A stretch of DNA of 64,000 nucleotides from Streptomyces hygroscopicus. GTDB taxonomy: Bacteria > Actinomycetota > Actinomycetes > Streptomycetales > Streptomycetaceae. Where the stretch lies: positions 7,874,001-7,938,000 of the forward strand of contig CP018627.1 in assembly GCA_002021875.1 (NCBI GenBank). The letters are read 5' to 3'. The translations under genes were made by a program, and so were the position numbers. Each line of letters starts with the position of its first letter. The stretch's first letter is position 1. The notes under the pieces were generated by a model. The model ran no database searches and was not told the DNA's origin. It saw only the letters and a list, made by a program, of their open reading frames with translations. Shown here piece after piece: positions 1 to 64,000 of this stretch.

Positions 1-128
1 AGGAATGCCACTGGTGCGGTTTCGAACTCATCGGCGACCGCTGTGCCTTCTGCTCCTGCCCGGTGGCACGCGGCGATGAGATCCCCGCACTGCTCACGTC
101 CCAACGTCCCGCCCTGACCAGCCGGTAA
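1..128 (+). CDS. C-terminal fragment of a zinc-ribbon protein (partial)
   Basis: An open frame enters from the left edge (first full codon at 3) and stops at TAA 126-128. It encodes about 41 residues with cysteines at CHWC and CAFCSC, the pattern of a small zinc-binding ribbon at a protein's C-terminus. The rest of the gene is outside the window, so the family cannot be named. It lies 26 bp upstream of cpaB on the same strand and could belong to the same transcription unit. Confidence 0.55.
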   Translation, partial: ECHWCGFELIGDRCAFCSCPVARGDEIPALLTSQRPALTSR

Positions 129-154
129 CGTCCCCGAACGAGGTTGTGCGTCCC

Positions 155-859
155 ATGAATTCACGCCAGCGCCGCGGAGTCATCCTGCTGCTCCTGTCGG
201 TCCTGTGCGCCGTCGGCGCCTTCGCCGGAGTGCTCTCCGTCGTCAACGACGTGGAGTCGAAGGTCGGCCCCGAGACCACCGCCTACAAGCTCACCTCGGA
301 CGTCAAGCCCTATAAGGCGCTGGACGCGGGGGAGTTCGAGAAGGTCTCGATGCCCAAGCGCTATGTGCCCTCCACCGCCGTCACCGATCTCGACGAGCTA
401 CGCGGGAAGATCGCGGTGACCCAGCTCGCCAAGGGGTCGCTGCTGCAGCGGGACATGATCGCGAACCGGCCCGCCCTGAAGCCCGGCCAACAGGAGATCG
501 CCATCATGATCGACGCGGCGACCGGCGTCGCCGGGAAGATCACCCCCGGTGCGAAGGTCAACATCTACGCGACCTTCGAGGGCAACTCCCAGGGCGAGGA
601 AGCGGTCTCCAAGCTGATCGTCGCGGGCGCCGAGGTGCTCGACCTCGGCAAGATCACCGCCCTGGAGCCCAACCAGGACGACAAGCGGCGGATCGACGAG
701 GCCGTGCCGATCACCTTCGCGCTCGACACCAAGAACGCACAGCGCGTGGCCTACGCGGAGTCCTTCGCCTCGCATGTGCGGCTCGCGCTGGTCGCCCCCG
801 GCGGAGGCACCTCCATAGGCCCCGGCGACCGCACCTACACCCTCGACGGCGACAAATGA
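155..859 (+). CDS. cpaB: Flp pilus assembly protein CpaB (RcpC-like)
   Basis: This 234-residue protein has one N-terminal membrane helix (about residues 7-28), then a SAF-type domain, the layout of CpaB/RcpC. These proteins sit in the cell envelope and help assemble or guide Flp pili. I chose ATG 155, which has ACGAGG about 11 bases upstream; a GTG at 146 is in frame but has the purine run only 2 bases away. It is the first recognisable gene of the Tad cluster and ends 16 bp before the CpaE-like gene. The family call rests on domain layout and context, since CpaB sequences diverge strongly. Confidence 0.82.
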   Translation: MNSRQRRGVILLLLSVLCAVGAFAGVLSVVNDVESKVGPETTAYKLTSDVKPYKALDAGEFEKVSMPKRYVPSTAVTDLDELRGKIAVTQLAKGSLLQRDMIANRPALKPGQQEIAIMIDAATGVAGKITPGAKVNIYATFEGNSQGEEAVSKLIVAGAEVLDLGKITALEPNQDDKRRIDEAVPITFALDTKNAQRVAYAESFASHVRLALVAPGGGTSIGPGDRTYTLDGDK

Positions 860-875
860 GTGAGGAGGTGCCGCG

Positions 876-2618
876 GTGACGACCAGGATTCTGCCGGCCG
901 CCGGCGACCCCGACGCCGCCCGCTCCCTGAGCGGGCTGCTCGGCCAGCTGCCCGGTGTCGAACCGTCGGCGCCGGTCGGCGACTCGACCCTGCTGCTCGA
1001 CACCCTCGCCTCGCTGGCCGCCGCCTCCCTGGAGGAGCTGCCGGAGGTCGTCCTCGTCCATGAGCGCATCGGCCCGGCCCCGGCGCTGGAGCTGATCCGT
1101 GAGATCGCGCTGCGCTTCCCGGCGGTGGGCGTGGTGCTGGTGACCGCCGACGCGGGGCCCGCGCTGTACTCGGCCGCCATGGACGCCGGGGCCCGCGGCA
1201 TCGCCGGGATACCGCTGTCGTACGACGAGCTGGCGGCCCGCGTCCAGGGCGCCGCCCAGTGGGCCACGGGCGTGCGGCGCCATCTCGGGGGCGGCGGCGA
1301 TCCGTTGGCCACCGGGCCCGGCGGCAAGCTGGTCGCGGTCGCGGGGGCCAAGGGCGGGGTCGGCACCACCGTGACCGCCGTGCAGCTCGCGCTCGCCGCG
1401 CGGGCCGCGGGCCGTAAGGTCGCGCTCGTCGACCTGGACCTGCAGTCCGGGGACATCGCCTCTTACCTCGACGTCCAGTTCCGGCGCTCGATCGCCGATC
1501 TGGCCCAGATCAGCGACATCTCGCCCCGGGTGCTCCAGGACGCCGTGTTCACCCACCAGACCGGGCTCGGGCTGCTGCTCGCGCCCGGCGAGGGCGAGCG
1601 CGGCGAGGAGGTGACCGACCGCACCGCCCGCCAGGTCATCGGCGCGCTGCGGTCGCGCTTCGAGCTGGTGATCGTCGACTGCGGTACGCAGATGACCTCC
1701 GCGGGCGCCGCCGCCGTGGAGACCGCGGACATCGCGCTGCTGGTGACCACCCCGGACGTGGTCGCGGTGCGCGCCGCCAAGCGCATGGTCCGGCTGTGGG
1801 ACCGGCTCCAGATCCGCAAGGCGGAGGAGACCGTGACCGTGGTCAACCGGCACACCCGCAGCGCGGAGATCCAGCCGCAGCTCGTCCAGCGGGCCACCGG
1901 GACGACCGTGGCGCGCACAGCCATCCCGGCCGGCTTCAAGGAACTGCAGCCCGCCGTGGACTCGGGCCGGATGCAGGACCTGGACGCCAAGTCGGCCGTC
2001 AAGCAGGCGTTGTGGGGGCTGGCCGGTGAACTGGGCCTGGTGGACGCCGCGCCCCCGGGCGGCGGTCGCCGCGCCGCCCACCGGGGCGGCCACGCGGCAG
2101 GGGGCGGCGGCGAGCGCACCCTGCCGGGGCTGCGGCGGCGCCATGCCATAGAGGCGGGCGGCGACCCGGCGCAGGGCAGCGTGGGTGACGGCACCGACGC
2201 GCTGAACGAGATCGCCCCGCCGTCCACCAAGGGCTTCCTGCGCAAGCGCGGCGGCGACCGCGGCCAGGTGACGGTCGAATTCCTCGGCGTTCTGCCGCTG
2301 GCGCTGATCGTGCTCGCGGTCGTCTGGCAGGTGGTGCTGGTCGGCTATACGTACTCGCTGGCGGGCAACTCGGCCGACAAGGGCGCCCGCGCGGGCGCCA
2401 CCAAGGGCGCGGGTGCCTGCCAGGACGCGGCGAGCAAGGACATCCCCGGCTCCTGGAGCGCCGACATCGACTGCGCCGGCGGCGACGGCTCGGTCTACAA
2501 GGCCACGGTCAAGCTCCACGTCCCGATCCTCTTCCCGGGCGCCGCCGACTTCCCGTGGACGGTCACGGGTACGGCGGGGGCGGCGGACGAGAGCGACCTG
2601 GCGGGCGGAGGGGAGTGA
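876..2618 (+). CDS. cpaE: CpaE/TadZ-type ATPase fused to a TadE-like segment
   Basis: GTG 876 follows GAGGAGGT by 6 bases. Residues 1-130 look like the degenerate receiver domain of CpaE/TadZ. Residues about 150-400 are a ParA/MinD-type ATPase with a deviant Walker A (AGAKGGVGTT, about 157-166). TadZ proteins localise the pilus machine in the cell. After a Gly/Arg-rich linker, residues about 460-580 contain DRGQVTVEFLG and a membrane helix, the signature of TadE pseudopilins, which are normally separate genes. Either this is a true fusion or TadE starts internally (GTG near 2180 is in frame). It lies directly upstream of a second TadE-like gene. Confidence 0.85.
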   Translation: MTTRILPAAGDPDAARSLSGLLGQLPGVEPSAPVGDSTLLLDTLASLAAASLEELPEVVLVHERIGPAPALELIREIALRFPAVGVVLVTADAGPALYSAAMDAGARGIAGIPLSYDELAARVQGAAQWATGVRRHLGGGGDPLATGPGGKLVAVAGAKGGVGTTVTAVQLALAARAAGRKVALVDLDLQSGDIASYLDVQFRRSIADLAQISDISPRVLQDAVFTHQTGLGLLLAPGEGERGEEVTDRTARQVIGALRSRFELVIVDCGTQMTSAGAAAVETADIALLVTTPDVVAVRAAKRMVRLWDRLQIRKAEETVTVVNRHTRSAEIQPQLVQRATGTTVARTAIPAGFKELQPAVDSGRMQDLDAKSAVKQALWGLAGELGLVDAAPPGGGRRAAHRGGHAAGGGGERTLPGLRRRHAIEAGGDPAQGSVGDGTDALNEIAPPSTKGFLRKRGGDRGQVTVEFLGVLPLALIVLAVVWQVVLVGYTYSLAGNSADKGARAGATKGAGACQDAASKDIPGSWSADIDCAGGDGSVYKATVKLHVPILFPGAADFPWTVTGTAGAADESDLAGGGE

Positions 2619-2619
2619 C

Positions 2620-4239
2620 ATGACCCGTCGTCACCGCGCACGCACGCGGACCGGCTTCGCGGGCCCCGCGACGGCCCCCCGCCGCCACGACCCGGGGGCT
2701 TCCAGGGTGCCGGGCGACGGACTTGTGCCCCCGGGCGATCGGCCCGCGGCGGCCGGGCTCACCGGGGCGGCCGGGGCGGCCGGGGCGGCCGGGGCCGCCG
2801 GGCTCACTGCGGTCTCCGGGCTCACTGCGGTCTCCGGGCCCACCGCGGTCTCCGGGCCCACCGGGGTCGCCCGGCTCACCGGGGCCGTCGGGGCGGCCGG
2901 GCTCACCGGGGCGGCCGCCGCCTGGCGCCGCGGCCTGGGGGTTTCCACGGTGCCGGGCGACGGACTTGTGCCTCCGGGCGATCGGCCCGCGGCCCCCGGG
3001 CTCACCGGGGCCGCCGGGGCCGCCGGGCTCACCGGGGTCTCCGGGCTCACCGGGGCCGTCGGGGCGGCCGGGCTCACCGGGGTCTCCGGGCTCACCGGGG
3101 CCGTCGGGGCGGCCGGGCTCACCGGGGCGGCCGCCGCCTGGCGCCGCGGCCTGGGGGTTTCCACGGTGCCGGGCGACGGACTTGTGCCTCCGGGCGGTCG
3201 GCCCGCGGCCCCCGGGCTCACCGGGCTCACCGGGGCCGCCGGGCCCACCGCGGTCTCCGGGCCCACCGCGGTCGCCGCCTGGCGCCGCGGCCTGGGTGCG
3301 GTGCTCGGCGGGGCCGTGCCGGTTGGCCCGGCGCGGGCCGTCCGATGGCGCCCTTCCGAGGCGGAAACCCCACCGCCCAGGCGTGACGCGGCCGCCTCCC
3401 CGAACGCGGCGCGGCACCGTCCCGAGGCGGTCGGGTCGTCGCGGAGGCGCCGGGCGGACGGTCACGCGTCGCCGCTTCGCGCCGTCGCCATGCGCCGGGG
3501 AGGGGCGATGGACCGGCGGGGAGACCGCCCCGCGCCCGCCGCCGCGCGGCCCGGGGACCAGGGCTCGTCATCGGCGGGACTCCGCAGCGCGGCGGAGGCG
3601 TCCGAGCGGCGGGGCCGTTGGGTCGCGGCCGTGCCGCGCGCCGTTCGGGGGGCCGCCGGTGCGGCGGCGGGCCACCTGGCCGCCGGGTCTTCGCGGGCGC
3701 GTCGCCGCACGGCCGACCGCCCAGGGACGGGCGCGCCGTTGGGCGAACGGGCGGGGGCTCGGCACCTGCGCGGCGAGATCCTCGGCCGGGCGGACCGGCG
3801 CCCCGGTGCGTGGCGCCCCGGTGCGTCGCGCCGGTGGCGGGCCGACGCCGGGTCGGCGTCGATCGAGTTCCTGGGGTTCTTGCCGATCCTCATCCTCGTC
3901 GCACTCGCCGCCGCGCAGCTCGGCATCGCCGCGTACACCGCGCAGCAGGCCGGGACCGCGGCGCGGGCGGCGGCGCGCACGGCGTCGCTGGACGAGCCGC
4001 GGACCAGCCCGCAGGCCGCCGGGAAGGCGGCGATGAGCGGATGGCTGGCCGACGGCGCCGGTATCAGCAGCGGCGGCTGCGGCGGCGGGGAGGCGCGGGC
4101 CACCGCGACCGTGGAGATCCCCTCTGTCATCCCCGGCTTCGACTTCGGCAGCGCCGAGAAGAGCGCCACGATGCCCTGCGACGACGGAGATGGCGGTACG
4201 GACAGTCCGGAGGCGGCGGCGATGGGAGGCGACCGATGA
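2620..4239 (+). CDS. TadE-like pilus protein with a long Gly-X-Y repeat extension
   Basis: ATG 2620 has GGAGGGGAG just upstream and follows the previous stop by one base. The TadE part is at the C-terminus (about residues 408-539): AGSASIEFLGFLP plus one membrane helix, then an extracytoplasmic domain with two or three Cys. The first roughly 400 residues are unusual: residues about 46-225 are built of Gly-X-Y triplets (GLTGAAG, GVSGLTG), followed by an Arg/Ala-rich stretch. Usual TadE proteins have 120-200 residues. Repeat spacings of 243 and 216 bp keep frame, which favours translation, but an internal start (for example ATG 3490 or GTG 3628) is possible. The stop overlaps the cpaF start (ATGA). 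Confidence 0.7.
   Translation: MTRRHRARTRTGFAGPATAPRRHDPGASRVPGDGLVPPGDRPAAAGLTGAAGAAGAAGAAGLTAVSGLTAVSGPTAVSGPTGVARLTGAVGAAGLTGAAAAWRRGLGVSTVPGDGLVPPGDRPAAPGLTGAAGAAGLTGVSGLTGAVGAAGLTGVSGLTGAVGAAGLTGAAAAWRRGLGVSTVPGDGLVPPGGRPAAPGLTGLTGAAGPTAVSGPTAVAAWRRGLGAVLGGAVPVGPARAVRWRPSEAETPPPRRDAAASPNAARHRPEAVGSSRRRRADGHASPLRAVAMRRGGAMDRRGDRPAPAAARPGDQGSSSAGLRSAAEASERRGRWVAAVPRAVRGAAGAAAGHLAAGSSRARRRTADRPGTGAPLGERAGARHLRGEILGRADRRPGAWRPGASRRWRADAGSASIEFLGFLPILILVALAAAQLGIAAYTAQQAGTAARAAARTASLDEPRTSPQAAGKAAMSGWLADGAGISSGGCGGGEARATATVEIPSVIPGFDFGSAEKSATMPCDDGDGGTDSPEAAAMGGDR
2695..3300 (+). repeat. Nested in-frame repeats encoding Gly-X-Y triplets
   Basis: Nine-base and longer units (such as gggctcaccggggcc) are arrayed in three blocks, each opened by a longer segment starting gtgccgggcgacggacttgt at 2707, 2950 and 3166. 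The offsets of 243 and 216 bp are multiples of three. Because the period is nine bases and GC-rich, the region reads as Gly-X-Y in several frames on both strands. The arrangement suggests recent expansion by slippage or unequal recombination. Confidence 0.9.
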
Positions 4240-5702
4240 GCCTGCGGGCCCGTATCACCGCGCCCGAGGGGCCCGGCGAGGGCGGCGGTGGACGCCAGGA
4301 CGGCCATCTCGTCTCCGCCTACCGCGCCAAGCTGCTCGAGGAGATCGACCTCGCGGAGATGTCCTCGCTCTCCACCGCCGAGCGCCGCTCCCGGCTGGAG
4401 CGCGTGCTCGGCCACATCATCAGCCGCGAGGGCCCGGTGCTCTCGACCACCGAGCGCTCCCAGCTCATCCGCCGGGTGGTGGACGAGGCGCTCGGCCTCG
4501 GGGTGCTCGAACCTCTCCTCGAAGACGCCTCCATCACCGAGATCATGGTCAACGGCCCGGACCAGATCTTCGTGGAGCGCTCCGGCCGGGTCGAGCAGGT
4601 CCCCGTCCGCTTCGCCTCCGAAGAGCAGTTGATGCAGACCATCGAGCGCATCGTCTCCACGGTCAACCGCCGGGTGGACGAGTCGAATCCGATGGTCGAC
4701 GCCCGGCTCCCGTCCGGCGAGCGGGTCAACGTGATCATCCCGCCGCTCGCCCTCACCGGCGCCACGCTCACCATCCGCCGCTTCCCCCGCGCGTACACCC
4801 TCCATGAGCTGATCGGCATGGGCACGCTGGACGAGCAGATGCTGATGCTGCTCGCGGCGCTGGTGCGGGCCAAGTTCAACGTGGTGGTCTCCGGCCCCAC
4901 CGGCTCCGGCAAGACCACGCTGCTCAACGCCCTCTCCGGGCTGATCCCCGACGGGGAGCGCATCATCACCGTCGAGGACGCCGCCGAGCTGCAGTTGCAG
5001 CAGACCCATGTCATCCGGCTGGAGTCCCGGCCGCCCAACGTCGAGGGCAAGGGCCGTATCACCATCCGCGACCTGGTCCGCAACTCGCTGCGGATGCGTC
5101 CCGACCGCATCATCGTCGGCGAGGTGCGCGGCGGTGAGACCCTCGACATGCTCCAGGCCATGTCCACCGGCCACGACGGCTCGCTGGCCACCGTCCACGC
5201 CAACAGCGCCGAGGACGCGCTGATGCGGCTGCAGACGCTCGCCTCCATGTCGGAGGTGGCGATCCCCTACGAGGCGCTGCGGGACCAGATCAACAGCGCG
5301 GTGGACTGCATCGTCCAGCTCGTCCGTAACGCCGACGGATCCCGGCGGATCAGCGAGATCGCGCTGCTCGACAGCCACGGCCACGAGGCGTACCGCATCG
5401 CCACCGTCTGCCGCTTCGACGCCCAGCCGATGGGCGCGGACCGGGTGGTGCACGGGCGGTTCGGCTACTTCCCGCTGCCGGAGCGGGTCGCGGAGCGGCT
5501 GCGGATGGCGAGCGAATCGGTGCCGCCGGCCTTCGGCGTGGCCGCCTTCCCGGCGCAACTGGCCACCCGAGCGGCCGGATACGACCCGCACGACCGGCCC
5601 CCGCACGACCGGCCCCCGCACGACCGGCCGCCGTTCGGCCGACCGCCGCACGACCGACCCCCGTTCGATCCACCCCCGTTCGACCCCAGGGACCGGAGGT
5701 AG
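4236..5702 (+). CDS. cpaF: CpaF/TadA secretion ATPase
   Basis: This 488-residue ATPase powers Flp pilus assembly from the cytoplasmic face. It has a Walker A box SGPTGSGKTT at about residues 219-228, a Walker B region with DRIIVGEVRGGE at about 289-300, and the His-containing GHDGSLATVHANS box near 311-323, all typical of type II/IV secretion ATPases. ATG 4236 overlaps the TadE stop by four bases with GGGAGG upstream, so translation is probably coupled. The last 40 residues are a Pro/His/Asp/Arg repeat (HDRPPHDRPP and variants), outside the conserved ATPase fold and likely disordered. Confidence 0.95.
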   Translation: MSLRARITAPEGPGEGGGGRQDGHLVSAYRAKLLEEIDLAEMSSLSTAERRSRLERVLGHIISREGPVLSTTERSQLIRRVVDEALGLGVLEPLLEDASITEIMVNGPDQIFVERSGRVEQVPVRFASEEQLMQTIERIVSTVNRRVDESNPMVDARLPSGERVNVIIPPLALTGATLTIRRFPRAYTLHELIGMGTLDEQMLMLLAALVRAKFNVVVSGPTGSGKTTLLNALSGLIPDGERIITVEDAAELQLQQTHVIRLESRPPNVEGKGRITIRDLVRNSLRMRPDRIIVGEVRGGETLDMLQAMSTGHDGSLATVHANSAEDALMRLQTLASMSEVAIPYEALRDQINSAVDCIVQLVRNADGSRRISEIALLDSHGHEAYRIATVCRFDAQPMGADRVVHGRFGYFPLPERVAERLRMASESVPPAFGVAAFPAQLATRAAGYDPHDRPPHDRPPHDRPPFGRPPHDRPPFDPPPFDPRDRR

Positions 5703-5710
5703 CAGGGCCC

Positions 5711-6649
5711 ATGGACCATCTCGCGACGGCCGCACTCGGCGCGACGCTGGTGTGCGGCGCGCTGGGCGTCGTGGGCGTGCACACCTACGTCCGCGGCAAG
5801 GAGCAGCAGCGCGCGCTGATCGACCGGCTGTCGGAGACCGGCCCGCTGCCGGGCACCGTCCGCGCGCGCCGCTTCGCCGGGGTCGACCGGCGGCTGCGCA
5901 CCATGTCCCTCGGCCGGAAGCTGGAGCTGCGGCTGGTGGCGACGGGCCTGGAGATCACCCCGGGGGAGTTCTTCGTCTACACGGCGGGGGCGGCGGCCGG
6001 GCTGTGGCTGATCGCGGCGTCCTTCCTCGCCGCGTTCTTCGGCCCGATAGCGGCGGTGATCGCCGTCTGGGGGGCCTTCGCGTTCCTCGGCTGGCAGCGG
6101 CAGAAGCGGATAGAGCGCTTCATCAACCAACTGCCGGAGCTGTCACGGATCCTGGCCAACGCCACCCAGGCCGGGCTGGCGCTGCGCACCGCGCTCGGTA
6201 TGGCGGCGGACGAGATGGAGGCGCCGGCGGGCGAGGAGCTGGCCAAGGTCGCGGCCAAGCTGGCCGTCGGCCACTCGATCGACGACGCGCTGGAGGAGCT
6301 GGCCGAGCGGCTGCCCTCCCGGGAGCTGGTGGTGCTGGTCACCACGCTGGTGCTGTCCAACCGCGCGGGCGGGACGGTGGTCAGCTCGCTGCGCAACCTC
6401 ACCCAGACGCTGGAGGAGCGCAAGGAGACCCGGCGGGAGGTGCGCACCCAGCTCTCGCAGGTGACCGTCACCGCCTATGTCGTACCGCTGCTGGGGATCG
6501 GGACGCTGCTGCTGATGAACCGGATCTCGGCCGGTTCGCTGGACCGGATGACCTCGTCCTTCTGGGGGCAGGCCGCGGTGGTCGTGGCCTTCTGCCTGTA
6601 CGGGATCGGCTTCTTCCTCATCCGCCGCATGTCCAAGATCGACGTCTAG
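5711..6649 (+). CDS. tadB: TadB-like inner membrane platform protein (T2SSF domain)
   Basis: This 312-residue membrane protein has an N-terminal helix, two helices near residues 85-125, a GspF/T2SSF cytoplasmic domain around 130-240 (LPELSRILANATQAGLALR; NRAGGTVVSSLRNL) and two C-terminal helices. TadB and TadC form the membrane platform on which the CpaF ATPase acts. The start has CCGGAGG about 11 bases upstream and lies 8 bp after the cpaF stop, so it is in the same operon. Confidence 0.9.
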   Translation: MDHLATAALGATLVCGALGVVGVHTYVRGKEQQRALIDRLSETGPLPGTVRARRFAGVDRRLRTMSLGRKLELRLVATGLEITPGEFFVYTAGAAAGLWLIAASFLAAFFGPIAAVIAVWGAFAFLGWQRQKRIERFINQLPELSRILANATQAGLALRTALGMAADEMEAPAGEELAKVAAKLAVGHSIDDALEELAERLPSRELVVLVTTLVLSNRAGGTVVSSLRNLTQTLEERKETRREVRTQLSQVTVTAYVVPLLGIGTLLLMNRISAGSLDRMTSSFWGQAAVVVAFCLYGIGFFLIRRMSKIDV

Positions 6650-6678
6650 CGAATCCAGGTAGAGGGGACTTGAGGGAG

Positions 6679-7566
6679 ATGGCACTGCTGCTGGCGCTGG
6701 CGGCCGGTCTCGCGGTGGCGGGCATCGCCTACGGCATCACGCTGTACCGCAGCGAGGCCAAGCTGCCCAGCGACCTCGCGGTGGCCCTGGAGGTCGGCTC
6801 CAGCCGGACGACCGCGGTCGGCTCGGCCGTCGACCGGCTGGGCATCCGCTACGCCCCGCTGGTGCTGCGGCTGATGGGCGAGAAGCGGGTGGCCAGGGTC
6901 CGCCGCCGGATCGATCTGGCGGGCAATCCGGGCGGTCTGACGGTGGACCGCTACGCGGCCCGGCGGGCGGTCTACGGGGCGCTCGGCTTCGGCGGGGCGC
7001 TGGTGATGCTGATGAAGGGTCAAGTGCTGCTGGCGCTGGTGCTGGTGGCGTTCGGGCTGTTCTGGATCGAGGTGGGCATCTGGGCGGCGGTGCGGGAGCG
7101 CAAGGACGCGATCGAGCGGACACTGCCGGATTTTCTGGACGTTCTGGCCGTCGTGGTGAGCGCCGGATTGAGCTTCCGTCAGGCCCTGGACCGGGTCGCG
7201 GAGAAGTATGAGGGTCCCTGGGCGGATGAACTTCGCATCACACTTCGGCAAATGGACATGGGCGTCAGCCGCCGCCATGCGTTCGAGGAGCTACGTAAAC
7301 GTAATGACTCCGAACAGGTCGCGCAGTTCGTCACCGCCCTCCAGCAGGGGGAGGAGCTGGGCGCTCCGATTGTGGAAACGCTGATCGCCATTGCGAACGA
7401 TATGCGCCGTACGGACGCTCAGAACGCGCGGCGGCGCGCGGCGCGCGCGGTGCCGAAGGCGACCATGGTCATTACGACCTTCATGGTCCCCGGAACCATG
7501 GTGCTGCTCGTCGCCGGGTTCTTCATCGGTTCGGGCACCGACTTCGGCTCGGTGACCGGGGACTGA
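6679..7566 (+). CDS. tadC: TadC-like inner membrane platform protein (T2SSF domain)
   Basis: This 295-residue paralogue of TadB has an N-terminal helix, two helices near residues 100-140, a T2SSF domain (LPDFLDVLAVVVSAGLSFRQ) and a C-terminal helix ending in FFIGSGTDFGS. It is expected to pair with TadB in the pilus platform. The start is uncertain: ATG 6679 directly follows GAGGGAG, while the in-frame TTG 6670 lies only 2 bases after AGAGGGG. I used ATG. It lies 29 bp after tadB. No clear terminator follows; the next gene is the pilin, 275 bp on. Confidence 0.88.
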   Translation: MALLLALAAGLAVAGIAYGITLYRSEAKLPSDLAVALEVGSSRTTAVGSAVDRLGIRYAPLVLRLMGEKRVARVRRRIDLAGNPGGLTVDRYAARRAVYGALGFGGALVMLMKGQVLLALVLVAFGLFWIEVGIWAAVRERKDAIERTLPDFLDVLAVVVSAGLSFRQALDRVAEKYEGPWADELRITLRQMDMGVSRRHAFEELRKRNDSEQVAQFVTALQQGEELGAPIVETLIAIANDMRRTDAQNARRRAARAVPKATMVITTFMVPGTMVLLVAGFFIGSGTDFGSVTGD

Positions 7567-7769
7567 CGGTCTCTTTTAGGTGAAGCTCCTTCGCGGTTGC
7601 AATTGAATGTGGGACAGTCGTCGACGGAGAACTCCTCGGTGGCGGGAGGGGGTGAGACGGATGCACGACCGGGGCCGGTCGTCACGTCCACGGTTCGAAC
7701 GTGGTGAACGGGGAAGGCAATGCTTCCTGGGGCACTGTTCCGAGACGGCTGTTTCGGCGTACTTTGCTC

Positions 7770-7785
7770 GTGTCGCGAGCGACAC
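7770..7785. promoter_or_regulatory. Inverted repeat upstream of the pilin gene
   Basis: GTGTCGC-GA-GCGACAC is a perfect 7-bp inverted repeat with a 2-base centre, 56 bp before the flp start. It could be a protein-binding site or a leader hairpin. The rest of the 275-bp gap between tadC and flp holds no convincing gene; it probably contains a separate pilin promoter, because pilins are usually made in excess over the assembly machinery. Confidence 0.4.
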
Positions 7786-7841
7786 AACGGGGGTTGAGTC
7801 GCCGGACCACAGTGGGACGGCAGCCCATGGAGGGGAACACA

Positions 7842-8006
7842 ATGGGGAAGCGCGTCATGCGGAACGATCGGGGACAGACCTCGATCGAATATCTGGGCAT
7901 CATCGCCGTGGTGGTGGCCATCGTGCTGGTCCTGTCGACCACGGACTTCGGCAGCATGATCGCGAACGCCATCTCCGACAAGATCTCACAGGTCGTCGGC
8001 ATCTGA
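7842..8006 (+). CDS. flp: Flp/Fap-type major pilin
   Basis: This 54-residue protein has the Flp prepilin layout: a short basic leader (MGKRVMRNDRG), a cleavage region before QTSIEYLG with the conserved Glu-Tyr pair, and one hydrophobic helix (about residues 20-40). The leader would be cut by the A24 peptidase encoded at 12676, and the mature pilin polymerises into the fibre. ATG 7842 has GGAGGGG 6-7 bases upstream; the ATG at 7827 lacks such a site. The gene is short, as is normal for Flp pilins (50-80 residues). Confidence 0.93.
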   Translation: MGKRVMRNDRGQTSIEYLGIIAVVVAIVLVLSTTDFGSMIANAISDKISQVVGI

Positions 8007-8014
8007 CCGGTCCC

Positions 8015-8722
8015 GTGACAGCGCGCCGAGATCTCAGGAGCGACGCGGGGCAGGCATTTCCGATCTACATCACCGCGGTGGCGGGCCTGCTCTTCCTCGC
8101 GCTCGCCCTCTTCGCCGTCGGCCAGGCCGGAGCCACCCGCAACGGCGGACAGACCGCCGCCGACGCGGCGGCCCTCGCGGCCGCCCAGGACTACCGCGAC
8201 CAGTTGCGCAAGGGGTTCCTGGAGGCGATCGCGGACGGCAGCGCCTGGGACGACCTGCTGAACGGACGGGGATTGGGCTCGACCAGCGCCTGTGATGAGG
8301 CGCGGTGGTTCGCCGGTCAGAACGGTGCGGACGTGACCGACTGCCACGGGCCCGAGTTCCTGCCGACGTCCTTCACCGTCACCGTCAGGACGCGGAAGCC
8401 CGTGGGCAAGACCGTCATCCCCGGCACGGAGACCAAGCACGCGAAGGCGACGGCCAAGGCGGTCGTCACCCCGCGCTGCACGGCCGAGCCGCCCGCCCCG
8501 CCGACCAAGGGGCCCGACGACGGAGGCAATGGCGGCGACGGGGGCAAGGACGGCGACGGTAAGGACGACGGCAAGGGCGGCGACGGCGGTAAGGACGACG
8601 GCAAGGACGACAAGCCGCCCATCGACCTCCGCTGCGACGGACTCGACCTGACCATCGACCCGACGCGTCTCGACCTCTTCCCCGACGCCAAGGACCTGTT
8701 CTCCGTGCACCTTGCCGACTGA
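8015..8722 (+). CDS. TadG-like pilus-associated membrane protein
   Basis: GTG 8015 gives 235 residues. RSDAGQAFPIYITAVAG followed by a hydrophobic helix (about residues 10-38) and NGGQTAADAAALAAA match the N-terminus of TadG-like pseudopilins of actinobacteria (Rv3660c-neighbour type), which anchor in the membrane and face outward. Residues about 155-200 are a Gly/Asp/Lys low-complexity linker (DGGNGGDGGKDGDGK). The ribosome site is weak, and the gene starts 8 bp after the flp stop, so coupling to flp is likely. Confidence 0.75.
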   Translation: MTARRDLRSDAGQAFPIYITAVAGLLFLALALFAVGQAGATRNGGQTAADAAALAAAQDYRDQLRKGFLEAIADGSAWDDLLNGRGLGSTSACDEARWFAGQNGADVTDCHGPEFLPTSFTVTVRTRKPVGKTVIPGTETKHAKATAKAVVTPRCTAEPPAPPTKGPDDGGNGGDGGKDGDGKDDGKGGDGGKDDGKDDKPPIDLRCDGLDLTIDPTRLDLFPDAKDLFSVHLAD

Positions 8723-8764
8723 CGGCCGACTGACGAGCGAACGAAGAGCAAAGGACAGCGAGCG

Positions 8765-9352
8765 ATGAGCATTCGGCACACGACGAAGGCCCGGAGGGGG
8801 GCCGCCGCGACGGCGCTCGCCGCGGCCCTGGCCCTCGCCGTGGCCGGGTGCGGCAGCGGCGACGGCGACGGCGACAAGAAGCCCGGCGACGGCGCGGCCC
8901 GGACGTCGACCGCGCCCAAGGACGACGGCGGGGATCAGGAGCCCGCGGCGGACTCGTCCAAGACCATCGGCGAGATGAAGGGTCCGGGCGGGATCGTCGT
9001 CACCCTGCACTCCGCGGAGCGCGACGACGGCGGGTTCGTCACCGTGAACGCCACCGTCACCAACCACGGCAGCCGGCTCTTCAACGCGATCGACTGGCGC
9101 TCGAAGGAGACCGAGGTGAAGTCCCTGTCGTCCGTCTCCGGCGCGTCCCTGGTCGACGAGAAGGGCAAGAAGCGCTATCTCGTCCTCCGGGACACCGACG
9201 GCCAGTGCCTGTGCACCACGGGGCTCTCCGGGATCAAGCCCAATGAGAGCCGGCCGCTGTTCGCACAGTTCCCGGCCCCGCCGAAGAGCGTCACGGAGCT
9301 CGACTTCCAGATCCCGACCATGCCGTCCGTCGGCATCACCCTCTCCGGATGA
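8765..9352 (+). CDS. Putative lipoprotein of the Tad locus
   Basis: This 195-residue protein has a signal peptide ending in a lipobox (LAVAGC, Cys about 29), then a Gly/Asp/Lys-rich linker, then a small beta-rich domain (residues about 60-195) with TVNATVTNHG and a Cys pair in GQCLCTTG. It should be a lipid-anchored extracytoplasmic protein. I do not recognise the domain beyond a resemblance to small immunoglobulin-like lipoproteins. Its stop overlaps the start of the OmpA-domain gene (ATGA), so the two are made together. Confidence 0.75.
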   Translation: MSIRHTTKARRGAAATALAAALALAVAGCGSGDGDGDKKPGDGAARTSTAPKDDGGDQEPAADSSKTIGEMKGPGGIVVTLHSAERDDGGFVTVNATVTNHGSRLFNAIDWRSKETEVKSLSSVSGASLVDEKGKKRYLVLRDTDGQCLCTTGLSGIKPNESRPLFAQFPAPPKSVTELDFQIPTMPSVGITLSG

Positions 9353-9996
9353 GCCGGGCCATGACACCGCAGACGACGGCCCGCCGCCCCGCGCGCCGCG
9401 GCCCCGTACTGGCCGCGCTGGCCTCCACCGCGCTCCTGGTCACCCTCACCGCCCCGGCGCCGCCCGCCCACGCGGACAGCGGCCCCGGCGCGCCCGCCGA
9501 CACCACCCCGCCCCTGAAGATCGACGCCAAGGACTCCGATCTGCGGATGCCCGAGGGCGCCAAGCTGGCGCCCGGCCGGGTCCTGGACATCAAGTCCGTG
9601 GTCGAGACGGACGACGGCGACGAGCGGCGGGAGGACACCAACGCCAAGGTGAAGTTCGCCCTCCAGGCCGAGGTGCTCTTCGGCAAGGACAGCGCCAAGC
9701 TGGGCGGCGAGGCGAAGGCCCGGATCAAGGAGATCGCCTCCGAGGCCGAGCGGCAGAACGCGAAGAGCGTCCGCGTCTTCGGCTTCACCGACGACCTGGG
9801 CTCCGCGGGCCATGGCATCGTGCTGTCGAAGCAGCGGGCCAACGCGGTGCAGCAGGCGCTCGCCGAGGACCTCGAGCCCTCGGTCAACTACGAGATCCGG
9901 GGCTACGGCGAGCAGTACCCGATCGCGGACAACGCGAGCGAGGAGGGCCGCAAGCGCAACCGCCGGGTGGAGGTCAGCTTCCCCAGGACCGCCTGA
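9349..9996 (+). CDS. OmpA-family peptidoglycan-binding protein
   Basis: The 215-residue product has a signal peptide (cleavage near AHADS, residue about 44) and an OmpA C-terminal domain at about residues 95-215: VLFGKDSAKLGG, VFGFTDDLGSAGHG, LSKQRANAVQQAL and a final RKRNRRVEVSF. This domain binds the diaminopimelate part of peptidoglycan. In a monoderm it probably anchors the exported pilus or its lipoprotein partner to the wall. Its start lies inside the stop of the lipoprotein gene. A repeat begins in its last codons and spans its stop. Confidence 0.9.
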   Translation: MSRAMTPQTTARRPARRGPVLAALASTALLVTLTAPAPPAHADSGPGAPADTTPPLKIDAKDSDLRMPEGAKLAPGRVLDIKSVVETDDGDERREDTNAKVKFALQAEVLFGKDSAKLGGEAKARIKEIASEAERQNAKSVRVFGFTDDLGSAGHGIVLSKQRANAVQQALAEDLEPSVNYEIRGYGEQYPIADNASEEGRKRNRRVEVSFPRTA

Positions 9997-10080
9997 GCGG
10001 CCCGGTTCCCGGCTCCCCAGGACGGGCGGGCCGAGCGGTCCCGGTTCCCGGCTCCCCAGGACCGGCTGAGCGGTCCCGGC
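9981..10080 (+). repeat. Imperfect tandem repeat spanning the OmpA-gene stop codon
   Basis: Units beginning ccccaggac recur at 9981, 10015 and 10054 (34 and 39 bp apart), each containing gcgg-ccggttcccggct. The first copy contains the last codons and TGA of the OmpA-domain gene, so the array has copied the gene's end downstream. Confidence 0.8.
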
Positions 10081-10100
10081 GGCGCGATGCCGCATCATGG

Positions 10101-11396
10101 GTGTGCCGATCACGCCATCCGCCGGAGTCCGTTCTGAGTACCGCCGTCGCCGAGTCCCTTTCCGTCGTCCTGCTGCTCGGCGTACTGGCCTTCGCTGTGG
10201 TGCGCCCCCGGGGTCTGCCGGAAGCGGTCGCGGCCGTGCCCGCCGCCGGGATCGTCGTGGCCACCGGGGCGGTCTCGCCCGCCCGGGCCTGGACGGAGAC
10301 CCAGGAGCTGCTGCCCGTCGTGGGCTTTCTGGCCGCCGTACTGCTGCTTGCCCGGATGTGCGCGGACGAGGGGCTCTTCGAGGCCGCGGGCCAGGCCGTG
10401 GCGCGGGCCTGCGCGGGGCGTACGGACCGGCTTCTGGGCGGGGTGTTCGCCGTCGCGGCGGTCGTCACCGCCGTGCTGAGCCTGGACGCCACCGTCGTGC
10501 TGCTCACGCCCGTGGTGTTCGCCACGGCGGGCAGGCTCGGGGCGCGGTCCCGGCCGCATGTGTACGCCTGCGCCCATCTGTCGAACTCGGCGTCCCTGCT
10601 CCTTCCGGTCTCCAACCTCACCAATCTGCTCGCCCTTCAGGCCGGCGGGGTCTCCTTCACCCGTTTCGCCGTGCTGATGGGGCCCGCCTGGCTGCTGACC
10701 ATCGGCATCGAGTACCTGGTCTTCCGCCGCTTCTTCGCCACCGATCTGGCCGCCGGGACCTCCGAGCCCCCGCCCGCCGACTGGCCCCGGGTGCCGGTCT
10801 TCGCGCTGACCGTGCTGCTGCTGACCCTCGCCGGGTTCGTCGGGACCTCGCTGGCGGGCCTCGACCCCCAGTGGGCGGCCTGGGCGGGCGCCCTCGTGCT
10901 CACCGTAAGGGCGCTGCGGCGCCGCGAGACGACCGTAAGGGGGGCCATCGGCGCGGCCGGGCCGCTGTTCTGCCTGTTCGTGCTCGCGCTCGGCGTCGTG
11001 GTCCAGGCCGTGCTGGCGGGCGGTCTCCAGGATGCGCTGACCCAGGTGCTGCCCACCGGGACGAGCCTGCCCGCGCTGCTCGGGATCGCGACGGTCGCGG
11101 CGGTGCTGGCCAATCTCATCAACAACCTGCCCGCCGTGCTGGCGCTGCTGCCGATCGCCTCCGCGGGCGGCACCGGGCCCGTGCTCGCCGTGCTGATCGG
11201 CGTCAACCTGGGCCCCAACCTCACCTACGTCGGCTCCCTGGCCACCCTGCTGTGGCGGCGCATAGTGCACCACCACGAGCCGGACACCGGCTCCGACCTG
11301 GGGGTGTTCACCCGTCTGGGGCTGCTGACCGTACCGGCGACCGTGGTGGCCGCGACGGCGGCGATGTGGATGATGCTGAAGGTCACCGGAAGCTGA
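10101..11396 (+). CDS. ArsB/NhaD-type (SLC13-like) membrane transporter
   Basis: The product (about 420-431 residues) is almost entirely hydrophobic, with 10-12 predicted helices. Motifs such as LSLDATVVLLTPVV, SNLTNLLAL and LGPNLTYVGSLATLL are characteristic of ArsB/NhaD ion transporters. The substrate (arsenite, Na+/H+ or another anion) cannot be told from sequence alone. The start is unsure: GTG 10101 has no ribosome site, whereas CTG 10134 has CGGAG with a 6-base spacer and begins nearer the first helix. A 17-bp tandem repeat starts in its last codons. Confidence 0.85.
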   Translation: MCRSRHPPESVLSTAVAESLSVVLLLGVLAFAVVRPRGLPEAVAAVPAAGIVVATGAVSPARAWTETQELLPVVGFLAAVLLLARMCADEGLFEAAGQAVARACAGRTDRLLGGVFAVAAVVTAVLSLDATVVLLTPVVFATAGRLGARSRPHVYACAHLSNSASLLLPVSNLTNLLALQAGGVSFTRFAVLMGPAWLLTIGIEYLVFRRFFATDLAAGTSEPPPADWPRVPVFALTVLLLTLAGFVGTSLAGLDPQWAAWAGALVLTVRALRRRETTVRGAIGAAGPLFCLFVLALGVVVQAVLAGGLQDALTQVLPTGTSLPALLGIATVAAVLANLINNLPAVLALLPIASAGGTGPVLAVLIGVNLGPNLTYVGSLATLLWRRIVHHHEPDTGSDLGVFTRLGLLTVPATVVAATAAMWMMLKVTGS

Positions 11397-11502
11397 GAAG
11401 CACCGGAAGCTGAGAAGCACCGGAAGCTGAGAAGCACCGGAAGCTGAGAAGCGCCGGAAGCCGAGGAGCGCCGGAAGCTGAGAGGCGCTGGAGCGCGAGG
11501 AT
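11384..11502 (+). repeat. Seven-copy 17-bp tandem repeat spanning the transporter stop
   Basis: The unit caccggaagctgagaag recurs exactly every 17 bp at 11384, 11401, 11418, 11435, 11452, 11469 and 11486. The first four copies are essentially identical and the last three are diverged. Copy one includes the transporter's final codons and its TGA. Because 17 is not a multiple of three the array cannot stay in frame; each copy carries a TGA in one frame. Confidence 0.95.
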
Positions 11503-11515
11503 CCCTGGAACGCGA

Positions 11516-11554
11516 AGGGCCGCCGCCGCGACGGCTCGTCGCGGCGGCGGCCCT
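11516..11554. terminator. Perfect 18-bp hairpin terminator between convergent genes
   Basis: AGGGCCGCCGCCGCGACG pairs perfectly with its complement across a GCT loop. It lies between the transporter (plus) and the cold-shock gene (minus), so it can stop transcription from both sides. There is no T-run, as is common for Streptomyces terminators. Confidence 0.88.
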
Positions 11555-11620
11555 CAGCCCGCTGTCAGGACGCGATGCGGCCCGACGTCAGGATCCGATA
11601 CCAGGATTCAGGATCCGATA

Positions 11621-12025
11621 TCAGGATTCGATCCAGTTATGCGCCTGGGCGAGCTCGATGACCCGCCTGCGCACCTGCTTGATCTGGTCGGCGGTCAGGC
11701 TGCCGCCCATCTCGACCAGCGCCTCGGTGAGCTCCTGCCGGAGCTCGGCGACCGACAGCACATCGCACATGGTGTCGTCGCCGTCCGGCCCGGAGGGCCG
11801 CACGACCGGCGCGGCGGCGCGTTCGAGGACGCGGACCTCCGACGCCTTGGGCCCCTTGTCGCCGTACTCGGGAACGAACCGCACCTTGGACCCCGGCTGG
11901 AACAGGTGCTTCTCGTCCAGCAGGTCGTTGGCGTGCATGAAGACGTCCTCGCCACCGTCGTCCGGAGCGATGAAGCCGTAGCCGCGGAACTCGTCGAAAC
12001 GCAGAATCTTGCCCGTGGTCGTCAC
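11621..12025 (-). CDS. Cold-shock domain protein with a helical C-terminal extension
   Basis: GTG 12025 (VTTTGKILRFDEFRGYGFI) gives 134 residues; GGGGTGG lies upstream. Residues 1-65 are a cold-shock domain with the RNP-1-like KILRFDEFRGYGFI and an RNP-2-like EDVFMHAND, which binds single-stranded RNA or DNA. A roughly 65-residue C-terminal extension (SVAELRQELTEAL; IKQVRRRVIELAQ) looks helical. Ordinary Csp proteins have about 67 residues, so this is the two-part type known in actinobacteria. The open frame continues upstream to ATG 12115, but that part is Arg/Gly-rich and unlikely to be translated. Confidence 0.88.
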   Translation of the reverse strand: MTTTGKILRFDEFRGYGFIAPDDGGEDVFMHANDLLDEKHLFQPGSKVRFVPEYGDKGPKASEVRVLERAAAPVVRPSGPDGDDTMCDVLSVAELRQELTEALVEMGGSLTADQIKQVRRRVIELAQAHNWIES

Positions 12026-12127
12026 CGTGCCACCCCTACCCCTACTACCTCTACCTCGATGATCCCGACCGCTACCTCGATGAATCTCGACCGCGATCGA
12101 GGGTGTCCCAACCATGACACCGAGAAG

Positions 12128-12592
12128 TCAGCGTACAGAAGGAGCGGGCGGCGCTGAAGGCCCGGGGGTGATCACGACGCGCACGCCCCGCCGCACGCCC
12201 CACCGCTCCAACGCGCCCGCCTCCGCCTCCAGGACATGGCGGGCGCGCAGCCGGGGGCGCCCGAGCCGGCCGGGGCGCAGGGCGTGGACGTCCACGACGG
12301 TGAGCCGCCGGTCCAGATACGCGACGTCGATGGCGAACCGCATCCGGAAGGTGTGCACCCCGCTCGCCGGGGTGAGGAGGAGCGCGCCGGTCATGCCGTC
12401 CCGGCCGAGCAGACCGCGGGCGCGGGCGCGATAGGAGGCGGCGATGGTGAGCGGAATGCCCTCCGCGAGCCCCGCGCTCAAGCCCTTCGCGCGCCCCGCG
12501 CTGCCCTCCGCGCCCTCCCGGTCCTCCTCTGCGCCGTCCGCGCCGCCGACCACGTGCAGCGTCCCCGTACCGTCCCGCCAGCGGCCCACCAT
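12128..12592 (-). CDS. DUF192 family protein
   Basis: The 154-residue product has a DUF192 domain over about residues 52-145: GLLGRDGMTGALLL, the MRFAIDVAYLD strand and VLEAEAGALERWGVRRG. DUF192 proteins are small beta-barrels of unknown biochemical role, often secreted; I see no clear signal peptide here. It is divergent from the prepilin peptidase gene 83 bp away. DUF192 next to Tad genes is, to my recollection, common in actinobacteria, which hints at a link to pilus export. Confidence 0.85.
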   Translation of the reverse strand: MVGRWRDGTGTLHVVGGADGAEEDREGAEGSAGRAKGLSAGLAEGIPLTIAASYRARARGLLGRDGMTGALLLTPASGVHTFRMRFAIDVAYLDRRLTVVDVHALRPGRLGRPRLRARHVLEAEAGALERWGVRRGVRVVITPGPSAPPAPSVR

Positions 12593-12675
12593 CCGGTCCC
12601 CCTTCGGCCCGTCCCGCGCCGTCCGCCCGTCCCGCGCAGTGTTCCACCGGCCGGGCGCTTCCGTAGGCTCGGCCC

Positions 12676-13422
12676 GTGCAACCGCTGCTGATCGTGCTCG
12701 CCGCCGCGTACGGTGCGGCCGCCGGGCTGCTCGTACCGCGCCCGCTCTACCGGCTGGCCGTCGATCCGGAGGAGCCCTGGCGCGGCGCCTGTCCGCGCGG
12801 GCACGCGCTCACCGGCCCGGCGCGCGGCTGGCTGGGCCCCGCCCGCTGCGCCGGCTGCCGGGGCGGCGAGCGGGACTACGGGACGGGCCCGCTGCCCGCC
12901 GCGGCGCTCACCGCGCTGGTGTGCGCGGGCCTGGCGGCGGCCGTCGGCGCCCGCCCGGAGCTGGCGGTGTGGCTTCTGCTGGCGCCGCTGGGGGTGCTGC
13001 TCACGGCCGTGGACCTGGCGGTCAACCGGCTGCCGGACGTCCTCACCCTGCCCATGGCGGGCGGAGTCGCCGCGCTGCTCGGCGCGGCGGCGCTGCTGCC
13101 GCACAGCGCCGGGTCCTGGCCGCGCGCGCTGCTGGGCGGCGCGGTGCTGGGCGGGGCGTATCTGGTGCTGTTCCTGATCAGCCCGAGCGGGATGGGGTTC
13201 GGCGACGTCAAGCTGGCGCTGACGCTGGGGGTCGCCCTGGGCTGGTACGGCTGGGACGTGCTCTTTGTGGGCGCCTTCGCCGGGTTGCTGCTGGGCTCCT
13301 GCTGCGCCGCGGCCCTGGTGCTGACCCGGCGGGCCGGGCGCCGGACCGCGATGGCGTTCGGCCCTTTCATGATTCTCGGGGCGGGCGCCGGGCTGGTGCT
13401 GGGGGCGCTCGGGGCCGGATGA
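12676..13422 (+). CDS. Type IV prepilin peptidase (A24 family, TadV-like)
   Basis: GTG 12676 gives a 248-residue polytopic membrane protein. Both catalytic aspartates of the A24 family are visible: the first in TAVDLAVNRLPD (D at about 116) and the second in GMGFGDVKLAL, the GxGD motif (about 177). A Cys motif (CPRGH...CAGCRGG) occurs in the N-terminal cytoplasmic loop, as in full-length PilD-type enzymes. It should cleave the Flp and TadE-like prepilins at 0.9-8.7 kb and so complete the Tad system, although four genes separate it from that cluster. Confidence 0.93.
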   Translation: MQPLLIVLAAAYGAAAGLLVPRPLYRLAVDPEEPWRGACPRGHALTGPARGWLGPARCAGCRGGERDYGTGPLPAAALTALVCAGLAAAVGARPELAVWLLLAPLGVLLTAVDLAVNRLPDVLTLPMAGGVAALLGAAALLPHSAGSWPRALLGGAVLGGAYLVLFLISPSGMGFGDVKLALTLGVALGWYGWDVLFVGAFAGLLLGSCCAAALVLTRRAGRRTAMAFGPFMILGAGAGLVLGALGAG

Positions 13423-13449
13423 AACCGGCGCGCGGATTGTCGGCCCCGC

Positions 13450-13541
13450 CGATGCATGGACATCCCCTCACGAAGCGTTATGGTGGAAGCCCCCCCTCGG
13501 GCCGGTCCGTACTCCCCCCCCACGGACCGGCCCGCTTTATT
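13450..13541 (+). ncRNA. 6C-type small RNA with C-rich loops and terminator
   Basis: The stretch has a run of seven C at 13490-13496 and a second of eight C at 13514-13521. The second sits in the loop of a perfect 12-bp stem, GGGCCGGTCCGT (13499-13510) with ACGGACCGGCCC (13522-13533), followed by gctttattt, a rho-independent terminator. Two stem-loops with at least six C in each loop define the actinobacterial 6C RNA, known in S. coelicolor (more abundant during sporulation) and related to mycobacterial B11. My recollection is that 6C RNAs lie near pilus and partition genes, which fits. The first stem is less clear by eye. The 5' end is a guess. Confidence 0.68.
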
Positions 13542-13716
13542 TGGGGCATCCGGGGCCTCAGGGGCGGCACGTATCCCGCACGGTTGGCTACGAAGCGTGA
13601 CGCAGGGTGATCGTTCGGCCGTCCCGGTTAGCCAGCCTTCCCGCCCCGCAGTAGGGTGTCGGCCTTGGGGCGGACTGCCATGGCAAGCCATGCGAGGCAC
13701 TGAGGGGCTGGAAGAC

Positions 13717-14478
13717 GTGAAGTTGCGCGACCTGGTGTACGGGCTCTACGCACGCCGGGTGGAAGGCCGCCTCGATCACGCCCAGGTGCCCAAGCACATC
13801 GGCGTCATCCTCGACGGCAACCGCCGCTGGGCCCGCGCGGCCGGCGGCACCGCCGAGCAGGGGCACAAGGCGGGCGCCAGCAAGATCCAGGAGCTGCTCG
13901 GCTGGTGCAGTGAGACGGACGTCGAGGTCGTCACCCTCTGGCTGCTCTCCACGGACAACCTGGACCGCCCCGAGGACGAGCTGGGACCGCTCCTGAGCAT
14001 CATCGAGGGCGCGGTGCGCGATCTGGCCGCCGACGGCCGCTGGCGGGTACACCACGTCGGCAACCGCGATCTGCTGCCCTCCCGGACCCAGACGGTCCTC
14101 AAGGAGGCCGAGCGGGACACCGAGCACATCGACGGAATACTGGTCAATGTGGCCGTCGGCTACGGCGGACGGCAGGAGATCGCCGACGCGGTGCGGTCGC
14201 TGCTGCTGGACCACGCCACCAAGGGCACCTCTTTCGAGGAGCTCGCCGAGGTCGTCGACATCGACCTCATCTCCGAACACCTGTACACGCGTGGGCAGCC
14301 GGATCCCGACCTGGTCATCCGCACCAGCGGTGAGCAGCGGCTCTCCGGCTTCATGCTGTGGCAGAGCGCCCATTCGGAGTACTACTTCTGTGAAGTTTTC
14401 TGGCCCGCTTTCCGCAAGGTCGACTTCCTCCGCGCACTGCGCGACTACGCCGCCCGTCACCGCAGGTACGGCAACTAG
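13717..14478 (+). CDS. uppS: Isoprenyl transferase (cis-prenyltransferase, UppS family)
   Basis: The 253-residue enzyme condenses isopentenyl diphosphate into cis-polyprenyl diphosphates, lipid carriers for cell wall synthesis. Conserved boxes are present: HIGVILDGNRRWA with the catalytic Asp, LWLLSTDNLDRP, NVAVGYGGRQEI, and DLVIRTSGEQRLSGFMLWQ. GTG 13717 (VKLRDLVYGLYARR) matches usual N-termini; GAGGGG lies about 11 bases upstream. ATG 13690 is an in-frame alternative. Streptomycetes usually carry two or three such enzymes, so the exact chain length is unknown. Confidence 0.93.
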   Translation: MKLRDLVYGLYARRVEGRLDHAQVPKHIGVILDGNRRWARAAGGTAEQGHKAGASKIQELLGWCSETDVEVVTLWLLSTDNLDRPEDELGPLLSIIEGAVRDLAADGRWRVHHVGNRDLLPSRTQTVLKEAERDTEHIDGILVNVAVGYGGRQEIADAVRSLLLDHATKGTSFEELAEVVDIDLISEHLYTRGQPDPDLVIRTSGEQRLSGFMLWQSAHSEYYFCEVFWPAFRKVDFLRALRDYAARHRRYGN

Positions 14479-14504
14479 TTCCGGTCTGTAGCACCGCAGT
14501 TCAC

Positions 14505-14546
14505 CGGCCCGGGGCCGGACGCCGCCCGGCGTCCGGCCCCGGGCCG
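14505..14546 (+). terminator. Perfect 19-bp hairpin after uppS
   Basis: CGGCCCGGGGCCGGACGCC pairs with its exact complement across a GCCC tetraloop, 27 bp after the uppS stop. It is a strong intrinsic terminator candidate without a T-run. Confidence 0.88.
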
Positions 14547-14874
14547 TGTAGCACGCTGGTTTCACAACGTTCATATCCGCGCCGTCATATGCCGTTGCAT
14601 GCCCCCGCACGTTCGAGGGAATATCCCTTCCAGGTCGACGCCCTGTCCCACCTGTCCAGTCGGGTGTCGAACTGCCAGCGGACGGCATTGGGCCGTCCGT
14701 CCGGGAGGCCCTTTGCACACGGACGACTGTGCGGATCGTGCGTATGACGCGGAGGGCCGGCGCTCGGCCCTCCCAGTAGGGCCTGAGCCCGGTCCGTTCC
14801 CCGTCTACGGCGGGGATACCTCACTCCCGCGACGCCGTCGCACCCCAACCTCTCCCGAGGGGGTACGTCCACCC
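14547..14874 (+). other. Long leader/promoter region of the PhoH gene
   Basis: No convincing gene is seen in this 328-bp stretch. It holds a short palindrome AGGGAATATCCCT (14616-14628) and an 8-bp hairpin GAGGGCCG-gcgct-CGGCCCTC (14752-14772). These could be operator or leader elements for the downstream PIN-PhoH gene. The PhoH frame stays open back to 14599 but lacks a plausible earlier start. Confidence 0.5.
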
Positions 14875-16209
14875 GTGGTGACCAGCAAGAAACGCCGCGA
14901 GCAAGACCGGCGCACCTATGTCCTCGACACCAGCGTCCTGCTGGCCGACCCCAATGCCATGGCCCGCTTCGACGAGCACGAAGTCGTGCTGCCGGTCGTG
15001 GTGGTCACGGAACTGGAGGCCAAGCGGCACCACCCGGAGCTCGGGTACTTCGCGCGGCAGGCGCTCCGCCTGCTGGACGAGTACCGCGTCCGGTTCGGCC
15101 GCCTTGACGCCCCGATCCCGATCGGCGATCTGGGCGGGACTCTGCGTGTCGAGCTCAACCACTCCGACCCGGGTGTTCTGCCCGCGGCCTTCCTGAATCA
15201 CGGCCGCATCCCGGACAACGACGCGCGGATCCTCGCGGTCGCCAGAAACCTGCAGGCCGAGGGGTATGACGTCACCGTCGTATCGAAGGACCTGCCACTG
15301 CGCATCAAGGCGTCCTCGGTGGGGCTGCTCGCCGAGGAGTACCGCGCGGAGCTGGCGATAACCGACTCGGGCTGGACCGGGATGGCGGAGCTCGCCGTCT
15401 CGGCCGAGCAGGTGGACGACCTGTTCGCCGCCGAGACCGCGTACGTCCCCGAGGCGGCTGGACTGCCCGTGCACACCGGTCTGGTGCTGCAGTCCGAGCG
15501 TGGCAAGGCGCTCGGCCGGGTCACCCCGGACGGGCAGGTGCGACTGGTGCGCGGCGACCGGGAGGCGTTCGGGATCCACGGGCGCAGCGCGGAGCAGCGC
15601 ATCGCGCTGGACCTGCTGCTCGACCCGGAGGTCGGCATCATCTCGATGGGCGGCCGGGCCGGTACGGGCAAGTCGGCGCTGGCGCTGTGCGCCGGTCTCG
15701 AGGCCGTGCTGGAGCGGCGTCAGCACCGCAAGGTGATGATCTTCCGTCCGCTGTACGCGGTGGGTGGCCAGGAGTTGGGCTATCTGCCCGGCTCCGAGGC
15801 CGAGAAGATGAGCCCTTGGGCTCAGGCGGTCTTCGACACGCTGTCCGCGGTGACCAGCGCCGAGGTGATCGAGGAGGTCGTGGGGCGCGGGATGCTGGAG
15901 GTGATGCCGCTGACGCATATCCGCGGCCGCTCGCTCCATGACGCCTTCGTCATCGTCGACGAGGCCCAGTCGCTCGAGCGGAATGTGCTGCTCACCGTGC
16001 TGTCCCGGATCGGCGCCAACTCCCGGGTGGTGCTGACCCACGACGTGGCCCAGCGGGACAACCTCCGCGTCGGGCGGTACGACGGTGTGGTGGCGGTCGT
16101 CGAGAAACTGAAGGGGCATCCGCTGTTCGCGCATGTCACCCTGACCCGCTCCGAGCGTTCGCCGATCGCGGCGCTGGTGACCGAAATGCTGGAGGACGGG
16201 CACATCTGA
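14875..16209 (+). CDS. phoH2: PIN-PhoH protein (PhoH2-like RNA helicase/RNase)
   Basis: The 444-residue protein has an N-terminal PIN domain (about residues 12-150; [25 protein letters not shown], and acidic NDARILAVA) and a C-terminal PhoH ATPase (about 240-440; Walker [14 protein letters not shown], Walker [12 protein letters not shown]). PhoH2 proteins of actinobacteria are described as RNA helicases with sequence-specific RNase activity, a fusion of a VapC-like nuclease with a helicase. The start is GTG 14875 or 14878; GAGGGGG lies about 11 bases upstream. A hairpin follows the gene. Confidence 0.92.
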
Positions 16210-16237
16210 GCTGGTTGAGTCGTTTGCGACCACAGGG

Positions 16238-16275
16238 CGCCGCGCGGAAAGGCCAACGAGCTTAGCCGCGCGGCG
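16238..16275 (+). terminator. Hairpin after the PhoH gene
   Basis: CGCCGCGCGG (16238-16247) pairs with CCGCGCGGCG (16266-16275) across an 18-base loop, 29 bp after the stop. The large loop makes it a weaker terminator than others here. Confidence 0.6.
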
Positions 16276-16637
16276 TCTTGGTGCGTGGGGATTTCCAGAA
16301 ATCCTAGGGCGTAAACGGGATGTGAGCTTTCACACCTGGCGGGGAATTGCCTCGGGGCTCGGCGTCCGGCAGTCTGTGGGTTCTGTCAGGCCCCGCATAC
16401 GGCACACCGGTACCCCCAGCGGTACAGAACCACAGCAGCACCAGAATTGAAGAGAGTTCGCCGTATGCCGCCCGAGCACCTCGAGGATTTCCCGCGGGGG
16501 ATCCCCACCGGGCCCGTGCCTCCCGTGACCAGCCGACCCCACCGTGTACCACCGGGGACGGAACAAGGGGAGGCCAGCGTCAGGGGCACGATTGCGCCCG
16601 CGAGGTCACCTAAGCGGGCGAGCTGGAAGGAAACCGA
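16276..16637 (+). other. 362-bp leader region before the transglycosylase-like gene
   Basis: No gene is supported here. A small hairpin GGATTT-CCAG-AAATCC lies at 16289-16304. I looked for the ydaO-type cyclic di-AMP riboswitch, known upstream of some Streptomyces wall-lytic genes, and did not find its conserved blocks. The length of the gap still suggests a structured or regulated leader. Confidence 0.45.
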
Positions 16638-17354
16638 GTGAGCCGGATTTCGGTCCGGGGATTCGCAGTGGCCTCGGCCACCGCGGTCACCACTGTGGGC
16701 GCCGTTGTCGGCGTCGCCGCGGGCGGACAGCAGCAGGGCTCGTCCGACCCGATCGAGGCGACAGCCGCCGACTCGACGCTCCTTGCGGACATACCCGCCG
16801 GGCAGCAGGCCGTTGCCCAGACCGCATCCCTGACGCAGCAGGCGGACGTTCAGTCCACCGCGGCCGACGCGGAGGCGCGCAAGTCCGCCGAGGAGGCAGC
16901 CCGCAAGCAGGCGGCCAAGGACGCGAAGGCCAAGAAGGCCGCCGCGGACAAGGCAGCCGCCGAGAAGCTGGCCAAGGAGCGGGAGGCGAAGGAGAAGAAG
17001 GACGACGTCGCGAGCCGTTCGGCCACGCGTGACGCCGGCGACTTCCCCCAGCAGGCCTCCTACACGATCTCCGAAGTCCAGTCGATGGCACGGCAGATCG
17101 TTCCGAGTGGCCAGTTCCAGTGCTTCAGCAACATCGTGGACCACGAGTCCACCTGGAACTACCAGGCCAGCAACCCCTCGTCCGGTGCCTACGGTCTGGT
17201 ACAGGCGCTGCCCGCCTCCAAGATGTCCTCGGCGGGCTCCGACTGGCAGACCAACCCGGCCACTCAGATCAAGTGGGGCGTGAACTACATGAACGAGCGC
17301 TACGGCAGTCCCTGTGACGCCTGGGCGTTCTGGCAGGCCAACGGCCACTACTGA
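16638..17354 (+). CDS. Secreted lytic transglycosylase-like protein
   Basis: GTG 16638 follows GGAAGG by about 8 bases. The 238 residues comprise a signal peptide (1-30), a linker, an Ala/Lys/Glu-rich coiled-coil segment (about 70-125) and a C-terminal SLT-like domain (about 140-238). The domain contains CFSNIVDHESTWNYQASNPSSGAYGLVQ, quoted here in two parts as CFSNIVDHESTWNY and ASNPSSGAYGLVQ. The Glu in HES is the expected catalytic acid and the AYGLVQ turn matches the usual AxGxxQ motif. It should cleave or remodel peptidoglycan outside the cell. A strong terminator follows, so it is probably monocistronic. Confidence 0.88.
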   Translation: MSRISVRGFAVASATAVTTVGAVVGVAAGGQQQGSSDPIEATAADSTLLADIPAGQQAVAQTASLTQQADVQSTAADAEARKSAEEAARKQAAKDAKAKKAAADKAAAEKLAKEREAKEKKDDVASRSATRDAGDFPQQASYTISEVQSMARQIVPSGQFQCFSNIVDHESTWNYQASNPSSGAYGLVQALPASKMSSAGSDWQTNPATQIKWGVNYMNERYGSPCDAWAFWQANGHY

Positions 17355-17401
17355 GCCGATCGGACCGGGCCGTCCCGGCAGCGGCGCACGCTCGCATACT
17401 T

Positions 17402-17437
17402 CACGAAACCCCCGGCCCATGGGTCGGGGGTTTCGTG
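17402..17437 (+). terminator. Strong terminator after the transglycosylase-like gene
   Basis: CACGAAACCCCCG (17402-17414) pairs perfectly with CGGGGGTTTCGTG (17425-17437) across a 10-base loop. Confidence 0.9.
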
Positions 17438-17499
17438 CATCCCCAGCAGGTAACGTCTCCTTGACGGCCGAGGGGGAACCTGGGGGTAGGAAACGAGAA

Positions 17500-19119
17500 A
17501 TGTCCAAATTGCCGCAGTGGGTCGGCAGGCTGGGAACCGGACTTACCCGGCTCGCCCACCGGCTGGAATCCCAACAGGCCGAGATGCGGGGGCGCGAGGG
17601 CGACGGCGACGCCGGCCCGAGGCCCCCATCGGGGCCCGAACCATCCGAGGAACGCCCACGGGGGGCACGGTCGTCCGGCGGCGCGCCCGGTACCGGAGCG
17701 GGCCAGGACCAGGGCGCCGGAGCCGTGCGGGGCGGCGCCGAGAGCGCCGGGGGGACTGAGGGCGCCGAGAGCGCCGAGGGAGCTGAGGGCCGGGAGAGTT
17801 CCGCGAGCCCGGGAAGTCCCGAGAGTTCCGCAAGCCCGGCGAGTCCCGACAGTCCCCGGGGTTCCGCGGGCGCCGCGGGGAAGGGCCCGGAGGACGAGGC
17901 CCCCCGGCCGGAGCCGTCCAGCGTGCCCGCCCCGCCCGCCTACGCCCCCGCCGTATCCGCCCGACCCGATCCGGTGGACGCCGTCCCCTGGGGCGTCCGC
18001 GTCGCCGCCGAGGCAGCCTGGCGGCTGCTGGTGCTCGGCGGCACGGTATGGGTGCTCATGAGGGTCATCAGCTCCGTCCAGCTGGTGGTGCTCTCCTTCA
18101 CCGTCGCGCTCCTCATCACCGCGCTGCTGGAACCCACCGTGACCCGGCTGCGCCGGCGCGGTGTGCCGCGCGGGCTGGCCACCGCGCTCACCTTCATCGC
18201 CGGCTTCGTCGTCATGGGCCTGGTCGTATGGTTCGTGGTCTGGCAGGTCATGGAGAACGTCGACGAGGTCTCGGGCGAGGTCCAGGCCGGTATCGACGAT
18301 CTGCGGCGCTGGCTGCTGCACAGCCCGTTCCATGTGACCGAGAAGCAGATCAACCACATCGCCAAGAGCCTGCGCGAGGCGGTCGGCGCCAACACCGAGC
18401 AGATCACCTCGGCGGGGCTCGAGGGCGTCACGGTCGTCGTCGAGGTATTGACCGGCATTCTGCTGACGATGTTCTCCACGCTCTTCCTGCTGTACGACGG
18501 CCCGAAGATCTGGAACTGGACCCTCAAGCTGGTCCCCGCCCCGGCCCGCGAGGGCGTGGCGGGCGCGGGTCCGCGGGCGTGGGCGACGCTGACCGCCTAT
18601 GTGCGCGGCACGGTGATCGTGGCGCTGATCGACGCGATCTTCATCGGCGTGGGTCTGTTCTTCCTCCATGTGCCGATGGCGGTGCCGCTCGCCGTCTTCA
18701 TCTTCCTCTTCGCCTTCATCCCGCTGGTGGGTGCGGTGGTCTCCGGCGCCCTCGCGGTGGTCGTGGCGCTGGTCACCCAGGGGGTGTTCACGGGGGCGAT
18801 GGTGCTGATCGTGGTGCTCGCCGTGCAGCAGATCGAGGGCCATGTGCTGCAGCCCTTCATCCTCGGCCGGGCGGTGCGGGTCCATCCGCTGGCCGTGGTG
18901 CTCTCGGTCGCGGCCGGTTCGCTGATCGGCGGCATCGGCGGCGCGGTGGTGGCCGTCCCGCTGGTGGCGGTCGCCAACGCGGTCGTCGTCTATCTGCGCA
19001 GCTACAGCCAGGAGAACGCGCTGCGCGCCGTCCCGGGCCCGCACGGCGCGACCGCCTCCGGTGCGGCGCCCACCGACCCGCCGGACACGCCGCCGGGGAA
19101 GGACGCCGAGCCCCGGTGA
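17500..19119 (+). CDS. AI-2E (PerM) family permease
   Basis: ATG 17500 has GGTAGG 9 bases upstream. The first 155 residues or so are Glu/Gly/Ser/Pro-rich and probably disordered in the cytoplasm, with repeated ESAxGxEG and SPxSSAS elements. Residues about 165-510 form the AI-2E transporter domain with eight predicted helices (LVVLSFTVALLITALLEPTV; FIPLVGAVVSGALAVVVAL; GHVLQPFILGRAVRVHPL). Members export small solutes, in some species autoinducer-2 or Na+/H+ exchange; the substrate here is unknown. It ends just before a strong bidirectional terminator. Confidence 0.9.
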   Translation: MSKLPQWVGRLGTGLTRLAHRLESQQAEMRGREGDGDAGPRPPSGPEPSEERPRGARSSGGAPGTGAGQDQGAGAVRGGAESAGGTEGAESAEGAEGRESSASPGSPESSASPASPDSPRGSAGAAGKGPEDEAPRPEPSSVPAPPAYAPAVSARPDPVDAVPWGVRVAAEAAWRLLVLGGTVWVLMRVISSVQLVVLSFTVALLITALLEPTVTRLRRRGVPRGLATALTFIAGFVVMGLVVWFVVWQVMENVDEVSGEVQAGIDDLRRWLLHSPFHVTEKQINHIAKSLREAVGANTEQITSAGLEGVTVVVEVLTGILLTMFSTLFLLYDGPKIWNWTLKLVPAPAREGVAGAGPRAWATLTAYVRGTVIVALIDAIFIGVGLFFLHVPMAVPLAVFIFLFAFIPLVGAVVSGALAVVVALVTQGVFTGAMVLIVVLAVQQIEGHVLQPFILGRAVRVHPLAVVLSVAAGSLIGGIGGAVVAVPLVAVANAVVVYLRSYSQENALRAVPGPHGATASGAAPTDPPDTPPGKDAEPR

Positions 19120-19151
19120 ACCCGGGACCGGCCCGTGGCCGTTGAACGCCG

Positions 19152-19183
19152 AAGGGCGCCCCACCGATCGGTGGGGCGCCCTT
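19152..19183. terminator. Perfect 14-bp hairpin terminator
   Basis: AAGGGCGCCCCACC pairs with GGTGGGGCGCCCTT across GATC. It separates the convergent permease and ahpD genes. Just downstream are two copies of a roughly 20-bp repeat (cgacccttcgagtctctg) at about 19195-19232. Confidence 0.9.
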
Positions 19184-19259
19184 CTGGTCTCCGCGACCCT
19201 TCGAGTCTCTGCGCGACCCTTCGAGTCTCTGTGACCGAGCGGTCTCGTGACCGAGCGGG

Positions 19260-19799
19260 TCAGCCGTTCGCGGCCAGGACGCCCTCGGCGTCCAGGGTGG
19301 CGCCGACCGCCTGCAGCACAGAGGCGATCTTGAAGGCTTCCTGGATCGTCTCGCGGTCCACGCCCGCCTTGCGGAGCACCTGCTCATGCGAGTCGAGGCA
19401 CATTCCGCAGCCGTTGATCGCGGACACGGCCAGCGACCACAGCTCGAAGTCGACCTTCTCCACGCCCGGGTTGCCGATGACGTTCATCCGCAGCCCGGCG
19501 CGCAGGTTGTTGTACTCCGGGTCGGACAGCAGGTGCCGGGTCCGGTAGTAGACGTTGTTCATCGCCATGATGGCGGCCGCCGACTTGGCGGCGGTGTACG
19601 CCTCCGGCGAGAGGTTGGCCTTGGCCTCCGGCTCCAGCTCGGTCAGCACCCGCGCCGAGCGCGAGGCGATCGCGCAGGCCAGCACGGTGCCCCACAGCTG
19701 CTGCTGCGGAAGCTCGGAGTTGCCGATCACCGAACCGAGGTTCAGCTTGAGGTCCTTGGCGTAGTCCGGAAGCGCGGACTTCAGTTCATCGAGTGCCAT
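19260..19799 (-). CDS. ahpD: Alkyl hydroperoxide reductase AhpD
   Basis: The 179-residue carboxymuconolactone-decarboxylase-fold protein carries the catalytic CxxC with its proton-relay His: [11 protein letters not shown] (about residues 130-140), the hallmark of AhpD. It reduces AhpC and thus feeds electrons to peroxide detoxification in actinobacteria that lack AhpF. The length fits the family. It lies 11 bp downstream of ahpC on the same strand, forming an ahpC-ahpD operon under likely OxyR control. Confidence 0.97.
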
Positions 19800-19810
19800 G
19801 GGGAATCAGC

Positions 19811-20365
19811 TCACTCACCGGAGAGGAGGGCCACCGGGTCCAGGGTGTCCTCGCCCTTGCTCCAGTTGCAGGGGCACAGCTCGTCGGTCTGCAGGGCGTC
19901 CAGCACCCGCAGGACCTCCTTGGGGTTACGGCCCACGGAACCGGCCGTCACCATGGTGAACTGGATCTCGTTGTTCTGGTCCACGATGAACACGGCGCGC
20001 TGCGCGAAGCCGTCTTCGCCCTCGATGCCCAGGTCGCGCATCAGCTCGTGCTTGGAGTCGGCCAGCATCGGGAACGGCAGGTCGCGCAGGTCCGGGTGGT
20101 CCTTGCGCCAGGCGTGGTGGACGAACTCGGAGTCGCCGGAGAAGCCCAGGATCTGGGCGTCACGGTCGGCGAACTCCTCGTTCAGCTTGCCGAAGGCGGC
20201 GATCTCCGTCGGGCATACGAAGGTGAAGTCCTTCGGCCACGCGAAGACGATCTTCCACTTGCCCTCGTAGGTCTTGTGGTTGATCTGCTCGAACTCCTTG
20301 CCGCTCTCCAGCGACACGCAGGCGGTCAGGTCGTACTCGGGGAACTTGTCACCGACGGTGAGCAC
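19811..20365 (-). CDS. ahpC: Alkyl hydroperoxide reductase AhpC (peroxiredoxin)
   Basis: The 184-residue peroxiredoxin has the peroxidatic Cys in FTFVCPTEI (about residue 50-60) and a resolving Cys pair near the C-terminus (TDELCPCNW), as in AhpD-dependent AhpC enzymes. GTG 20365 was chosen because AAGGAG lies 5 bases upstream; the in-frame GTG at 20371 overlaps that site. It reduces organic peroxides and peroxynitrite in the cytoplasm. It is transcribed away from oxyR across a 138-bp gap. Confidence 0.97.
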   Translation of the reverse strand: MLTVGDKFPEYDLTACVSLESGKEFEQINHKTYEGKWKIVFAWPKDFTFVCPTEIAAFGKLNEEFADRDAQILGFSGDSEFVHHAWRKDHPDLRDLPFPMLADSKHELMRDLGIEGEDGFAQRAVFIVDQNNEIQFTMVTAGSVGRNPKEVLRVLDALQTDELCPCNWSKGEDTLDPVALLSGE

Positions 20366-20503
20366 GCACACTCCTTGCAGGTTTTGCGTAGGAAAGACCC
20401 GGTCATCCGGGTTTCCCTGGGGTTGGACGGTCCTACCTTGGCACAGCGTGCATTGATCAGTGAAATAGCTACACTCGGTGGGGTTGATTGGAGGTGGCTA
20501 TCA
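20366..20503. promoter_or_regulatory. Divergent ahpC/oxyR promoter region
   Basis: This AT-richer gap contains ttgatcagtgaaatagctac around 20452-20472 and an ATAGC...GGCTAT inverted pair (about 20465 and 20495), candidates for OxyR contact sites. By analogy with S. coelicolor, one OxyR-bound control region should serve both directions. Exact -35/-10 boxes were not assigned. Confidence 0.55.
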
Positions 20504-21469
20504 GTGGCCGCATCAGCCACACCGGCGGGCAAACCACGGCAGCCCAGCATTTCCCAGCTCAGGGCCTTTGTCGCGGTCGCGGAGCAGCTGCACTTCCGCG
20601 ATGCCGCGGCCGCCATCGGGATGAGCCAGCCCGCGCTCTCGGGCGCCGTCGCGGCCCTCGAGGAGACACTCGGTGTCCAGCTCCTCGAGCGTACGACGCG
20701 CAAGGTGCTGCTCAGCCCGGCGGGGGAGCGGCTGGCGGCCCGGGCACGCACCGTGTTGGAGGCGGTCGGGGAGCTGCTGGAGGAGGCCGAGGCGGCGCGG
20801 GCGCCCTTCACCGGTGTGCTGCGGCTCGGGGTGATCCCGACCGTGGCGCCGTATCTGCTGCCGACCGTGCTGCGGCTGGTGCATGAGCGCTATCCCCGGC
20901 TCGATCTCCAGGTGTACGAGGAGCAGACCGCCTCGCTGCTGGACGGGCTGGCCCACGGCCGCCTCGATCTGCTGCTGCTCGCGGTGCCGCTCGGCGCCCC
21001 CGGAGTGGTCGAATTGCCGCTGTTCGACGAGGACTTCGTCCTGGTCACGCCGCGGGACCACTGGCTGGGCGGACGCGATGACATCCCCCGCGAGGCGCTC
21101 AAGGAGCTGGATCTGCTGCTGCTCGACGAGGGCCACTGCCTGCGCGACCAGGCCCTGGACATCTGTCGTGAGGCGGGCCGCACCGAGGGCACCCCGGTGA
21201 CCACCAGCGCCGCCGGGCTCTCCACCCTGGTGCAGCTGGTCGCGGGCGGTCTCGGGGTGACGCTGCTGCCGCGCACCGCGCTGCGGGTGGAGACCGCGCG
21301 CAACGACCATCTGGCCACCGGCGACTTCGCCGATCCGGCGCCCGCCCGCCGGATTGCCCTGGCCATGCGGGCGGGCGCGGCGCGCACGGAGGAGTTCGAG
21401 GCGTTCGCGGAGGCGCTGCGGGGGGCGCTGCGGCCGCTGCCGGTGCGGGTCGCCGGCTGGTTCGCTTGA
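20504..21469 (+). CDS. oxyR: Peroxide-sensing LysR-type regulator OxyR
   Basis: GTG 20504 has GGAGG 9 bases upstream; the product has 321 residues. An N-terminal winged HTH (about residues 18-75; FVAVAEQLHFRDAAAAIG MSQ, typical LysR) is followed by a substrate-binding-fold sensor. The two redox cysteines of OxyR are seen in DEGHCLRDQALDICREAG (about 216 and 225), 9 residues apart as in the family. It activates ahpCD under peroxide stress. Its stop codon lies inside the first unit of a 27-bp repeat array. Confidence 0.96.
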   Translation: MAASATPAGKPRQPSISQLRAFVAVAEQLHFRDAAAAIGMSQPALSGAVAALEETLGVQLLERTTRKVLLSPAGERLAARARTVLEAVGELLEEAEAARAPFTGVLRLGVIPTVAPYLLPTVLRLVHERYPRLDLQVYEEQTASLLDGLAHGRLDLLLLAVPLGAPGVVELPLFDEDFVLVTPRDHWLGGRDDIPREALKELDLLLLDEGHCLRDQALDICREAGRTEGTPVTTSAAGLSTLVQLVAGGLGVTLLPRTALRVETARNDHLATGDFADPAPARRIALAMRAGAARTEEFEAFAEALRGALRPLPVRVAGWFA

Positions 21470-21643
21470 ACACGCAGCCGGGGCTGGTTCGCTTGAACAC
21501 GCAGCCGGGGCTGGTCCGCCTGAACACGCAGCCGGGGCTGGTTCGCTTGAACACGCAGCCGGGGCTGGTTCGCCTGAACACGCAGCCGGGGCTGGTTCGC
21601 TTGAACACGCAGCCAGGACTGCTCCGCCTGAACATGCCACCGG
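21455..21643 (+). repeat. Seven-copy 27-bp tandem repeat spanning the oxyR stop
   Basis: The unit ggctggttcgcttgaacacg-cagccgg recurs every 27 bp from 21455 (21455, 21482, 21509, 21536, 21563, 21590, 21617). Copy one contains the last oxyR codons (Gly-Trp-Phe-Ala) and TGA. Since 27 is a multiple of three, an open frame runs through the array in another phase as LNTQPGLVR repeats. The last copy is degenerate. Confidence 0.95.
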
Positions 21644-21697
21644 GGGCCGTTCCCATGGAGAGGAACGGCCCCCGGTGAGGTGGGGCGGCAGAGGTGC

Positions 21698-24112
21698 CTA
21701 CTCCGTCCGCAGACCCTCCGGCCGCATCATCCGCCACAGCGGCGGCAGGCTGACCAGGGTCACCAGCAGGATCACCCCGCCACCGATACCGGTCATGGTG
21801 CCGAGCCCGGCCCAGTCCACGGCCAGCGGCTGGCCGACCATCTTCAGCAGCAGCACGCCCAGCGCCAGTCCGCCCGCGATCGACAGCGCCAGGCCCAGGA
21901 CCACCGGGACCGCGGTCTGCCACAGCACGGACCAGCTCAGTGTGGTGCGCCGGGTGCCGAAGGCGACCAGGACGGACAGCAGCCGCTTGCGCTCGCGCAG
22001 CTGCTCCAGGGTGGTCACGATCATGCTGGCCCCGATGAGCAGCAGGGTCGCGGTGGCGCCGATGAACAGGGCCTTGCGGATGACCGTGAACTCATCCGAC
22101 TGCGAGGTGCTGCTGAGCCGCATGACATCCATCGCCGGGGAGAGCGCCGCGCTGGTGTTGCGCACGTACTCGGTGGCGTCCGGCACCTTCGGATCCATCC
22201 GCATCATGGCCACCGCGTTTGGTTTCGCCAGCTTGGCGACGTCGAAGGCGCCGGGGGTGGCGAAGATGCCGGTGCGCTCACTGCCGATCGGGTCCGGCCG
22301 GGACTTCACCACCTTGGCCGAGTGGGGAATCGTCCACAGCTTCTTGTGACGCAGGTCCGGCATGCCCTCGTCGTCGAAGGCGAGATTGACCTGGGCGCCC
22401 GGCTTGGCGAACCTGTCCCCGTCCTCGTAGTAGTCGGGCGGCAGGTTGACGAAGAAGATGTCGCCGTTCTTGCAGCTCGTGATGCGGGCCACCTCGCGCA
22501 GCGAGGGACAGTCGGCGACGGTGAGGGACTCTTCCGGGGCCGTCGACGGGTCGTCCTTGCTGTGGTGCAGAGCGGAGACATAGCCCTCGGTGACACCGAG
22601 CATGTCGCGCACGCCCTTGGTCACGCGGTACCGCTCGAAGGCGTCGCGGGCCTCGGAACCGGTGGACACCGGGACGTTCGCCATCAGCTGGGCGCGGCGC
22701 GGGTCCTGGCCGGTCGACTGGCTGTCGCGGGCCTCCACGCTGGCGAAGAGCATCTGGAGCGCGAGGGCCCCGGCGACGGCGACCGTAATGCCGCTGACCG
22801 CGCGCGAAGCGGTGCCGCTGCTGAGCTGGAGCCGGCGGGTGGCGAGCTGCCAGGGCACCGAGCCCTTGCCGCCGAACCGCTCCACCACGGCCTCGACGAC
22901 CCAGGGCAGCAGCGCGGTGATGCCGACGAGCAGCAGCACGGCGCCGGCCGCGGCCTGGTACGCCTTGGTGTCGCCGCCCCCGCTGCCCGCCTGGAAGCCG
23001 CCGGCGAGCGGCAGCAGCAGGGCTATGCCCAGGAGCGGCAGCAGCAGCCGCCACCACAGACGGCGGCGCTTGGGCCTGGCGTTCCGTACGACGCCCAGCG
23101 GCTCGATGGCGATACCGCGCAGGGCGAGCAGCGTGACCATGACGGCCGATGCGGGCACGGCCACCGCGATCGTCAGGGCGAGCGGGGCGGACGGCACGAT
23201 GTCGGAGGCGAAGAAGCTGATGTCCCAGACCACGATCCCTTCGATGAACTCGCGCACCAGCAGGAACAGTCCGGTGCCCACGGCCAGCCCGAGGAGGGAG
23301 CCGAAAAGCGATTCACCCGCGGCGATCCGCCGGGTCATATGGGTGTCGGCGCCGACCAGCCGCAGCGCGGCCAGCCTCCGGTCGCGCCGCTCACCGCCGA
23401 AGCGGGCGGCGGTGGCGATGAAGATGAGCACCGGCAGCAGCAGCACCACACAGCCCACGATGATCAGCAGCAGCAGCGCGGGGTTCAGGGGCTCGCCCTT
23501 GCCCTTGTTCTGGATGCCCCAGTGGGCGAGGTGGTACTCGGAGTTGATGTGGTCGAACGCCTTCTCGGAGATCCCCGCGTAGTAGCGGAGTTCGTTCGGG
23601 CCGGACAGGCCGCTGTCGCCGATCACCCCGGCGGTGCGGTACGGGAAGCGGTCCCGGAGGAGCTTCCCCTCATCCGAGTCGAGCAGCTTCTTCAGCGCCG
23701 GGGACACCCACATCTCACCGGCGGCCGGAAGCCGGTCGACGCCCGGCGGCGAGGGCGGCGAGCCGTCGCCGTCGGGGGCCATGACGATGCCCGCGATGTC
23801 CTGGTCGCGAAAGTCGGTGTTCGCGTCGCTGAGGTGGAGCGTATCGGGGCCGGCCTTCACCGGGCTGGCGAAGCTGAGCGTGGAGCGGGCATCGCCCCGC
23901 TCGTTGCGCTGCTGGTACGCGGTGGGGACGGAGGAGGCCACCAGCAGCAGCACCACTCCCAGGCCGACGCCCACCGCGGTCATGATCGTCCTGGCCCAGC
24001 TCTCCCGGCCGCCGGCGACCGCGAACCGGCCGCCCATGGCGAGGTCGGCGGCCCAGCGGGCGACGGAGGCGCGGGCGCGGGGCTCCTGCGCCGGGGCGTC
24101 CTGGCCGCTCAT
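21698..24112 (-). CDS. ABC exporter permease, FtsX/MacB type with two FtsX units
   Basis: The 804-residue membrane protein has an N-terminal helix (about residues 43-65), a large extracytoplasmic domain, three helices in the first FtsX unit (about 215-345), further helices near 365-410, a second extracytoplasmic domain, and three C-terminal helices (about 690-795). This is the double-FtsX arrangement of actinobacterial ABC exporters for lipids, peptides or antibiotics. The start overlaps the stop of the ATPase gene by four bases (ATGA). The substrate is unknown. Confidence 0.9.
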   Translation of the reverse strand: MSGQDAPAQEPRARASVARWAADLAMGGRFAVAGGRESWARTIMTAVGVGLGVVLLLVASSVPTAYQQRNERGDARSTLSFASPVKAGPDTLHLSDANTDFRDQDIAGIVMAPDGDGSPPSPPGVDRLPAAGEMWVSPALKKLLDSDEGKLLRDRFPYRTAGVIGDSGLSGPNELRYYAGISEKAFDHINSEYHLAHWGIQNKGKGEPLNPALLLLIIVGCVVLLLPVLIFIATAARFGGERRDRRLAALRLVGADTHMTRRIAAGESLFGSLLGLAVGTGLFLLVREFIEGIVVWDISFFASDIVPSAPLALTIAVAVPASAVMVTLLALRGIAIEPLGVVRNARPKRRRLWWRLLLPLLGIALLLPLAGGFQAGSGGGDTKAYQAAAGAVLLLVGITALLPWVVEAVVERFGGKGSVPWQLATRRLQLSSGTASRAVSGITVAVAGALALQMLFASVEARDSQSTGQDPRRAQLMANVPVSTGSEARDAFERYRVTKGVRDMLGVTEGYVSALHHSKDDPSTAPEESLTVADCPSLREVARITSCKNGDIFFVNLPPDYYEDGDRFAKPGAQVNLAFDDEGMPDLRHKKLWTIPHSAKVVKSRPDPIGSERTGIFATPGAFDVAKLAKPNAVAMMRMDPKVPDATEYVRNTSAALSPAMDVMRLSSTSQSDEFTVIRKALFIGATATLLLIGASMIVTTLEQLRERKRLLSVLVAFGTRRTTLSWSVLWQTAVPVVLGLALSIAGGLALGVLLLKMVGQPLAVDWAGLGTMTGIGGGVILLVTLVSLPPLWRMMRPEGLRTE

Positions 24113-24795
24113 CGGACCCCTGCCATGTCCCGGGCCTTGCCGTCGCGGACCACGACCTCGCGGTCGGAGTAGGCGGCGACCCGGGCCTCGTGGGTGACCA
24201 GCACCACGGCGGTACGGGACTCGCGGGCGGCCTCGGTCAGCAGCTCCATGACCCGCTCGCCGTTGAGCGAGTCCAGTGCGCCGGTCGGCTCGTCCGCGAA
24301 CAGCACCCGCGGCGCGGTGACCAGCGACCGGGCGACGGCGACCCGCTGCCCCTGGCCGCCGGAGACCTCTCCGGGCCGCTTGTGCGCCACGTCCGCGACC
24401 TCCAGCCGCTCCATCCAGGACTCGGCGCGGGCCTCGGCCTCCTTGCGCTTGGTGCCGTTCAGCCGCAGCGGCAGGGCGACGTTCTCCACACAGGTCAACT
24501 CGGGGACGAGCTGGCCGAATTGGAAGACGAAGCCGAACTCGCCGCGGCGCAGACCGCTGCGCTCGGTGTCCGACATGGCGGTCAGCTCGCGCCCGTTGTA
24601 GTGGACGGTGCCGGAGTCCGGCCGCACGATCCCGGCCAGGCAGTGGAGGAGCGTCGACTTGCCCGAGCCGGAGGGGCCCATGACGGCGACGACCTCGCCG
24701 GGGTGGATGGAGAAGTCCGCACCGTCCAGGGCGGGGGTGTGACCGTACGTCTTGTTCAGGGACGTGGCGATCAGCAAGGAGCCTGCCGGGGTCAT
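24109..24795 (-). CDS. ABC exporter ATP-binding protein (LolD/MacB type)
   Basis: The 228-residue nucleotide-binding subunit has Walker A GPSGSGKST (about residue 39-47), signature VSGGQGQRVAVARSL (about 143), Walker B VLFADEPTGALDS (about 163) and a switch His (LVTHEAR). It drives the FtsX-type permease encoded just downstream. It overlaps both neighbours by four bases, so regulator, ATPase and permease are translated as a coupled unit. Confidence 0.95.
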   Translation of the reverse strand: MTPAGSLLIATSLNKTYGHTPALDGADFSIHPGEVVAVMGPSGSGKSTLLHCLAGIVRPDSGTVHYNGRELTAMSDTERSGLRRGEFGFVFQFGQLVPELTCVENVALPLRLNGTKRKEAEARAESWMERLEVADVAHKRPGEVSGGQGQRVAVARSLVTAPRVLFADEPTGALDSLNGERVMELLTEAARESRTAVVLVTHEARVAAYSDREVVVRDGKARDMAGVR

Positions 24796-25316
24796 GAACG
24801 CACCGCCTTGGCGAGTTGGCCGAGGCGGGCGGCGGTGAGTTCCAGCCAGCGCAGATCGGCCTCGAGATGGAAGAGGGCGTGGTCGCAGATGAGTTGGTCG
24901 CTGAGGTCGCCCTCGCGCTTGCGCTGGGTCAGTTCGCGCATCAGCCGAAGATGTTCGGCGCGTTGGACGTCGAGGAGATCGGCCGCGTCGCGCCCGGTGA
25001 GCAGGGCGATGACGACCTTGGTGTAGAGGACCGACTGGAGATAGGGCTCGGGCTTCTCGGGCTCCGTGAGCCAGTGCTCCACATCGGTGATGCCCGCGTC
25101 GGTGATGGCGTAGCGCTTGCGCTCCGGGCCACCGCCGTGCTCGATGCCGTCGACCTCCACCAGGCCGTTCTTCAGCAGCCGGGACATGGTCGAGTAGACC
25201 TGCCCGTAGTGCAGCGGGCGGTCGTGTCCAAATCGTTCGTCGAAGGCTCTCTTGAGGTCGTAGCCGTGGCGCGGGCCGCCCTCGAGGAGTCCGAGCAGGG
25301 TGTGGCCAATTGACAT
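24792..25316 (-). CDS. PadR-family transcriptional repressor
   Basis: The 174-residue protein has the PadR winged helix (residues about 1-80: LLGLLEGGPRHGYDLKRAF, GQVYSTMSRLLKNGLVE, and the GPERKRYAITDAG wing) and a helical C-terminal dimerisation region. ATG 25316 has GTAGAG 8 bases upstream. It is first in the operon with the ABC exporter and likely represses it until a ligand, perhaps an exported compound, binds. A palindrome just upstream is a likely operator. Confidence 0.93.
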   Translation of the reverse strand: MSIGHTLLGLLEGGPRHGYDLKRAFDERFGHDRPLHYGQVYSTMSRLLKNGLVEVDGIEHGGGPERKRYAITDAGITDVEHWLTEPEKPEPYLQSVLYTKVVIALLTGRDAADLLDVQRAEHLRLMRELTQRKREGDLSDQLICDHALFHLEADLRWLELTAARLGQLAKAVRS

Positions 25317-25338
25317 GTCCGGCACTCTACATCATGCG

Positions 25339-25355
25339 TATACCTGGAGTGTATA
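25339..25355. promoter_or_regulatory. Candidate PadR operator (TATAC-N7-GTATA)
   Basis: TATAC at 25339 and GTATA at 25351 form an inverted repeat with a 7-base spacer, 23 bp upstream of the padR start. Position and symmetry fit an autoregulatory site; it may overlap the operon's own -10 region. Confidence 0.6.
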
Positions 25356-25403
25356 GCTGCGCTGCGGGGTGCGTTTCCGCAGGTCAGGGAGGTGCGGGCG
25401 GGG

Positions 25404-25712
25404 TCAGGGCTGGTTCGGCGCGCGGCCGGGGCCCTCGGGGTCTTCAGGGCCCTCGGCGGGGCCCCCGCCCTCGGTGCCCTCGGCGGGCCGCCGCGGCGGG
25501 CGGCCCCGGCGCGGGATCGGGCGCACCGCGCCGGGCAGTCGGCCCGCGTCCGCGAGCGCCTTGCGCAGCAGGAACTCGATCTGCGCGTTGGCGCTGCGCA
25601 GCTCGTCGTTGGCCCAGCGCGCGAGGGCGTCATGGATGGCCGGATCGAGCCGCAGCAGCATCTGCTTGCGCTGCCGCGGCTGCCGACCCTTCGGCCCGCT
25701 CTCGTCCGTCAC
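25404..25712 (-). CDS. Ribbon-helix-helix (Arc-type) DNA-binding protein
   Basis: The 102-residue protein starts with a short basic tail, then KQMLLRLDPAIHDALARWA and a second helix SANAQIEFLLRKAL (residues about 17-58). This is the ribbon-helix-helix pattern of Arc/HicB-like regulators. A Pro/Gly/Glu tail follows. Its ATG overlaps the SPFH gene stop (ATGA), so it is the second gene of that operon and probably regulates it, binding as a dimer of dimers to repeats near 26714. Confidence 0.8.
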   Translation of the reverse strand: MTDESGPKGRQPRQRKQMLLRLDPAIHDALARWANDELRSANAQIEFLLRKALADAGRLPGAVRPIPRRGRPPRRPAEGTEGGGPAEGPEDPEGPGRAPNQP

Positions 25713-26665
25713 TGGTACAGCGTGCCCGTGTTCAGAACGGGCTGCGGGGAGCGGTCCCCGCAGAGCACCACCATCAGATTGCTGACCATCGCGGCCTTGC
25801 GCTCCTCGTCCAGTGTCACGATCTCCTCCTCGGTGATCCGGGCCAGCGCCGCCTCGACCATGCCGACCGCGCCGTCCACGATCTGCCGGCGGGCCGCCAC
25901 CACCGCGCCCGCCTGCTGGCGCTGGAGCATCGCGGAGGCGATCTCCGGGGCGTAGGCGAGGTGGGTGAAGCGCGATTCGATGATGCGGACCCCGGCCGCC
26001 TCGACCCGGGCGTGCAGTTCGACGGCGAGCTTCTCGGTGATCTCCTCGGCGTTGCCGCGCAGCGAGAGGGCGTCCTCGTCATGGGCGTCGTACGGGTACT
26101 CGATGGCGATATGCCGCACCGCGGCCTCGGTCTGGGTGGAGACGAACTCCAGGAAGTCGTCCACCTCGAACATCGCCTGGGCGGTGTCCTCGACCCGCCA
26201 GACGACGACCGCGGCGAGCTCGATCGGGTTGCCGTAGGCGTCGTTGACCTTGAGGATCGCGGTCTCGTGGTTGCGCACCCGGGTGGAGATCTTCTCCCGG
26301 CTGGTGAGCGGGTTCACCCAGCGCAGCCCGTCGGTGCGGATGGTGCCGCGGTAGCGGCCGAAGAGCTGGACCACCCGGGCCTCACCGGGCGCGATCGTGT
26401 TGAGGCCGCACATGGTGAGGATCGCGGCGATGATCACCACGATGCCGGAGACGATCAGCAGCGTGGACCCGGCGCCCTTGTGGTCGGAGGCGACGGCGGC
26501 CCCCGCGAAGATCAGGCCGACGCCGCCCGCGAGTCCCGCCAGGCCCCCGAGCAGGGCCAGCCCGCCGCTGACGTTGCGTGCGGGCCGCTCCCGGACCTGC
26601 GGCTCCGGAAGGGCCGGTATGTCGGCCTGGTCGGTGATGCCCTCGGTGGAGGTGGCGTCGGACAT
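25709..26665 (-). CDS. SPFH/band-7 domain membrane protein
   Basis: ATG 26665 gives 318 residues; a TTG at 26719 is in frame but less likely. Two membrane helices (about residues 34-80) precede an SPFH domain (about 85-270: NTIAPGEARVVQLFGRYRGT; VRNHETAILKVNDAYG; ESRFTHLAYAPEIASAML). SPFH proteins form ring scaffolds in membrane microdomains, related to stomatin and flotillin. It is followed by a coupled ribbon-helix-helix regulator, a pairing I believe is conserved in streptomycetes. Confidence 0.9.
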   Translation of the reverse strand: MSDATSTEGITDQADIPALPEPQVRERPARNVSGGLALLGGLAGLAGGVGLIFAGAAVASDHKGAGSTLLIVSGIVVIIAAILTMCGLNTIAPGEARVVQLFGRYRGTIRTDGLRWVNPLTSREKISTRVRNHETAILKVNDAYGNPIELAAVVVWRVEDTAQAMFEVDDFLEFVSTQTEAAVRHIAIEYPYDAHDEDALSLRGNAEEITEKLAVELHARVEAAGVRIIESRFTHLAYAPEIASAMLQRQQAGAVVAARRQIVDGAVGMVEAALARITEEEIVTLDEERKAAMVSNLMVVLCGDRSPQPVLNTGTLYQ

Positions 26666-26713
26666 GGGTGGATCCCCGTTTCCGTTCGGTGCTGCGGGTG
26701 CCTTCTTGTGTTC

Positions 26714-26729
26714 TAGCAAAGTGATAGCA
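26714..26729. promoter_or_regulatory. Direct repeats upstream of the SPFH operon
   Basis: TAGCA occurs at 26714-26718 and again at 26725-26729 (ctagcaaagtgatagcac), 11 bp apart, one helical turn. Ribbon-helix-helix repressors typically bind such phased repeats, and the operon encodes one. The site lies about 50 bp upstream of the SPFH start. Confidence 0.5.
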
Positions 26730-26897
26730 CATTACGCGCTCCTCGCAACCCTTGGCGCCCGTAAGCCGTCAGTTCCCTTGGAGTGGGTGCTTTTTGTCAC
26801 CTTCGGAAAAAGCTAGATCGATGAGCATTTGAGGGTTGTTGCGGTGTTAGCTTCATGAGCTGACCTGGGGGGCTTATGGACTGGAGCGGCGGGAGCG

Positions 26898-29132
26898 ATG
26901 GGTAGAGCGGAAGAGCGACGCGCGCGGCAGAAGGGCGCTCGCCGGGCCAAGCGGGCGGCGAAGTCGGGGGGCATACGCCGCTTCTTCACCTGGAAATGGG
27001 TGCTCGGTTACGTCCTGGGGTTCTGCGCGTTGCTCGTCGGGGCGTTCTTCGTCCTCTATCTGTGGGTCGATGTTCCGCCCGCCAACGCCGCGGCCAAGGC
27101 GGAGGCGAACATCTACAAGTACAGCGACGGCTCGATCATGGCGAAGACGGGCGAAGTCAACCGTGAGTCCGTACCGCTGTCCAAGATCCCCAAGAAGGTG
27201 CAGCACACCTTTGTCGCCGCCGAGAACAAGGACTTCTTCAGCGACTCCGGCGTCTCGTTCACCGGCACCGCCCGCGGTCTCATCAACACCGCGCTGGGCC
27301 GGGGCAAGCAGGGTGGTTCGACCATCACCCAGCAGTACGTCAAGAACTACTACCTGAGCCAGGAACAGACCGTCAGCCGCAAGCTGAAGGAACTGGTGAT
27401 CTCGCTCAAGGTCGACCAGCAGAAGTCCAAGGACTACATCCTCGCGGGCTACATCAACACCAGCTACTACGGCCGCGGCGCCTACGGCATCCAGGCCGCC
27501 GCCCGCGCGTACTACGACAAGGACGTCGAGGAGCTCAGCGTCGAGCAGGGCGCCTATCTCGCGTCGGTGCTCCAGGCGCCCAGCCAGTACGACTGGTCGG
27601 CGGCGGGGCCCAAGGGCAAGAAACTGGTGAAGGCCCGCTGGAACTACGTCCTGGACAACATGGTCGAGAAGGACTGGCTGCCGGGGAGCGAGCGCGAGGG
27701 CATGAAGTTCCCCGTGCCCATCGAGCCCCGCCCCATCCCGGGCCTCGACGGCCAGGCCGGCTACTTCATCAAGGCCGCCGAGGCCGAGCTGGTCAAGGCC
27801 GGGGTGGACGAGAACGAGTTCGGGGCCGGCGGCTGGACGGTCACCCTCAACATCGACAAGAAGAAGCAGGAGGCGCTGGAGAAGGCGGTCCGCACCGAGC
27901 TGACGTCCAAGCTGGACCCGAAGAAGCGCAAGGTCGACGGCGATGCCCAGGTGGGCGCGGTCTCGGTGGACCCCAAGTCCGGTGGCATCGTGGCGATGTA
28001 CGGCGGCGCCGGCGCGACTGAGCACTACTTCAACAACGCCACCCGCCCGGATTACCAGCCCGCCTCCACTTTCAAGCCGCTGATCCTGGCCGCGGGGCTG
28101 GAGAACGGCTCCACCACGCAGGACGGCACCCCGATCACGGCGAGCACCGTCTACGACGGCACCAGCAAGCGGCCGGTCAAGGGCTCGATCACCGGCTTCG
28201 CCCCGCCGAACGAGGACAACAAGTCCTACGGCCCCATCTCCGTCCAGAAGGCGATGAACAACTCCGTCAACTCCGTCTTCGCGCAGATGGCGGTGGACGT
28301 GGGCCTGGACAAGGTGAAGAGCACCGCCATCGACCTGGGCATGAGCAAGGACGCGGGCGGCTTCGACGTGCGCCCCGCGATGTCGCTGGGCGTGATGGGC
28401 GCCAGCCCCAAGGAGATGGCCGGGGTCTACGCGACCCTCGACAACCACGGCAAGAAGGTCACCCCGGCGATCGTGAAGTCCGCCGAGAAGGGCGATGAGC
28501 GGCCCGAGTTGCCCGATCCCACCAACGGCCAGGCGATCAGCCGGGGCGCCGCCGACTCCGTCACCTCCGTCCTCACCGGGGTGGTCGACGACGGCACCGG
28601 TCAGGCGGTGCGGCAGCAGGGCCAGGCGGTCGCGGGCAAGACCGGCACCTCGGACGACAACAAGTCGGCCTGGTTCTCCGGCTACACCCCCGACCTGGTC
28701 ACCTCGGTCGGCATGTTCGGCGAGTCGAAGGACGGCGGCAAGCAGGTCTCGCTCAAGGGCACCGCGGGCGGTGGCCGCGTCAACGGCGGTGACTTCCCGG
28801 CCCGGATCTGGGCCGCGTACACCCAGGCCGCGCTGAACGGTAAGAAGGCCTCGAAGTTCGACCTGGACACCGACATGGGGGCGGCGGTCAAGCCGCCCCC
28901 GTCGCCGAGTTCGAGTGACACCTCGGAGTCGCCGTCGTCCAGCCCGTCGTCGTCCCCGTCCAATAGCGAGTCGCCCTCGTCGTCCCCGTCGTCCTCCCCG
29001 TCCGACAGCGGGTCGCCCTCCGCCACGTCCTCGGGGTCGCCGTCCGCCCCGGGCTCCCCGAGCGCACCCGACCCGTCGACGTCGTCCTCGGCCGACGACG
29101 GCGCCGGCTTCCTCCGCAGAGACCAGCAGTGA
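26898..29132 (+). CDS. Class A penicillin-binding protein
   Basis: The 744-residue enzyme has a basic cytoplasmic tail, one membrane helix (about residues 33-57), a GT51 glycosyltransferase domain (about 75-265; catalytic Glu in VAAENKDFF near 109, QGGSTITQQYVKN) and a transpeptidase domain (about 350-640). The active-site motifs are STFK (Ser about 390), SVN (about 456) and KTG (about 581). It polymerises and cross-links peptidoglycan. The last 70 residues are a Ser/Pro/Asp tail, typical of Streptomyces PBPs. ATG 26898 has CGGGAG upstream, and a strong terminator follows. Confidence 0.96.
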   Translation: MGRAEERRARQKGARRAKRAAKSGGIRRFFTWKWVLGYVLGFCALLVGAFFVLYLWVDVPPANAAAKAEANIYKYSDGSIMAKTGEVNRESVPLSKIPKKVQHTFVAAENKDFFSDSGVSFTGTARGLINTALGRGKQGGSTITQQYVKNYYLSQEQTVSRKLKELVISLKVDQQKSKDYILAGYINTSYYGRGAYGIQAAARAYYDKDVEELSVEQGAYLASVLQAPSQYDWSAAGPKGKKLVKARWNYVLDNMVEKDWLPGSEREGMKFPVPIEPRPIPGLDGQAGYFIKAAEAELVKAGVDENEFGAGGWTVTLNIDKKKQEALEKAVRTELTSKLDPKKRKVDGDAQVGAVSVDPKSGGIVAMYGGAGATEHYFNNATRPDYQPASTFKPLILAAGLENGSTTQDGTPITASTVYDGTSKRPVKGSITGFAPPNEDNKSYGPISVQKAMNNSVNSVFAQMAVDVGLDKVKSTAIDLGMSKDAGGFDVRPAMSLGVMGASPKEMAGVYATLDNHGKKVTPAIVKSAEKGDERPELPDPTNGQAISRGAADSVTSVLTGVVDDGTGQAVRQQGQAVAGKTGTSDDNKSAWFSGYTPDLVTSVGMFGESKDGGKQVSLKGTAGGGRVNGGDFPARIWAAYTQAALNGKKASKFDLDTDMGAAVKPPPSPSSSDTSESPSSSPSSSPSNSESPSSSPSSSPSDSGSPSATSSGSPSAPGSPSAPDPSTSSSADDGAGFLRRDQQ

Positions 29133-29136
29133 CGGC

Positions 29137-29172
29137 CCGGTGCGGGCGTGCCGAGAGGCACGCCCGCACCGG
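29137..29172 (+). terminator. Perfect 16-bp hairpin with GAGA loop
   Basis: CCGGTGCGGGCGTGCC pairs with its full complement across GAGA, directly after the PBP stop codon. Confidence 0.93.
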
Positions 29173-29206
29173 ACCGCATGGCCGTAAGGCCGGAAGGCCC
29201 CGAGGG

Positions 29207-29933
29207 TCAGAAGTTCGCCTCGATCTGGCTCTTCAGCATCGCGAGGGCGAAGAAGCCGTAGAAGCCGATGGCCAGCAGCATCATGCCCAGCCGCGACCCC
29301 CGCAGCCGTATCGCGGCCGGCAGATCGCGGCGGTTGAGCCGGATCAGCAGCGCCGAGTAGACGAGGGTGACGACGGAGGCGGTGCAGGTGGAGATGGTGA
29401 GCAGCACGATCGGCTGGTTCACCCCGGACAGCAGGATCGCCGAGCCGATGCCCACCTCGGCCCATACGACCGCGAAATACAGCCGCCCCTCGGTCCAGAA
29501 GGCCGACTCCCGCAGGTAGTTGCGCCTGGCGAAGTCGCTGACCACCCGTCCGATGACGTCGAGCAGACCGATCGAGGCGGCCCAGAGCGAGACCGTGGCC
29601 ACCGCGAAGAACACGATCTTGAGCCAGTCGCCCACCTGCTGCCCCAGCAGATCGCCCTGGATCCGCAGGAACGCCGGGCTGTTCTCCACGTCGTCGCGTC
29701 CGAAGAGGGTTTCGTACGCGAGCATGCTCATCAGCCCGATCGTCACCAGGCAGACCACGAAGAACGACACGATGTGCTCGGTGTTGGCCCGGCGCCACCA
29801 CACCCGCCAGCGGGCCAGATTCGCCTCGTCCTGCGGGAAGGCGTAGCGGTCGGCGCCCGACGCCTCCGACTGGCCGGTGATCGGGGAGACCAGCTTGGGA
29901 ACATGGGCGCCCATGCCGCCGCAGCCCGTGGCG
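29207..29933 (-). pseudogene. C-terminal half of an Nramp-like metal transporter
   Basis: From about 29922 down, the frame reads GMGAHVPKLVSPITG, then four or five membrane helices (AVWAEVGIGSAILLSGVNQP, IYSALLI-type segments) to the stop at 29207. This matches my memory of the last half of actinobacterial Nramp-related proteins, which normally have about 450-500 residues. The N-terminal half is absent: the upstream DNA belongs to a different gene. ATG 29914 would allow a 235-residue product, but with no clear ribosome site. A truncated six-helix-or-fewer Nramp is unlikely to work as a transporter. Confidence 0.72.
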
Positions 29934-30050
29934 GTCGGCCTCGCGCTGGTGCAGGGGGGAGAGCGAGGGGCCCACTCCGGAGCCGATCAGCCCCACCAGA
30001 CAGGACTCCCGGCCCTGCTGTGACTCCCGCTGGTGTGCACTGCCCCGCAT
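29934..30050 (-). pseudogene. N-terminal remnant of a shikimate/quinate dehydrogenase gene
   Basis: ATG 30050 has a perfect AGGAGG 7 bases upstream. The encoded CLVGLIGSGVGPSLSPLHQR and EADRHGLR match the substrate-binding N-terminus of shikimate 5-dehydrogenases (usually SLSPALHEREAD). After about 40-45 residues the similarity stops abruptly where Nramp sequence begins in another frame. The start signals are intact but the gene body is gone, which points to a deletion joining two genes. One codon (Ala of SPALH) also appears missing. Confidence 0.68.
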
Positions 30051-30081
30051 ACGGGTGACCTCCTGCGTTCGGCGGCTCGGC

Positions 30082-30106
30082 TAATGTACGAACTGGTTCG
30101 TTAGTA
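30082..30106. promoter_or_regulatory. Palindromic operator, probably for the TetR regulator
   Basis: ACGAAC-TG-GTTCGT (30088-30101) is a perfect inverted repeat, extended on both flanks by TAA...TTA. Such sites are typical for TetR-family repressors. It sits just upstream of the shikimate dehydrogenase remnant's ribosome site and on the far side of the TnpB-like gene from the TetR gene at 31974. The arrangement suggests the site once lay between the two divergent genes. Confidence 0.65.
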
Positions 30107-30114
30107 GCTCGGAC

Positions 30115-31815
30115 AGTAAAAGCCCCAGGACGCCTTCTTGTGAACCGTTTCTAGGGACTGAGCGGGAGTGAGTCCTGGTGCAAGGACTCGTGCTCAGCCG
30201 TGTGCCCCGAACGGTTGTGGGCACACTGGTCCCCCGCTTTCGCTCCGCGTCCGGCGGCGACGGATCGTGTCCGTGGTCCGGGAATGCGGGGGCGGGTTTC
30301 CTCACGCCCGGGGATACCCGATGCGGCCTGGACGGTCCGATGCCCCACCGCATCGCTCCGGTGCGGTGGGGGCGGTGGCGTCCGTCGCCGGATCGGGCGT
30401 CCCAGGGCGCGCCGTCCGATCGCCACGGCGGCAGCGTCGTGGCGCGTGGTCTTGCGGGTCTTCGTGGTCAGGGGTCGCTGCCAGTGCTGGGCGCCCCAGC
30501 GACTGGTGTAGGCGGGATCGACGGCCACGACGGTGATGCCGAGCTCGACGGCCATGGACACCAGCCTGCTGCGCAGCCTGCTCACGGGCATGCCGGAAAG
30601 CAACCGACGGAAGCCCTTGCGCCGGCCGTGCTTCTCGCGGGTGGTGTCCGCTTGAAAGTTCAGGTCTTCGATCGCGATGGCCAAGTGGTGGCGTTTGGCC
30701 CAGTGCAGGAGGCGGATGAGGGCATGCCGTACTTGTGCGTCCCGGTGCGGTGCACGACCGGTGAGGTCGTAGTCGAATCTGCGCGGTGCTCCGACGGGAT
30801 TGCCGTGGGCGTCCAGGCGCCAAGCAGCCAAGTGGTCGGCGTTGGTGTCCACACCGATCAGCCCACCGGACCGCACCGCCTCCAATGGCGCCATCCTGGC
30901 TGGCGGGATCTGCCAGGAGGCGGTCAGGTACCAGCGGTCACGCTCCAAATCGAGGTGGATGCGGTACGCCACGGCACGGTTCGCCTGGACGTGGTCGGCC
31001 CACTGCTGGCCCCGGTGCCGGAAGCCGATCCGGCAGGTCAGCACGTACCGGCCGTGGGGTGCGTTCGCCAGCCCGGCCAGCGGCGCCGGGAGCCTGATGC
31101 TCACCTCGCCGTCAGGGGCGACACGGATCGTCTCGTTCCCGTACCGCTTCCCCGATTCGCCGTCGGCTTGGAGGAACCAGCGCTCGGCCTCCCACCGCAC
31201 ACGCCACTTTGCCTCGGTCAGCCGGGCGGCTTGGAGGTTGTGCCGGTTGCGCAGCAGCTTCCTTCCGCCGCGTACCACACGCACGCGTCCGGCATCACGG
31301 TCGGCCCGCTCCCGCTCAAGCCGGCCTTGGAGCAGATGCAGGCGCCGGGATTTGGCGAACCACTCCTGCCGGGAGCGGTATCCACCCGGCGAGCCCTTGG
31401 AACCCTTCGTCCCGACCGGCAGCGAAAGCCGACGAGCGATCATGTCGATGCCCGCCTGGAGGTGCTGGATGTAGGCGAGCTGACCGCGTCGGGCCAGCGC
31501 CCACTGGTCGTGAGTGGCCTTGGTGATGCTGCCCGCCCAGCGTGAGGAGGACTGGCCGGTCAAAACCCGCTTGCGCCGCGCCCACTGCTCCGAATCGCGA
31601 TCCAGCCCGGCCGCGCAGCGGTCCTTCAGGTCCCGGGAAGCCAGAGAGCCCAACAGGCCACCGACCAGGCGCAGGACCCTCTGGTCCCGCCCGGTCAGGC
31701 CCTTGAGGCTGTCGCGGATGGCCACCCCGGTCGGACCGGGCGCCACGAACGACGCCGCCACCTCGCGCAGCCTGTCCACCCCCTACACGGCTCGAAGATC
31801 CCCTCACGGCATCTA
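30115..31815 (-). mobile_element. IS200/IS605-type TnpB-only element (ends approximate)
   Basis: The segment between the TetR operator and the TetR gene carries only a TnpB-like gene and flanking hairpins; no Y1 transposase TnpA is present. Right-end structure: hairpins GAGTCCT-ggtgca-AGGACTC (30170-30189) and GTGTGCCC...GGGCACAC (30200-30226), overlapping the 3' end of tnpB, as is usual for the end that also encodes the guide-like RNA. Exact borders cannot be set by eye, and there are no terminal inverted repeats in this class. Confidence 0.55.
30151..31779 (-). CDS. TnpB-like RuvC nuclease of the IS605 group
   Basis: GTG 31779 gives 542 residues. The RuvC catalytic triad is visible: D311 (GLIGVDTNADHLA), E371 (AIAIEDLNF) and D448 (TTRHDAAAVAIG). 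The usual zinc-finger CxxC pairs between motifs II and III are missing; the spacing is short (PAYTSRWGAQHWQRPL). TnpB proteins are RNA-guided DNA nucleases that help IS605 elements persist. The C-terminal 90 residues are Pro/Arg-rich and overlap the element's right-end hairpins. The protein is longer than common TnpB (about 400), mainly at the N-terminus. Confidence 0.85.
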   Translation of the reverse strand: MDRLREVAASFVAPGPTGVAIRDSLKGLTGRDQRVLRLVGGLLGSLASRDLKDRCAAGLDRDSEQWARRKRVLTGQSSSRWAGSITKATHDQWALARRGQLAYIQHLQAGIDMIARRLSLPVGTKGSKGSPGGYRSRQEWFAKSRRLHLLQGRLERERADRDAGRVRVVRGGRKLLRNRHNLQAARLTEAKWRVRWEAERWFLQADGESGKRYGNETIRVAPDGEVSIRLPAPLAGLANAPHGRYVLTCRIGFRHRGQQWADHVQANRAVAYRIHLDLERDRWYLTASWQIPPARMAPLEAVRSGGLIGVDTNADHLAAWRLDAHGNPVGAPRRFDYDLTGRAPHRDAQVRHALIRLLHWAKRHHLAIAIEDLNFQADTTREKHGRRKGFRRLLSGMPVSRLRSRLVSMAVELGITVVAVDPAYTSRWGAQHWQRPLTTKTRKTTRHDAAAVAIGRRALGRPIRRRTPPPPPHRSDAVGHRTVQAASGIPGREETRPRIPGPRTRSVAAGRGAKAGDQCAHNRSGHTAEHESLHQDSLPLSP

Positions 31816-31973
31816 ACGAGCACCTCCCGTACAGGTCACGCATTCGACGCAGAAACTCCCGTTCCCTTTCGAGGTCGCAAGTCGTCGACACGCAGTTGTG
31901 CACACCAGAACGCGCCCAAGCGCGGTCAACCGGCAGCAGTTCCCAACCCCCCTGCACGTAGAGTGGGCCCAGC

Positions 31974-32627
31974 ATGAGCGATCAGCCGCCGAAGAACAGC
32001 CGCCTCCGCGACGCCGTCCGCACCCAGGCCGAGATCCTGGACGTCGCGACCCGGGAATTCGCCGAGCGCGGCTACGCCGGGGCCCGCGTCGACGAGATAG
32101 CCGCACTCACCCGCACCACCAAGCGGATGATCTACTACTACTTCGGCGGCAAGGAGCAGCTCTACATCAAGGTCCTGGAGCGCGCCTACACCGGCATCCG
32201 CGAGGCCGAACAGGCCGTGGACGTCACCGGCCTGGACCCCGCCGAGGCCATCCGGCACCTGGCCGAGCTGACCTTCGACCACCACACCGCACACGCCGAT
32301 TTCATCCGGCTGGTGTCCATCGAGAACATCCACCGGGCCGAGCACCTGGTCAAGTCCGAGACGCTGGCCAAGGCCGGTACCCCGGTGATCGACCTGATCT
32401 CCGGGATCCTCGCCCGCGGCCGTGAGCAGGGCGTCTTCCGGAACGACACCGACACCGACGCCGTCGACGTCCACATGATGATCAGCTCGTTCGCCGTCTT
32501 CCCGGTGGCCAACCAGCACACCTTCGGCACCCTCTTCGGCCGCGACCCCCTGGACCCGAAGCGCCGCGCCCACTACCGTCGGATGCTCGGCGACATGGTC
32601 GTGGCCTACCTCAGCGCGAGGTCCTGA
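31974..32627 (+). CDS. TetR-family transcriptional regulator
   Basis: The 217-residue protein has an N-terminal HTH (residues about 18-63: ILDVATREFAERGYAGARVDEIA; TTKRMIYYYFGGKEQLY) and a C-terminal ligand-binding helical domain with a DFIRLVSIENIHRAEHL segment, resembling the TetR_C_33-type of regulators of aromatic acid metabolism. It would originally have faced the shikimate/quinate dehydrogenase gene whose remnant lies at 29934-30050, with the operator at 30088 between them. With that gene lost it may now control only itself or distant targets. Confidence 0.92.
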   Translation: MSDQPPKNSRLRDAVRTQAEILDVATREFAERGYAGARVDEIAALTRTTKRMIYYYFGGKEQLYIKVLERAYTGIREAEQAVDVTGLDPAEAIRHLAELTFDHHTAHADFIRLVSIENIHRAEHLVKSETLAKAGTPVIDLISGILARGREQGVFRNDTDTDAVDVHMMISSFAVFPVANQHTFGTLFGRDPLDPKRRAHYRRMLGDMVVAYLSARS

Positions 32628-32682
32628 ACCGTACGGCCCCGCACCGGGCGGCCCGGGACCGTACGCCTCACGACCGTGCGCC

Positions 32683-35148
32683 TCACGGCATCGCGAGCTC
32701 GAACCAGACGACCTTGCCCGTGGACAGCCGGGTCGCGCCCCAGCGCCGCGCCATCCGGTTCACCAGATACAGCCCGCGCCCGCCCTCGTCGGACGGCCGG
32801 GCCTGGCGCAGCCGCGGTAGCTGGGGGACGTCGTCCCCGACCTCGCAGCGCAGGACGTCCGTGCGCAGCAGCCGCAGGGTGATCGGCCGCTCGGCGTAGC
32901 GCACCGCGTTGGTCACCACCTCGCTGACCAGCAGCTCCACCGCGTCCGTCAGATCGTCCAGGTCCCAGCGGGCCAGCGCCCGGCGGGCCAGTCGGCGCGC
33001 CTGCCCGGCGGTCTGCGCCTTCGGGTCCAGGAACCAGTAGGCGACATCGCTGGGCGCGATGCCCTCGAAGCGGGCCGCGAGCAGCGCCACGTCGTCGTCG
33101 CGGTCGCCGGGGCCGAGCATGTCCAGCACCTCGTCGCACAGCGGCTCCAGCGGCGGCGGGTTGGGGCCGGTGAGCCGGGCGGTGGCGGTCAGCCGCTCCC
33201 GCAACTGCTCGATCCCGGTCCACACATCGCGCATCCGCGATTCGACAAGACCGTCGGTGTAGAGCATCAGGGTGGCCCCGGCCGGGGCGTCCAGCTCGAC
33301 CGCCTCGAAGTCGACCCCGCCGACCCCGATCGGCGCCCCCGGCGGCACCCGCAGCACCTCGGCGCGGCCGCCCCGGTGCAGCAGAATGGGCGGCGGATGG
33401 CCCGCGTTGGCGACCACGATGCGGTGCGCGACCGGGTCGTAGACCGCGTACAGGCAGGTGGCCATGCGGTCGGTGCCCAGCCGCTGGGCCTGCTCGTCGA
33501 GGTGGTGCAGCACCTCCTGCGGCGGCAGATCGAGACCGGCCAGGGTCTGCGCGGTGGTGCGGAGCTGGCCCATGATCGCGGCGGAGGTCATCGAATGGCC
33601 CATCACATCGCCGACCACCAGCGCCACCCGGTTGCCCGGCAGCGGGATCGCGTCGTACCAGTCGCCGCCGACCCGCGCGGTCTCGGCCGCGGGCAGATAG
33701 CGGCTGGCCAGCCGGACACCGGTGGGCTGCGGCAGCGAGTCGGGCAGCATTGTGCGCTGCAGCTCGTCCGCGATGTACACCTCGCGCCCGTACAGCACCG
33801 CCTTGTCGACGCCGAGCGCGGTGTGGGTGGCGAGCTGCGCGGCCACCAGCAGATCGTCCGGTTCGAACGGCGGCCGGTCCGGGCGGCGTACGAACACGGC
33901 CGCGCCGATCACTCGGCGGCGGCCGCGCAGCGGCGCCAGTACGGTGCGCTGACCGGTCGCCACCGAGGGGCCCTCGCCGAGCAGCTCCGGCAGCGCGGCG
34001 CGGGCCGCCTGCGAGTCGCCGAACACCGGCCGTACCCCGCGCAGCACCTCGGCCAGCGGACCGCCCGCCTCCACCTCGCACAGCTCGGCGGCCGGGCCGC
34101 CGCCCACGGCGGGCGACAGATCCGGCTGGGAGGGCAGCAGCGACAGCCGGCCGCTGTCGGTGTCCGGGTCCAGCGGGATCCGGTCGGTGCGGCGCAGCCG
34201 CAGCACCACCGGGCCGACCGGGCGCTCGTCGCCGACCGGCAGCGGATCGCGCAGATACACCAGGATCGCGTCGGCGAAGGTGGGCACGGTGGCCCGGCAC
34301 AGGCCCAGCACGATCTCGTCGAGGTCGATGCCGCGGGCGATCCGCCGGGTCGCGGCCCCCACGAACCGCAGCCGGTCGCCGCCCCGGTCCCGCGTGGCGG
34401 CCTCGGCGGCGGCGGTGCCGCCCGCGGGCGGCACCGTGGGCACTCCGCCCTCCGGCGCGCTGTACGCCACCTCGCCCGCCGCGGCGGCCGCCGCGTGGGT
34501 GGTCTCGCCGGCCCGCTCCGGGTGCTCGCCCGCGCCGGCGCCCCGGCGCGCCGCTCCCCGGCCCCGGCCGCCGCTCTGGGCGGCCGGGGGCTGCTCATCG
34601 GGGCCGGTGCCGCCGCTCGGCCCTCCGGGCCGGCCCGACGCGCCTCTTGCGGCATTGCGATCCGCGTCCCACACAGGCTCGCCCTCCGGTGTGCCGTGCT
34701 CCGGCTGCGCCGGGTGCTCGCTCTCCGCCGTGTTCCGGCGCTCCCTGCCTCCGCCGCCGCGCGCCGCGGCGGCGCCTCCCTGCCCAGCGGCGCTGTCGGT
34801 GCCGGTGGCGCCGCTCCCGCCGCGGCCACGGCGCCCGCGGCCCGTCCGGTCGGCGCCGTCGCCGCGCTGGGGGGCGTCGCCGCGCTCTCTGGCGCGCGGC
34901 ACGGGCTCCCCTTCGGGGCCCGGGGGTCCGTCATGGGCCGCCGGGCCCGCGGGGCCGGCGCCGACCGGACGGGGCTCGGCAGGACGCGGGCGGCCGCCGC
35001 CGGGCTCCTGGCCGGGCGCAGCCGTCTGCCGCACGGCGGTCCGCGGGTCCGGGACCGCGCCGTGCGCGTCGTCGGGCGCGGGCGCGCCCGGGGCGGCGGC
35101 AGAGGTGGCCGCCTGCCGCCTGTTGTGGGAGGTGGGGTGCTCCGTCAC
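32683..35148 (-). CDS. GAF-PP2C (SpoIIE/RsbU-type) phosphatase with HATPase domain
   Basis: The product has about 821 residues. Residues 1-260 are Gly/Pro/Arg-rich and disordered. A GAF-like domain spans about 265-470. A PP2C SpoIIE domain spans about 480-690 (ARVGGDWYDAIPLPGNRV, VVGDVMGHS, NAGHPPPILL, and LMLYTDGLVE). A C-terminal HATPase_c domain of the RsbW/anti-sigma type spans about 700-820 (LLVSEVVTNAVRYAERP; EGGRGLYLV). These proteins set sigma-factor partner switching by dephosphorylating anti-anti-sigma factors. GTG 35148 was chosen by position; no good ribosome site is visible and the frame is open to 35199. Confidence 0.9.
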   Translation of the reverse strand: MTEHPTSHNRRQAATSAAAPGAPAPDDAHGAVPDPRTAVRQTAAPGQEPGGGRPRPAEPRPVGAGPAGPAAHDGPPGPEGEPVPRARERGDAPQRGDGADRTGRGRRGRGGSGATGTDSAAGQGGAAAARGGGGRERRNTAESEHPAQPEHGTPEGEPVWDADRNAARGASGRPGGPSGGTGPDEQPPAAQSGGRGRGAARRGAGAGEHPERAGETTHAAAAAAGEVAYSAPEGGVPTVPPAGGTAAAEAATRDRGGDRLRFVGAATRRIARGIDLDEIVLGLCRATVPTFADAILVYLRDPLPVGDERPVGPVVLRLRRTDRIPLDPDTDSGRLSLLPSQPDLSPAVGGGPAAELCEVEAGGPLAEVLRGVRPVFGDSQAARAALPELLGEGPSVATGQRTVLAPLRGRRRVIGAAVFVRRPDRPPFEPDDLLVAAQLATHTALGVDKAVLYGREVYIADELQRTMLPDSLPQPTGVRLASRYLPAAETARVGGDWYDAIPLPGNRVALVVGDVMGHSMTSAAIMGQLRTTAQTLAGLDLPPQEVLHHLDEQAQRLGTDRMATCLYAVYDPVAHRIVVANAGHPPPILLHRGGRAEVLRVPPGAPIGVGGVDFEAVELDAPAGATLMLYTDGLVESRMRDVWTGIEQLRERLTATARLTGPNPPPLEPLCDEVLDMLGPGDRDDDVALLAARFEGIAPSDVAYWFLDPKAQTAGQARRLARRALARWDLDDLTDAVELLVSEVVTNAVRYAERPITLRLLRTDVLRCEVGDDVPQLPRLRQARPSDEGGRGLYLVNRMARRWGATRLSTGKVVWFELAMP

Positions 35149-35205
35149 GCGTGGGTTTCCATCCGTCCGGGGCCGTGCGCCCGCAGGTCGTGGGCGCACC
35201 GAGTG

Positions 35206-35925
35206 TCAGGCACGTCGTCGGCAGTTCAGATAGAGCTGGATCTCGGGTGGTACGTCCGTGCTGGCCGGGGCGTACGCGTGTGAGTCCTCCCCGGCGATCT
35301 CGAAGCCCGCTTCGCGTACGACCTGGCGCAGCTCGTCCCGCAGATAACCGGATACCCGGACCGAGTTGCCGAGGAACGGGATGGGGAAGTCGTCGATGTC
35401 CGCCTCCACCATGCCCAGCCCCAGCAACCCCTCGGGTCTGAGCACCGCGTGCAGGGTCCGCAGTGCGTACGGGATCTCCGGGCGGGGCAGCAGCAGCAGT
35501 GTGAAGTAGCCGGCGATGCCGTCGAAGGGGCCGAGCTCCCGGGGGCCTCCCGGGCCGTACCGGCCGCCCACCCGCAGATCGACGATGTCCACATGGTGGA
35601 AGGTGGCCTCCGGCACATTGTCCCGGGCCAGCTTGAGCATCCCGGGGGAGATGTCGATCCCGACCACCTCGTGCCCCGCGTCGACAAGCTGACGGGTCGT
35701 GGGCAGGCCCGTACCGCAGCCGACGTCGAGCACCCGGGAGCCGGGCGGCAGCGATTCGGCCAGCCACTGACCGGCCGCGATCTGGCCCTCCTTGTACGGA
35801 AAGGCCTCGTCATAGCGGTCGCCGATGGTGTCGAAGGCGTCCGCCTGACCGCTGCGGTCCAGTGCGAGGCGGTCGAAGTCCTCGTAGCCCTCGTAACCGT
35901 CCCCGCACGCGTCCTCACCGCTCAC
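35206..35925 (-). CDS. SAM-dependent methyltransferase (class I)
   Basis: GTG 35925 has AGGAGG and GGAG upstream; the frame is open further but without signals. The 239-residue protein shows motif I VLDVGCGTGLPT (about residue 65-76), motif II VVGIDISPGML, a motif-IV-like FDGIAGYFTLLL, and post motifs ending with the small C-terminal sheet. The substrate is unknown; the short N-terminal cap resembles small-molecule methyltransferases. It is 57 bp upstream of the phosphatase gene on the same strand. Confidence 0.88.
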   Translation of the reverse strand: MSGEDACGDGYEGYEDFDRLALDRSGQADAFDTIGDRYDEAFPYKEGQIAAGQWLAESLPPGSRVLDVGCGTGLPTTRQLVDAGHEVVGIDISPGMLKLARDNVPEATFHHVDIVDLRVGGRYGPGGPRELGPFDGIAGYFTLLLLPRPEIPYALRTLHAVLRPEGLLGLGMVEADIDDFPIPFLGNSVRVSGYLRDELRQVVREAGFEIAGEDSHAYAPASTDVPPEIQLYLNCRRRA

Positions 35926-36058
35926 GACTCCGCCCCTCCTGTGACAATACGTCAGATCTTGCGCATCGCCCGTGACTTGCGCCGGCGTCTGGTGTCCCGC
36001 ATGGGCAGTGTTCCGGACGACGATCCTACGTTTGAAACACTGGGACACGACAAGAGGT

Positions 36059-36760
36059 TCATGACCTCGAGTGTGCCGAGGTGTGCTTCTTGTCCGTACG
36101 GCCCCAGTCCGCCGGAAGGGCGGGCACGGACCATGCGGGGTCGGGCCGCCAGTCCTCCCACCCGTCCCGGAACGGCGCTCCCCAGGACTCGATGGCCGCC
36201 ACGGCCGCCCGGCCCGCGGTCCGGACCCGCTCCGCCTGCTCGGGGCCCATCAGCCCGGCCCGCTGCGCCTGCGCGAACTCGTCCTCGTCCTTCCATTCCC
36301 AGCTGTGGTCGGGGTAGACCGCGATGTCCAGGAAGTGGTCCTCGGAGTCCACCCCGCGGGCCCGGCGGACCAGCGGCTCCTCCAGGTTCACGTACCAGTT
36401 CTTGAACTGCCAGCCCTGGTCCCAGAACAGCCACACCGACCACGGCTCACCGGGCCGCGCCAGCTTCAGCACCCCGGTGCCGAACCACTGGGACAGGGCG
36501 GTGGTCCGCGGCTTGGTGTAACGGGTGGACAGCGGCTCGTGGTGCACCGAGGTGCCGTCGGTGAGCTGCGGTTTGACGCAGGCGGTGCCGGGGGCGAGCC
36601 AGACGGCGAGCAGCTCGGCGGTGTCCTCGACGACGGTCACGGGACGGCAGATGTGGATGAGCTCGGAGGCGTTGGCCCGATAGCGCCACAGGATATGGTC
36701 ACCCGGTGCCCACCGGGCGATGTCCGCCGTCCCCGTTGTCTCCGCGATGTCCGCTGTCAT
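36059..36760 (-). CDS. DUF402 domain protein (FomD-like)
   Basis: The 233-residue cytoplasmic protein carries the DUF402 fold: WSVWLFWDQGWQFKNWYVN with LVRRARGVDSEDHFLDI and the acidic DHSWEWKDEDEF, which in characterised members (FomD, Ntdp type) form a metal site for nucleotide diphosphate or nucleotidyl-phosphonate hydrolysis. Actinomycetes often carry several copies. The start at 36760 lacks a clear ribosome site. It is apparently monocistronic. Confidence 0.85.
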   Translation of the reverse strand: MTADIAETTGTADIARWAPGDHILWRYRANASELIHICRPVTVVEDTAELLAVWLAPGTACVKPQLTDGTSVHHEPLSTRYTKPRTTALSQWFGTGVLKLARPGEPWSVWLFWDQGWQFKNWYVNLEEPLVRRARGVDSEDHFLDIAVYPDHSWEWKDEDEFAQAQRAGLMGPEQAERVRTAGRAAVAAIESWGAPFRDGWEDWRPDPAWSVPALPADWGRTDKKHTSAHSRS

Positions 36761-36828
36761 GAGCAGATCTTAGGTGCGCCGGGGCCGCGATGCCGTGACC
36801 TATGCCGCAACCGGTGGCCAACGCCCGG

Positions 36829-38247
36829 CTAAGGATGCGTCATGCGCAGCACGTCGAGCGCCTCGTCGAGCTGCTCCACGGTCAGCAGCCCGCGCTCCAC
36901 ATAGCCGGACTCCAGCACCACCGCCCGGATGGTCTTGCGCTCCGCCAGCGACCGCTTGGCCACCTTCGCCGCCTCCTCGTAGCCGAGGTAGCGGTTGAGC
37001 GGGGTGACGACGGACGGCGAGGACTCCGCGTACTCCCGGGCCCGCTCGGCGTTGGCGGTGATCCCGTCGATCGTGCGGTCCGCGAGCAGCCGGGAGACAT
37101 TGGTCAGCAGCCGGATCGACTCCAGCAGATTCTTGGCGATCACCGGGAGCATCACATTGAGCTCGAAGTTCCCGGCGGCCCCGGCCATGGCGACGGTGGT
37201 GTCATTGCCGGTGACCTGCGCCGCGACCATCAGCGTGGCCTCGGGGATCACCGGGTTGACCTTCCCCGGCATGATCGAGGAGCCGGGCTGGAGGTCGGGC
37301 AGCGCGATCTCGGCGAGCCCGGTGCGGGGGCCCGACGCCATCCAGCGCAGATCGTTGGAGATCTTGGTGAGGCCGACCGCGATCGTCCGCAGCTGCCCGG
37401 ACGTCTCGACCAGCCCGTCCCGCGCGCCCTGCGCCTCGAAGTGATTCCGGGCCTCGGTCAGCGGCAGCCCGGTGGTGCGGGCCAGCTCGGCGATGACGGC
37501 GGCGGCGAACCCGGGCGGGGTGTTGATCCCGGTGCCCACCGCCGTACCGCCCAGCGGCAGCTCGGCCAGCCGGGGGAGCGCGGCGCGCAGCCGCTCGATC
37601 CCGTACCGCACCTGGGCCGCGTAGCCGCCGAACTCCTGGCCCAGGGTCACCGGGGTGGCGTCCATCAGATGGGTGCGCCCCGCCTTGACCACCTCCGCGA
37701 ACTCGGCCGCCTTGCGCTCCAGCGCCTCCGCCAGATGGGCCAGGGCCGGGATCAGATCGCGGGTGACGGCCGCGGTGGCCGCGATGTGGATCGACGAGGG
37801 GAAGACGTCGTTGGAGGACTGGCTGGCGTTGACATGGTCGTTGGGGTGCACCGGGCGGCCCAGGCGCTCGGTCGCGAGGGTGGCCAGCACCTCATTGGTG
37901 TTCATATTGGACGAGGTGCCGGAGCCGGTCTGGAAGACGTCCACCGGGAAGTGATCGTCCCAGCGCCCCTCGGCGACCTGGGCCGCCACCTCCGCGATCG
38001 CCCCCGCGATGTCCTTGTCCACCACGCCCAGATCCGCGTTGACCAGCGCGGCCGCGCCCTTGATCCGGGCCAGCGCCTCGATATGCGCCCGCTCCAGCCG
38101 CTGCCCGCTGACGGGAAAGTTCTCCACCGCCCGCTGGGTCTGGGCGCGCCACTTGGCGTGCGCCGGGACCCTGACCTCTCCCATCGAGTCGTGCTCGATG
38201 CGGTAGCCCTCCTGGGGGCTGTCGTCGCGGTGGCTCTCGTCGGTCAT
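36829..38247 (-). CDS. fumC: Fumarate hydratase class II
   Basis: The 472-residue enzyme interconverts fumarate and malate in the TCA cycle, without an iron-sulphur cluster. It shows the family signature [11 protein letters not shown] (about residue 325-335), [14 protein letters not shown], and [10 protein letters not shown] with its catalytic His. ATG 38247 has GGAGGT 7-8 bases upstream. A second, unrelated class I fumarase is encoded 4.8 kb away at 43031, so the organism can hydrate fumarate with and without iron. Confidence 0.97.
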
Positions 38248-38325
38248 GGGGACACCTCCGTTCAGCACAGCGTCATCACGCCACCCCGTGTTCCCGCGCC
38301 CGCCGTGCCGAACGAGTGAGCCCGG

Positions 38326-40686
38326 TCACCGTACGGCCTCCGGCGCCCGCGGAGTGTCCACCTCGCCGGTGCGCTTGAGCTTCTGCCACGGCAGCAGGGC
38401 GCCGGTCGCCGCGGTGACACAGGAGTGCAGCAGCACCAGATACATCAACTGACGGTAGGCGATCTGCTGCAGCGGCAGTACGGCCAGTGCCCGGTAGTCC
38501 TCCCGGTCCAGCCGGAACGCGTACGCCGCGCCCAGCAGCTGCACCAGCAGCAGCGCGCCCCAGGCCAGCAGCGAGCGCACCGGGTCCAGGAAGATCACCC
38601 CGTAGAGGGTGAAGAGGTCGATCAGCGGCGCGCACAGCGGGGTGAGGATCTGGAAGAGCACCACCAGCGGCATCCCCACCCGGCCGAACCGCCCCGAGGG
38701 CCCCCGGTCGATCAGCGAGCGGCGGTGCTTCCACAGCGCCTGCATGGTGCCGTAACTCCAGCGGTAGCGCTGCTTCCACAACTGGCCCAGCGAGCTGGGC
38801 GCCTCGGTCCAGGCGCGGGCGTGCTCCTGGTAGACCACCTGCCACCCGGCCCGGTGCAGGGCGATGGTGATGTCGGTGTCCTCGGCCAGGGTGTCCGCGC
38901 TCATGCCCCCGGCCTCCAGCAGCGCCCGGCGGCGGAAGGCGCCGATCGCGCCGGGGATGGTGGGCATGCAGCGCAGCAGGTCGTACATCCGCCGGTCGAG
39001 GTTGAAGCCCATCACATACTCGATGTGCTGCCAGGCGCCGATCAGCTTGCCCCGGTTGCCCACCTTGGCGTTGCCCGCGACCGCGCCCACCCGCGAGTCG
39101 GCGAACGGGCGGACCAGCTCACGGATGGTGGTGGGCTCGAAGACGGTGTCGCCGTCCATCATCACGATCAGCTCGTGGCCGGCGTGGGCGATGCCCCGGT
39201 TGAGCGCGGCGGGCTTGCCCGCGTTGGCCTGGCGCAGCACCCGTACGTTGGGCAGCCCCATCGCCTCGGCGATATCGGCCGTGCCGTCGGTGGAGCCGTC
39301 GTCCACGACCAGGATCTCGATCGGGTGGGTGGAGGCGGACAGCGACCTCAGGGTGTTGGCGATGCACTCCTTCTCGTTGTACGCGGGCACGATCACGCTC
39401 ACCGGATCGGTCACCTCCTGCACCCGGCTCCAGCGCCGCCGCTCCCGCGAGCGCCGGTGCCACCAGGCGAGGACCACCATCAGCAGCAGCCGCCCGATCA
39501 CCGAGAAGCCCACCAGCCCCAGCAGCGCCATCAGCGCGGGCAGCGCGCTGTGGGTGAACGCGGCGGCCCAGATCAGCGCCCGGCCCTCCCAGACCGGGAG
39601 GGTGTGCGCCGGGTGGTTGGCGCTGTGGGCGCCGAGCGCGCCGGTGACGGTGGTGAAGGAGTAGCCCTTCTGCTGCATCCGCTCGATGTACAGCCCCAGG
39701 GCCGTCACGGTCCGCGCGCGGTTGCCGCCCGCGTCGTGGAAGAGCACGGACGCGCCCTTTTTGCCCTCGGGAGTGGCGTTCTGGACGATCTCCTTGACCG
39801 GGGGCCGCTGCCAGTCCTCGCTGTCGGTGTCCACGAAGGCGCTGATGTAGCCCTTGGACCCGATGTGCTGCTGCACCGGCCAGGTGCGGTCGTCCAGCGC
39901 GCGGACCTTGGAGGCGTACGGCGCCCGGAAGAGCGAGCTGGTGATGCCCGCCGCACCGGCCAGGGCGAGCTGGGACTGGGCCAGCTCGCGGTCCATGCGC
40001 CCCTTGGCCTGGTAGGACAGGTCGACATGGGAGAAGGTGTGCACCCCGACCTCATGGCCCGCGGCCCGCATCCGGCGGACCAGCTCCGGATGGCGGACCA
40101 CCATCTGACCCAGCACGAAGAAGGTCCCCCGCACCTTGTGGCGGCGCAGTACGTCGAGGATCTCCGGGGTCCAGCGGGGGTCCGGGCCGTCGTCGAAGGT
40201 CAGCGCGATGGTCTTGGACGGGATGGCGTGCTCGGTGGCCTTCCCCTTCCGGTCGAAGGTGATCACCGGCCCGCCCTTGCGCAGGCGGTCGGGGACGGTG
40301 CGCGAGGCGTGCGAGCGGTACACCCGGGCGTCGTTGCCGACCTCGGCGTGCAGATAGCCGTCCAGCAGCAGGGTGCACACCAGCGCGAGCAGGGTCGCGA
40401 GGGCGAGCACCATCCGGGTGCGGGTGCGGAGCTTTCGCAGCTTGACGGTACGGAGCTTGGGAGTGTGGCCGTCAGCTTTGGCCGCCTTGGGGGTGCGGAG
40501 CCTGCCCGTGAACCGGAGCCTGCCCGTGAACCGGAGCCTGCTCGTGACCCGGAGCCTGCCCGTGAGCCTCGCGGCGCGGCGCCCGGAGCCGGTCAGCCGG
40601 AACACCGTGCGGGGCGCGCCGTCCTGACGGGGCGCGGGGGGCCGGCGGCGCGGCCGGGGCAGCCTCGGCGGTCTGCCGCCGCTCAT
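38326..40686 (-). CDS. Polysaccharide deacetylase fused to a GT2 glycosyltransferase
   Basis: The 786-residue protein has an Arg-rich cytoplasmic head with short repeats (GRLRFTGRLRFT), a membrane helix (about residues 92-110), a NodB deacetylase (about 155-355; TFDDGPD at 163, GHEVGVHTFSHVDL, RAPYASK), a helix near 380-410, then a GT2 domain (about 425-660; VIVPAYNEKE, DDGSTDG, MMDGDTVF, EDTDITIAL, QRYRW) and C-terminal helices. This is the layout of bifunctional hyaluronan/chitin-synthase-like enzymes that make and trim an exported beta-linked aminoglycan. It is coupled by ATGA to the upstream gene. Confidence 0.93.
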   Translation of the reverse strand: MSGGRPPRLPRPRRRPPAPRQDGAPRTVFRLTGSGRRAARLTGRLRVTSRLRFTGRLRFTGRLRTPKAAKADGHTPKLRTVKLRKLRTRTRMVLALATLLALVCTLLLDGYLHAEVGNDARVYRSHASRTVPDRLRKGGPVITFDRKGKATEHAIPSKTIALTFDDGPDPRWTPEILDVLRRHKVRGTFFVLGQMVVRHPELVRRMRAAGHEVGVHTFSHVDLSYQAKGRMDRELAQSQLALAGAAGITSSLFRAPYASKVRALDDRTWPVQQHIGSKGYISAFVDTDSEDWQRPPVKEIVQNATPEGKKGASVLFHDAGGNRARTVTALGLYIERMQQKGYSFTTVTGALGAHSANHPAHTLPVWEGRALIWAAAFTHSALPALMALLGLVGFSVIGRLLLMVVLAWWHRRSRERRRWSRVQEVTDPVSVIVPAYNEKECIANTLRSLSASTHPIEILVVDDGSTDGTADIAEAMGLPNVRVLRQANAGKPAALNRGIAHAGHELIVMMDGDTVFEPTTIRELVRPFADSRVGAVAGNAKVGNRGKLIGAWQHIEYVMGFNLDRRMYDLLRCMPTIPGAIGAFRRRALLEAGGMSADTLAEDTDITIALHRAGWQVVYQEHARAWTEAPSSLGQLWKQRYRWSYGTMQALWKHRRSLIDRGPSGRFGRVGMPLVVLFQILTPLCAPLIDLFTLYGVIFLDPVRSLLAWGALLLVQLLGAAYAFRLDREDYRALAVLPLQQIAYRQLMYLVLLHSCVTAATGALLPWQKLKRTGEVDTPRAPEAVR

Positions 40687-41543
40687 GACTCCTCGCCGTC
40701 GGCCTCGGGGGCGCCCGGCCCATCGGCCGGGGCGCCGCCTCCGGCGGGCCCCTGGGGGTCTTTCGGGGGCTTGGGCGGGTTGGCCTGCGGGGGCTTCTGG
40801 GTCGGGGGCTTCTGGGGGGACTTGGCGTGGCCGGGCTTCGTGATGCGGCCGGGAGCTTGCGAGTGGCCGGATCCCTTGGCCGGTGGCTTGGCGGCGCCGG
40901 AGTGCTTCTTCGGCGGGGTGTGCGACGCGTCCGCGGGGTGCTTGGCGGGCGGGTGGGCGGCCGGATGCGAGGGCGCGTGGGCGTGCTTGCGGTGCCCCGC
41001 GGCCCGGTGTCCCTCGGCGGACTCGCGGGCGCCGGGGCGGGGGTGCGCGGAGGAATGCCGCGGCGCCGCGCGGTGGGCCTTGGGCGGGGCGGGCTGCGGG
41101 GGCGCGGGCCGCGGCCGGGTGGTGACGGGGGGAAGGGCGACGGGCTCCCGGGCGGACTGGGGCTCCGGACGCTCGGAGTCGTGCCGGTGGCGCTGATGCT
41201 GACGGTGGGTCGGCGGGTACTCGTACTCCTCGTCGGGCCGCTCATGTGATCCGGAGGGCCCCGAACGCCCCTCCGGGGTGTGCTTCGGCTCCCGGCCGAA
41301 CGCCTCGGTGGCGACGGGATGCCCGGGGATCAGCGTCTGCGGCGCGAATGGCGTACCGCCCGCGTAGCCCAACCCCAGGACCGCCGAATAGCCGAGGCAG
41401 GCGGCCCCCGCGACTACGCCCACATGTCGTACGAGTCGGCCACGGCGCCCGGAGAGGTCCACGAACACGGGCCCCTTCCGGGCCACGTCAGCGCGGAGGG
41501 GACGCGAAGGCGCGCGCTCGGCCACATCTGACTGAGGATCCAT
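40683..41543 (-). CDS. Single-pass His/Pro-rich membrane protein
   Basis: ATG 41543 gives 286 residues. After a basic cytoplasmic part (1-40), one helix (about 41-60: LVRHVGVVAGAACLGYSAVL) leads to a long outside region. That region is rich in His, Pro, Lys and Ala (HRQHQRHRHDSE; AGHRKHAHAPSHPAAH; KSPQKPPTQKPPQ) and looks disordered. I do not recognise a domain. The stop overlaps the start of the deacetylase-glycosyltransferase gene, so it may be a wall-spanning or polymer-guiding partner. A promoter lies just upstream and the message has almost no ribosome site. Confidence 0.72.
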   Translation of the reverse strand: MDPQSDVAERAPSRPLRADVARKGPVFVDLSGRRGRLVRHVGVVAGAACLGYSAVLGLGYAGGTPFAPQTLIPGHPVATEAFGREPKHTPEGRSGPSGSHERPDEEYEYPPTHRQHQRHRHDSERPEPQSAREPVALPPVTTRPRPAPPQPAPPKAHRAAPRHSSAHPRPGARESAEGHRAAGHRKHAHAPSHPAAHPPAKHPADASHTPPKKHSGAAKPPAKGSGHSQAPGRITKPGHAKSPQKPPTQKPPQANPPKPPKDPQGPAGGGAPADGPGAPEADGEES

Positions 41544-41562
41544 ACGGAAGAGGCTAATGCAG

Positions 41563-41590
41563 AAAATACGACATGCGACATATAAGTCAA
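41563..41590 (-). promoter_or_regulatory. Sigma70-like promoter for the 41543 operon
   Basis: Read on the minus strand, TTGACT (41590-41585) and TATTTT (41568-41563) are separated by 16 bases. The predicted RNA start is near 41556, about 13 bases before the ATG. Two ACATGCG repeats 20 bp apart (41571 and 41591) overlap it and could be regulator sites. Confidence 0.65.
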
Positions 41591-41709
41591 ACATGCGGTG
41601 TGTCATAGTTCAGTAGGCTTCACCGAATATGCGAGGTTTGGCGAGGAGAACGGCACGGGCGGCCCAGCCCCCGGCGCCTCGTACCGGACCGCAAGAAGGA
41701 GCCAGAGCC

Positions 41710-42804
41710 ATGAGGGCCAGCCCCCGCATGAGCGGAATCGCCGTGGCCGGCGCGGTGGTCTGCGCCACCATCGCCGTATGGGCGGGACACCACAAGCAGT
41801 CGCCCGAGCCGCACGCCGCGCCCTCACCGCCGCAGGTGTCGCAGCCCCCCGCGGCACGGCCACCCGCCGAGTTCGTGCCGTACGTCAACGCCTGGTCGGA
41901 CTCGGCGTACGACATGGCCGCCGCGGCCGCGCGCGGAGTCAAGGAGTTCACCCTGGGCTTCGTCGTCGCGGGCGACGGCTGCACCCCGGCGTGGGACGGC
42001 GGCACCTCGCTCGACGACCAGGCGCTGGAGGCCCGGGTCGAGGGCGTCCGCCGGGCGGGCGGCGACGTACGGATCTCCTTCGGCGGCGCCGAGGGCACCG
42101 AGCTCGCCACCGCCTGCACCGACGTCCCCGAACTCGCCTCCGCCTACGCCGAGGTGATCGAGCGATACCAGGCGCGCCGGATCGACTTCGACCTCGAGGG
42201 CGAGGCACTCGCCGACACCGAGGCGGCGGCCCGCCGCGCCCAGGCGCTCGCGCTGATCCAGCGCACCCACGAGGGCCTGAACATCTCCTTCACCCTGCCC
42301 GCCATGCCCGACGGGCTGACCGCGGAGAGCGTCGCCCAGTTGGAGGCCGCCAAACAGGAGGGGGTCATCCTCTCGACCGTCAACATCATGGCGATGAACT
42401 ACAGCGGGGACCATACGGGCGACATGGGCGACTATGCCGTCCAGGCGGCCACCGCCGCGCAGGCCCGGATCCGCGAGGTGCTCGGCATGTCCGACGCCGC
42501 CGCCTGGAAGGTGCTGGCCGTGACGCCGATGATCGGCGTCAACGACGTCACCGGCGAGACCTTCACGCTGGAGGACGCGTCCGGGCTGGCGCGGTTCGCC
42601 GCGGACAAGGGGATCGGGCGGCTGTCGATGTGGTCCGCCGAACGCGACCAGCCGTGCACCCCGGAAATGACCCAGTCCGCCACCCCCACCGCCCCCACGG
42701 CCGGTGCCGCGGGCCCCGAGACGGCCGAGAACGTCGTCCCGAACACCCGCTGCAGCGGTGTCATCCAGCGCCCCGGCGCCTTCGAGGCGGCACTGAGAGG
42801 CTGA
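41710..42804 (+). CDS. Secreted GH18 family glycosidase (chitinase-like)
   Basis: ATG 41710 has AAGGAG 9 bases upstream. The 364 residues include a signal or anchor helix (about 7-28), a Pro-rich linker, and a GH18 barrel (about 55-310). The catalytic DxDxE is present as IDFDLEG (D159, D161, E163), with SFGGAEG as the preceding strand motif and MAMNYSGD as the substrate-binding strand. It should hydrolyse chitin-like or other aminoglycans outside the cell. It is divergent from the deacetylase-glycosyltransferase operon, so synthesis and cleavage genes for related polymers face each other. Confidence 0.9.
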   Translation: MRASPRMSGIAVAGAVVCATIAVWAGHHKQSPEPHAAPSPPQVSQPPAARPPAEFVPYVNAWSDSAYDMAAAAARGVKEFTLGFVVAGDGCTPAWDGGTSLDDQALEARVEGVRRAGGDVRISFGGAEGTELATACTDVPELASAYAEVIERYQARRIDFDLEGEALADTEAAARRAQALALIQRTHEGLNISFTLPAMPDGLTAESVAQLEAAKQEGVILSTVNIMAMNYSGDHTGDMGDYAVQAATAAQARIREVLGMSDAAAWKVLAVTPMIGVNDVTGETFTLEDASGLARFAADKGIGRLSMWSAERDQPCTPEMTQSATPTAPTAGAAGPETAENVVPNTRCSGVIQRPGAFEAALRG

Positions 42805-42842
42805 ACGGGCCTTTGCGGACAAGGCCCGCTCGGGCCCCTATC

Positions 42843-42940
42843 TCAGCCCAGGCCCGGCAAATCCAGCCCGTCCGGCGTTGAGGACAGGACCGGTCCCGGC
42901 TAATCCAGCCCGTCCGGCGTTTGAGGACAAGGCCCACCCC
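42843..42940. repeat. Dispersed Streptomyces intergenic repeat, two copies
   Basis: The element aatccagcccgtccggcgtt with following tgaggaca occurs at about 42858 and 42902, with a partial related sequence upstream. This element (tccagcccgtccggcgtttg) is, as I recall, very abundant between Streptomyces genes. It lies between the GH18 and fumarase genes, which converge here, and could work as a transcription stop or simply be a scattered repeat. The whole gap is 226 bp. Confidence 0.75.
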
Positions 42941-43030
42941 GGGCCGGTCGGGGGCCCGGGGGCGCGGCCCCCCGGATGGGACGGGTAAGGGCGGCGGGGG
43001 CGCATCCACGCCCCCGCCGCCCCGCAGGCG

Positions 43031-44710
43031 TTACGCCACCCCCGGCCCCCGCACCGGAATGCTCGTGAACGTCGGCTGCGGCGCCGGGTCCTGGAAGAAG
43101 TCGTTCCCCTTGTCGTCCACCACGATGAACGCCGGGAAGTCCTCGACCTCGATCCTCCAGACCGCCTCCATGCCCAGCTCCTCGTACTCCAGGACCTCGA
43201 CCTTCTTGATGCAGTCCTGGGCCAGCCGCGCCGCCGGACCGCCGATCGAGCCCAGGTAGAAGCCGCCGTGCGCGGCACACGCGTCGGTGACCTGCTTCGA
43301 GCGGTTGCCCTTGGCCAGCATGACCTGCGAGCCGCCCGCCGCCTGGAACTGCTCGACGTACGCGTCCATCCGGCCCGCGGTCGTCGGGCCGAACGAACCG
43401 GAGGCGTAGCCCTCGGGGGTCTTGGCCGGGCCCGCGTAGTAGACCGGGTGGTTCTTCAGGTACTCGGGCATCTCCTCGCCCGCGTCCAGCCGCTCCTTGA
43501 TCTTCGCGTGCGCGATGTCCCGGGCGACGACCAGCGTGCCGGTGAGCGAGAGCCGGGTCTTGACCGGGTGCCTGGTCAGCTCGGCCAGGACGTCGTCCAT
43601 CGGCCGGTTGAGGTCGATGGCGACCGCGTCCAGGTCCGGGCCCGCGCCCTTGGTCAGCTCCTCGTCCGTCGTCTCCGGCAGGAAGCGCGCCGGGTCGGTC
43701 TCCAGCTGTTCCAGGAAGACGCCCTCCGGCGTGATCTTGGCGAGCGCCTGGCGGTCGGCGGAGCACGAGACGGCGATCGCGACCGGGCAGGAGGCGCCGT
43801 GGCGCGGCAGCCGGACGACCCGGACGTCATGGCAGAAGTACTTGCCGCCGAACTGCGCGCCGATCCCGATCTTCTGCGTCAGCTCGAAGACCTTCTCCTC
43901 CAGCTCCTTGTCGCGGAAGCCGTGGCCGGTCGGGGAGCCCTCGGCGGGCAGCTCGTCCAGGTAGTGCGCGGAGGCGTACTTGGCGGTCTTGAGCGCGTAC
44001 TCGGCGCTGGTGCCGCCGACCACGATCGCCAGGTGGTACGGCGGGCAGGCGGCCGTACCCAGCGAGCGGATCTTCTCCTCCAGGAACTTCATCATCGATG
44101 CCTCGTTCAGCACCGCCTTCGTCTCCTGGTAGAGGAAGGACTTGTTGGCCGAGCCGCCGCCCTTGGCCATGAAGAGGAACTTGTAGGCGCCGCCGTCGGT
44201 CGCGTACAGCTCGATCTGCGCGGGCAGGTTGGAGCCGGTGTTCTTCTCCTCCCACATGGTCAGCGGGGCCATCTGGGAGTAGCGCAGATTGAGCTTGGTG
44301 TACGCGTCGAAGACGCCCCGCGACAGGGCCTCCTCGTCGCCGCCTTCGGTCAGCACGTGCTGCCCGCGCTTGCCCATGACGATCGCGGTGCCGGTGTCCT
44401 GGCACATCGGGAGCACCCCGGCGGCCGCGATGTTGGCGTTCTTCAGCAGGTCCAGCGCCACGAAGCGGTCGTTGGCGCTGGCCTCCGGGTCGTCGAGGAT
44501 GCGGCGCAGCTGGGCGAGGTGGGCGGGGCGCAGATAGTGCGAGATGTCGTGCATCGCCTCGGCCGCGAGCCTGCGCAGCGCCTCCGGCTCGACCTTCAGG
44601 AAGGTGCGCCCATCGGCCTCGAAGGTGCTCACGCCCTCGGAGGTCACCAGGCGGTACGGCGTGGTGTCGGCTCCCAAGGGCAGCAGGTCCGAATAGGCAA
44701 ACTCTGGCAT
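43031..44710 (-). CDS. fumB: Fumarate hydratase class I (iron-sulphur, FumA/B type)
   Basis: The 559-residue enzyme joins the alpha (about residues 50-330) and beta (about 380-555) parts of class I hydro-lyases in one chain. Cluster cysteines are seen in [10 protein letters not shown] (about 103), in [10 protein letters not shown] and in [14 protein letters not shown]. The C-terminal signature [15 protein letters not shown] is present. The [4Fe-4S] cluster makes it oxygen-sensitive, in contrast to the fumC product at 36829. It is probably a single-gene unit. Confidence 0.95.
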
Positions 44711-44881
44711 CGCGGCCGTTCCTCACTCGACAGGGCTTCGGCTGACTTCGTCGACAGCGCGTTCATAAGCGTAGAACGGGGCAGCGGAACGGAACCTGTG
44801 AGGTAAGGCTCATTAGCGGGCGCGAGGACCGGTAGAGGACCGGTAGGGGAAGGATCAGGGAGACGTCAGGGATCGTCCCCT

Positions 44882-44901
44882 AGTCGCGATCTATCGCGAC
44901 T
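44882..44901. promoter_or_regulatory. Palindrome in the promoter of the DUF1707 gene
   Basis: AGTCGCGAT-CT-ATCGCGACT is a perfect 9-bp inverted repeat. It is followed by ggatacgct, a Streptomyces-type -10 region, only about 6 bases before the GTG start. The message may therefore be leaderless and the palindrome a repressor site over the -35 region. Confidence 0.65.
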
Positions 44902-44916
44902 GGATACGCTGAGTCC

Positions 44917-45630
44917 GTGGATGAGCAGCAGCCCGTGCCCCTGACCAAATCCGCCCCCGCGCCCGCCCCGGCGGCCCCCGCGCCAGCCCCGGCGCCGACC
45001 CCGGCTCCGGCGTCCGCGCCCGTCGCGGAGGCGGAGCTACGCGCGTCCGACGCCGACCGCGACCGGATCGCGGACATCCTGCGGGAGGCCCTCGCCGAGG
45101 GGCGGCTCCAGCCCGAGGAGCACGCCGAGCGGATCGACGCGGTCTATCGGGCCAAGACCCTCGGCGAGCTGGAGCCCCTGGTGCGCGATCTGCCCGTCGC
45201 CCCCGCCCGCGGTGCCGGCTCGGCGCCGGCGCACGACGCGGAGACGGACTGGGCGCGCACCGTGCCCGAGTCGGAGAACCTGGTGGCGGTCTTCGGCGGT
45301 TCGACGCGCAAGGGCCGCTGGCGGGTCAGGCGCCGTACGAACGTCCTGGCGGTCTTCGGCGGTGTCGAAATCGATCTGACCGAGGCGGTGTTCGAGCACC
45401 GGGAGATCGTCATCAATGTCGTGGCCGCCTTCGGCGGGGTGGACATCAAGGTCCCGGAGAACGTCTCGCTGCGCGGCTCGGGCGCGGGCATCCTCGGCGG
45501 CTTCGACGTCAGGACGTACGAGGCACAGGACCCCGACGCACCGGTGATCCACGTCACCGGGTTCGGGGTCTTCGGCGGTGTCGAGGCCAAGCCCAAGCGA
45601 GGAAAGCGGCTGAAGAACCTGCGGGCATAA
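44917..45630 (+). CDS. DUF1707 protein with LiaF-like C-terminal domain
   Basis: The 237-residue product begins with an Ala/Pro repeat (about residues 10-38, PAPAPTPAPA). A DUF1707 (SHOCT-like) module follows (about 42-95: LRASDADRDRIADILREALA; YRAKTLGELEPLVRDL). The C-terminal part (about 118-230) has three NxxAxFGG repeats (NLVAVFGGST, NVLAVFGGVE, NVVAAFGGVD) of the beta-helical cell-wall-active/LiaF-like domain. Such proteins are common in actinobacteria, and their role is not established. The start GTG lies at or near the predicted RNA start. Confidence 0.88.
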   Translation: MDEQQPVPLTKSAPAPAPAAPAPAPAPTPAPASAPVAEAELRASDADRDRIADILREALAEGRLQPEEHAERIDAVYRAKTLGELEPLVRDLPVAPARGAGSAPAHDAETDWARTVPESENLVAVFGGSTRKGRWRVRRRTNVLAVFGGVEIDLTEAVFEHREIVINVVAAFGGVDIKVPENVSLRGSGAGILGGFDVRTYEAQDPDAPVIHVTGFGVFGGVEAKPKRGKRLKNLRA

Positions 45631-45809
45631 GCCCTGAAGAACGAGCATGCGCGGGGGAAGTTCCGGGTGGGACAACGGTGTGCATAAGCGCGCGCACAGC
45701 GGGTAAGGCTTGGTGCATCGTCTCTCGTACGGCTGATGGGGGTGCTCACGGGGCCGTACACCTCGAGGCGGGCAAGGGTGACCACCGGAGCCGTCGTCAG
45801 GAGTAGACC

Positions 45810-46166
45810 GTGCTGCAACCGCATCAGCCCCTGCTGGAAGCCGCCGTGCCCCCGCAGCGCGTCCCCGCGCGGGATCAGGCCGGCCCCTGGCACTCGGAGG
45901 CGGTGTGCCGACGGGATGAGGCCGGGCTGTTCTTCGCCCCTTCCAAGGAGCCCACGGCTGCCAGGCTGTCGCGGGAAGAGGCCGCCAAGCGCGTCTGTGC
46001 GCGCTGCCCGGTCATGGTCGAGTGCCGGGAGCACGCACTGCTGCAGCCCGAGCCGTACGGCGTGTGGGGCGGGCTGACCGCGGCCGAGCGCCGGGTCGTG
46101 CTGGCCCGCCGCCGGCGCCGGGAGGTGGAGCTGCAGCGCGCGGTGCAGGTCGCCGCCGCGGGCTGA
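45810..46166 (+). CDS. wblI: WhiB-like iron-sulphur regulator (WblI-like)
   Basis: GTG 45810 has CAGGAG 7 bases upstream. The 118-residue protein shows the four cluster cysteines of WhiB proteins (AVCRR; VCARCPVMVEC) and the GVWGG turn followed by a basic tail (ARRRRREVE). These proteins bind a [4Fe-4S] cluster, pair with the principal sigma factor and regulate development or stress genes. The call to WblI rests on my recollection that this paralogue lies next to glpX in S. coelicolor; the family call itself is secure. Confidence 0.9.
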   Translation: MLQPHQPLLEAAVPPQRVPARDQAGPWHSEAVCRRDEAGLFFAPSKEPTAARLSREEAAKRVCARCPVMVECREHALLQPEPYGVWGGLTAAERRVVLARRRRREVELQRAVQVAAAG

Positions 46167-46283
46167 ACTCTTCGGGACCTGGGCCGGGCCCCGCCGGGAG
46201 GCGGGACCCGGCCCTTGTCATGTGCCGTCTGCGCTATGTGCCGTCCGCATCAGGTGCCGTCCGCGTTACGCGCTGTCGCGCGC

Positions 46284-47315
46284 TCAGCTCGGCCGTTCGA
46301 AGTCGACGGCGGCGTAGGCGCGCAGCTTGGCCAGCCGGTGGGTGGAGTCGATCTGCCGGATGGTCCCCGACTTGGACCGCATGACCAGCGACTGGGTGGT
46401 GGCGGTCTCCGCGCGGTACCGCACCCCGCGCAGCAGGTCCCCGTCCGTGATGCCGGTCGCGACGAAGAACACATTGTCGCCGCTGACCAGGTCGTTGGTC
46501 TCGAGGACCTGGTCGAGGTCGTGGCCCGCGTCGAGGGCGCGCTGCCGCTCCTCGTCGTCCTTGGGCCACAGCTTGGCCTGGATGGTGCCGCCGAGGCACT
46601 TGATCGCGCAGGCCGCGATGATGCCCTCCGGCGTACCGCCCACGCCCAGCAGCAGGTCCACACCGGTGCTCTCGCGCGCGGCCATGATCGCGCCGGCCAC
46701 GTCGCCGTCGGAGATGAACTTGATCCGGGCGCCCGCCTCCCGGATCTCCTTGACGATGCCCTCGTGGCGGGGCCGGTCGAGGACCACGACGGTGACGTCC
46801 TCGGGGCTGGACTTCTTGGCCTTGGCGATCCGGCGGATGTTCACGCCGGGGGGCGCCGTGATGTCGACGAACTCGGCGGCGTCGGGGCCGGTGACCAGCT
46901 TGTCCATGTAGAAGACGGCCGACGGGTCGAACATGGTGCCGCGCTCGGCGACCGCGAGCACGGAGACGGCGTTGGCCATGCCCTTCGCGGTGAGCGTGGT
47001 GCCGTCCACGGGGTCCACGGCCACGTCGCACTCCGGGCCGGTGCCATCGCCCACGCGCTCGCCGTTGAAGAGCATCGGCGCCTCGTCCTTCTCCCCCTCT
47101 CCGATGACGACGACGCCGTTCATCGAGACGGTGTGCACGAGGGAGCGCATGGCCTTCACGGCGGCGCCGTCGGCGCCGTTCTTGTCGCCGCGGCCCACCC
47201 AGCGGCCGGAGGCCATGGCACCCGCCTCGGTGACCCGGACGAGTTCCAGGGCGAGGTTGCGATCGGGAGCCTCGGGGCTGACCTCGAGCTGGGAGGGGAG
47301 ATGATGCTCGGTCAT
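46284..47315 (-). CDS. glpX: Class II fructose-1,6-bisphosphatase
   Basis: The 343-residue cytoplasmic enzyme removes the 1-phosphate of fructose 1,6-bisphosphate in gluconeogenesis. Class II metal-site motifs are seen: [26 protein letters not shown] and SDGDVAGAI, and [10 protein letters not shown]. It is the usual sole FBPase of actinobacteria. AAGGTG lies about 9 bases before ATG 47315. The open frame extends far upstream without signals and should be ignored. It converges with the wbl gene. Confidence 0.97.
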
Positions 47316-47489
47316 CGGAGCGCACCTTTCTGTACGGCGACGGACCGGAGGTCCCTCCTTCCCGCAGGGGGCTAGGAGGGTGAGGGTGTTCATGACCTTA
47401 TCCGCTGATTGGCTAAGTGAGCAGACAGCCCCACGCATGAGCACGGCCCTGTTGCAAGGTGCGGCGACCGGATGAGGGACGATAGGGGC

Positions 47490-48038
47490 GTGGCAGGTAT
47501 GCGTGGCAAAGAGACGGTCCGGGACATGGTGCTGTCGCTGGCGGCGATCGGTGTCGTCGCGGCGGGCATCTACCTCTTCGGCATCCCGCACGACGAGGGC
47601 GCCAAGGGCTCCGGGGTGAAGACGGTGGACTACCGCGTGGAGCTGGACACGGCCCGCCGCGCCGCCCCGTACCCGGTGGCCGCCCCCGAGCCCGGGAGCC
47701 TGCCCAAGGGCTGGCGCGCGACGTCGGTGACCTACCGCCCGGCCGCCGAGCCGGACGGCGCGCTCTGGCACCTCGGCTTCCTCGACCAGGACGAGGAGTA
47801 CATCGCGGTCGAGCAGAGCGACGGCAAGCCCGTGCCGTTCGTGGAAGAGGTCACACAGCAGGCGCGGGAGACGAAGCGTACGGAGCGGGTCGACGGCGAG
47901 GAGTGGGTCCGCTACGAGGGCGACAAGTACGACGCGCTGGTGCGCCAGGAGCCGGGCGTGACCACGGTGGTCACCGGGACGGCGTCGTACGGGCAGCTGA
48001 CGAAGATGGCCGCCGCGCTCACCGAGAAGAAGGGCTGA
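47490..48038 (+). CDS. DUF4245 membrane-anchored protein
   Basis: The protein (about 182 residues from GTG 47490; ATG 47472 and 47499 are alternatives) has one N-terminal helix ([20 protein letters not shown]) and an extracytoplasmic DUF4245 domain with [29 protein letters not shown] and [20 protein letters not shown]4245 is an actinobacterial family of unknown role. It is divergent from glpX with 174 bp between. A long hairpin follows the stop. Confidence 0.85.
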
Positions 48039-48047
48039 GCGCGACGG

Positions 48048-48092
48048 CCGAAGGGCGTGGCCCGGACCAGCGGTCCGGACCACGCCCTTCGG
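48048..48092. terminator. Long hairpin after the DUF4245 gene
   Basis: CCGAAGGGCGTGG pairs with CCACGCCCTTCGG, and the inner arms CCGGACC and GGTCCGG continue the stem past one mismatch. It separates the convergent DUF4245 and nitroreductase genes. Short gtggcct/gtgctct repeats lie between it and the nitroreductase stop. Confidence 0.85.
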
Positions 48093-48138
48093 TTTGTGGC
48101 TTGCGCTCTGTGCTCTGTGGCCTGTGGCCTGTGGCCGA

Positions 48139-48729
48139 TCAGACCGTGGTGATGACCTGGTCGTAGTCCAGGCGCGGGCCACGGGGGAACCAGGCGTCCT
48201 CGCCCGGCTTGCCGATGTTGATGACCACCAGCGGGGTGTGGTCCTCGTCCAGGAACTCCTTCTGGATCCCGGCGGCGTCGAAACCGGTCATCGGGCCGGC
48301 GGCGAGACCGGCGGCGCGGATGCCCAGGATGAAGTAACCGGCCTGCAGCGAGGCGTTCAGCCCGGCGGCCTGCTCACGGGCGGCGCGCTCGGCGAAGAAG
48401 ACGTCCTTGGCCTGCGGGAAGTGCGGGAAGAGCGCGGGCAGCTCCTCGTGGAACTCGTTGTCCGCGGCGAGGATCGCCACCAGCGGGGCCGTGGAGGTCT
48501 TGGCCTGGTTGCCCTCGGCCATGTGCTGGACCAGGCGCTCACGGGCCTCGGGGGAACGGACCAGCACGACGCGCAGCGGCGACTGGTTGAACGCGGTCGG
48601 CGCGTACTTGATCAGGTCGTAGATCGCCTGTACCTGCTCCTCGGTCACCGGCTCGTCGGTGAAGGTGTTCGCGGTGCGGGCCTCACGGAAGAGAAGGTCC
48701 TGAGCGGCGGGGTCGAGTACGAGTGCCAT
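48139..48729 (-). CDS. Nitroreductase family protein (RutE-like)
   Basis: The 196-residue flavoprotein shows the FMN-binding start ([15 protein letters not shown]), [14 protein letters not shown], and the [19 protein letters not shown] segment typical of malonic-semialdehyde reductase/RutE-type nitroreductases. It uses NAD(P)H to reduce small carbonyl or nitro compounds; the true substrate is unknown. AGAGG lies before ATG 48729. The upstream region around 48790-48810 is AT-rich (tttagttgaacattaat on the minus strand), possibly a MarR/HxlR-type operator. Confidence 0.92.
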
Positions 48730-49027
48730 GGAAGAAACCTCTACATAAGCGGGGATATCGCTGACGGCTTCTACTGTACGGCGCTTAGATTAATGTTCAA
48801 CTAAAAAGTTGGCGCAGCGTACGGAAGGTGCTCTGAATCACTCAGTGCGCAGCGCGCCAAGACCGGCGCGGCCGGTCGAGAGTGGGGGATCGCGCGCGGC
48901 CGATCGACGGCGTCCGGTGGGCGGTCGGCGGCGGGTGATCGCCGACCCCCGGCGGTCGGCGGCCGGAGGACGGTGGCTGATCGACGGCGGCCGACCGATG
49001 GCGGCCGACCGACGGCCGACCCGCCGG
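48730..49027. other. Promoter of the nitroreductase gene and GGCCGACCGA-type repeats
   Basis: The first 100 bp contain an AT-rich patch with TTAG...CTAA symmetry near 48787-48806, a likely regulated promoter of the nitroreductase gene. The remaining 200 bp are made of degenerate cgatcgacggc/ggccgaccga repeats ending at the xseB stop. No gene is supported. Confidence 0.5.
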
Positions 49028-49336
49028 TCAGCCCTCCGCGGCGCCCGCGCCCCCGGCGCCCTCCGCGCCCCCGACGTCGTCCCCGTCCGCGTCCGTCTCG
49101 TCCGCCAGCGCCGCGTCCAGCCGCGCCCGCGCGCCCTCCAGCCAGCGGCGGCAGACCTTCGCCAGCTCCTCGCCCCGCTCCCACAGCGCGAGCGACTCCT
49201 CCAGACTCGTGCCGCCCGCCTCCAGGCGGCGGACCACCTCGACCAGCTCGTCCCGCGCCTGCTCATAGCCGAGCGTGGTCTCCGCCCGCGGTGCGCTCTG
49301 CTCGGCCTGCTGGGCCTGCTCGTCCGTCTTCGCCAT
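49028..49336 (-). CDS. xseB: Exodeoxyribonuclease VII small subunit
   Basis: The 102-residue protein has the XseB helical hairpin at about residues 20-75: [37 protein letters not shown], and [13 protein letters not shown]. The small subunit wraps the XseA coiled coil and is needed for processive cleavage of single-stranded DNA. The Asp/Gly/Ala-rich tail is longer than in E. coli. It lies 10 bp downstream of xseA. Confidence 0.95.
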
Positions 49337-49346
49337 GCCCCTCACC

Positions 49347-50567
49347 CTATTCAGCCGGACCGACAGCGACGCGCGCCCGGAACTCGCCCTCGGCGACCCG
49401 CGCCCGCAGCTCCTCGCCCTCCGTGACCTCGTCGGCCGCCCGCACCACCGAGCCGTCGGGGTGCTGCAGCACCGCATAGCCCCGCCGCAGCGTCGCGGCG
49501 GGGGAGAGGGCCACCACCCGCGCCTGGGTGTGGGCCAGCTCGGAGTCGGCCCGGTCCAGCAGATGGCCCAGGCAGCGGCGGGCGCGCTCCAGCACCGCCG
49601 TGATCCGCTCCGCGCGCTCGTCCACCATGCGGTGCGGCTCCCGCAAGCACGGCCGGGCCAGCGCGGCGGCCAGCCCCCGCTCCTCCCGGTCCAGCAGCCC
49701 GTGCACACTGCGCAGCGCGCGCTCCCGAAGCTGCTGGACGCGCATCAGCTCCTCGCCCACATCCGGCACGATCTTCTTCGCCGCGTCGGTGGGCGTGGAG
49801 GCGCGCAGATCGGCGACCAGGTCGAGCAGCGGTGAGTCCGGCTCATGGCCGATCGCGGAGACCACCGGCGTACGGCACGCGGCCACCGCCCGCACCAGCT
49901 GCTCATCGGAGAACGGCAGCAGATCCTCCACACTGCCGCCGCCGCGCGCCACCACGATCACATCCACTTCCGGCAGCGCGTCGAGCTCCTTGACCGCCTC
50001 GATCACCTGCGGCACCGCGTGCACCCCCTGCACGGCCACATTGCGCACCTCGAGGCGGACGGCGGGCCAGCGCAGCCGTGCGTTCTCCAGCACATCGCGC
50101 TCGGCGGCCGAGGCGCGCCCGCAGACCAGCCCTATCAGCTGCGGCAGAAAGGGCAGCGGCTTCTTGCGGTCGGCCGCGAACAGCCCCTCCGCCGCCAGCG
50201 CCTTCTTCAACTGCTCGAGCCGCGCGAGCAGTTCGCCGACCCCCACCGGGCGGATCTCGGCGGCCCGCAGGGAGAGCTGGCCCCGCGGCGCGTACCACTC
50301 CGGCTTGGCGTGCACCACGACCCGCGCGCCCTCGGTGACCGAGTCCGCGATTCTGTCGAAGACGGCGCGGAAGCAGGTGACGGTCAGCGAGATGTCGTAA
50401 CTGGGGTCGCGCAGGGTCAGAAACACCACACCGGCGCCCGGGCGCCGGGACAGCTGGGTGATCTGCCCCTCGACCCACACCGCGCCGAGCCGGTCGATCC
50501 AGCTCCCGATCAGCCGGGACACCTCGCCGACCGGGATCGGCGCCTCCGCGGACGTGTTGACAGCCAT
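49347..50567 (-). CDS. xseA: Exodeoxyribonuclease VII large subunit
   Basis: The 406-residue protein has the OB-fold start ([33 protein letters not shown]), the catalytic domain ([50 protein letters not shown]) and a long coiled coil from about 280. It degrades single-stranded DNA during repair. ATG 50567 was preferred, but GTG 50591 is in frame and neither has a clear ribosome site. It is divergent from ispH with only 62 bp between. Confidence 0.95.
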
Positions 50568-50629
50568 GACCGCGAGGGTATCGGTCACCACCGACAGACC
50601 CCGGGGGCATCGCCCCTACCATGGGGGAC

Positions 50630-51691
50630 ATGACTGCAACCTCCGCCCGCCGGGTCCTGCTCGCGGCCCCCCGTGGCTACTGTGCCGGTGTCGACCGTGC
50701 CGTGATCGCCGTCGAGAAGGCCCTGGAGCAGTACGGCGCGCCGATCTATGTGCGCAAGGAGATCGTCCACAACAAGTACGTCGTCCGGACCCTGGAGAAA
50801 AAGGGCGCCATCTTCGTCGACGAGACGGAGGAGGTGCCCGAGGGCTCCATCGTGATCTTCTCGGCGCACGGTGTCGCGCCGGTGGTCCACGAGGAGGCCG
50901 CCGAGCGCAAGCTGGCCACCATCGACGCCACCTGTCCCCTGGTGACCAAGGTCCACAAGGAAGCAGTCCGGTTCGCCAAGGAGGACTACGACATCCTCCT
51001 GATCGGTCATGAGGGCCATGAGGAGGTCATCGGCACCAGCGGTGAGGCCCCGGACCACATCACCCTGGTCGACGGCCCCGACGATGTGAAGAACGTCGAC
51101 GTGCGCGACGAGTCCAAGGTCGTCTGGCTCTCCCAGACCACCCTCTCGGTCGACGAGACCATGGAGACCGTGGACGCGCTCAAGGAGCGCTTCCCGCAGC
51201 TCATCAGCCCGCCCAGCGACGACATCTGCTACGCCACCCAGAACCGCCAGATCGCCATCAAGCAGGTGGCCGCCGAGTCCGACCTGGTCATCGTGGTCGG
51301 CTCCAAGAACTCCTCCAACTCGGTGCGGCTGGTGGAGGTCGCCATCGGCGCGGGCGCCAAGGACGGCCATCTGGTCGACTACGCGAGCGAGATCGACGAG
51401 GCATGGCTGGAGGGCGTCACCACGGTCGGCGTGACTTCGGGCGCCTCCGTGCCGGACGTGCTCGTCGAGGGCGTCCTGGAGTGGCTGGCCGAGCGCGGCT
51501 TCGGCGATGTCGAGGTCGTCCAGCCGATGCAGGAGTCCCTGACCTTCTCGCTCCCCAAGGAGCTGCGCCGGGATCTGCGGGCGGAGGCGGCAGCGGCCGC
51601 GACGTCCGTTGGTGCGCCGGAGGCCGCGGCGGTCGTCGGTGCGCCGGAGGCCGCGGCGGTCGCCGCTGAGGCGGAGGGATCCCAGCGGTGA
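50630..51691 (+). CDS. ispH: 4-hydroxy-3-methylbut-2-enyl diphosphate reductase
   Basis: The 353-residue enzyme makes IPP and DMAPP in the last step of the MEP isoprenoid pathway. Its three cluster cysteines lie in PRGYCAGVD (about residue 18), [10 protein letters not shown] (about 103) and [11 protein letters not shown] (about 202). GxSSNSVRL-like [10 protein letters not shown] is also seen. ATG 50630 was used by similarity; ATG 50621 is in frame. The C-terminal 30 residues contain a duplicated VGAPEAAAV, encoded by a direct repeat, outside the conserved fold. Its stop overlaps the ppgK start. Confidence 0.96.
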
Positions 51692-52479
51692 CGCAGGACC
51701 AGGGGGCCACGGGGGCGTCCGCGGCGAGGGTGTTCGGCATCGACATCGGCGGTTCGGGCATCAAGGGCGCCCCGGTGGACCTGGACCGCGGTGAGCTCGC
51801 GGAGGAGCGCCATAAGGTGCTCACCCCGCAGCCGTCCACGCCCGAGGCGGTCCTGGACGGTGTGGTGGAGGTCGTCCGGCAGTTCGACTTGTCCGGGCGG
51901 CCGGTCGGGGTGACCTTCCCGGGCGTGGTGAAGAACGGTGTCACCCTTACCGCCGCGAATGTCGACAAGAGCTGGATCGGCACCGATCTGGCGTCACAGC
52001 TCGGCGAGCGGCTGGACTGCCCCGTCACAGTGCTGAACGACGCGGACGCGGCCGGGGTCGCGGAGGTGGCCTTCGGCGCCGCCCGCGGCGTCAAGGGCAC
52101 CGTGATCGTGCTCACCCTCGGCACCGGCATCGGCAGCGCGCTCTTCACCGACGGGCATCTGCTGACCAACACCGAGCTGGGCCATCTGGAGCTGGACGGC
52201 CACGAGGCGGAGAAGCGGGCCTCGACCAAGGCCAAGGACGATCACGAGCTCAGCTGGTCGCACTGGGCGCGCCGGGTGCAGAAGTACCTCCATCACCTGG
52301 AGATGCTCTTCTCACCGGAGCTCTTCGTGCTGGGCGGCGGGGTGAGCCGTAAGGCGGACAAGTTCCTGCCGCTGATCGAGGGCGTCAGGGCCGAGATCGT
52401 GCCTGCGCAGCTGCAGAATAATGCGGGGATCGTGGGTGCCGCGATGGCCGCGGCCGCTGCTGCCGACGACGCCGGGTGA
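51688..52479 (+). CDS. ppgK: Polyphosphate glucokinase
   Basis: The 263-residue ROK-family kinase phosphorylates glucose using polyphosphate (and often ATP). Phosphate loops [13 protein letters not shown] (about residues 14-26) and [12 protein letters not shown] (about 143) are present, with ELGHLELDG as the glucose-binding segment. GTG 51688 overlaps the ispH TGA by four bases, so the two are cotranscribed. The last 95 bp overlap the 3' end of a convergent gene. Confidence 0.95.
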
Positions 52480-53053
52480 CCAGCACGGCCCGCCGTACGA
52501 GCACGATCACCACGGTCAGCAGCGTCCCCGTGTAGAGCCAGCCGGCCTGCAGCGACAGTGCGGTGAACACCCCCACCGCCTGTCCGCTGAACCCGGCTGA
52601 ACCGTCGTTGATCGGCAGCAGCCCGACCGTATAGGCCAGCGGCGCCGTCACTGGCGCCGCCAGCAGATCGGCGGGGCGCACCCACAGCCCGCAGGCCGCG
52701 CAGGCCGGCAGGAAGAGCACGCTGTACACGGTGGGTGAGCCGGAGAACAGCAGCGCGTCCAGGCAGCCGATGCCCAGCATCGTGAGCGCGGTCAGCAGCC
52801 CCGCGCCCAGCCCGGTCAGCCGGGCGTCCGGGAGCGACAGCCCCCGGGCCCGCCGCAGCGCGGCGGGCAGCGCCGCGGCCGGACCGGACGGCCCCGTCCG
52901 GCGCGCGGGCGGCCGGGCAGCCCGGACCGGGCCGCCGGGCCGCCCACGGCCCTGACCCGTGCCTCGGCTCCGGCCGGAATACGTGTCGTCCGCGGCCGGG
53001 CGGGGCGGCGGGGCCGCCGTGCGGCGGGGCGTACGCGTGCTGTATTGCTCCAC
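52385..53053 (-). CDS. DUF6542 membrane protein
   Basis: GTG 53053 gives 222 residues. A Pro/Arg-rich head (1-75) is followed by four predicted helices (about 78-190): [56 protein letters not shown] and [19 protein letters not shown], then a basic tail. This matches the actinobacterial DUF6542 family of unknown function. The basic tail is encoded entirely opposite the end of ppgK, so the real stop or the overlap deserves a check. Confidence 0.78.
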
Positions 53054-53261
53054 CCGACCAACGTAGGCGGCCGGAGGGCGGGAATCCGGTCTTGGACACG
53101 CCCTTCGCAGGACCTTGGCAGTGTGTTCGACCGATTGTCAGCCCGGCCGGGTGATCGGCCGGGCGGTCGGGGGCGGCCCCGTAGACTGGTGGACCGGCCC
53201 CGCCGGGGTCCGTCCTCTGTCCTCACATCCCGACCACGGGAAGTTACGGGAAGTCGCCAAC

Positions 53262-54350
<1,089 letters not shown>

Positions 54351-54363
54351 TTCCTCCCCGAGC

Positions 54364-54401
54364 TCGCCCCCTGATCGACATTTGCGCAGTTCAGGGGGCG
54401 A
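54364..54401 (+). terminator. 11-bp hairpin after ychF
   Basis: TCGCCCCCTGA (54364-54374) pairs with TCAGGGGGCGA (54391-54401) across a 16-base loop, just after the ychF stop. Confidence 0.8.
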
Positions 54402-54876
54402 TTCGCTGCTTGGATTCGTGCGTTGCGGCGGAATGTTCAAGGTCGGCGTTCGCGAGATGCCGCGCAGTGTTTGTGCACGTCAGGGCGTTGCTGTCCGACT
54501 TGTTGAATCCGGGCGGGGTTTCCGGTTGCTGGATTTTTGCTGGTTCGGTCGGCGTGGCTGAGCGGCCTCGGGGAAGTGAGGCACGCCCCCACACCGCCCG
54601 GCACGGCACCTCGCCGCGTTGTCGGAGTCGCCCGCTACGCCGCGGCAGGGGGTTCCTCCCTCAGCAGTAGCTGGGGGAGGCATATCGACCGCAGCGCCCC
54701 GTGCGACAGCTCACCACGGTGTCTTGAGCTGTTCGTCTCCCGTTCCCCCTCCTCCCCCGGCTTTGCCCGGGGCAGCGTCCTGGCGAGTGATGGTCTTGCC
54801 CAGGTATCCGGGCAGGAGGACTCCCCCGCCGCGGTGTGCGGTAAGGGGGAGCCTCGGAGAGTCGACTGCCACCGGA
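54402..54876. other. Intergenic DNA at the core/accessory boundary
   Basis: No gene is supported in this 475-bp stretch. It contains a T-rich patch around 54480-54550, and fragments resembling common Streptomyces intergenic repeats (ttcctccctcagcagtagctg near 54652 and a similar cctcccccggctttgcccggg near 54750). It separates core gene ychF from the TIR operon and may mark the edge of inserted DNA. No direct repeat or tRNA end was identified. Confidence 0.5.
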
Positions 54877-56229
54877 TCAGCGACCGTTCTCGTCGTCCTC
54901 GTCCCGTGCGCGAGGTGCGGCGGTCCGGTGCGGCCTGTGCGAGGGATCCTGGGAGTACGGAGATGTCATGTCGCCCTCGCTCGTCTCCTGCCAGCCTTGG
55001 TTCCGTTCGTCTGTGCCGCTCTCCGCCACCCCCGGCGTGAACGTGCCAGTGCCAGCATCCGGGTCCGCGGCCGCGTCGGTGAAGGGCGAGCCCTCGGGAG
55101 GTGGGAAGGGCGGCGACCAGGGCCCCGTGGTGTCTCCCTCACCCGAACGCCCACCCTCCGGCTCCTCACTCCAGCCCTCGTCGGGCGTCGGCAGAAGGGT
55201 CCGCCTGATCTCCTCGGCGGCCTCGTCGAGCCCGGCCGCTTCCAAGCTCCGCACCACACGGTGTACGAACACCGTGTACTCGTCCATGTCCGGCTTCAGG
55301 CCCACTGCCGCCAGTAACAGGAGCAGCCGATCCGAAACCCCTACTTCCTCCTCGCGGTCAAACGTTCCTCCTCCCTGGCGGTGTCCGTCCCATAGCGGGC
55401 CTCCGACGGTCGCTTCGCTCTGCGCGCCCACGGGTGGGACGAGCAGGTGGCGGAAGAGTTCGGGCACCTCCTCGTCGTTGGCCGCCGCCGCGATCTGGGC
55501 GAGCGGGCCAATCATGTCGACCGCCCTCTCGATTTCGTTCTCATGACGGGCCAGCCACCACACCACCGCGCTGCCCGCGCTCTTGAGCACGTCGTCACCG
55601 AGGTAGCGCCGCTTGTTGCGCTCGTGCTGACGCTCGTACTCCCAGATCTCCTCGTCCTTGCGAAGGTCGTTCAACTTCCGCAGGCGTTCGCGGTCGGCGG
55701 GGGCGAGGGTCAGTGCCGCATCGGTCGCCAGGGCCTTCACCCGTCCGCTCCGGTCCGGGAGCGGGACGCTCAGCTCCCCCTCCAGGAGATAGCGCGCGAA
55801 GCTCGCCCGGCCGGGCTCTTCGCGGCGGACGACCTCCAGGGCCCGGCTGACGATCGAGGACACGGCGAGGGCCGGGGAGGCACCGTTGGACCGGTTGGCG
55901 TGGTTGGGGACCGGCCTCCACCACACGGTGGCGGAGAAGAGGAAGTCGTAGCCGTCCGCCGAGCTCGGCAGCGCCGCGTCGACCACCCGCGTCTCCTGGT
56001 ACAGCTGCTCCGTCGGCGCGACGGGTGGCTCAGGTTCCCCGGGCTCGTACGGATTGGCCGGCTCGCGGCCACTGCTGAGGACGGTCATCGCGAGCAGCAG
56101 GGAACCCGAGACCGTGACCATGGACATGAAGCCCCACAGCCAGGCCGACCAGTGCAGGACGTTTCCGAGCACGGCCGGTGCGAGGCCGCAGAGAGCGACG
56201 AACATCAGTCTGGGAAAGCGGTGTGTCAT
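54877..56229 (-). CDS. Two-helix membrane protein of the TIR operon
   Basis: The 450-residue product has two N-terminal helices (about residues 8-25 and 30-51), then a large cytoplasmic or soluble part. That part contains DGYDFLFSATVWWRP (about 95), a charged helical region with KLNDLRKDEEIWEYERQHER (about 185-205), AVVWWLARHENEIERAV, and an acidic Pro/Gly tail. I do not recognise the family. Its ATG overlaps the upstream gene's stop, making it third in a coupled TIR-NTPase-membrane protein operon. Membrane placement suggests a sensor or a final effector that disturbs the membrane, but this is inference. Confidence 0.8.
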   Translation of the reverse strand: MTHRFPRLMFVALCGLAPAVLGNVLHWSAWLWGFMSMVTVSGSLLLAMTVLSSGREPANPYEPGEPEPPVAPTEQLYQETRVVDAALPSSADGYDFLFSATVWWRPVPNHANRSNGASPALAVSSIVSRALEVVRREEPGRASFARYLLEGELSVPLPDRSGRVKALATDAALTLAPADRERLRKLNDLRKDEEIWEYERQHERNKRRYLGDDVLKSAGSAVVWWLARHENEIERAVDMIGPLAQIAAAANDEEVPELFRHLLVPPVGAQSEATVGGPLWDGHRQGGGTFDREEEVGVSDRLLLLLAAVGLKPDMDEYTVFVHRVVRSLEAAGLDEAAEEIRRTLLPTPDEGWSEEPEGGRSGEGDTTGPWSPPFPPPEGSPFTDAAADPDAGTGTFTPGVAESGTDERNQGWQETSEGDMTSPYSQDPSHRPHRTAAPRARDEDDENGR

Positions 56230-58211
56230 CGTGCCTCTTCCGTGGTCCGTGGTCCGGCGCCCGCACGCTTCGCACTCTCCGTGCGGGCGTACTGCGCGTG
56301 GTCGATGTGCTGCCAGAAGAGGGCGGCGACGCCCGCCCGGGAGGAGTGGTGCGCGGTCCTCGCCCAGTCGAAGGCGATGGCGTAGAGGCGGTGGAGAGCG
56401 GCCGCGTGGCCGCGCGTCGCCCCGACCATCACGCCCAACGCCATCTCCCGCGTACTGTCGCTCGCCACGGCGTTCAGCCAGCTACTCACCAGCGGGTTCC
56501 AGAGCTCCGTCGGCGGCTGGGAGAAAACCGTCTCCCAGCCCAGGAACAAGTCCGGCCATGGCGGCGGGTCTGGGGCCCGTTCGCTTCCCAACAGCTTCGT
56601 GAGCAGATGGAGGTGGGGCTCCGCCCCGCGCGGCTCCCGACGGGCCCGGCCCCGCACGCGGCCGATCAGCAACCGGTAGAGCCGAGTGTCGCGGCCGGTG
56701 AGGTCGAGAAGTGCCTCCCGGGCCTCGCGCGCCGCCTCCCCCTTCCGTACGGCGAGGTAATGAAGCCGCACCATCGCCTGATCCGGGTGCGTCGCACCGA
56801 GGCTCTGGAGGCAGGCGGCGGTCAGGACGCGGACGAGACCGTCCGACAAGGGGCCGGACCTCACGCACTCGTACATCCGCCTGCGGAACCATCCCCCGAA
56901 CCTTTCGTGGCTGAGACCGAGTTCGAGGGCCGCCACGGCTCGCGCATCGCAGGACGCCGCGGTTGCGCTGTCCGCCCAGCGCACCACGAGGTCGAAGAGG
57001 TGGTCGGGCCGCCCGACGGCCAGGGACCGCTCACCGAAACGGACGACGATGTTCACCCGGTCATCGGTGGTAAGACCCGAGAGCCCGGCGGCATGGGCGA
57101 CCCAGTCCCTGAAGTCGTCGCGCAGTCCGGGGAAGTTCGCCCAGAAGTACGTCCGTACCGCGTCGGCGTAGGCCAGCCGCCCGAAGCGTAGCCGTCTGTC
57201 CGGGTCCCGCTCGATCCCCAGCGCAGCCAATCGCTCCCCGAAATCCGTCCGCCCGAGTTCGGTCGTCGCCTCTTCCTCGTGCCTCACCATCCTCAACAGG
57301 CCGCGCCACGCCTCGTAGACGGTGTCGGCGCGGGCCTCCTCGAACACCGCCGCCGCGAGCAGCAGGGCTCGCTCGGGCACGGTGCGAACCGTGACCACCT
57401 GTCGGCCCACGTCACCGGCACGGTCGGTCACCGCGTGCATCGCCTGGTCGAGCCATTCCGCGAAGTCGGCGCCGAACCGTCCGCTGTCGCGAGCAGTCCT
57501 CACCAGCCCTGCGAAGCGCGTGAGTTCCCGCATGGGGGAGCGGTCGCACAGGCGCTGGAGGTCGGCGCTCCCCAGGTCCACGGAGCGGAAGGTCATCCGG
57601 TCCATGCGGAGGTATCGGGTGACGACGGCGACGCCCCGGGGGCGCCCCAGCGTCACCGTGTGCGGTTCGAGGTCCGGCGCGTGGGCGTGCTCCATGCCCG
57701 ACGGCAGGACGACGACCATGTGGGCCCCCGCCTCCCGGATCTGTGACCGGTGCACGGTCAGTCGGCGCTGGGCCTTGGCATACGCCTCCTCGTCGGCGAT
57801 CCCGGAGAGGTCGAGGAGGAAGCGGTCCCCATCACCGGGGGCGAGAGGGGGCTCGTCCTTGTCCGTGGTGGGAAGCTCCTCGAACCGGACCCCCGCCTCG
57901 TCGGCGCCCCCGTCCTCACCGAGCCTGTGGAGCAGCATGATCGCCGCGGCGCGGCGCCCGCTGCCGGGCGGAGCCTCCAGCAGCACCACTGATCCGGGCT
58001 TCTCCAGGCGGTCGGCGGCGACGCGGTAACCCAGCGGCGGAACGAACCGGTCGGCCAGGCGGACACGGTCCTCGCGGACGATCCGGAGAGGCTCGACCCC
58101 TTTGCGGATCATCCAATCCGCGCCGACGCCGTAAAAGACGTTCTGGGACCCCGCGCCGTTGTTCACCGGGCCATGCGGATCGTTGACGGTGACGTGGTCC
58201 TGCCCGGTCAT
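56226..58211 (-). CDS. Degenerate P-loop NTPase-like protein with an N-terminal amyloid-like motif
   Basis: The 661-residue protein begins with VNDPHGPVNNGAGSQNVFYG (about residues 9-28), nearly the same as a motif in the TIR protein's tail. A P-loop-like LLEAPPGSGRRAAA (about 78-90) lacks the Walker Lys and Ser/Thr, and FLLDLSG (about 131-137) resembles Walker B. Residues about 180-660 are helical, without clear TPR repeats (WADSATAASCDARAVAALE; MVRLHYLAVRKGEAAREAR). This is the layout of STAND/NLR-like sensors with a decayed nucleotide site. Start ATG 58211 overlaps the TIR stop; its own stop overlaps the next start. Confidence 0.8.
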   Translation of the reverse strand: MTGQDHVTVNDPHGPVNNGAGSQNVFYGVGADWMIRKGVEPLRIVREDRVRLADRFVPPLGYRVAADRLEKPGSVVLLEAPPGSGRRAAAIMLLHRLGEDGGADEAGVRFEELPTTDKDEPPLAPGDGDRFLLDLSGIADEEAYAKAQRRLTVHRSQIREAGAHMVVVLPSGMEHAHAPDLEPHTVTLGRPRGVAVVTRYLRMDRMTFRSVDLGSADLQRLCDRSPMRELTRFAGLVRTARDSGRFGADFAEWLDQAMHAVTDRAGDVGRQVVTVRTVPERALLLAAAVFEEARADTVYEAWRGLLRMVRHEEEATTELGRTDFGERLAALGIERDPDRRLRFGRLAYADAVRTYFWANFPGLRDDFRDWVAHAAGLSGLTTDDRVNIVVRFGERSLAVGRPDHLFDLVVRWADSATAASCDARAVAALELGLSHERFGGWFRRRMYECVRSGPLSDGLVRVLTAACLQSLGATHPDQAMVRLHYLAVRKGEAAREAREALLDLTGRDTRLYRLLIGRVRGRARREPRGAEPHLHLLTKLLGSERAPDPPPWPDLFLGWETVFSQPPTELWNPLVSSWLNAVASDSTREMALGVMVGATRGHAAALHRLYAIAFDWARTAHHSSRAGVAALFWQHIDHAQYARTESAKRAGAGPRTTEEAR

Positions 58212-58990
58212 CGTCCGTCGCCCGAGCGCCGACGCTCGCGCTCGAAGCGCTGGTGGACCGTACCGCTGTTGTCGCCCGCCGTGAACTGGACCCCGGTGTT
58301 GTCGCCCTCGAAGTGAGGCGCGTTGTACTGGTGGCCCTGACCGGTGTTCACGGGCCCCTGCGGCTCGTTGACGAAGGTGCCGGACAGGTCTCCGTTGAGG
58401 TTTCCGATGCCGCCGCGCACGTCGCGTGTCCGCATCCTGGTGTGCCCGACACCCTGGGCCGACTTCTTCCGGGACTTTGCCTTCGCCCGCTCCCGCGCCG
58501 CACGGGCGTCGCGGTCCACCGTGCCCAGCTCGGGCAACAGCCGGGCGAGGGTGTCGCCGAGCGCCGTCAGGTCCGACTCGGCGTTGCGGTGGTCGAACCG
58601 CCTGTACTGGCAGTCCGCTAGCTCCCGGAGATCGTCCGGGAGGGCGGCGGGGGCGATCCTCGTGGCTTTTCCGACGAGCACGGGGATCACCAGGATCCCT
58701 CGGTCGAGCGCGGTATGGATCTCGCGACGGGTCCAGTCCTGCTCGGCTTCGAGGGCGGGGCGGCCATCGACCCCCCGCACCTCCGCCCAGCGCGGGCCGA
58801 TCACGGCGAGGAGCGCCTCGCACTCCTCCACCGCCCTGACCAGTTCCACCGGGAAACGGCGCCCGGCCTCGATCGAGTTGCTGGCAAAGAAGATCCGCTC
58901 GGGTCCGAACCGGCGGGAGAGCTCGCGCGCGATCATGGTCGCGGCGGATTCCTCGTCGCCTGTCCGGTAGTTGACGAAGACGTCGGGCAT
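58208..58990 (-). CDS. TIR-domain protein (predicted NADase) with an amyloid-like tail
   Basis: ATG 58990 has AAGGGAA 7 bases upstream. Residues 1-140 are a TIR domain: PDVFVNYRTGDEE, RIFFASNSIEAG, LLAVIGPRW, and DWTRREIHTALDRG. The last aligns with the SARM1-type catalytic segment, making E90 the likely NADase Glu. Residues about 145-180 are a charged linker. Residues about 190-245 are Gly/Asn/Gln-rich beta-type repeats including VNEPQGPVNTGQGHQYN (about 207-223). This segment mirrors the head of the next protein. The gene is first in a three-gene overlapping operon. The role in antiphage or self-recognition death is inferred. Confidence 0.88.
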   Translation of the reverse strand: MPDVFVNYRTGDEESAATMIARELSRRFGPERIFFASNSIEAGRRFPVELVRAVEECEALLAVIGPRWAEVRGVDGRPALEAEQDWTRREIHTALDRGILVIPVLVGKATRIAPAALPDDLRELADCQYRRFDHRNAESDLTALGDTLARLLPELGTVDRDARAARERAKAKSRKKSAQGVGHTRMRTRDVRGGIGNLNGDLSGTFVNEPQGPVNTGQGHQYNAPHFEGDNTGVQFTAGDNSGTVHQRFERERRRSGDGR

Positions 58991-59043
58991 GAAGATTCCC
59001 TTCGTGGAAGGAAGACGGGGGAATGAGCACGAGCACGGGGGCA

Positions 59044-59073
59044 GCGGACCGGGGCTCCGAAGCCCCGGTCCGC
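59044..59073. promoter_or_regulatory. Perfect 13-bp hairpin upstream of the TIR operon
   Basis: GCGGACCGGGGCT-CCGA-AGCCCCGGTCCGC lies 54 bp before the TIR start and about 225 bp after the XRE gene stop, both on the minus strand. It may terminate the upstream regulator's message, or, if the TIR promoter is further upstream, act as an attenuator. The rest of the 307-bp gap (58991-59297) holds no gene. Confidence 0.6.
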
Positions 59074-59297
59074 CTGGGCCATGCGGTCCCGACCGTGTGA
59101 CGGCAGGGCGTGTCCACGGGAGGGCGTACGGATGGAGGTGCGTCGCCGGGCGCGTCACTGGTCGCGGGCAGCACGAGGAAGCCAAGGGCGCCGTGTGACG
59201 CGTCGGGCGGGGGTGAGAGGTCCCCCCCCGGGGATCGTAGGATTCGGAGGGCCGGAGGGCCGGGGTAGTCCGGCGAGCCGGGCGGCTCGAGCCGGTG

Positions 59298-60545
59298 TCA
59301 GTCGTGCGCGGGGGCGAGTACCCGTGCCATCGTCGGTTGAAGATCGCGTACGGCCCGGCTGCTTCGGAATCGGGAGAGTTCCCGCGCGAGACGCCGGACG
59401 TCGCTGTTCACCGTCGCCGAGGGCACGGCCGGCATCACCCTCAGGAGCTCCCCGGCGATCGTGCACGCGCGCTCGATTTCTCCGGAGGCGGCGTGGGCCA
59501 AGGACCTGCGAAAGCCGTACCGGGCGCGGGTTCGCAGCGCGTGCGGCGGGAGACGGCGGCACTCCCGGTCGAGGATCTCGGCGGCCGCCTTGGGGCGACC
59601 GAGGTCGTGCAGGCACCAGCCGGTCGTCATCGCCGCCGGATCGCTCACGTGGGTGGTGCCGATCACGGGCTCGGCGCCGCTGCGGGCGTCGTCGCCGTCG
59701 AGCAACTCCCGTGCTCTGTCGAGGCTGCGGAGGCAGTCGCGTTCGTCGCCCACGAGCGCGAGTCCCTGTGCCTCCCGCTGGGCCGCCAGCCCCCGGATGC
59801 GCGGCGGCATTTGGTCGCTCTGGGCCCGGCGGGCCAGGGCGACGGTGCCTGCGGCGTCCCCTGCGTAGAGCGTGATCAGGGCACGTCGTACGAGCGCGTA
59901 GGAACCGAGGTACGGATCGCCCCCGGCCCGCGCTAGCTCGGCGGCCTCACCGGTCCAGGCGAGCGCCGCGCCGCTGTCCCCGGCCTCCTGGGCCATCCAG
60001 CCGGTGAACTCCGCGAACCGCGACGCGAGCAGGAGCGCGGGGGTCCGAGTGGCGGACGGGGCGTCGGCGGTCAGCCCGGCGATCATGCGCGTCTGCGTCT
60101 CCAGTAGGGGAAGCAGGACCTTCGGCGCGGTGGACTGGCCGAGTTTTCGCAACTGCTCGAACTGCGCGCGGAAGGAGCAGAGGAGGGGCTCGGCGTCAGA
60201 GGACGCCTGACCGCCGAGTTTGAGGCTGAGGTCGATCAGCGACCCTGTACCCGCCGCGAGGACCGCCCGGCGCCCGACGAGCCAGAGGCTCGGGATGGCG
60301 GGGGTGTCGGTGGTGTCCGAGTCGGTCTCGGGGCGGACGACCAGGCGCTGCAGCTCGCCGTTCGCTCCGAGGAAGGCGTCGCACCGCCGGGCCAGTTCGG
60401 GGGACGCGGAACGCTCCCCGCGCTCGACCTTGCTGAGGTGCCCCTTGTCGTAGTTGAGCGCCACGGAGAACTCGGTCAGAGTAAGGCCCGCTTCCTGTCG
60501 CAAACGGCGAAGCTCCGGGCCGAAACGTAAATCTGTGCTCATCAT
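59298..60545 (-). CDS. XRE-family HTH regulator with TPR-like C-terminus
   Basis: ATG 60545 (or 60542) has AAGGGGG upstream; 415 residues. The HTH is at about residues 8-62 (LRRLRQEAGLTLTEFSVALN; KGHLSKVERGERSASPELA). After a hydrophobic segment (VGRRAVLAAGTGSLIDLSL, about 90-108), the rest is helical repeats with alternating Ala/Leu/Arg, as in streptomycete XRE-TPR regulators. It lies upstream of and in the same direction as the TIR operon and may control it, though such regulators are numerous in the genus. Confidence 0.88.
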   Translation of the reverse strand: MMSTDLRFGPELRRLRQEAGLTLTEFSVALNYDKGHLSKVERGERSASPELARRCDAFLGANGELQRLVVRPETDSDTTDTPAIPSLWLVGRRAVLAAGTGSLIDLSLKLGGQASSDAEPLLCSFRAQFEQLRKLGQSTAPKVLLPLLETQTRMIAGLTADAPSATRTPALLLASRFAEFTGWMAQEAGDSGAALAWTGEAAELARAGGDPYLGSYALVRRALITLYAGDAAGTVALARRAQSDQMPPRIRGLAAQREAQGLALVGDERDCLRSLDRARELLDGDDARSGAEPVIGTTHVSDPAAMTTGWCLHDLGRPKAAAEILDRECRRLPPHALRTRARYGFRRSLAHAASGEIERACTIAGELLRVMPAVPSATVNSDVRRLARELSRFRSSRAVRDLQPTMARVLAPAHD

Positions 60546-61008
60546 CAACCGCCCCCTTGAACAGCGACCGTGAGAGCCGTGCGCCCTCACGGGAAACCTT
60601 CCTTCGACGTTCACTGGCCGACGCGAAGGACCGACGGCGATCACGTGTCGTGACCGAGCCCTTTCGCTTCGCATCCGAGAGCGAGTTTCGCACGAGATAC
60701 GCACCCAGAACCGGGATTCGGCGGGTTGCCCGTTGCCTCTTCTGTTCTCCGTCTGTTCCTTGCCGTGACTGGAGTCGACCGCGCTCGGACAAGCTGATCG
60801 CGAATGGCGAGGGAGGTGGCGGTGACGTGCCCGTTGCCTGGCAGATGCTCGTCGAACTGCTTGGCCGCTCAGGATCTGCAGCTGTCGGTCGCTTAAGTGA
60901 TCGATGGGCCATCGTCCGTCCGAATGCCCATGAGCCTACCGGCTGGTTGTCCACAATGGGTCCGTCTAAATGGCCATTGATCTTGGCGGTGGTGGCATTC
61001 TGTGATGC
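60546..61008. other. 463-bp divergent intergenic region
   Basis: No gene is supported between the XRE gene (minus) and the DUF4143 ATPase gene (plus). It is less GC-rich than its surroundings from about 60890 to 61008 and holds a palindrome AATGGCCATT at 60969-60978, 31 bp before the ATPase start, a likely promoter area. The lower GC hints at imported DNA. Confidence 0.5.
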
Positions 61009-62262
61009 ATGGCAACTCGCAATGATCTGGTTCGGCGCCATGCCGAGAGTTTTGTCGCGGAAGCGCTCGACGACACACGCGTGGTGCTGGTCAACGGCGC
61101 CCGTCAGGCGGGGAAGTCGACCTTGACCCGCCTGACCGCCGCGCGTCGCCGCGACCCCGTCCTGCGTCTGCTCGACGACGCGGCGACCCTGCGTGCCGCG
61201 AGGGACGATCCCACGGGATTCGTCGAGCACGACTCGATGATGCTCATTGATGAGATCCAGCTTGCGCCGGAACTCCTCCGTGCGATCAAGATGGCCGTCG
61301 ACCTCGATCCGACGCCGGGGCGCTTCCTGCTGACCGGATCCTCGCGGATCCTTGCCATGCGGACGCTGCCGGATGCGCTGCCCGGTCGTATGGAGGTCAT
61401 CGAACTGTGGCCGTTCTCGCAAGGGGAGATCAGCGGCGGTCCGGACCGGTTCGTCGACGCGGCGTTCACTCACGGCCCCGGCCTCAGCCGCACCTCCGCT
61501 CTGCGTAAGCGCGACTATCTGGACCGCGCGGTCGTCGGCGGATTCCCTGAGGCCGTCAAGCGCACGCCCCGGCGCCGGACCGCGTTCTTCAACGCCTATC
61601 TTTCGACGCTTGTTGAACGTGATGTGCTGGAGCTCGCCAGTATCGAGCGGCACGGCGAGATACTGAAACTCCTCGGTCTCCTTGCCGGGCGGGCTGGAGG
61701 GCTGCTGGTCCCTGCGGCGCTCGCCACCGCCTCGGGTATTCCACGCACCACGCTGGTGCGCTACCTGGAACTGCTTACCTCAGTCTTTCTGATCAAGACC
61801 ATTCCGGCCTGGACCTCCGGGCTGACGGGAAGGACGGTGGGGACTGGCAAACTCGCCTTCGTCGACACCGGGATCGCCTGCCATCTGACGGGCCAGGACG
61901 CCGCCCGGCTCGCTGAGCCCGACGGCGCGGCCGGTGCCATGTTGGAGAACTTCGTCGTCATGGAACTTGCCCGCCAGCTGACCTGGTCCGAGCAACAAGG
62001 CCGCCTCTTTCACTATCGGACCAAGGACAAGGTCGAGGTGGACGCGGTCATCGAGACGCCGCGAGGCGACGTGATCGGCATTGAGGTCAAGGCCGGGGCC
62101 ACCGTGCGCACCGAGGACCTCTCGGGGCTGCGCAATCTCGCCAACCTACTCGGGGACCGGTTCGTCGCCGGCTACGTCCTCTATACGGGACAGCAGACCT
62201 TGCCGTTCGGCGACCGGATCCGGGCTCTGCCCATGGACGCCCTGTGGCAGCTGAGCCCCTGA
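61009..62262 (+). CDS. AAA ATPase with DUF4143 domain
   Basis: The 417-residue protein has an N-terminal AAA_14 ATPase (Walker A VNGARQAGKSTLTR at about residue 28-41, Walker B MMLIDEIQLAPELL at about 77-90, sensor LLTGSSR) and a C-terminal DUF4143 region with the PD-(D/E)XK-like VEVDAVIETPRGDVIGIEVK (about 345-364). Such ATPases are widespread, horizontally mobile and of unknown physiological role. The start has no good ribosome site. It stands alone and is not obviously part of the TIR operon. Confidence 0.92.
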   Translation: MATRNDLVRRHAESFVAEALDDTRVVLVNGARQAGKSTLTRLTAARRRDPVLRLLDDAATLRAARDDPTGFVEHDSMMLIDEIQLAPELLRAIKMAVDLDPTPGRFLLTGSSRILAMRTLPDALPGRMEVIELWPFSQGEISGGPDRFVDAAFTHGPGLSRTSALRKRDYLDRAVVGGFPEAVKRTPRRRTAFFNAYLSTLVERDVLELASIERHGEILKLLGLLAGRAGGLLVPAALATASGIPRTTLVRYLELLTSVFLIKTIPAWTSGLTGRTVGTGKLAFVDTGIACHLTGQDAARLAEPDGAAGAMLENFVVMELARQLTWSEQQGRLFHYRTKDKVEVDAVIETPRGDVIGIEVKAGATVRTEDLSGLRNLANLLGDRFVAGYVLYTGQQTLPFGDRIRALPMDALWQLSP

Positions 62263-62761
62263 CAGGCGGTGGGGCCGGTGGGGTGATCTAGCGATTCCAT
62301 GCTTGTTGCTGGATCGGTGCTGGATGGTCCGGCCGGATTTGCCGTTTCCGCAGGTGACTGTGCTGTTCCCGACGTTCCGCTTCAACGTGTGAAACTCCAG
62401 CACGTCGCTGAACCTGGCGCATGCGCAGGTCAGATGGAATGGGATGAGGCAGGTCAGAAGAGCTCGACCCTCCGGGGCGGGCTCTTGGCCTTTCCCGTGC
62501 TGGTCGGCCGCTTCTTCCCGCCAAGGGCGGCGTACGACGATCTCGCTGCGCGCTGAGTTCGGCGCCCTGCGCCAGGGGCAACCGGGTCTGCCCGCGGCAG
62601 ACCCGTGTACGCGCTGTCCGGGGAAACCGGAGCCGCTCGGCCGGCGGATCTGGAGGGGGCGGGTTTTCCCGGGCGGGACGCGGCGGCCGGGGTCGGGACG
62701 CGACTGAGCTGCGGGTCGCGGGGCCACAGCGGGCCGGGCTCGGGAACGCCTCGCACGCCAC
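62263..62761. other. Non-coding or decayed stretch
   Basis: No intact gene is seen in these 499 bp. Long frames on the minus strand exist because of GC content but have poor composition. A lower-GC patch at about 62290-62450 resembles the ATPase flank. It may be scar DNA of an insertion. Confidence 0.4.
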
Positions 62762-63257
62762 TCAGCCCGGGAAGCGGCCCGTCGACCGCAGTCGCCGGCG
62801 CCGCTCGGCGTAGGCCAGGTCGTCCCGCCACAACCGCCCGGCCGCGGCGCGCACCAGGGGAAGCGGCAGCGGCGCGGCCCGGCGGGCGGCGGCGAAGCCC
62901 GGACGGTCCGAGGAGGCGATCACCGCCTCGATGACGGCGGTGTGCGGGGGTGGCCGGACTCGTCCGGGCCGAGCGGGGTGGCGTGGGTCTCCACGACGAA
63001 GCCCACACCTCGCCCTCGGTGATGTGAAGACGACAGTGCGGGGGTTCGAGCGCGGTGAAGACGGCACGGACCGGCACGGCCAGCCGGCCCGCCACCTTGA
63101 AGGACACGTCGACGGTAAGGGCGTCCGTGCCGTCGTCCGCCGCGCGGGCCGGGCCGCCGGGCGCGTCCACCACCGTCGTCAGGAGGTGTCCGCATCCGCC
63201 GGGGTACACAATGTGGAAAACCGGGCCGGGACATCCGGGAACGATCGAGGGGGACAT
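62762..63257 (-). pseudogene. Frameshifted remnant, possibly a Rieske/DUF5914-type protein
   Basis: Three minus-strand frames join into one plausible protein. One ends CRLHITEGE near 63010. A second gives GVGFVVETHATPLGP to about 62945. The third gives AVIEAVIASSDRPGFAAARR and LWRDDLAYAERRRRLRSTGR to the stop at 62762. Each join needs one missing base restored (near 63005-63010 and 62938-62946). The C-terminus resembles what I remember of DUF5914 proteins next to Rieske domains, but this name is tentative. The 5' part is also missing. Sequencing error is an alternative for the shifts. Confidence 0.55.
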
Positions 63258-63470
63258 CGCCCCGCTGCGGTATCGAATGATCCTCTCCGACGACTTCGAG
63301 CGCGCTCTCAGGGCCCTGACCATGTGGGGGCGGACACCCGCCGTCCGCGGACGGTCGGACTGAACGGCCTCGCGGGACCGGACTGGTCCCGCCGGACCGA
63401 ACCCGCTCCTGCGTAGACGAGGACGCCGGAGGAACCGCAGGGGGAGACCCGTCGGCAGGAGACGAGGACC

Positions 63471-64000
63471 ATGAAGACAAGCGGACGAGGACTCGGCCGC
63501 CACGGCATCGCCCGCCGCCCGGGCCCGCACACCGGCGTCTCAGCGCTGCGCGGACGCGTGGCCGTTGTCACCGGAGCCGCCCGCGGCGTCGGCGCGGCCC
63601 TCGCCGCCGCGCTGTCCGAGGCCGGAGCACGGGTGGCGCTGCTCGGCCGGGAGGAGGAAAGGCTGCGGGAGGCGGCGGCCGGGCTGCCCGCGCCCACCCT
63701 GTGTGTCGAGGCGGACGTCACCGACCCGGCCGCCCTGGACGCCGCCGCACGCGAGGTCGAGGCACGGCTCGGCCCCGCCGACGTCGTGGTGGCCAACGCG
63801 GGCATCGCCGTCAGCGGGCCCTTCCGCGACACCGATGCCGGCCTGTGGCAGCGGGTCGTCGACGTCAACCTGACCGGCGCCGCCAACACCGTCAGGGCCT
63901 TCCTGCCCCACCTCACCCGCACTCGCGGCTACTTCCTCCAGGTCGCCTCCACCGCCTCGTTCGGCTCCGCGCCCATGATGAGCGCGTACTGCGCCTCCAA
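63471..64000 (+). CDS. Short-chain dehydrogenase/reductase (3' end outside window)
   Basis: ATG 63471 follows GGAGACGAGG. The 176 visible codons carry the SDR Rossmann fold: VAVVTGAARGVGAAL (about residues 30-44), CVEADVTDP, VVANAGIAVSG, a Ser in QVASTASFGS and the start of the YxxxK box as SAYCASK at the right edge. It uses NAD(P)H to reduce or oxidise a hydroxyl/keto group; the substrate is unknown. The basic N-terminal 25 residues are an extension to the usual fold. The reading frame runs off the window, so the length is not known. Confidence 0.9.
   Translation, partial: MKTSGRGLGRHGIARRPGPHTGVSALRGRVAVVTGAARGVGAALAAALSEAGARVALLGREEERLREAAAGLPAPTLCVEADVTDPAALDAAAREVEARLGPADVVVANAGIAVSGPFRDTDAGLWQRVVDVNLTGAANTVRAFLPHLTRTRGYFLQVASTASFGSAPMMSAYCAS

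Follow-up and report, generated by a model that had tools for sequence, protein, structure and literature searches.

The locus examined here raises the question of why two proteins encoded by overlapping genes carry nearly the same short motif at their facing ends, and what that motif may do for them. The window, that is, the whole stretch of 64,000 nucleotides that was analysed, comes from the 12.0 Mb genome of Streptomyces hygroscopicus. As listed in Table 1, the operon consists of four genes, encoding an HTH regulator, a TIR protein (P0001), an nSTAND3-like P-loop protein (P0002) and a membrane protein (P0003). The gene of P0003 likewise overlaps the P-loop gene by 4 bases, and no confident Pfam family match was found for this third protein. 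Among related TIR pairs, the 4-base overlap of TIR and sensor genes was counted in 34/34, then 38/40, then 78/80 cases; the start codon taken was the one closest to the TIR stop or to an overlap of -4, a rule that biases these figures towards -4. Among 80 named loci retrieved by means of the sensor profile, the TIR lies upstream of the sensor in all 80, an HTH homologue lies upstream in 77 and a P0003 homologue lies downstream of the sensor in 79; close relatives are over-represented in these counts because the loci are the best 80 of 150 relatives.

Table 1. Positions of the operon genes and of the features discussed, in window coordinates
Feature	Position	Strand	Remarks
Third operon gene P0003, conserved protein	54877..56229	(-)	N-terminal membrane segments by eye
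nSTAND3-like P-loop sensor gene P0002	56226..58211	(-)	661 aa
Walker B-like FLLDLS with D134	57804..57821	(-)	D 43/46, N 3/46
Walker A-like APPGSGRR, Arg replacing Lys (R86)	57951..57974	(-)	R 44/46, L 2/46 rows of alignment A5
Sensor head tag VNDPHGPVNNGAGSQN	58140..58187	(-)	P-loop protein residues 9-24
ATGA 4-base overlap, TIR stop / P-loop start	58208..58211	(-)	
TIR effector gene P0001	58208..58990	(-)	260 aa
TIR tail tag VNEPQGPVNTGQGHQYN	58322..58372	(-)	TIR residues 207-223
Codon of putative catalytic Glu E90	58721..58723	(-)	invariant, alignment A2 (11 rows)
Upstream HTH regulator, Xre-like by eye	59298..60545	(-)	415 aa from MMSTDLRF methionine, start by homology

The operon is patchily distributed across actinobacteria. 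A match of any kind to P0002 is present in 39 of 121 Streptomyces genomes, 10 of which (the own genome included) reach about 70% identity or more, and a sensor with 100% identity is on record from Streptomyces samsunensis DSM 42010. Two further copies exist in the host genome: in the second, L041 (G000:C1:3745500-3757500), the sensor is cut short at 403 aa, and in the third, L042, it is full-length at 665 aa. The window operon lies beside ychF (53262-54350), and metK (S-adenosylmethionine synthetase, named by eye) adjoins the operon in 10 loci of other clades (L037-L040, L047-L049, L054-L056); such neighbourhoods are possible preferred chromosomal sites. Near the operon, a plus-strand ORF at 61009-62262 (MATRNDLVRRH...) has a canonical GKS P-loop (GARQAGKSTL).

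P0001 was assigned to Pfam TIR_2 (E 7.9e-10). With a profile of 11 relatives, all 19 PDB sequences at E<=0.01 were SARM1/TIR-1, and the SARM1 match reached E 2.7e-13. The sequence-only reading had pointed to a SARM1-type Glu at residue 90, and this is borne out, as E90 is aligned with the Glu of SARM1 DWVHKE and is invariant in the 11-sequence alignment; the W-x3-E pattern is kept in 137 of 139 TIRs. From these comparisons P0001 appears to be a SARM1-like TIR with a putative catalytic Glu, and NADase activity is predicted. Identity with Thoeris type III (ThcB4) was rejected, the score being 17.3 bits against an NCBIfam cut-off of 220 bits. Upstream of the shared tag, some TIR tails (for example L042, L043 and L132) contain a second segment, VQSRDxTGDVG; beside it may be noted the 3-mer ARD, which the text of PMC9815663 mentions for BASS2.

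The partner, P0002, is an nSTAND3-like P-loop protein whose C-terminal part is helical. The nSTAND3 profile matched 11 of 11 sensor members at E<=1, with a best value of 1.6e-7 and 0.08 for the window protein, and in the same 11 members no Pfam match to NACHT or NB-ARC appeared at E<=1, nSTAND3 and AAA_16 being found instead. The fold is of the AAA+/STAND P-loop type, with fold matches tying between STAND and other AAA+ proteins. The Walker A Lys is absent from the sensor family as represented in alignment A5, which left out L258 (stops in the match) and L266; this replacement, mainly by Arg, had not been anticipated before. Residues 1-43 of the sensor have pLDDT below 50, so that the sensor-side tag is predicted by the model to be disordered.

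The near-identical motif reported earlier at the facing ends of the two proteins was found at the positions given. The Smith-Waterman score of the window tail against the window head is 57; none of 5000 shuffled heads attains it, nor does the head of any of 277 other called proteins, the highest of which scores 39. Compared over their full lengths, the two proteins have no better local match than the tag. The core [NHQS]xGxG, a pattern chosen after viewing the sequences, occurs in 133 tails and 119 heads of 139 distinct TIR/sensor pairs, compared with 34% of tails and 6% of heads after shuffling. It is on both partners in 117 pairs and on neither in 4, the head of L048 being counted only by a chance match at residue 2, and in 114 heads it begins at residues 10-30. 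The consensus is VndprGPVHtGxGdQYvfyg for heads and VnepqGPVHTGsGxQYn for tails. In these pairs, a profile made from the motif segments of one partner recovers the other: the profile of heads finds 124 of 139 TIRs and that of tails 96 of 139 sensors, with no reversed decoy at E<=0.01 in either direction. Chance similarity of the tags is therefore ruled out by the shuffles, the core counts in 139 pairs, the cross-partner profiles and the matched versus mismatched scores given below.

The tag is not universal. Among the 20 heads in which the strict core is missing, several still show a variant on inspection by eye (for example VTVTGNGDVY), and L175 has GG for GxG on both partners. No recognisable head tag was seen in six sensors among the 139 pairs (L048, L049, L056, L177, L264 and L139). 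The earlier proposal was to be doubted if homologues lacked the shared motif; most homologues examined do have it, while some subfamilies are without the sensor head motif. Likewise, the idea of a candidate signalling pair gains from a conserved and mostly matched motif in sensor/effector operons, and is limited by those subfamilies in which the head motif was lost.

Distant relatives of the sensor sit behind a different effector, and Pfam names none of nine such effectors scanned. One of them, P0243, was modelled with AF2 (pLDDT 85) as a class III cyclase fold, with Ma1120 adenylyl cyclase as the best Foldseek match (E 2.5e-8) and the cUMP synthase 7r65 at rank 33; on this model, the effector of the distant relatives would be a class III cyclase-fold protein. 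D25 and D72 are invariant in 51 aligned cyclase-fold homologues and presumably have a metal role, and for some homologues the source annotation reads guanylate cyclase domain or class 3 adenylate cyclase. Among 30 cyclase loci, 11 are without a recognised sensor downstream. On the sensor tree, in which 26 of 72 inner branches are unresolved, no fewer than 5 switches of effector label are required. Sensor relatives were also seen behind small upstream proteins in L181, L184, L186, L187 and L189, with weaker end-to-end motif similarity (in L184, ARLVQVGRDY and ARVTQVGGDY).

Several loci have variant or different motifs that are alike on both partners (L142, L144, L146, L143, L188 and L278). L143 has its own shared motif, TMNFSGASGTFVGVNQNSTNHGKQNY / TMDFSSASGMFSGINQNSPNHGTQNY, as does L188, SFSHHGEHGIQAYN / SFTHSGMHGIQAYN, and in L278 GDGAQSAFGNTV is found on both partners. 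In L141, a cyclase carries a TIR-type tail, GPVHTGRGDQ, beyond its own motif; the sensor head reads GPVHSGDGDQ, and this sensor groups among TIR-type sensors on the tree (support 85).

The degree of matching within loci was measured after clustering of sensors at 60% identity, which gave 95 clusters from 178 pairs (54 clusters in an earlier run). L172 was left out, its head not being joined to the TIR end, and loci without an upstream TIR or cyclase were not counted as pairs. In the TIR set of 66 clusters, the matched mean was 57.1 versus 42.7 for mismatched pairs (z 13.4), and in the cyclase set of 20 clusters it was 71.2 versus 37.0 (z 11.0); 0 of 20000 permutations were as high in either set. 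A cyclase set of 22 clusters gave z 12.8, a value that included L287 and L301, which were added after their match was seen and whose downstream gene is not recognised by the sensor profile; both were dropped. The score of the cognate head lies above that of the median mismatched head in 49/66 TIR and 19/20 cyclase clusters, beats the head of the nearest relative in 40/66 and 14/20, and ranks first in only 8/66 and 12/20, respectively. Some cyclase-set alignments extend into Pro/Ala linkers; the match of L148 is weak (30 versus a median of 25.5), and the best alignment of L183 is linker only. In the 7 clusters with neither TIR nor cyclase, matching is weak (z 2.5, a level attained in 147 of 20000 permutations). 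Within the host genome, a 3x3 test showed that the window tail and the tail of L042 prefer their own heads and that of L041 does not.

When the identity of sensor bodies and TIR domains was controlled for in a partial Mantel test across 36 TIR clusters, no significant correlation was left (r 0.05, a value attained in 1525 of 5000 permutations), so that much of the matching in the TIR set is inherited by lineage. Matched scores exceed mismatched ones; co-evolution beyond lineage is not claimed for all loci. Since tags are mostly matched even where the tag or the enzyme has changed, the tag is, judged from sequence, probably the means by which the sensor recruits its enzyme.

Similar tags could also have arisen as a by-product of repeated DNA copying between overlapping gene ends, with no function of their own. 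At shared residues, matched pairs have a codon identity of 0.554, a little higher than the 0.513 (sd 0.012) expected from comparisons between loci, and in L278 16 of 17 tag codons are identical, which indicates a likely recent copy of the tag between the partners. Against such an origin, only L278 (p 0.0002 before correction) stands after correction among 72 loci with a score of 45 or more, the window pair has 6/10 identical codons, as expected, and the tag is conserved between distant lineages. Because codon identity is only slightly raised and L278 alone stands out, the likeness appears to be kept mostly at the protein level. Plain duplication as the whole cause is mostly rejected by the codons, L278 excepted, and copying without function is highly improbable.

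It may further be supposed that the two tags each bind the same third partner or ligand, such as the operon membrane protein, a nucleotide, a nucleic acid or a cell-wall component, without touching each other. The conserved third gene, present downstream in 79 of the 80 named loci (best 80 of 150 relatives), fits such an arrangement. From locus to locus, though, the two tags vary in step, and within the cyclase set the change is often complete, which an external ligand would not demand. Of 10 third-gene proteins a single one contains the core, in the form STGIG, which looks like a chance occurrence, and a tag on the third operon protein was thus rejected. A common partner is accordingly quite improbable, and any role of the third protein would be a matter of inference. 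In L045, L050, L053 and L057, a gene adjoining the operon encodes a protein of 143-149 aa with GGxQHGPxxQxGTVxGL at its end, a Gly-rich motif of another kind that may be a further tag.

The sequences suggest a homotypic tag, specific to the operon, with which a STAND-like sensor would gather its effector, perhaps by amyloid-type templating. The explanation that accounts best for the whole is thought slightly more apt to be right than wrong. One short Gly/Asn/Gln tag, probably disordered, is shared by both partners and lies at the N terminus of the sensor and near the C terminus of the effector. On some trigger the sensor would oligomerise, and its gathered tags would form a beta-type (amyloid or amyloid-like) nucleus, which would template the tails of the sensor's own TIR partner; the clustered TIR domains would then cut NAD+, with a stop of growth or the killing of the compartment as the outcome. 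What the sequences themselves establish is the gene order, the domains, the conserved catalytic Glu, the conserved and mostly matched tags and the occurrence of different effectors behind related sensors; oligomerisation, templating, NAD cleavage and an immune role belong to the proposed mechanism. Counting against this explanation are the sensors without tags, the null partial Mantel test, the low number of first ranks in the TIR set, the Arg in Walker A, the lack of a RHIM or PP core and a pairwise likeness to four published peptides that does not surpass shuffles.

The same matching would be expected if the tags served for docking and paired in some defined way other than amyloid, for example by strand addition or as a small beta domain of at least two copies, and so did no more than keep effector and sensor joined. 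The RHIM tetrad has the pattern [IV]Q[IVLC]G. This tetrad and the PP core, NxGxQxGxN (PMC9815663), are present in 0/139 tails and 0/139 heads, so that RHIM or PP membership was rejected. Pairwise similarity to four published peptides (BASS3 and three others) was no better than shuffles; for BASS3, 26 of 200 shuffles scored as high, in a comparison with a single peptide of that family. Sigma likeness is marginal by profile, and membership of BASS3 or sigma is not established by these pairwise scores. The absence of these cores and the unmatched amyloid peptides speak for docking. On the other side, the same sequence on both partners is described as typical of homotypic self-templating motifs (PMC7889193, PMC9815663), the tag is Gly-rich and alternating, and its sensor-side copy is disordered in the model. 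Docking is therefore considered unlikely, though it keeps appreciable weight beside self-templating tags.

Even with real pairing of the tags, the role of the operon could lie in developmental or stress signalling and not in immunity, and the TIR may make a signal instead of depleting NAD. In related loci the effector is a class III cyclase-fold protein, its gene is preceded by one of the CRP family in both loci profiled (L141 and L150), and PADLOC gave no match among the three window proteins. Conversely, a patchy distribution, seen here in the Streptomyces genomes, together with a TIR/STAND make-up is usual for defence, and the TIR is SARM1-like. A role outside immunity is rated as rather unlikely, and an immune role of the TIR and its sensor would follow from the preferred explanation.

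Such an arrangement belongs to a kind already known, because BASS pairs, some of them with TIR, are in print (PMC7889193). In these, motifs are common to adjacent NLR and effector genes of filamentous bacteria, the effector having mostly a Bell and sometimes a CHAT or TIR domain (PMC7889193), and ten BASS families are described, BASS3 being RHIM-like (PMC8086366, PMC9815663, PMC12261475). As in the BASS NLR/effector pairs (Dyrka et al. 2020, following the accounts in PMC7889193, PMC8086366, PMC9815663 and PMC12261475), the genes are adjacent or overlapping, the motif is at the effector C terminus and the sensor N terminus, it is alike within a pair and falls into several families, and TIR effectors occur in actinobacteria, the BASS reports covering TIR and CHAT effectors of filamentous members. 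However, the main effector described for BASS is the Bell domain, whereas here it is a SARM1-like TIR or a class III cyclase-fold protein, and the present sensor is nSTAND3-like with GxGR and, in the 11 members scanned, no NACHT/NB-ARC match, differing from the BASS NLRs. The EAD-coupled conflict systems of multicellular bacteria also place a small domain on both core protein and effector, closer in sequence when the genes are adjacent, and homotypic coupling has been proposed for them (PMC7159879); EADs are described as small folded domains, while here the tag has about 20 residues and no predicted fold. In its alternating pattern, NxGxGxQxN, the window tail comes close to the PP core NxGxQxGxN (PMC9815663). 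Like the fungal sigma and PP/RHIM motifs, the tag is short and rich in Gly/Asn/Gln, and GSGDQ(F/Y)NT is common to it and the Nectria sigma peptide. Assembly of SARM1 depends on SAM domains and is held in check by an ARM lock; the window TIR matches SARM1/TIR-1, with the region of the catalytic Glu aligned, and has a short tail tag instead. Compared to Avs, other STAND NTPases and nSTAND3 proteins, the effector is in a separate gene, the Walker A Lys is Arg and PADLOC finds no match. In the titles and abstracts surveyed from open-licence literature, nothing was found on this sensor family, this tag motif or cyclase effectors with such tags.

These findings may point to a large unrecognised actinobacterial class, a view that falls a little short of an even chance. 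Its nSTAND3-like sensors, with Lys changed to Arg in the P-loop, would bear private self-templating tags matched to one effector of the operon. The tags would diversify together or occasionally be copied, which would insulate parallel systems within one cell, and the effector would swap between SARM1-like TIR and class III cyclase-fold proteins. The loci add a receptor family that is weakly recognised by Pfam and has no PADLOC match, and the proposed mechanism would extend amyloid-type signalling to SARM1-like TIRs and cyclase-fold effectors. Moreover, they form a natural replicated series of matched-tag sensor/effector pairs, including loci that differ in tag or effector; whether short homotypic tags determine the specificity of bacterial signalling is therefore testable by swapping about 20 residues.
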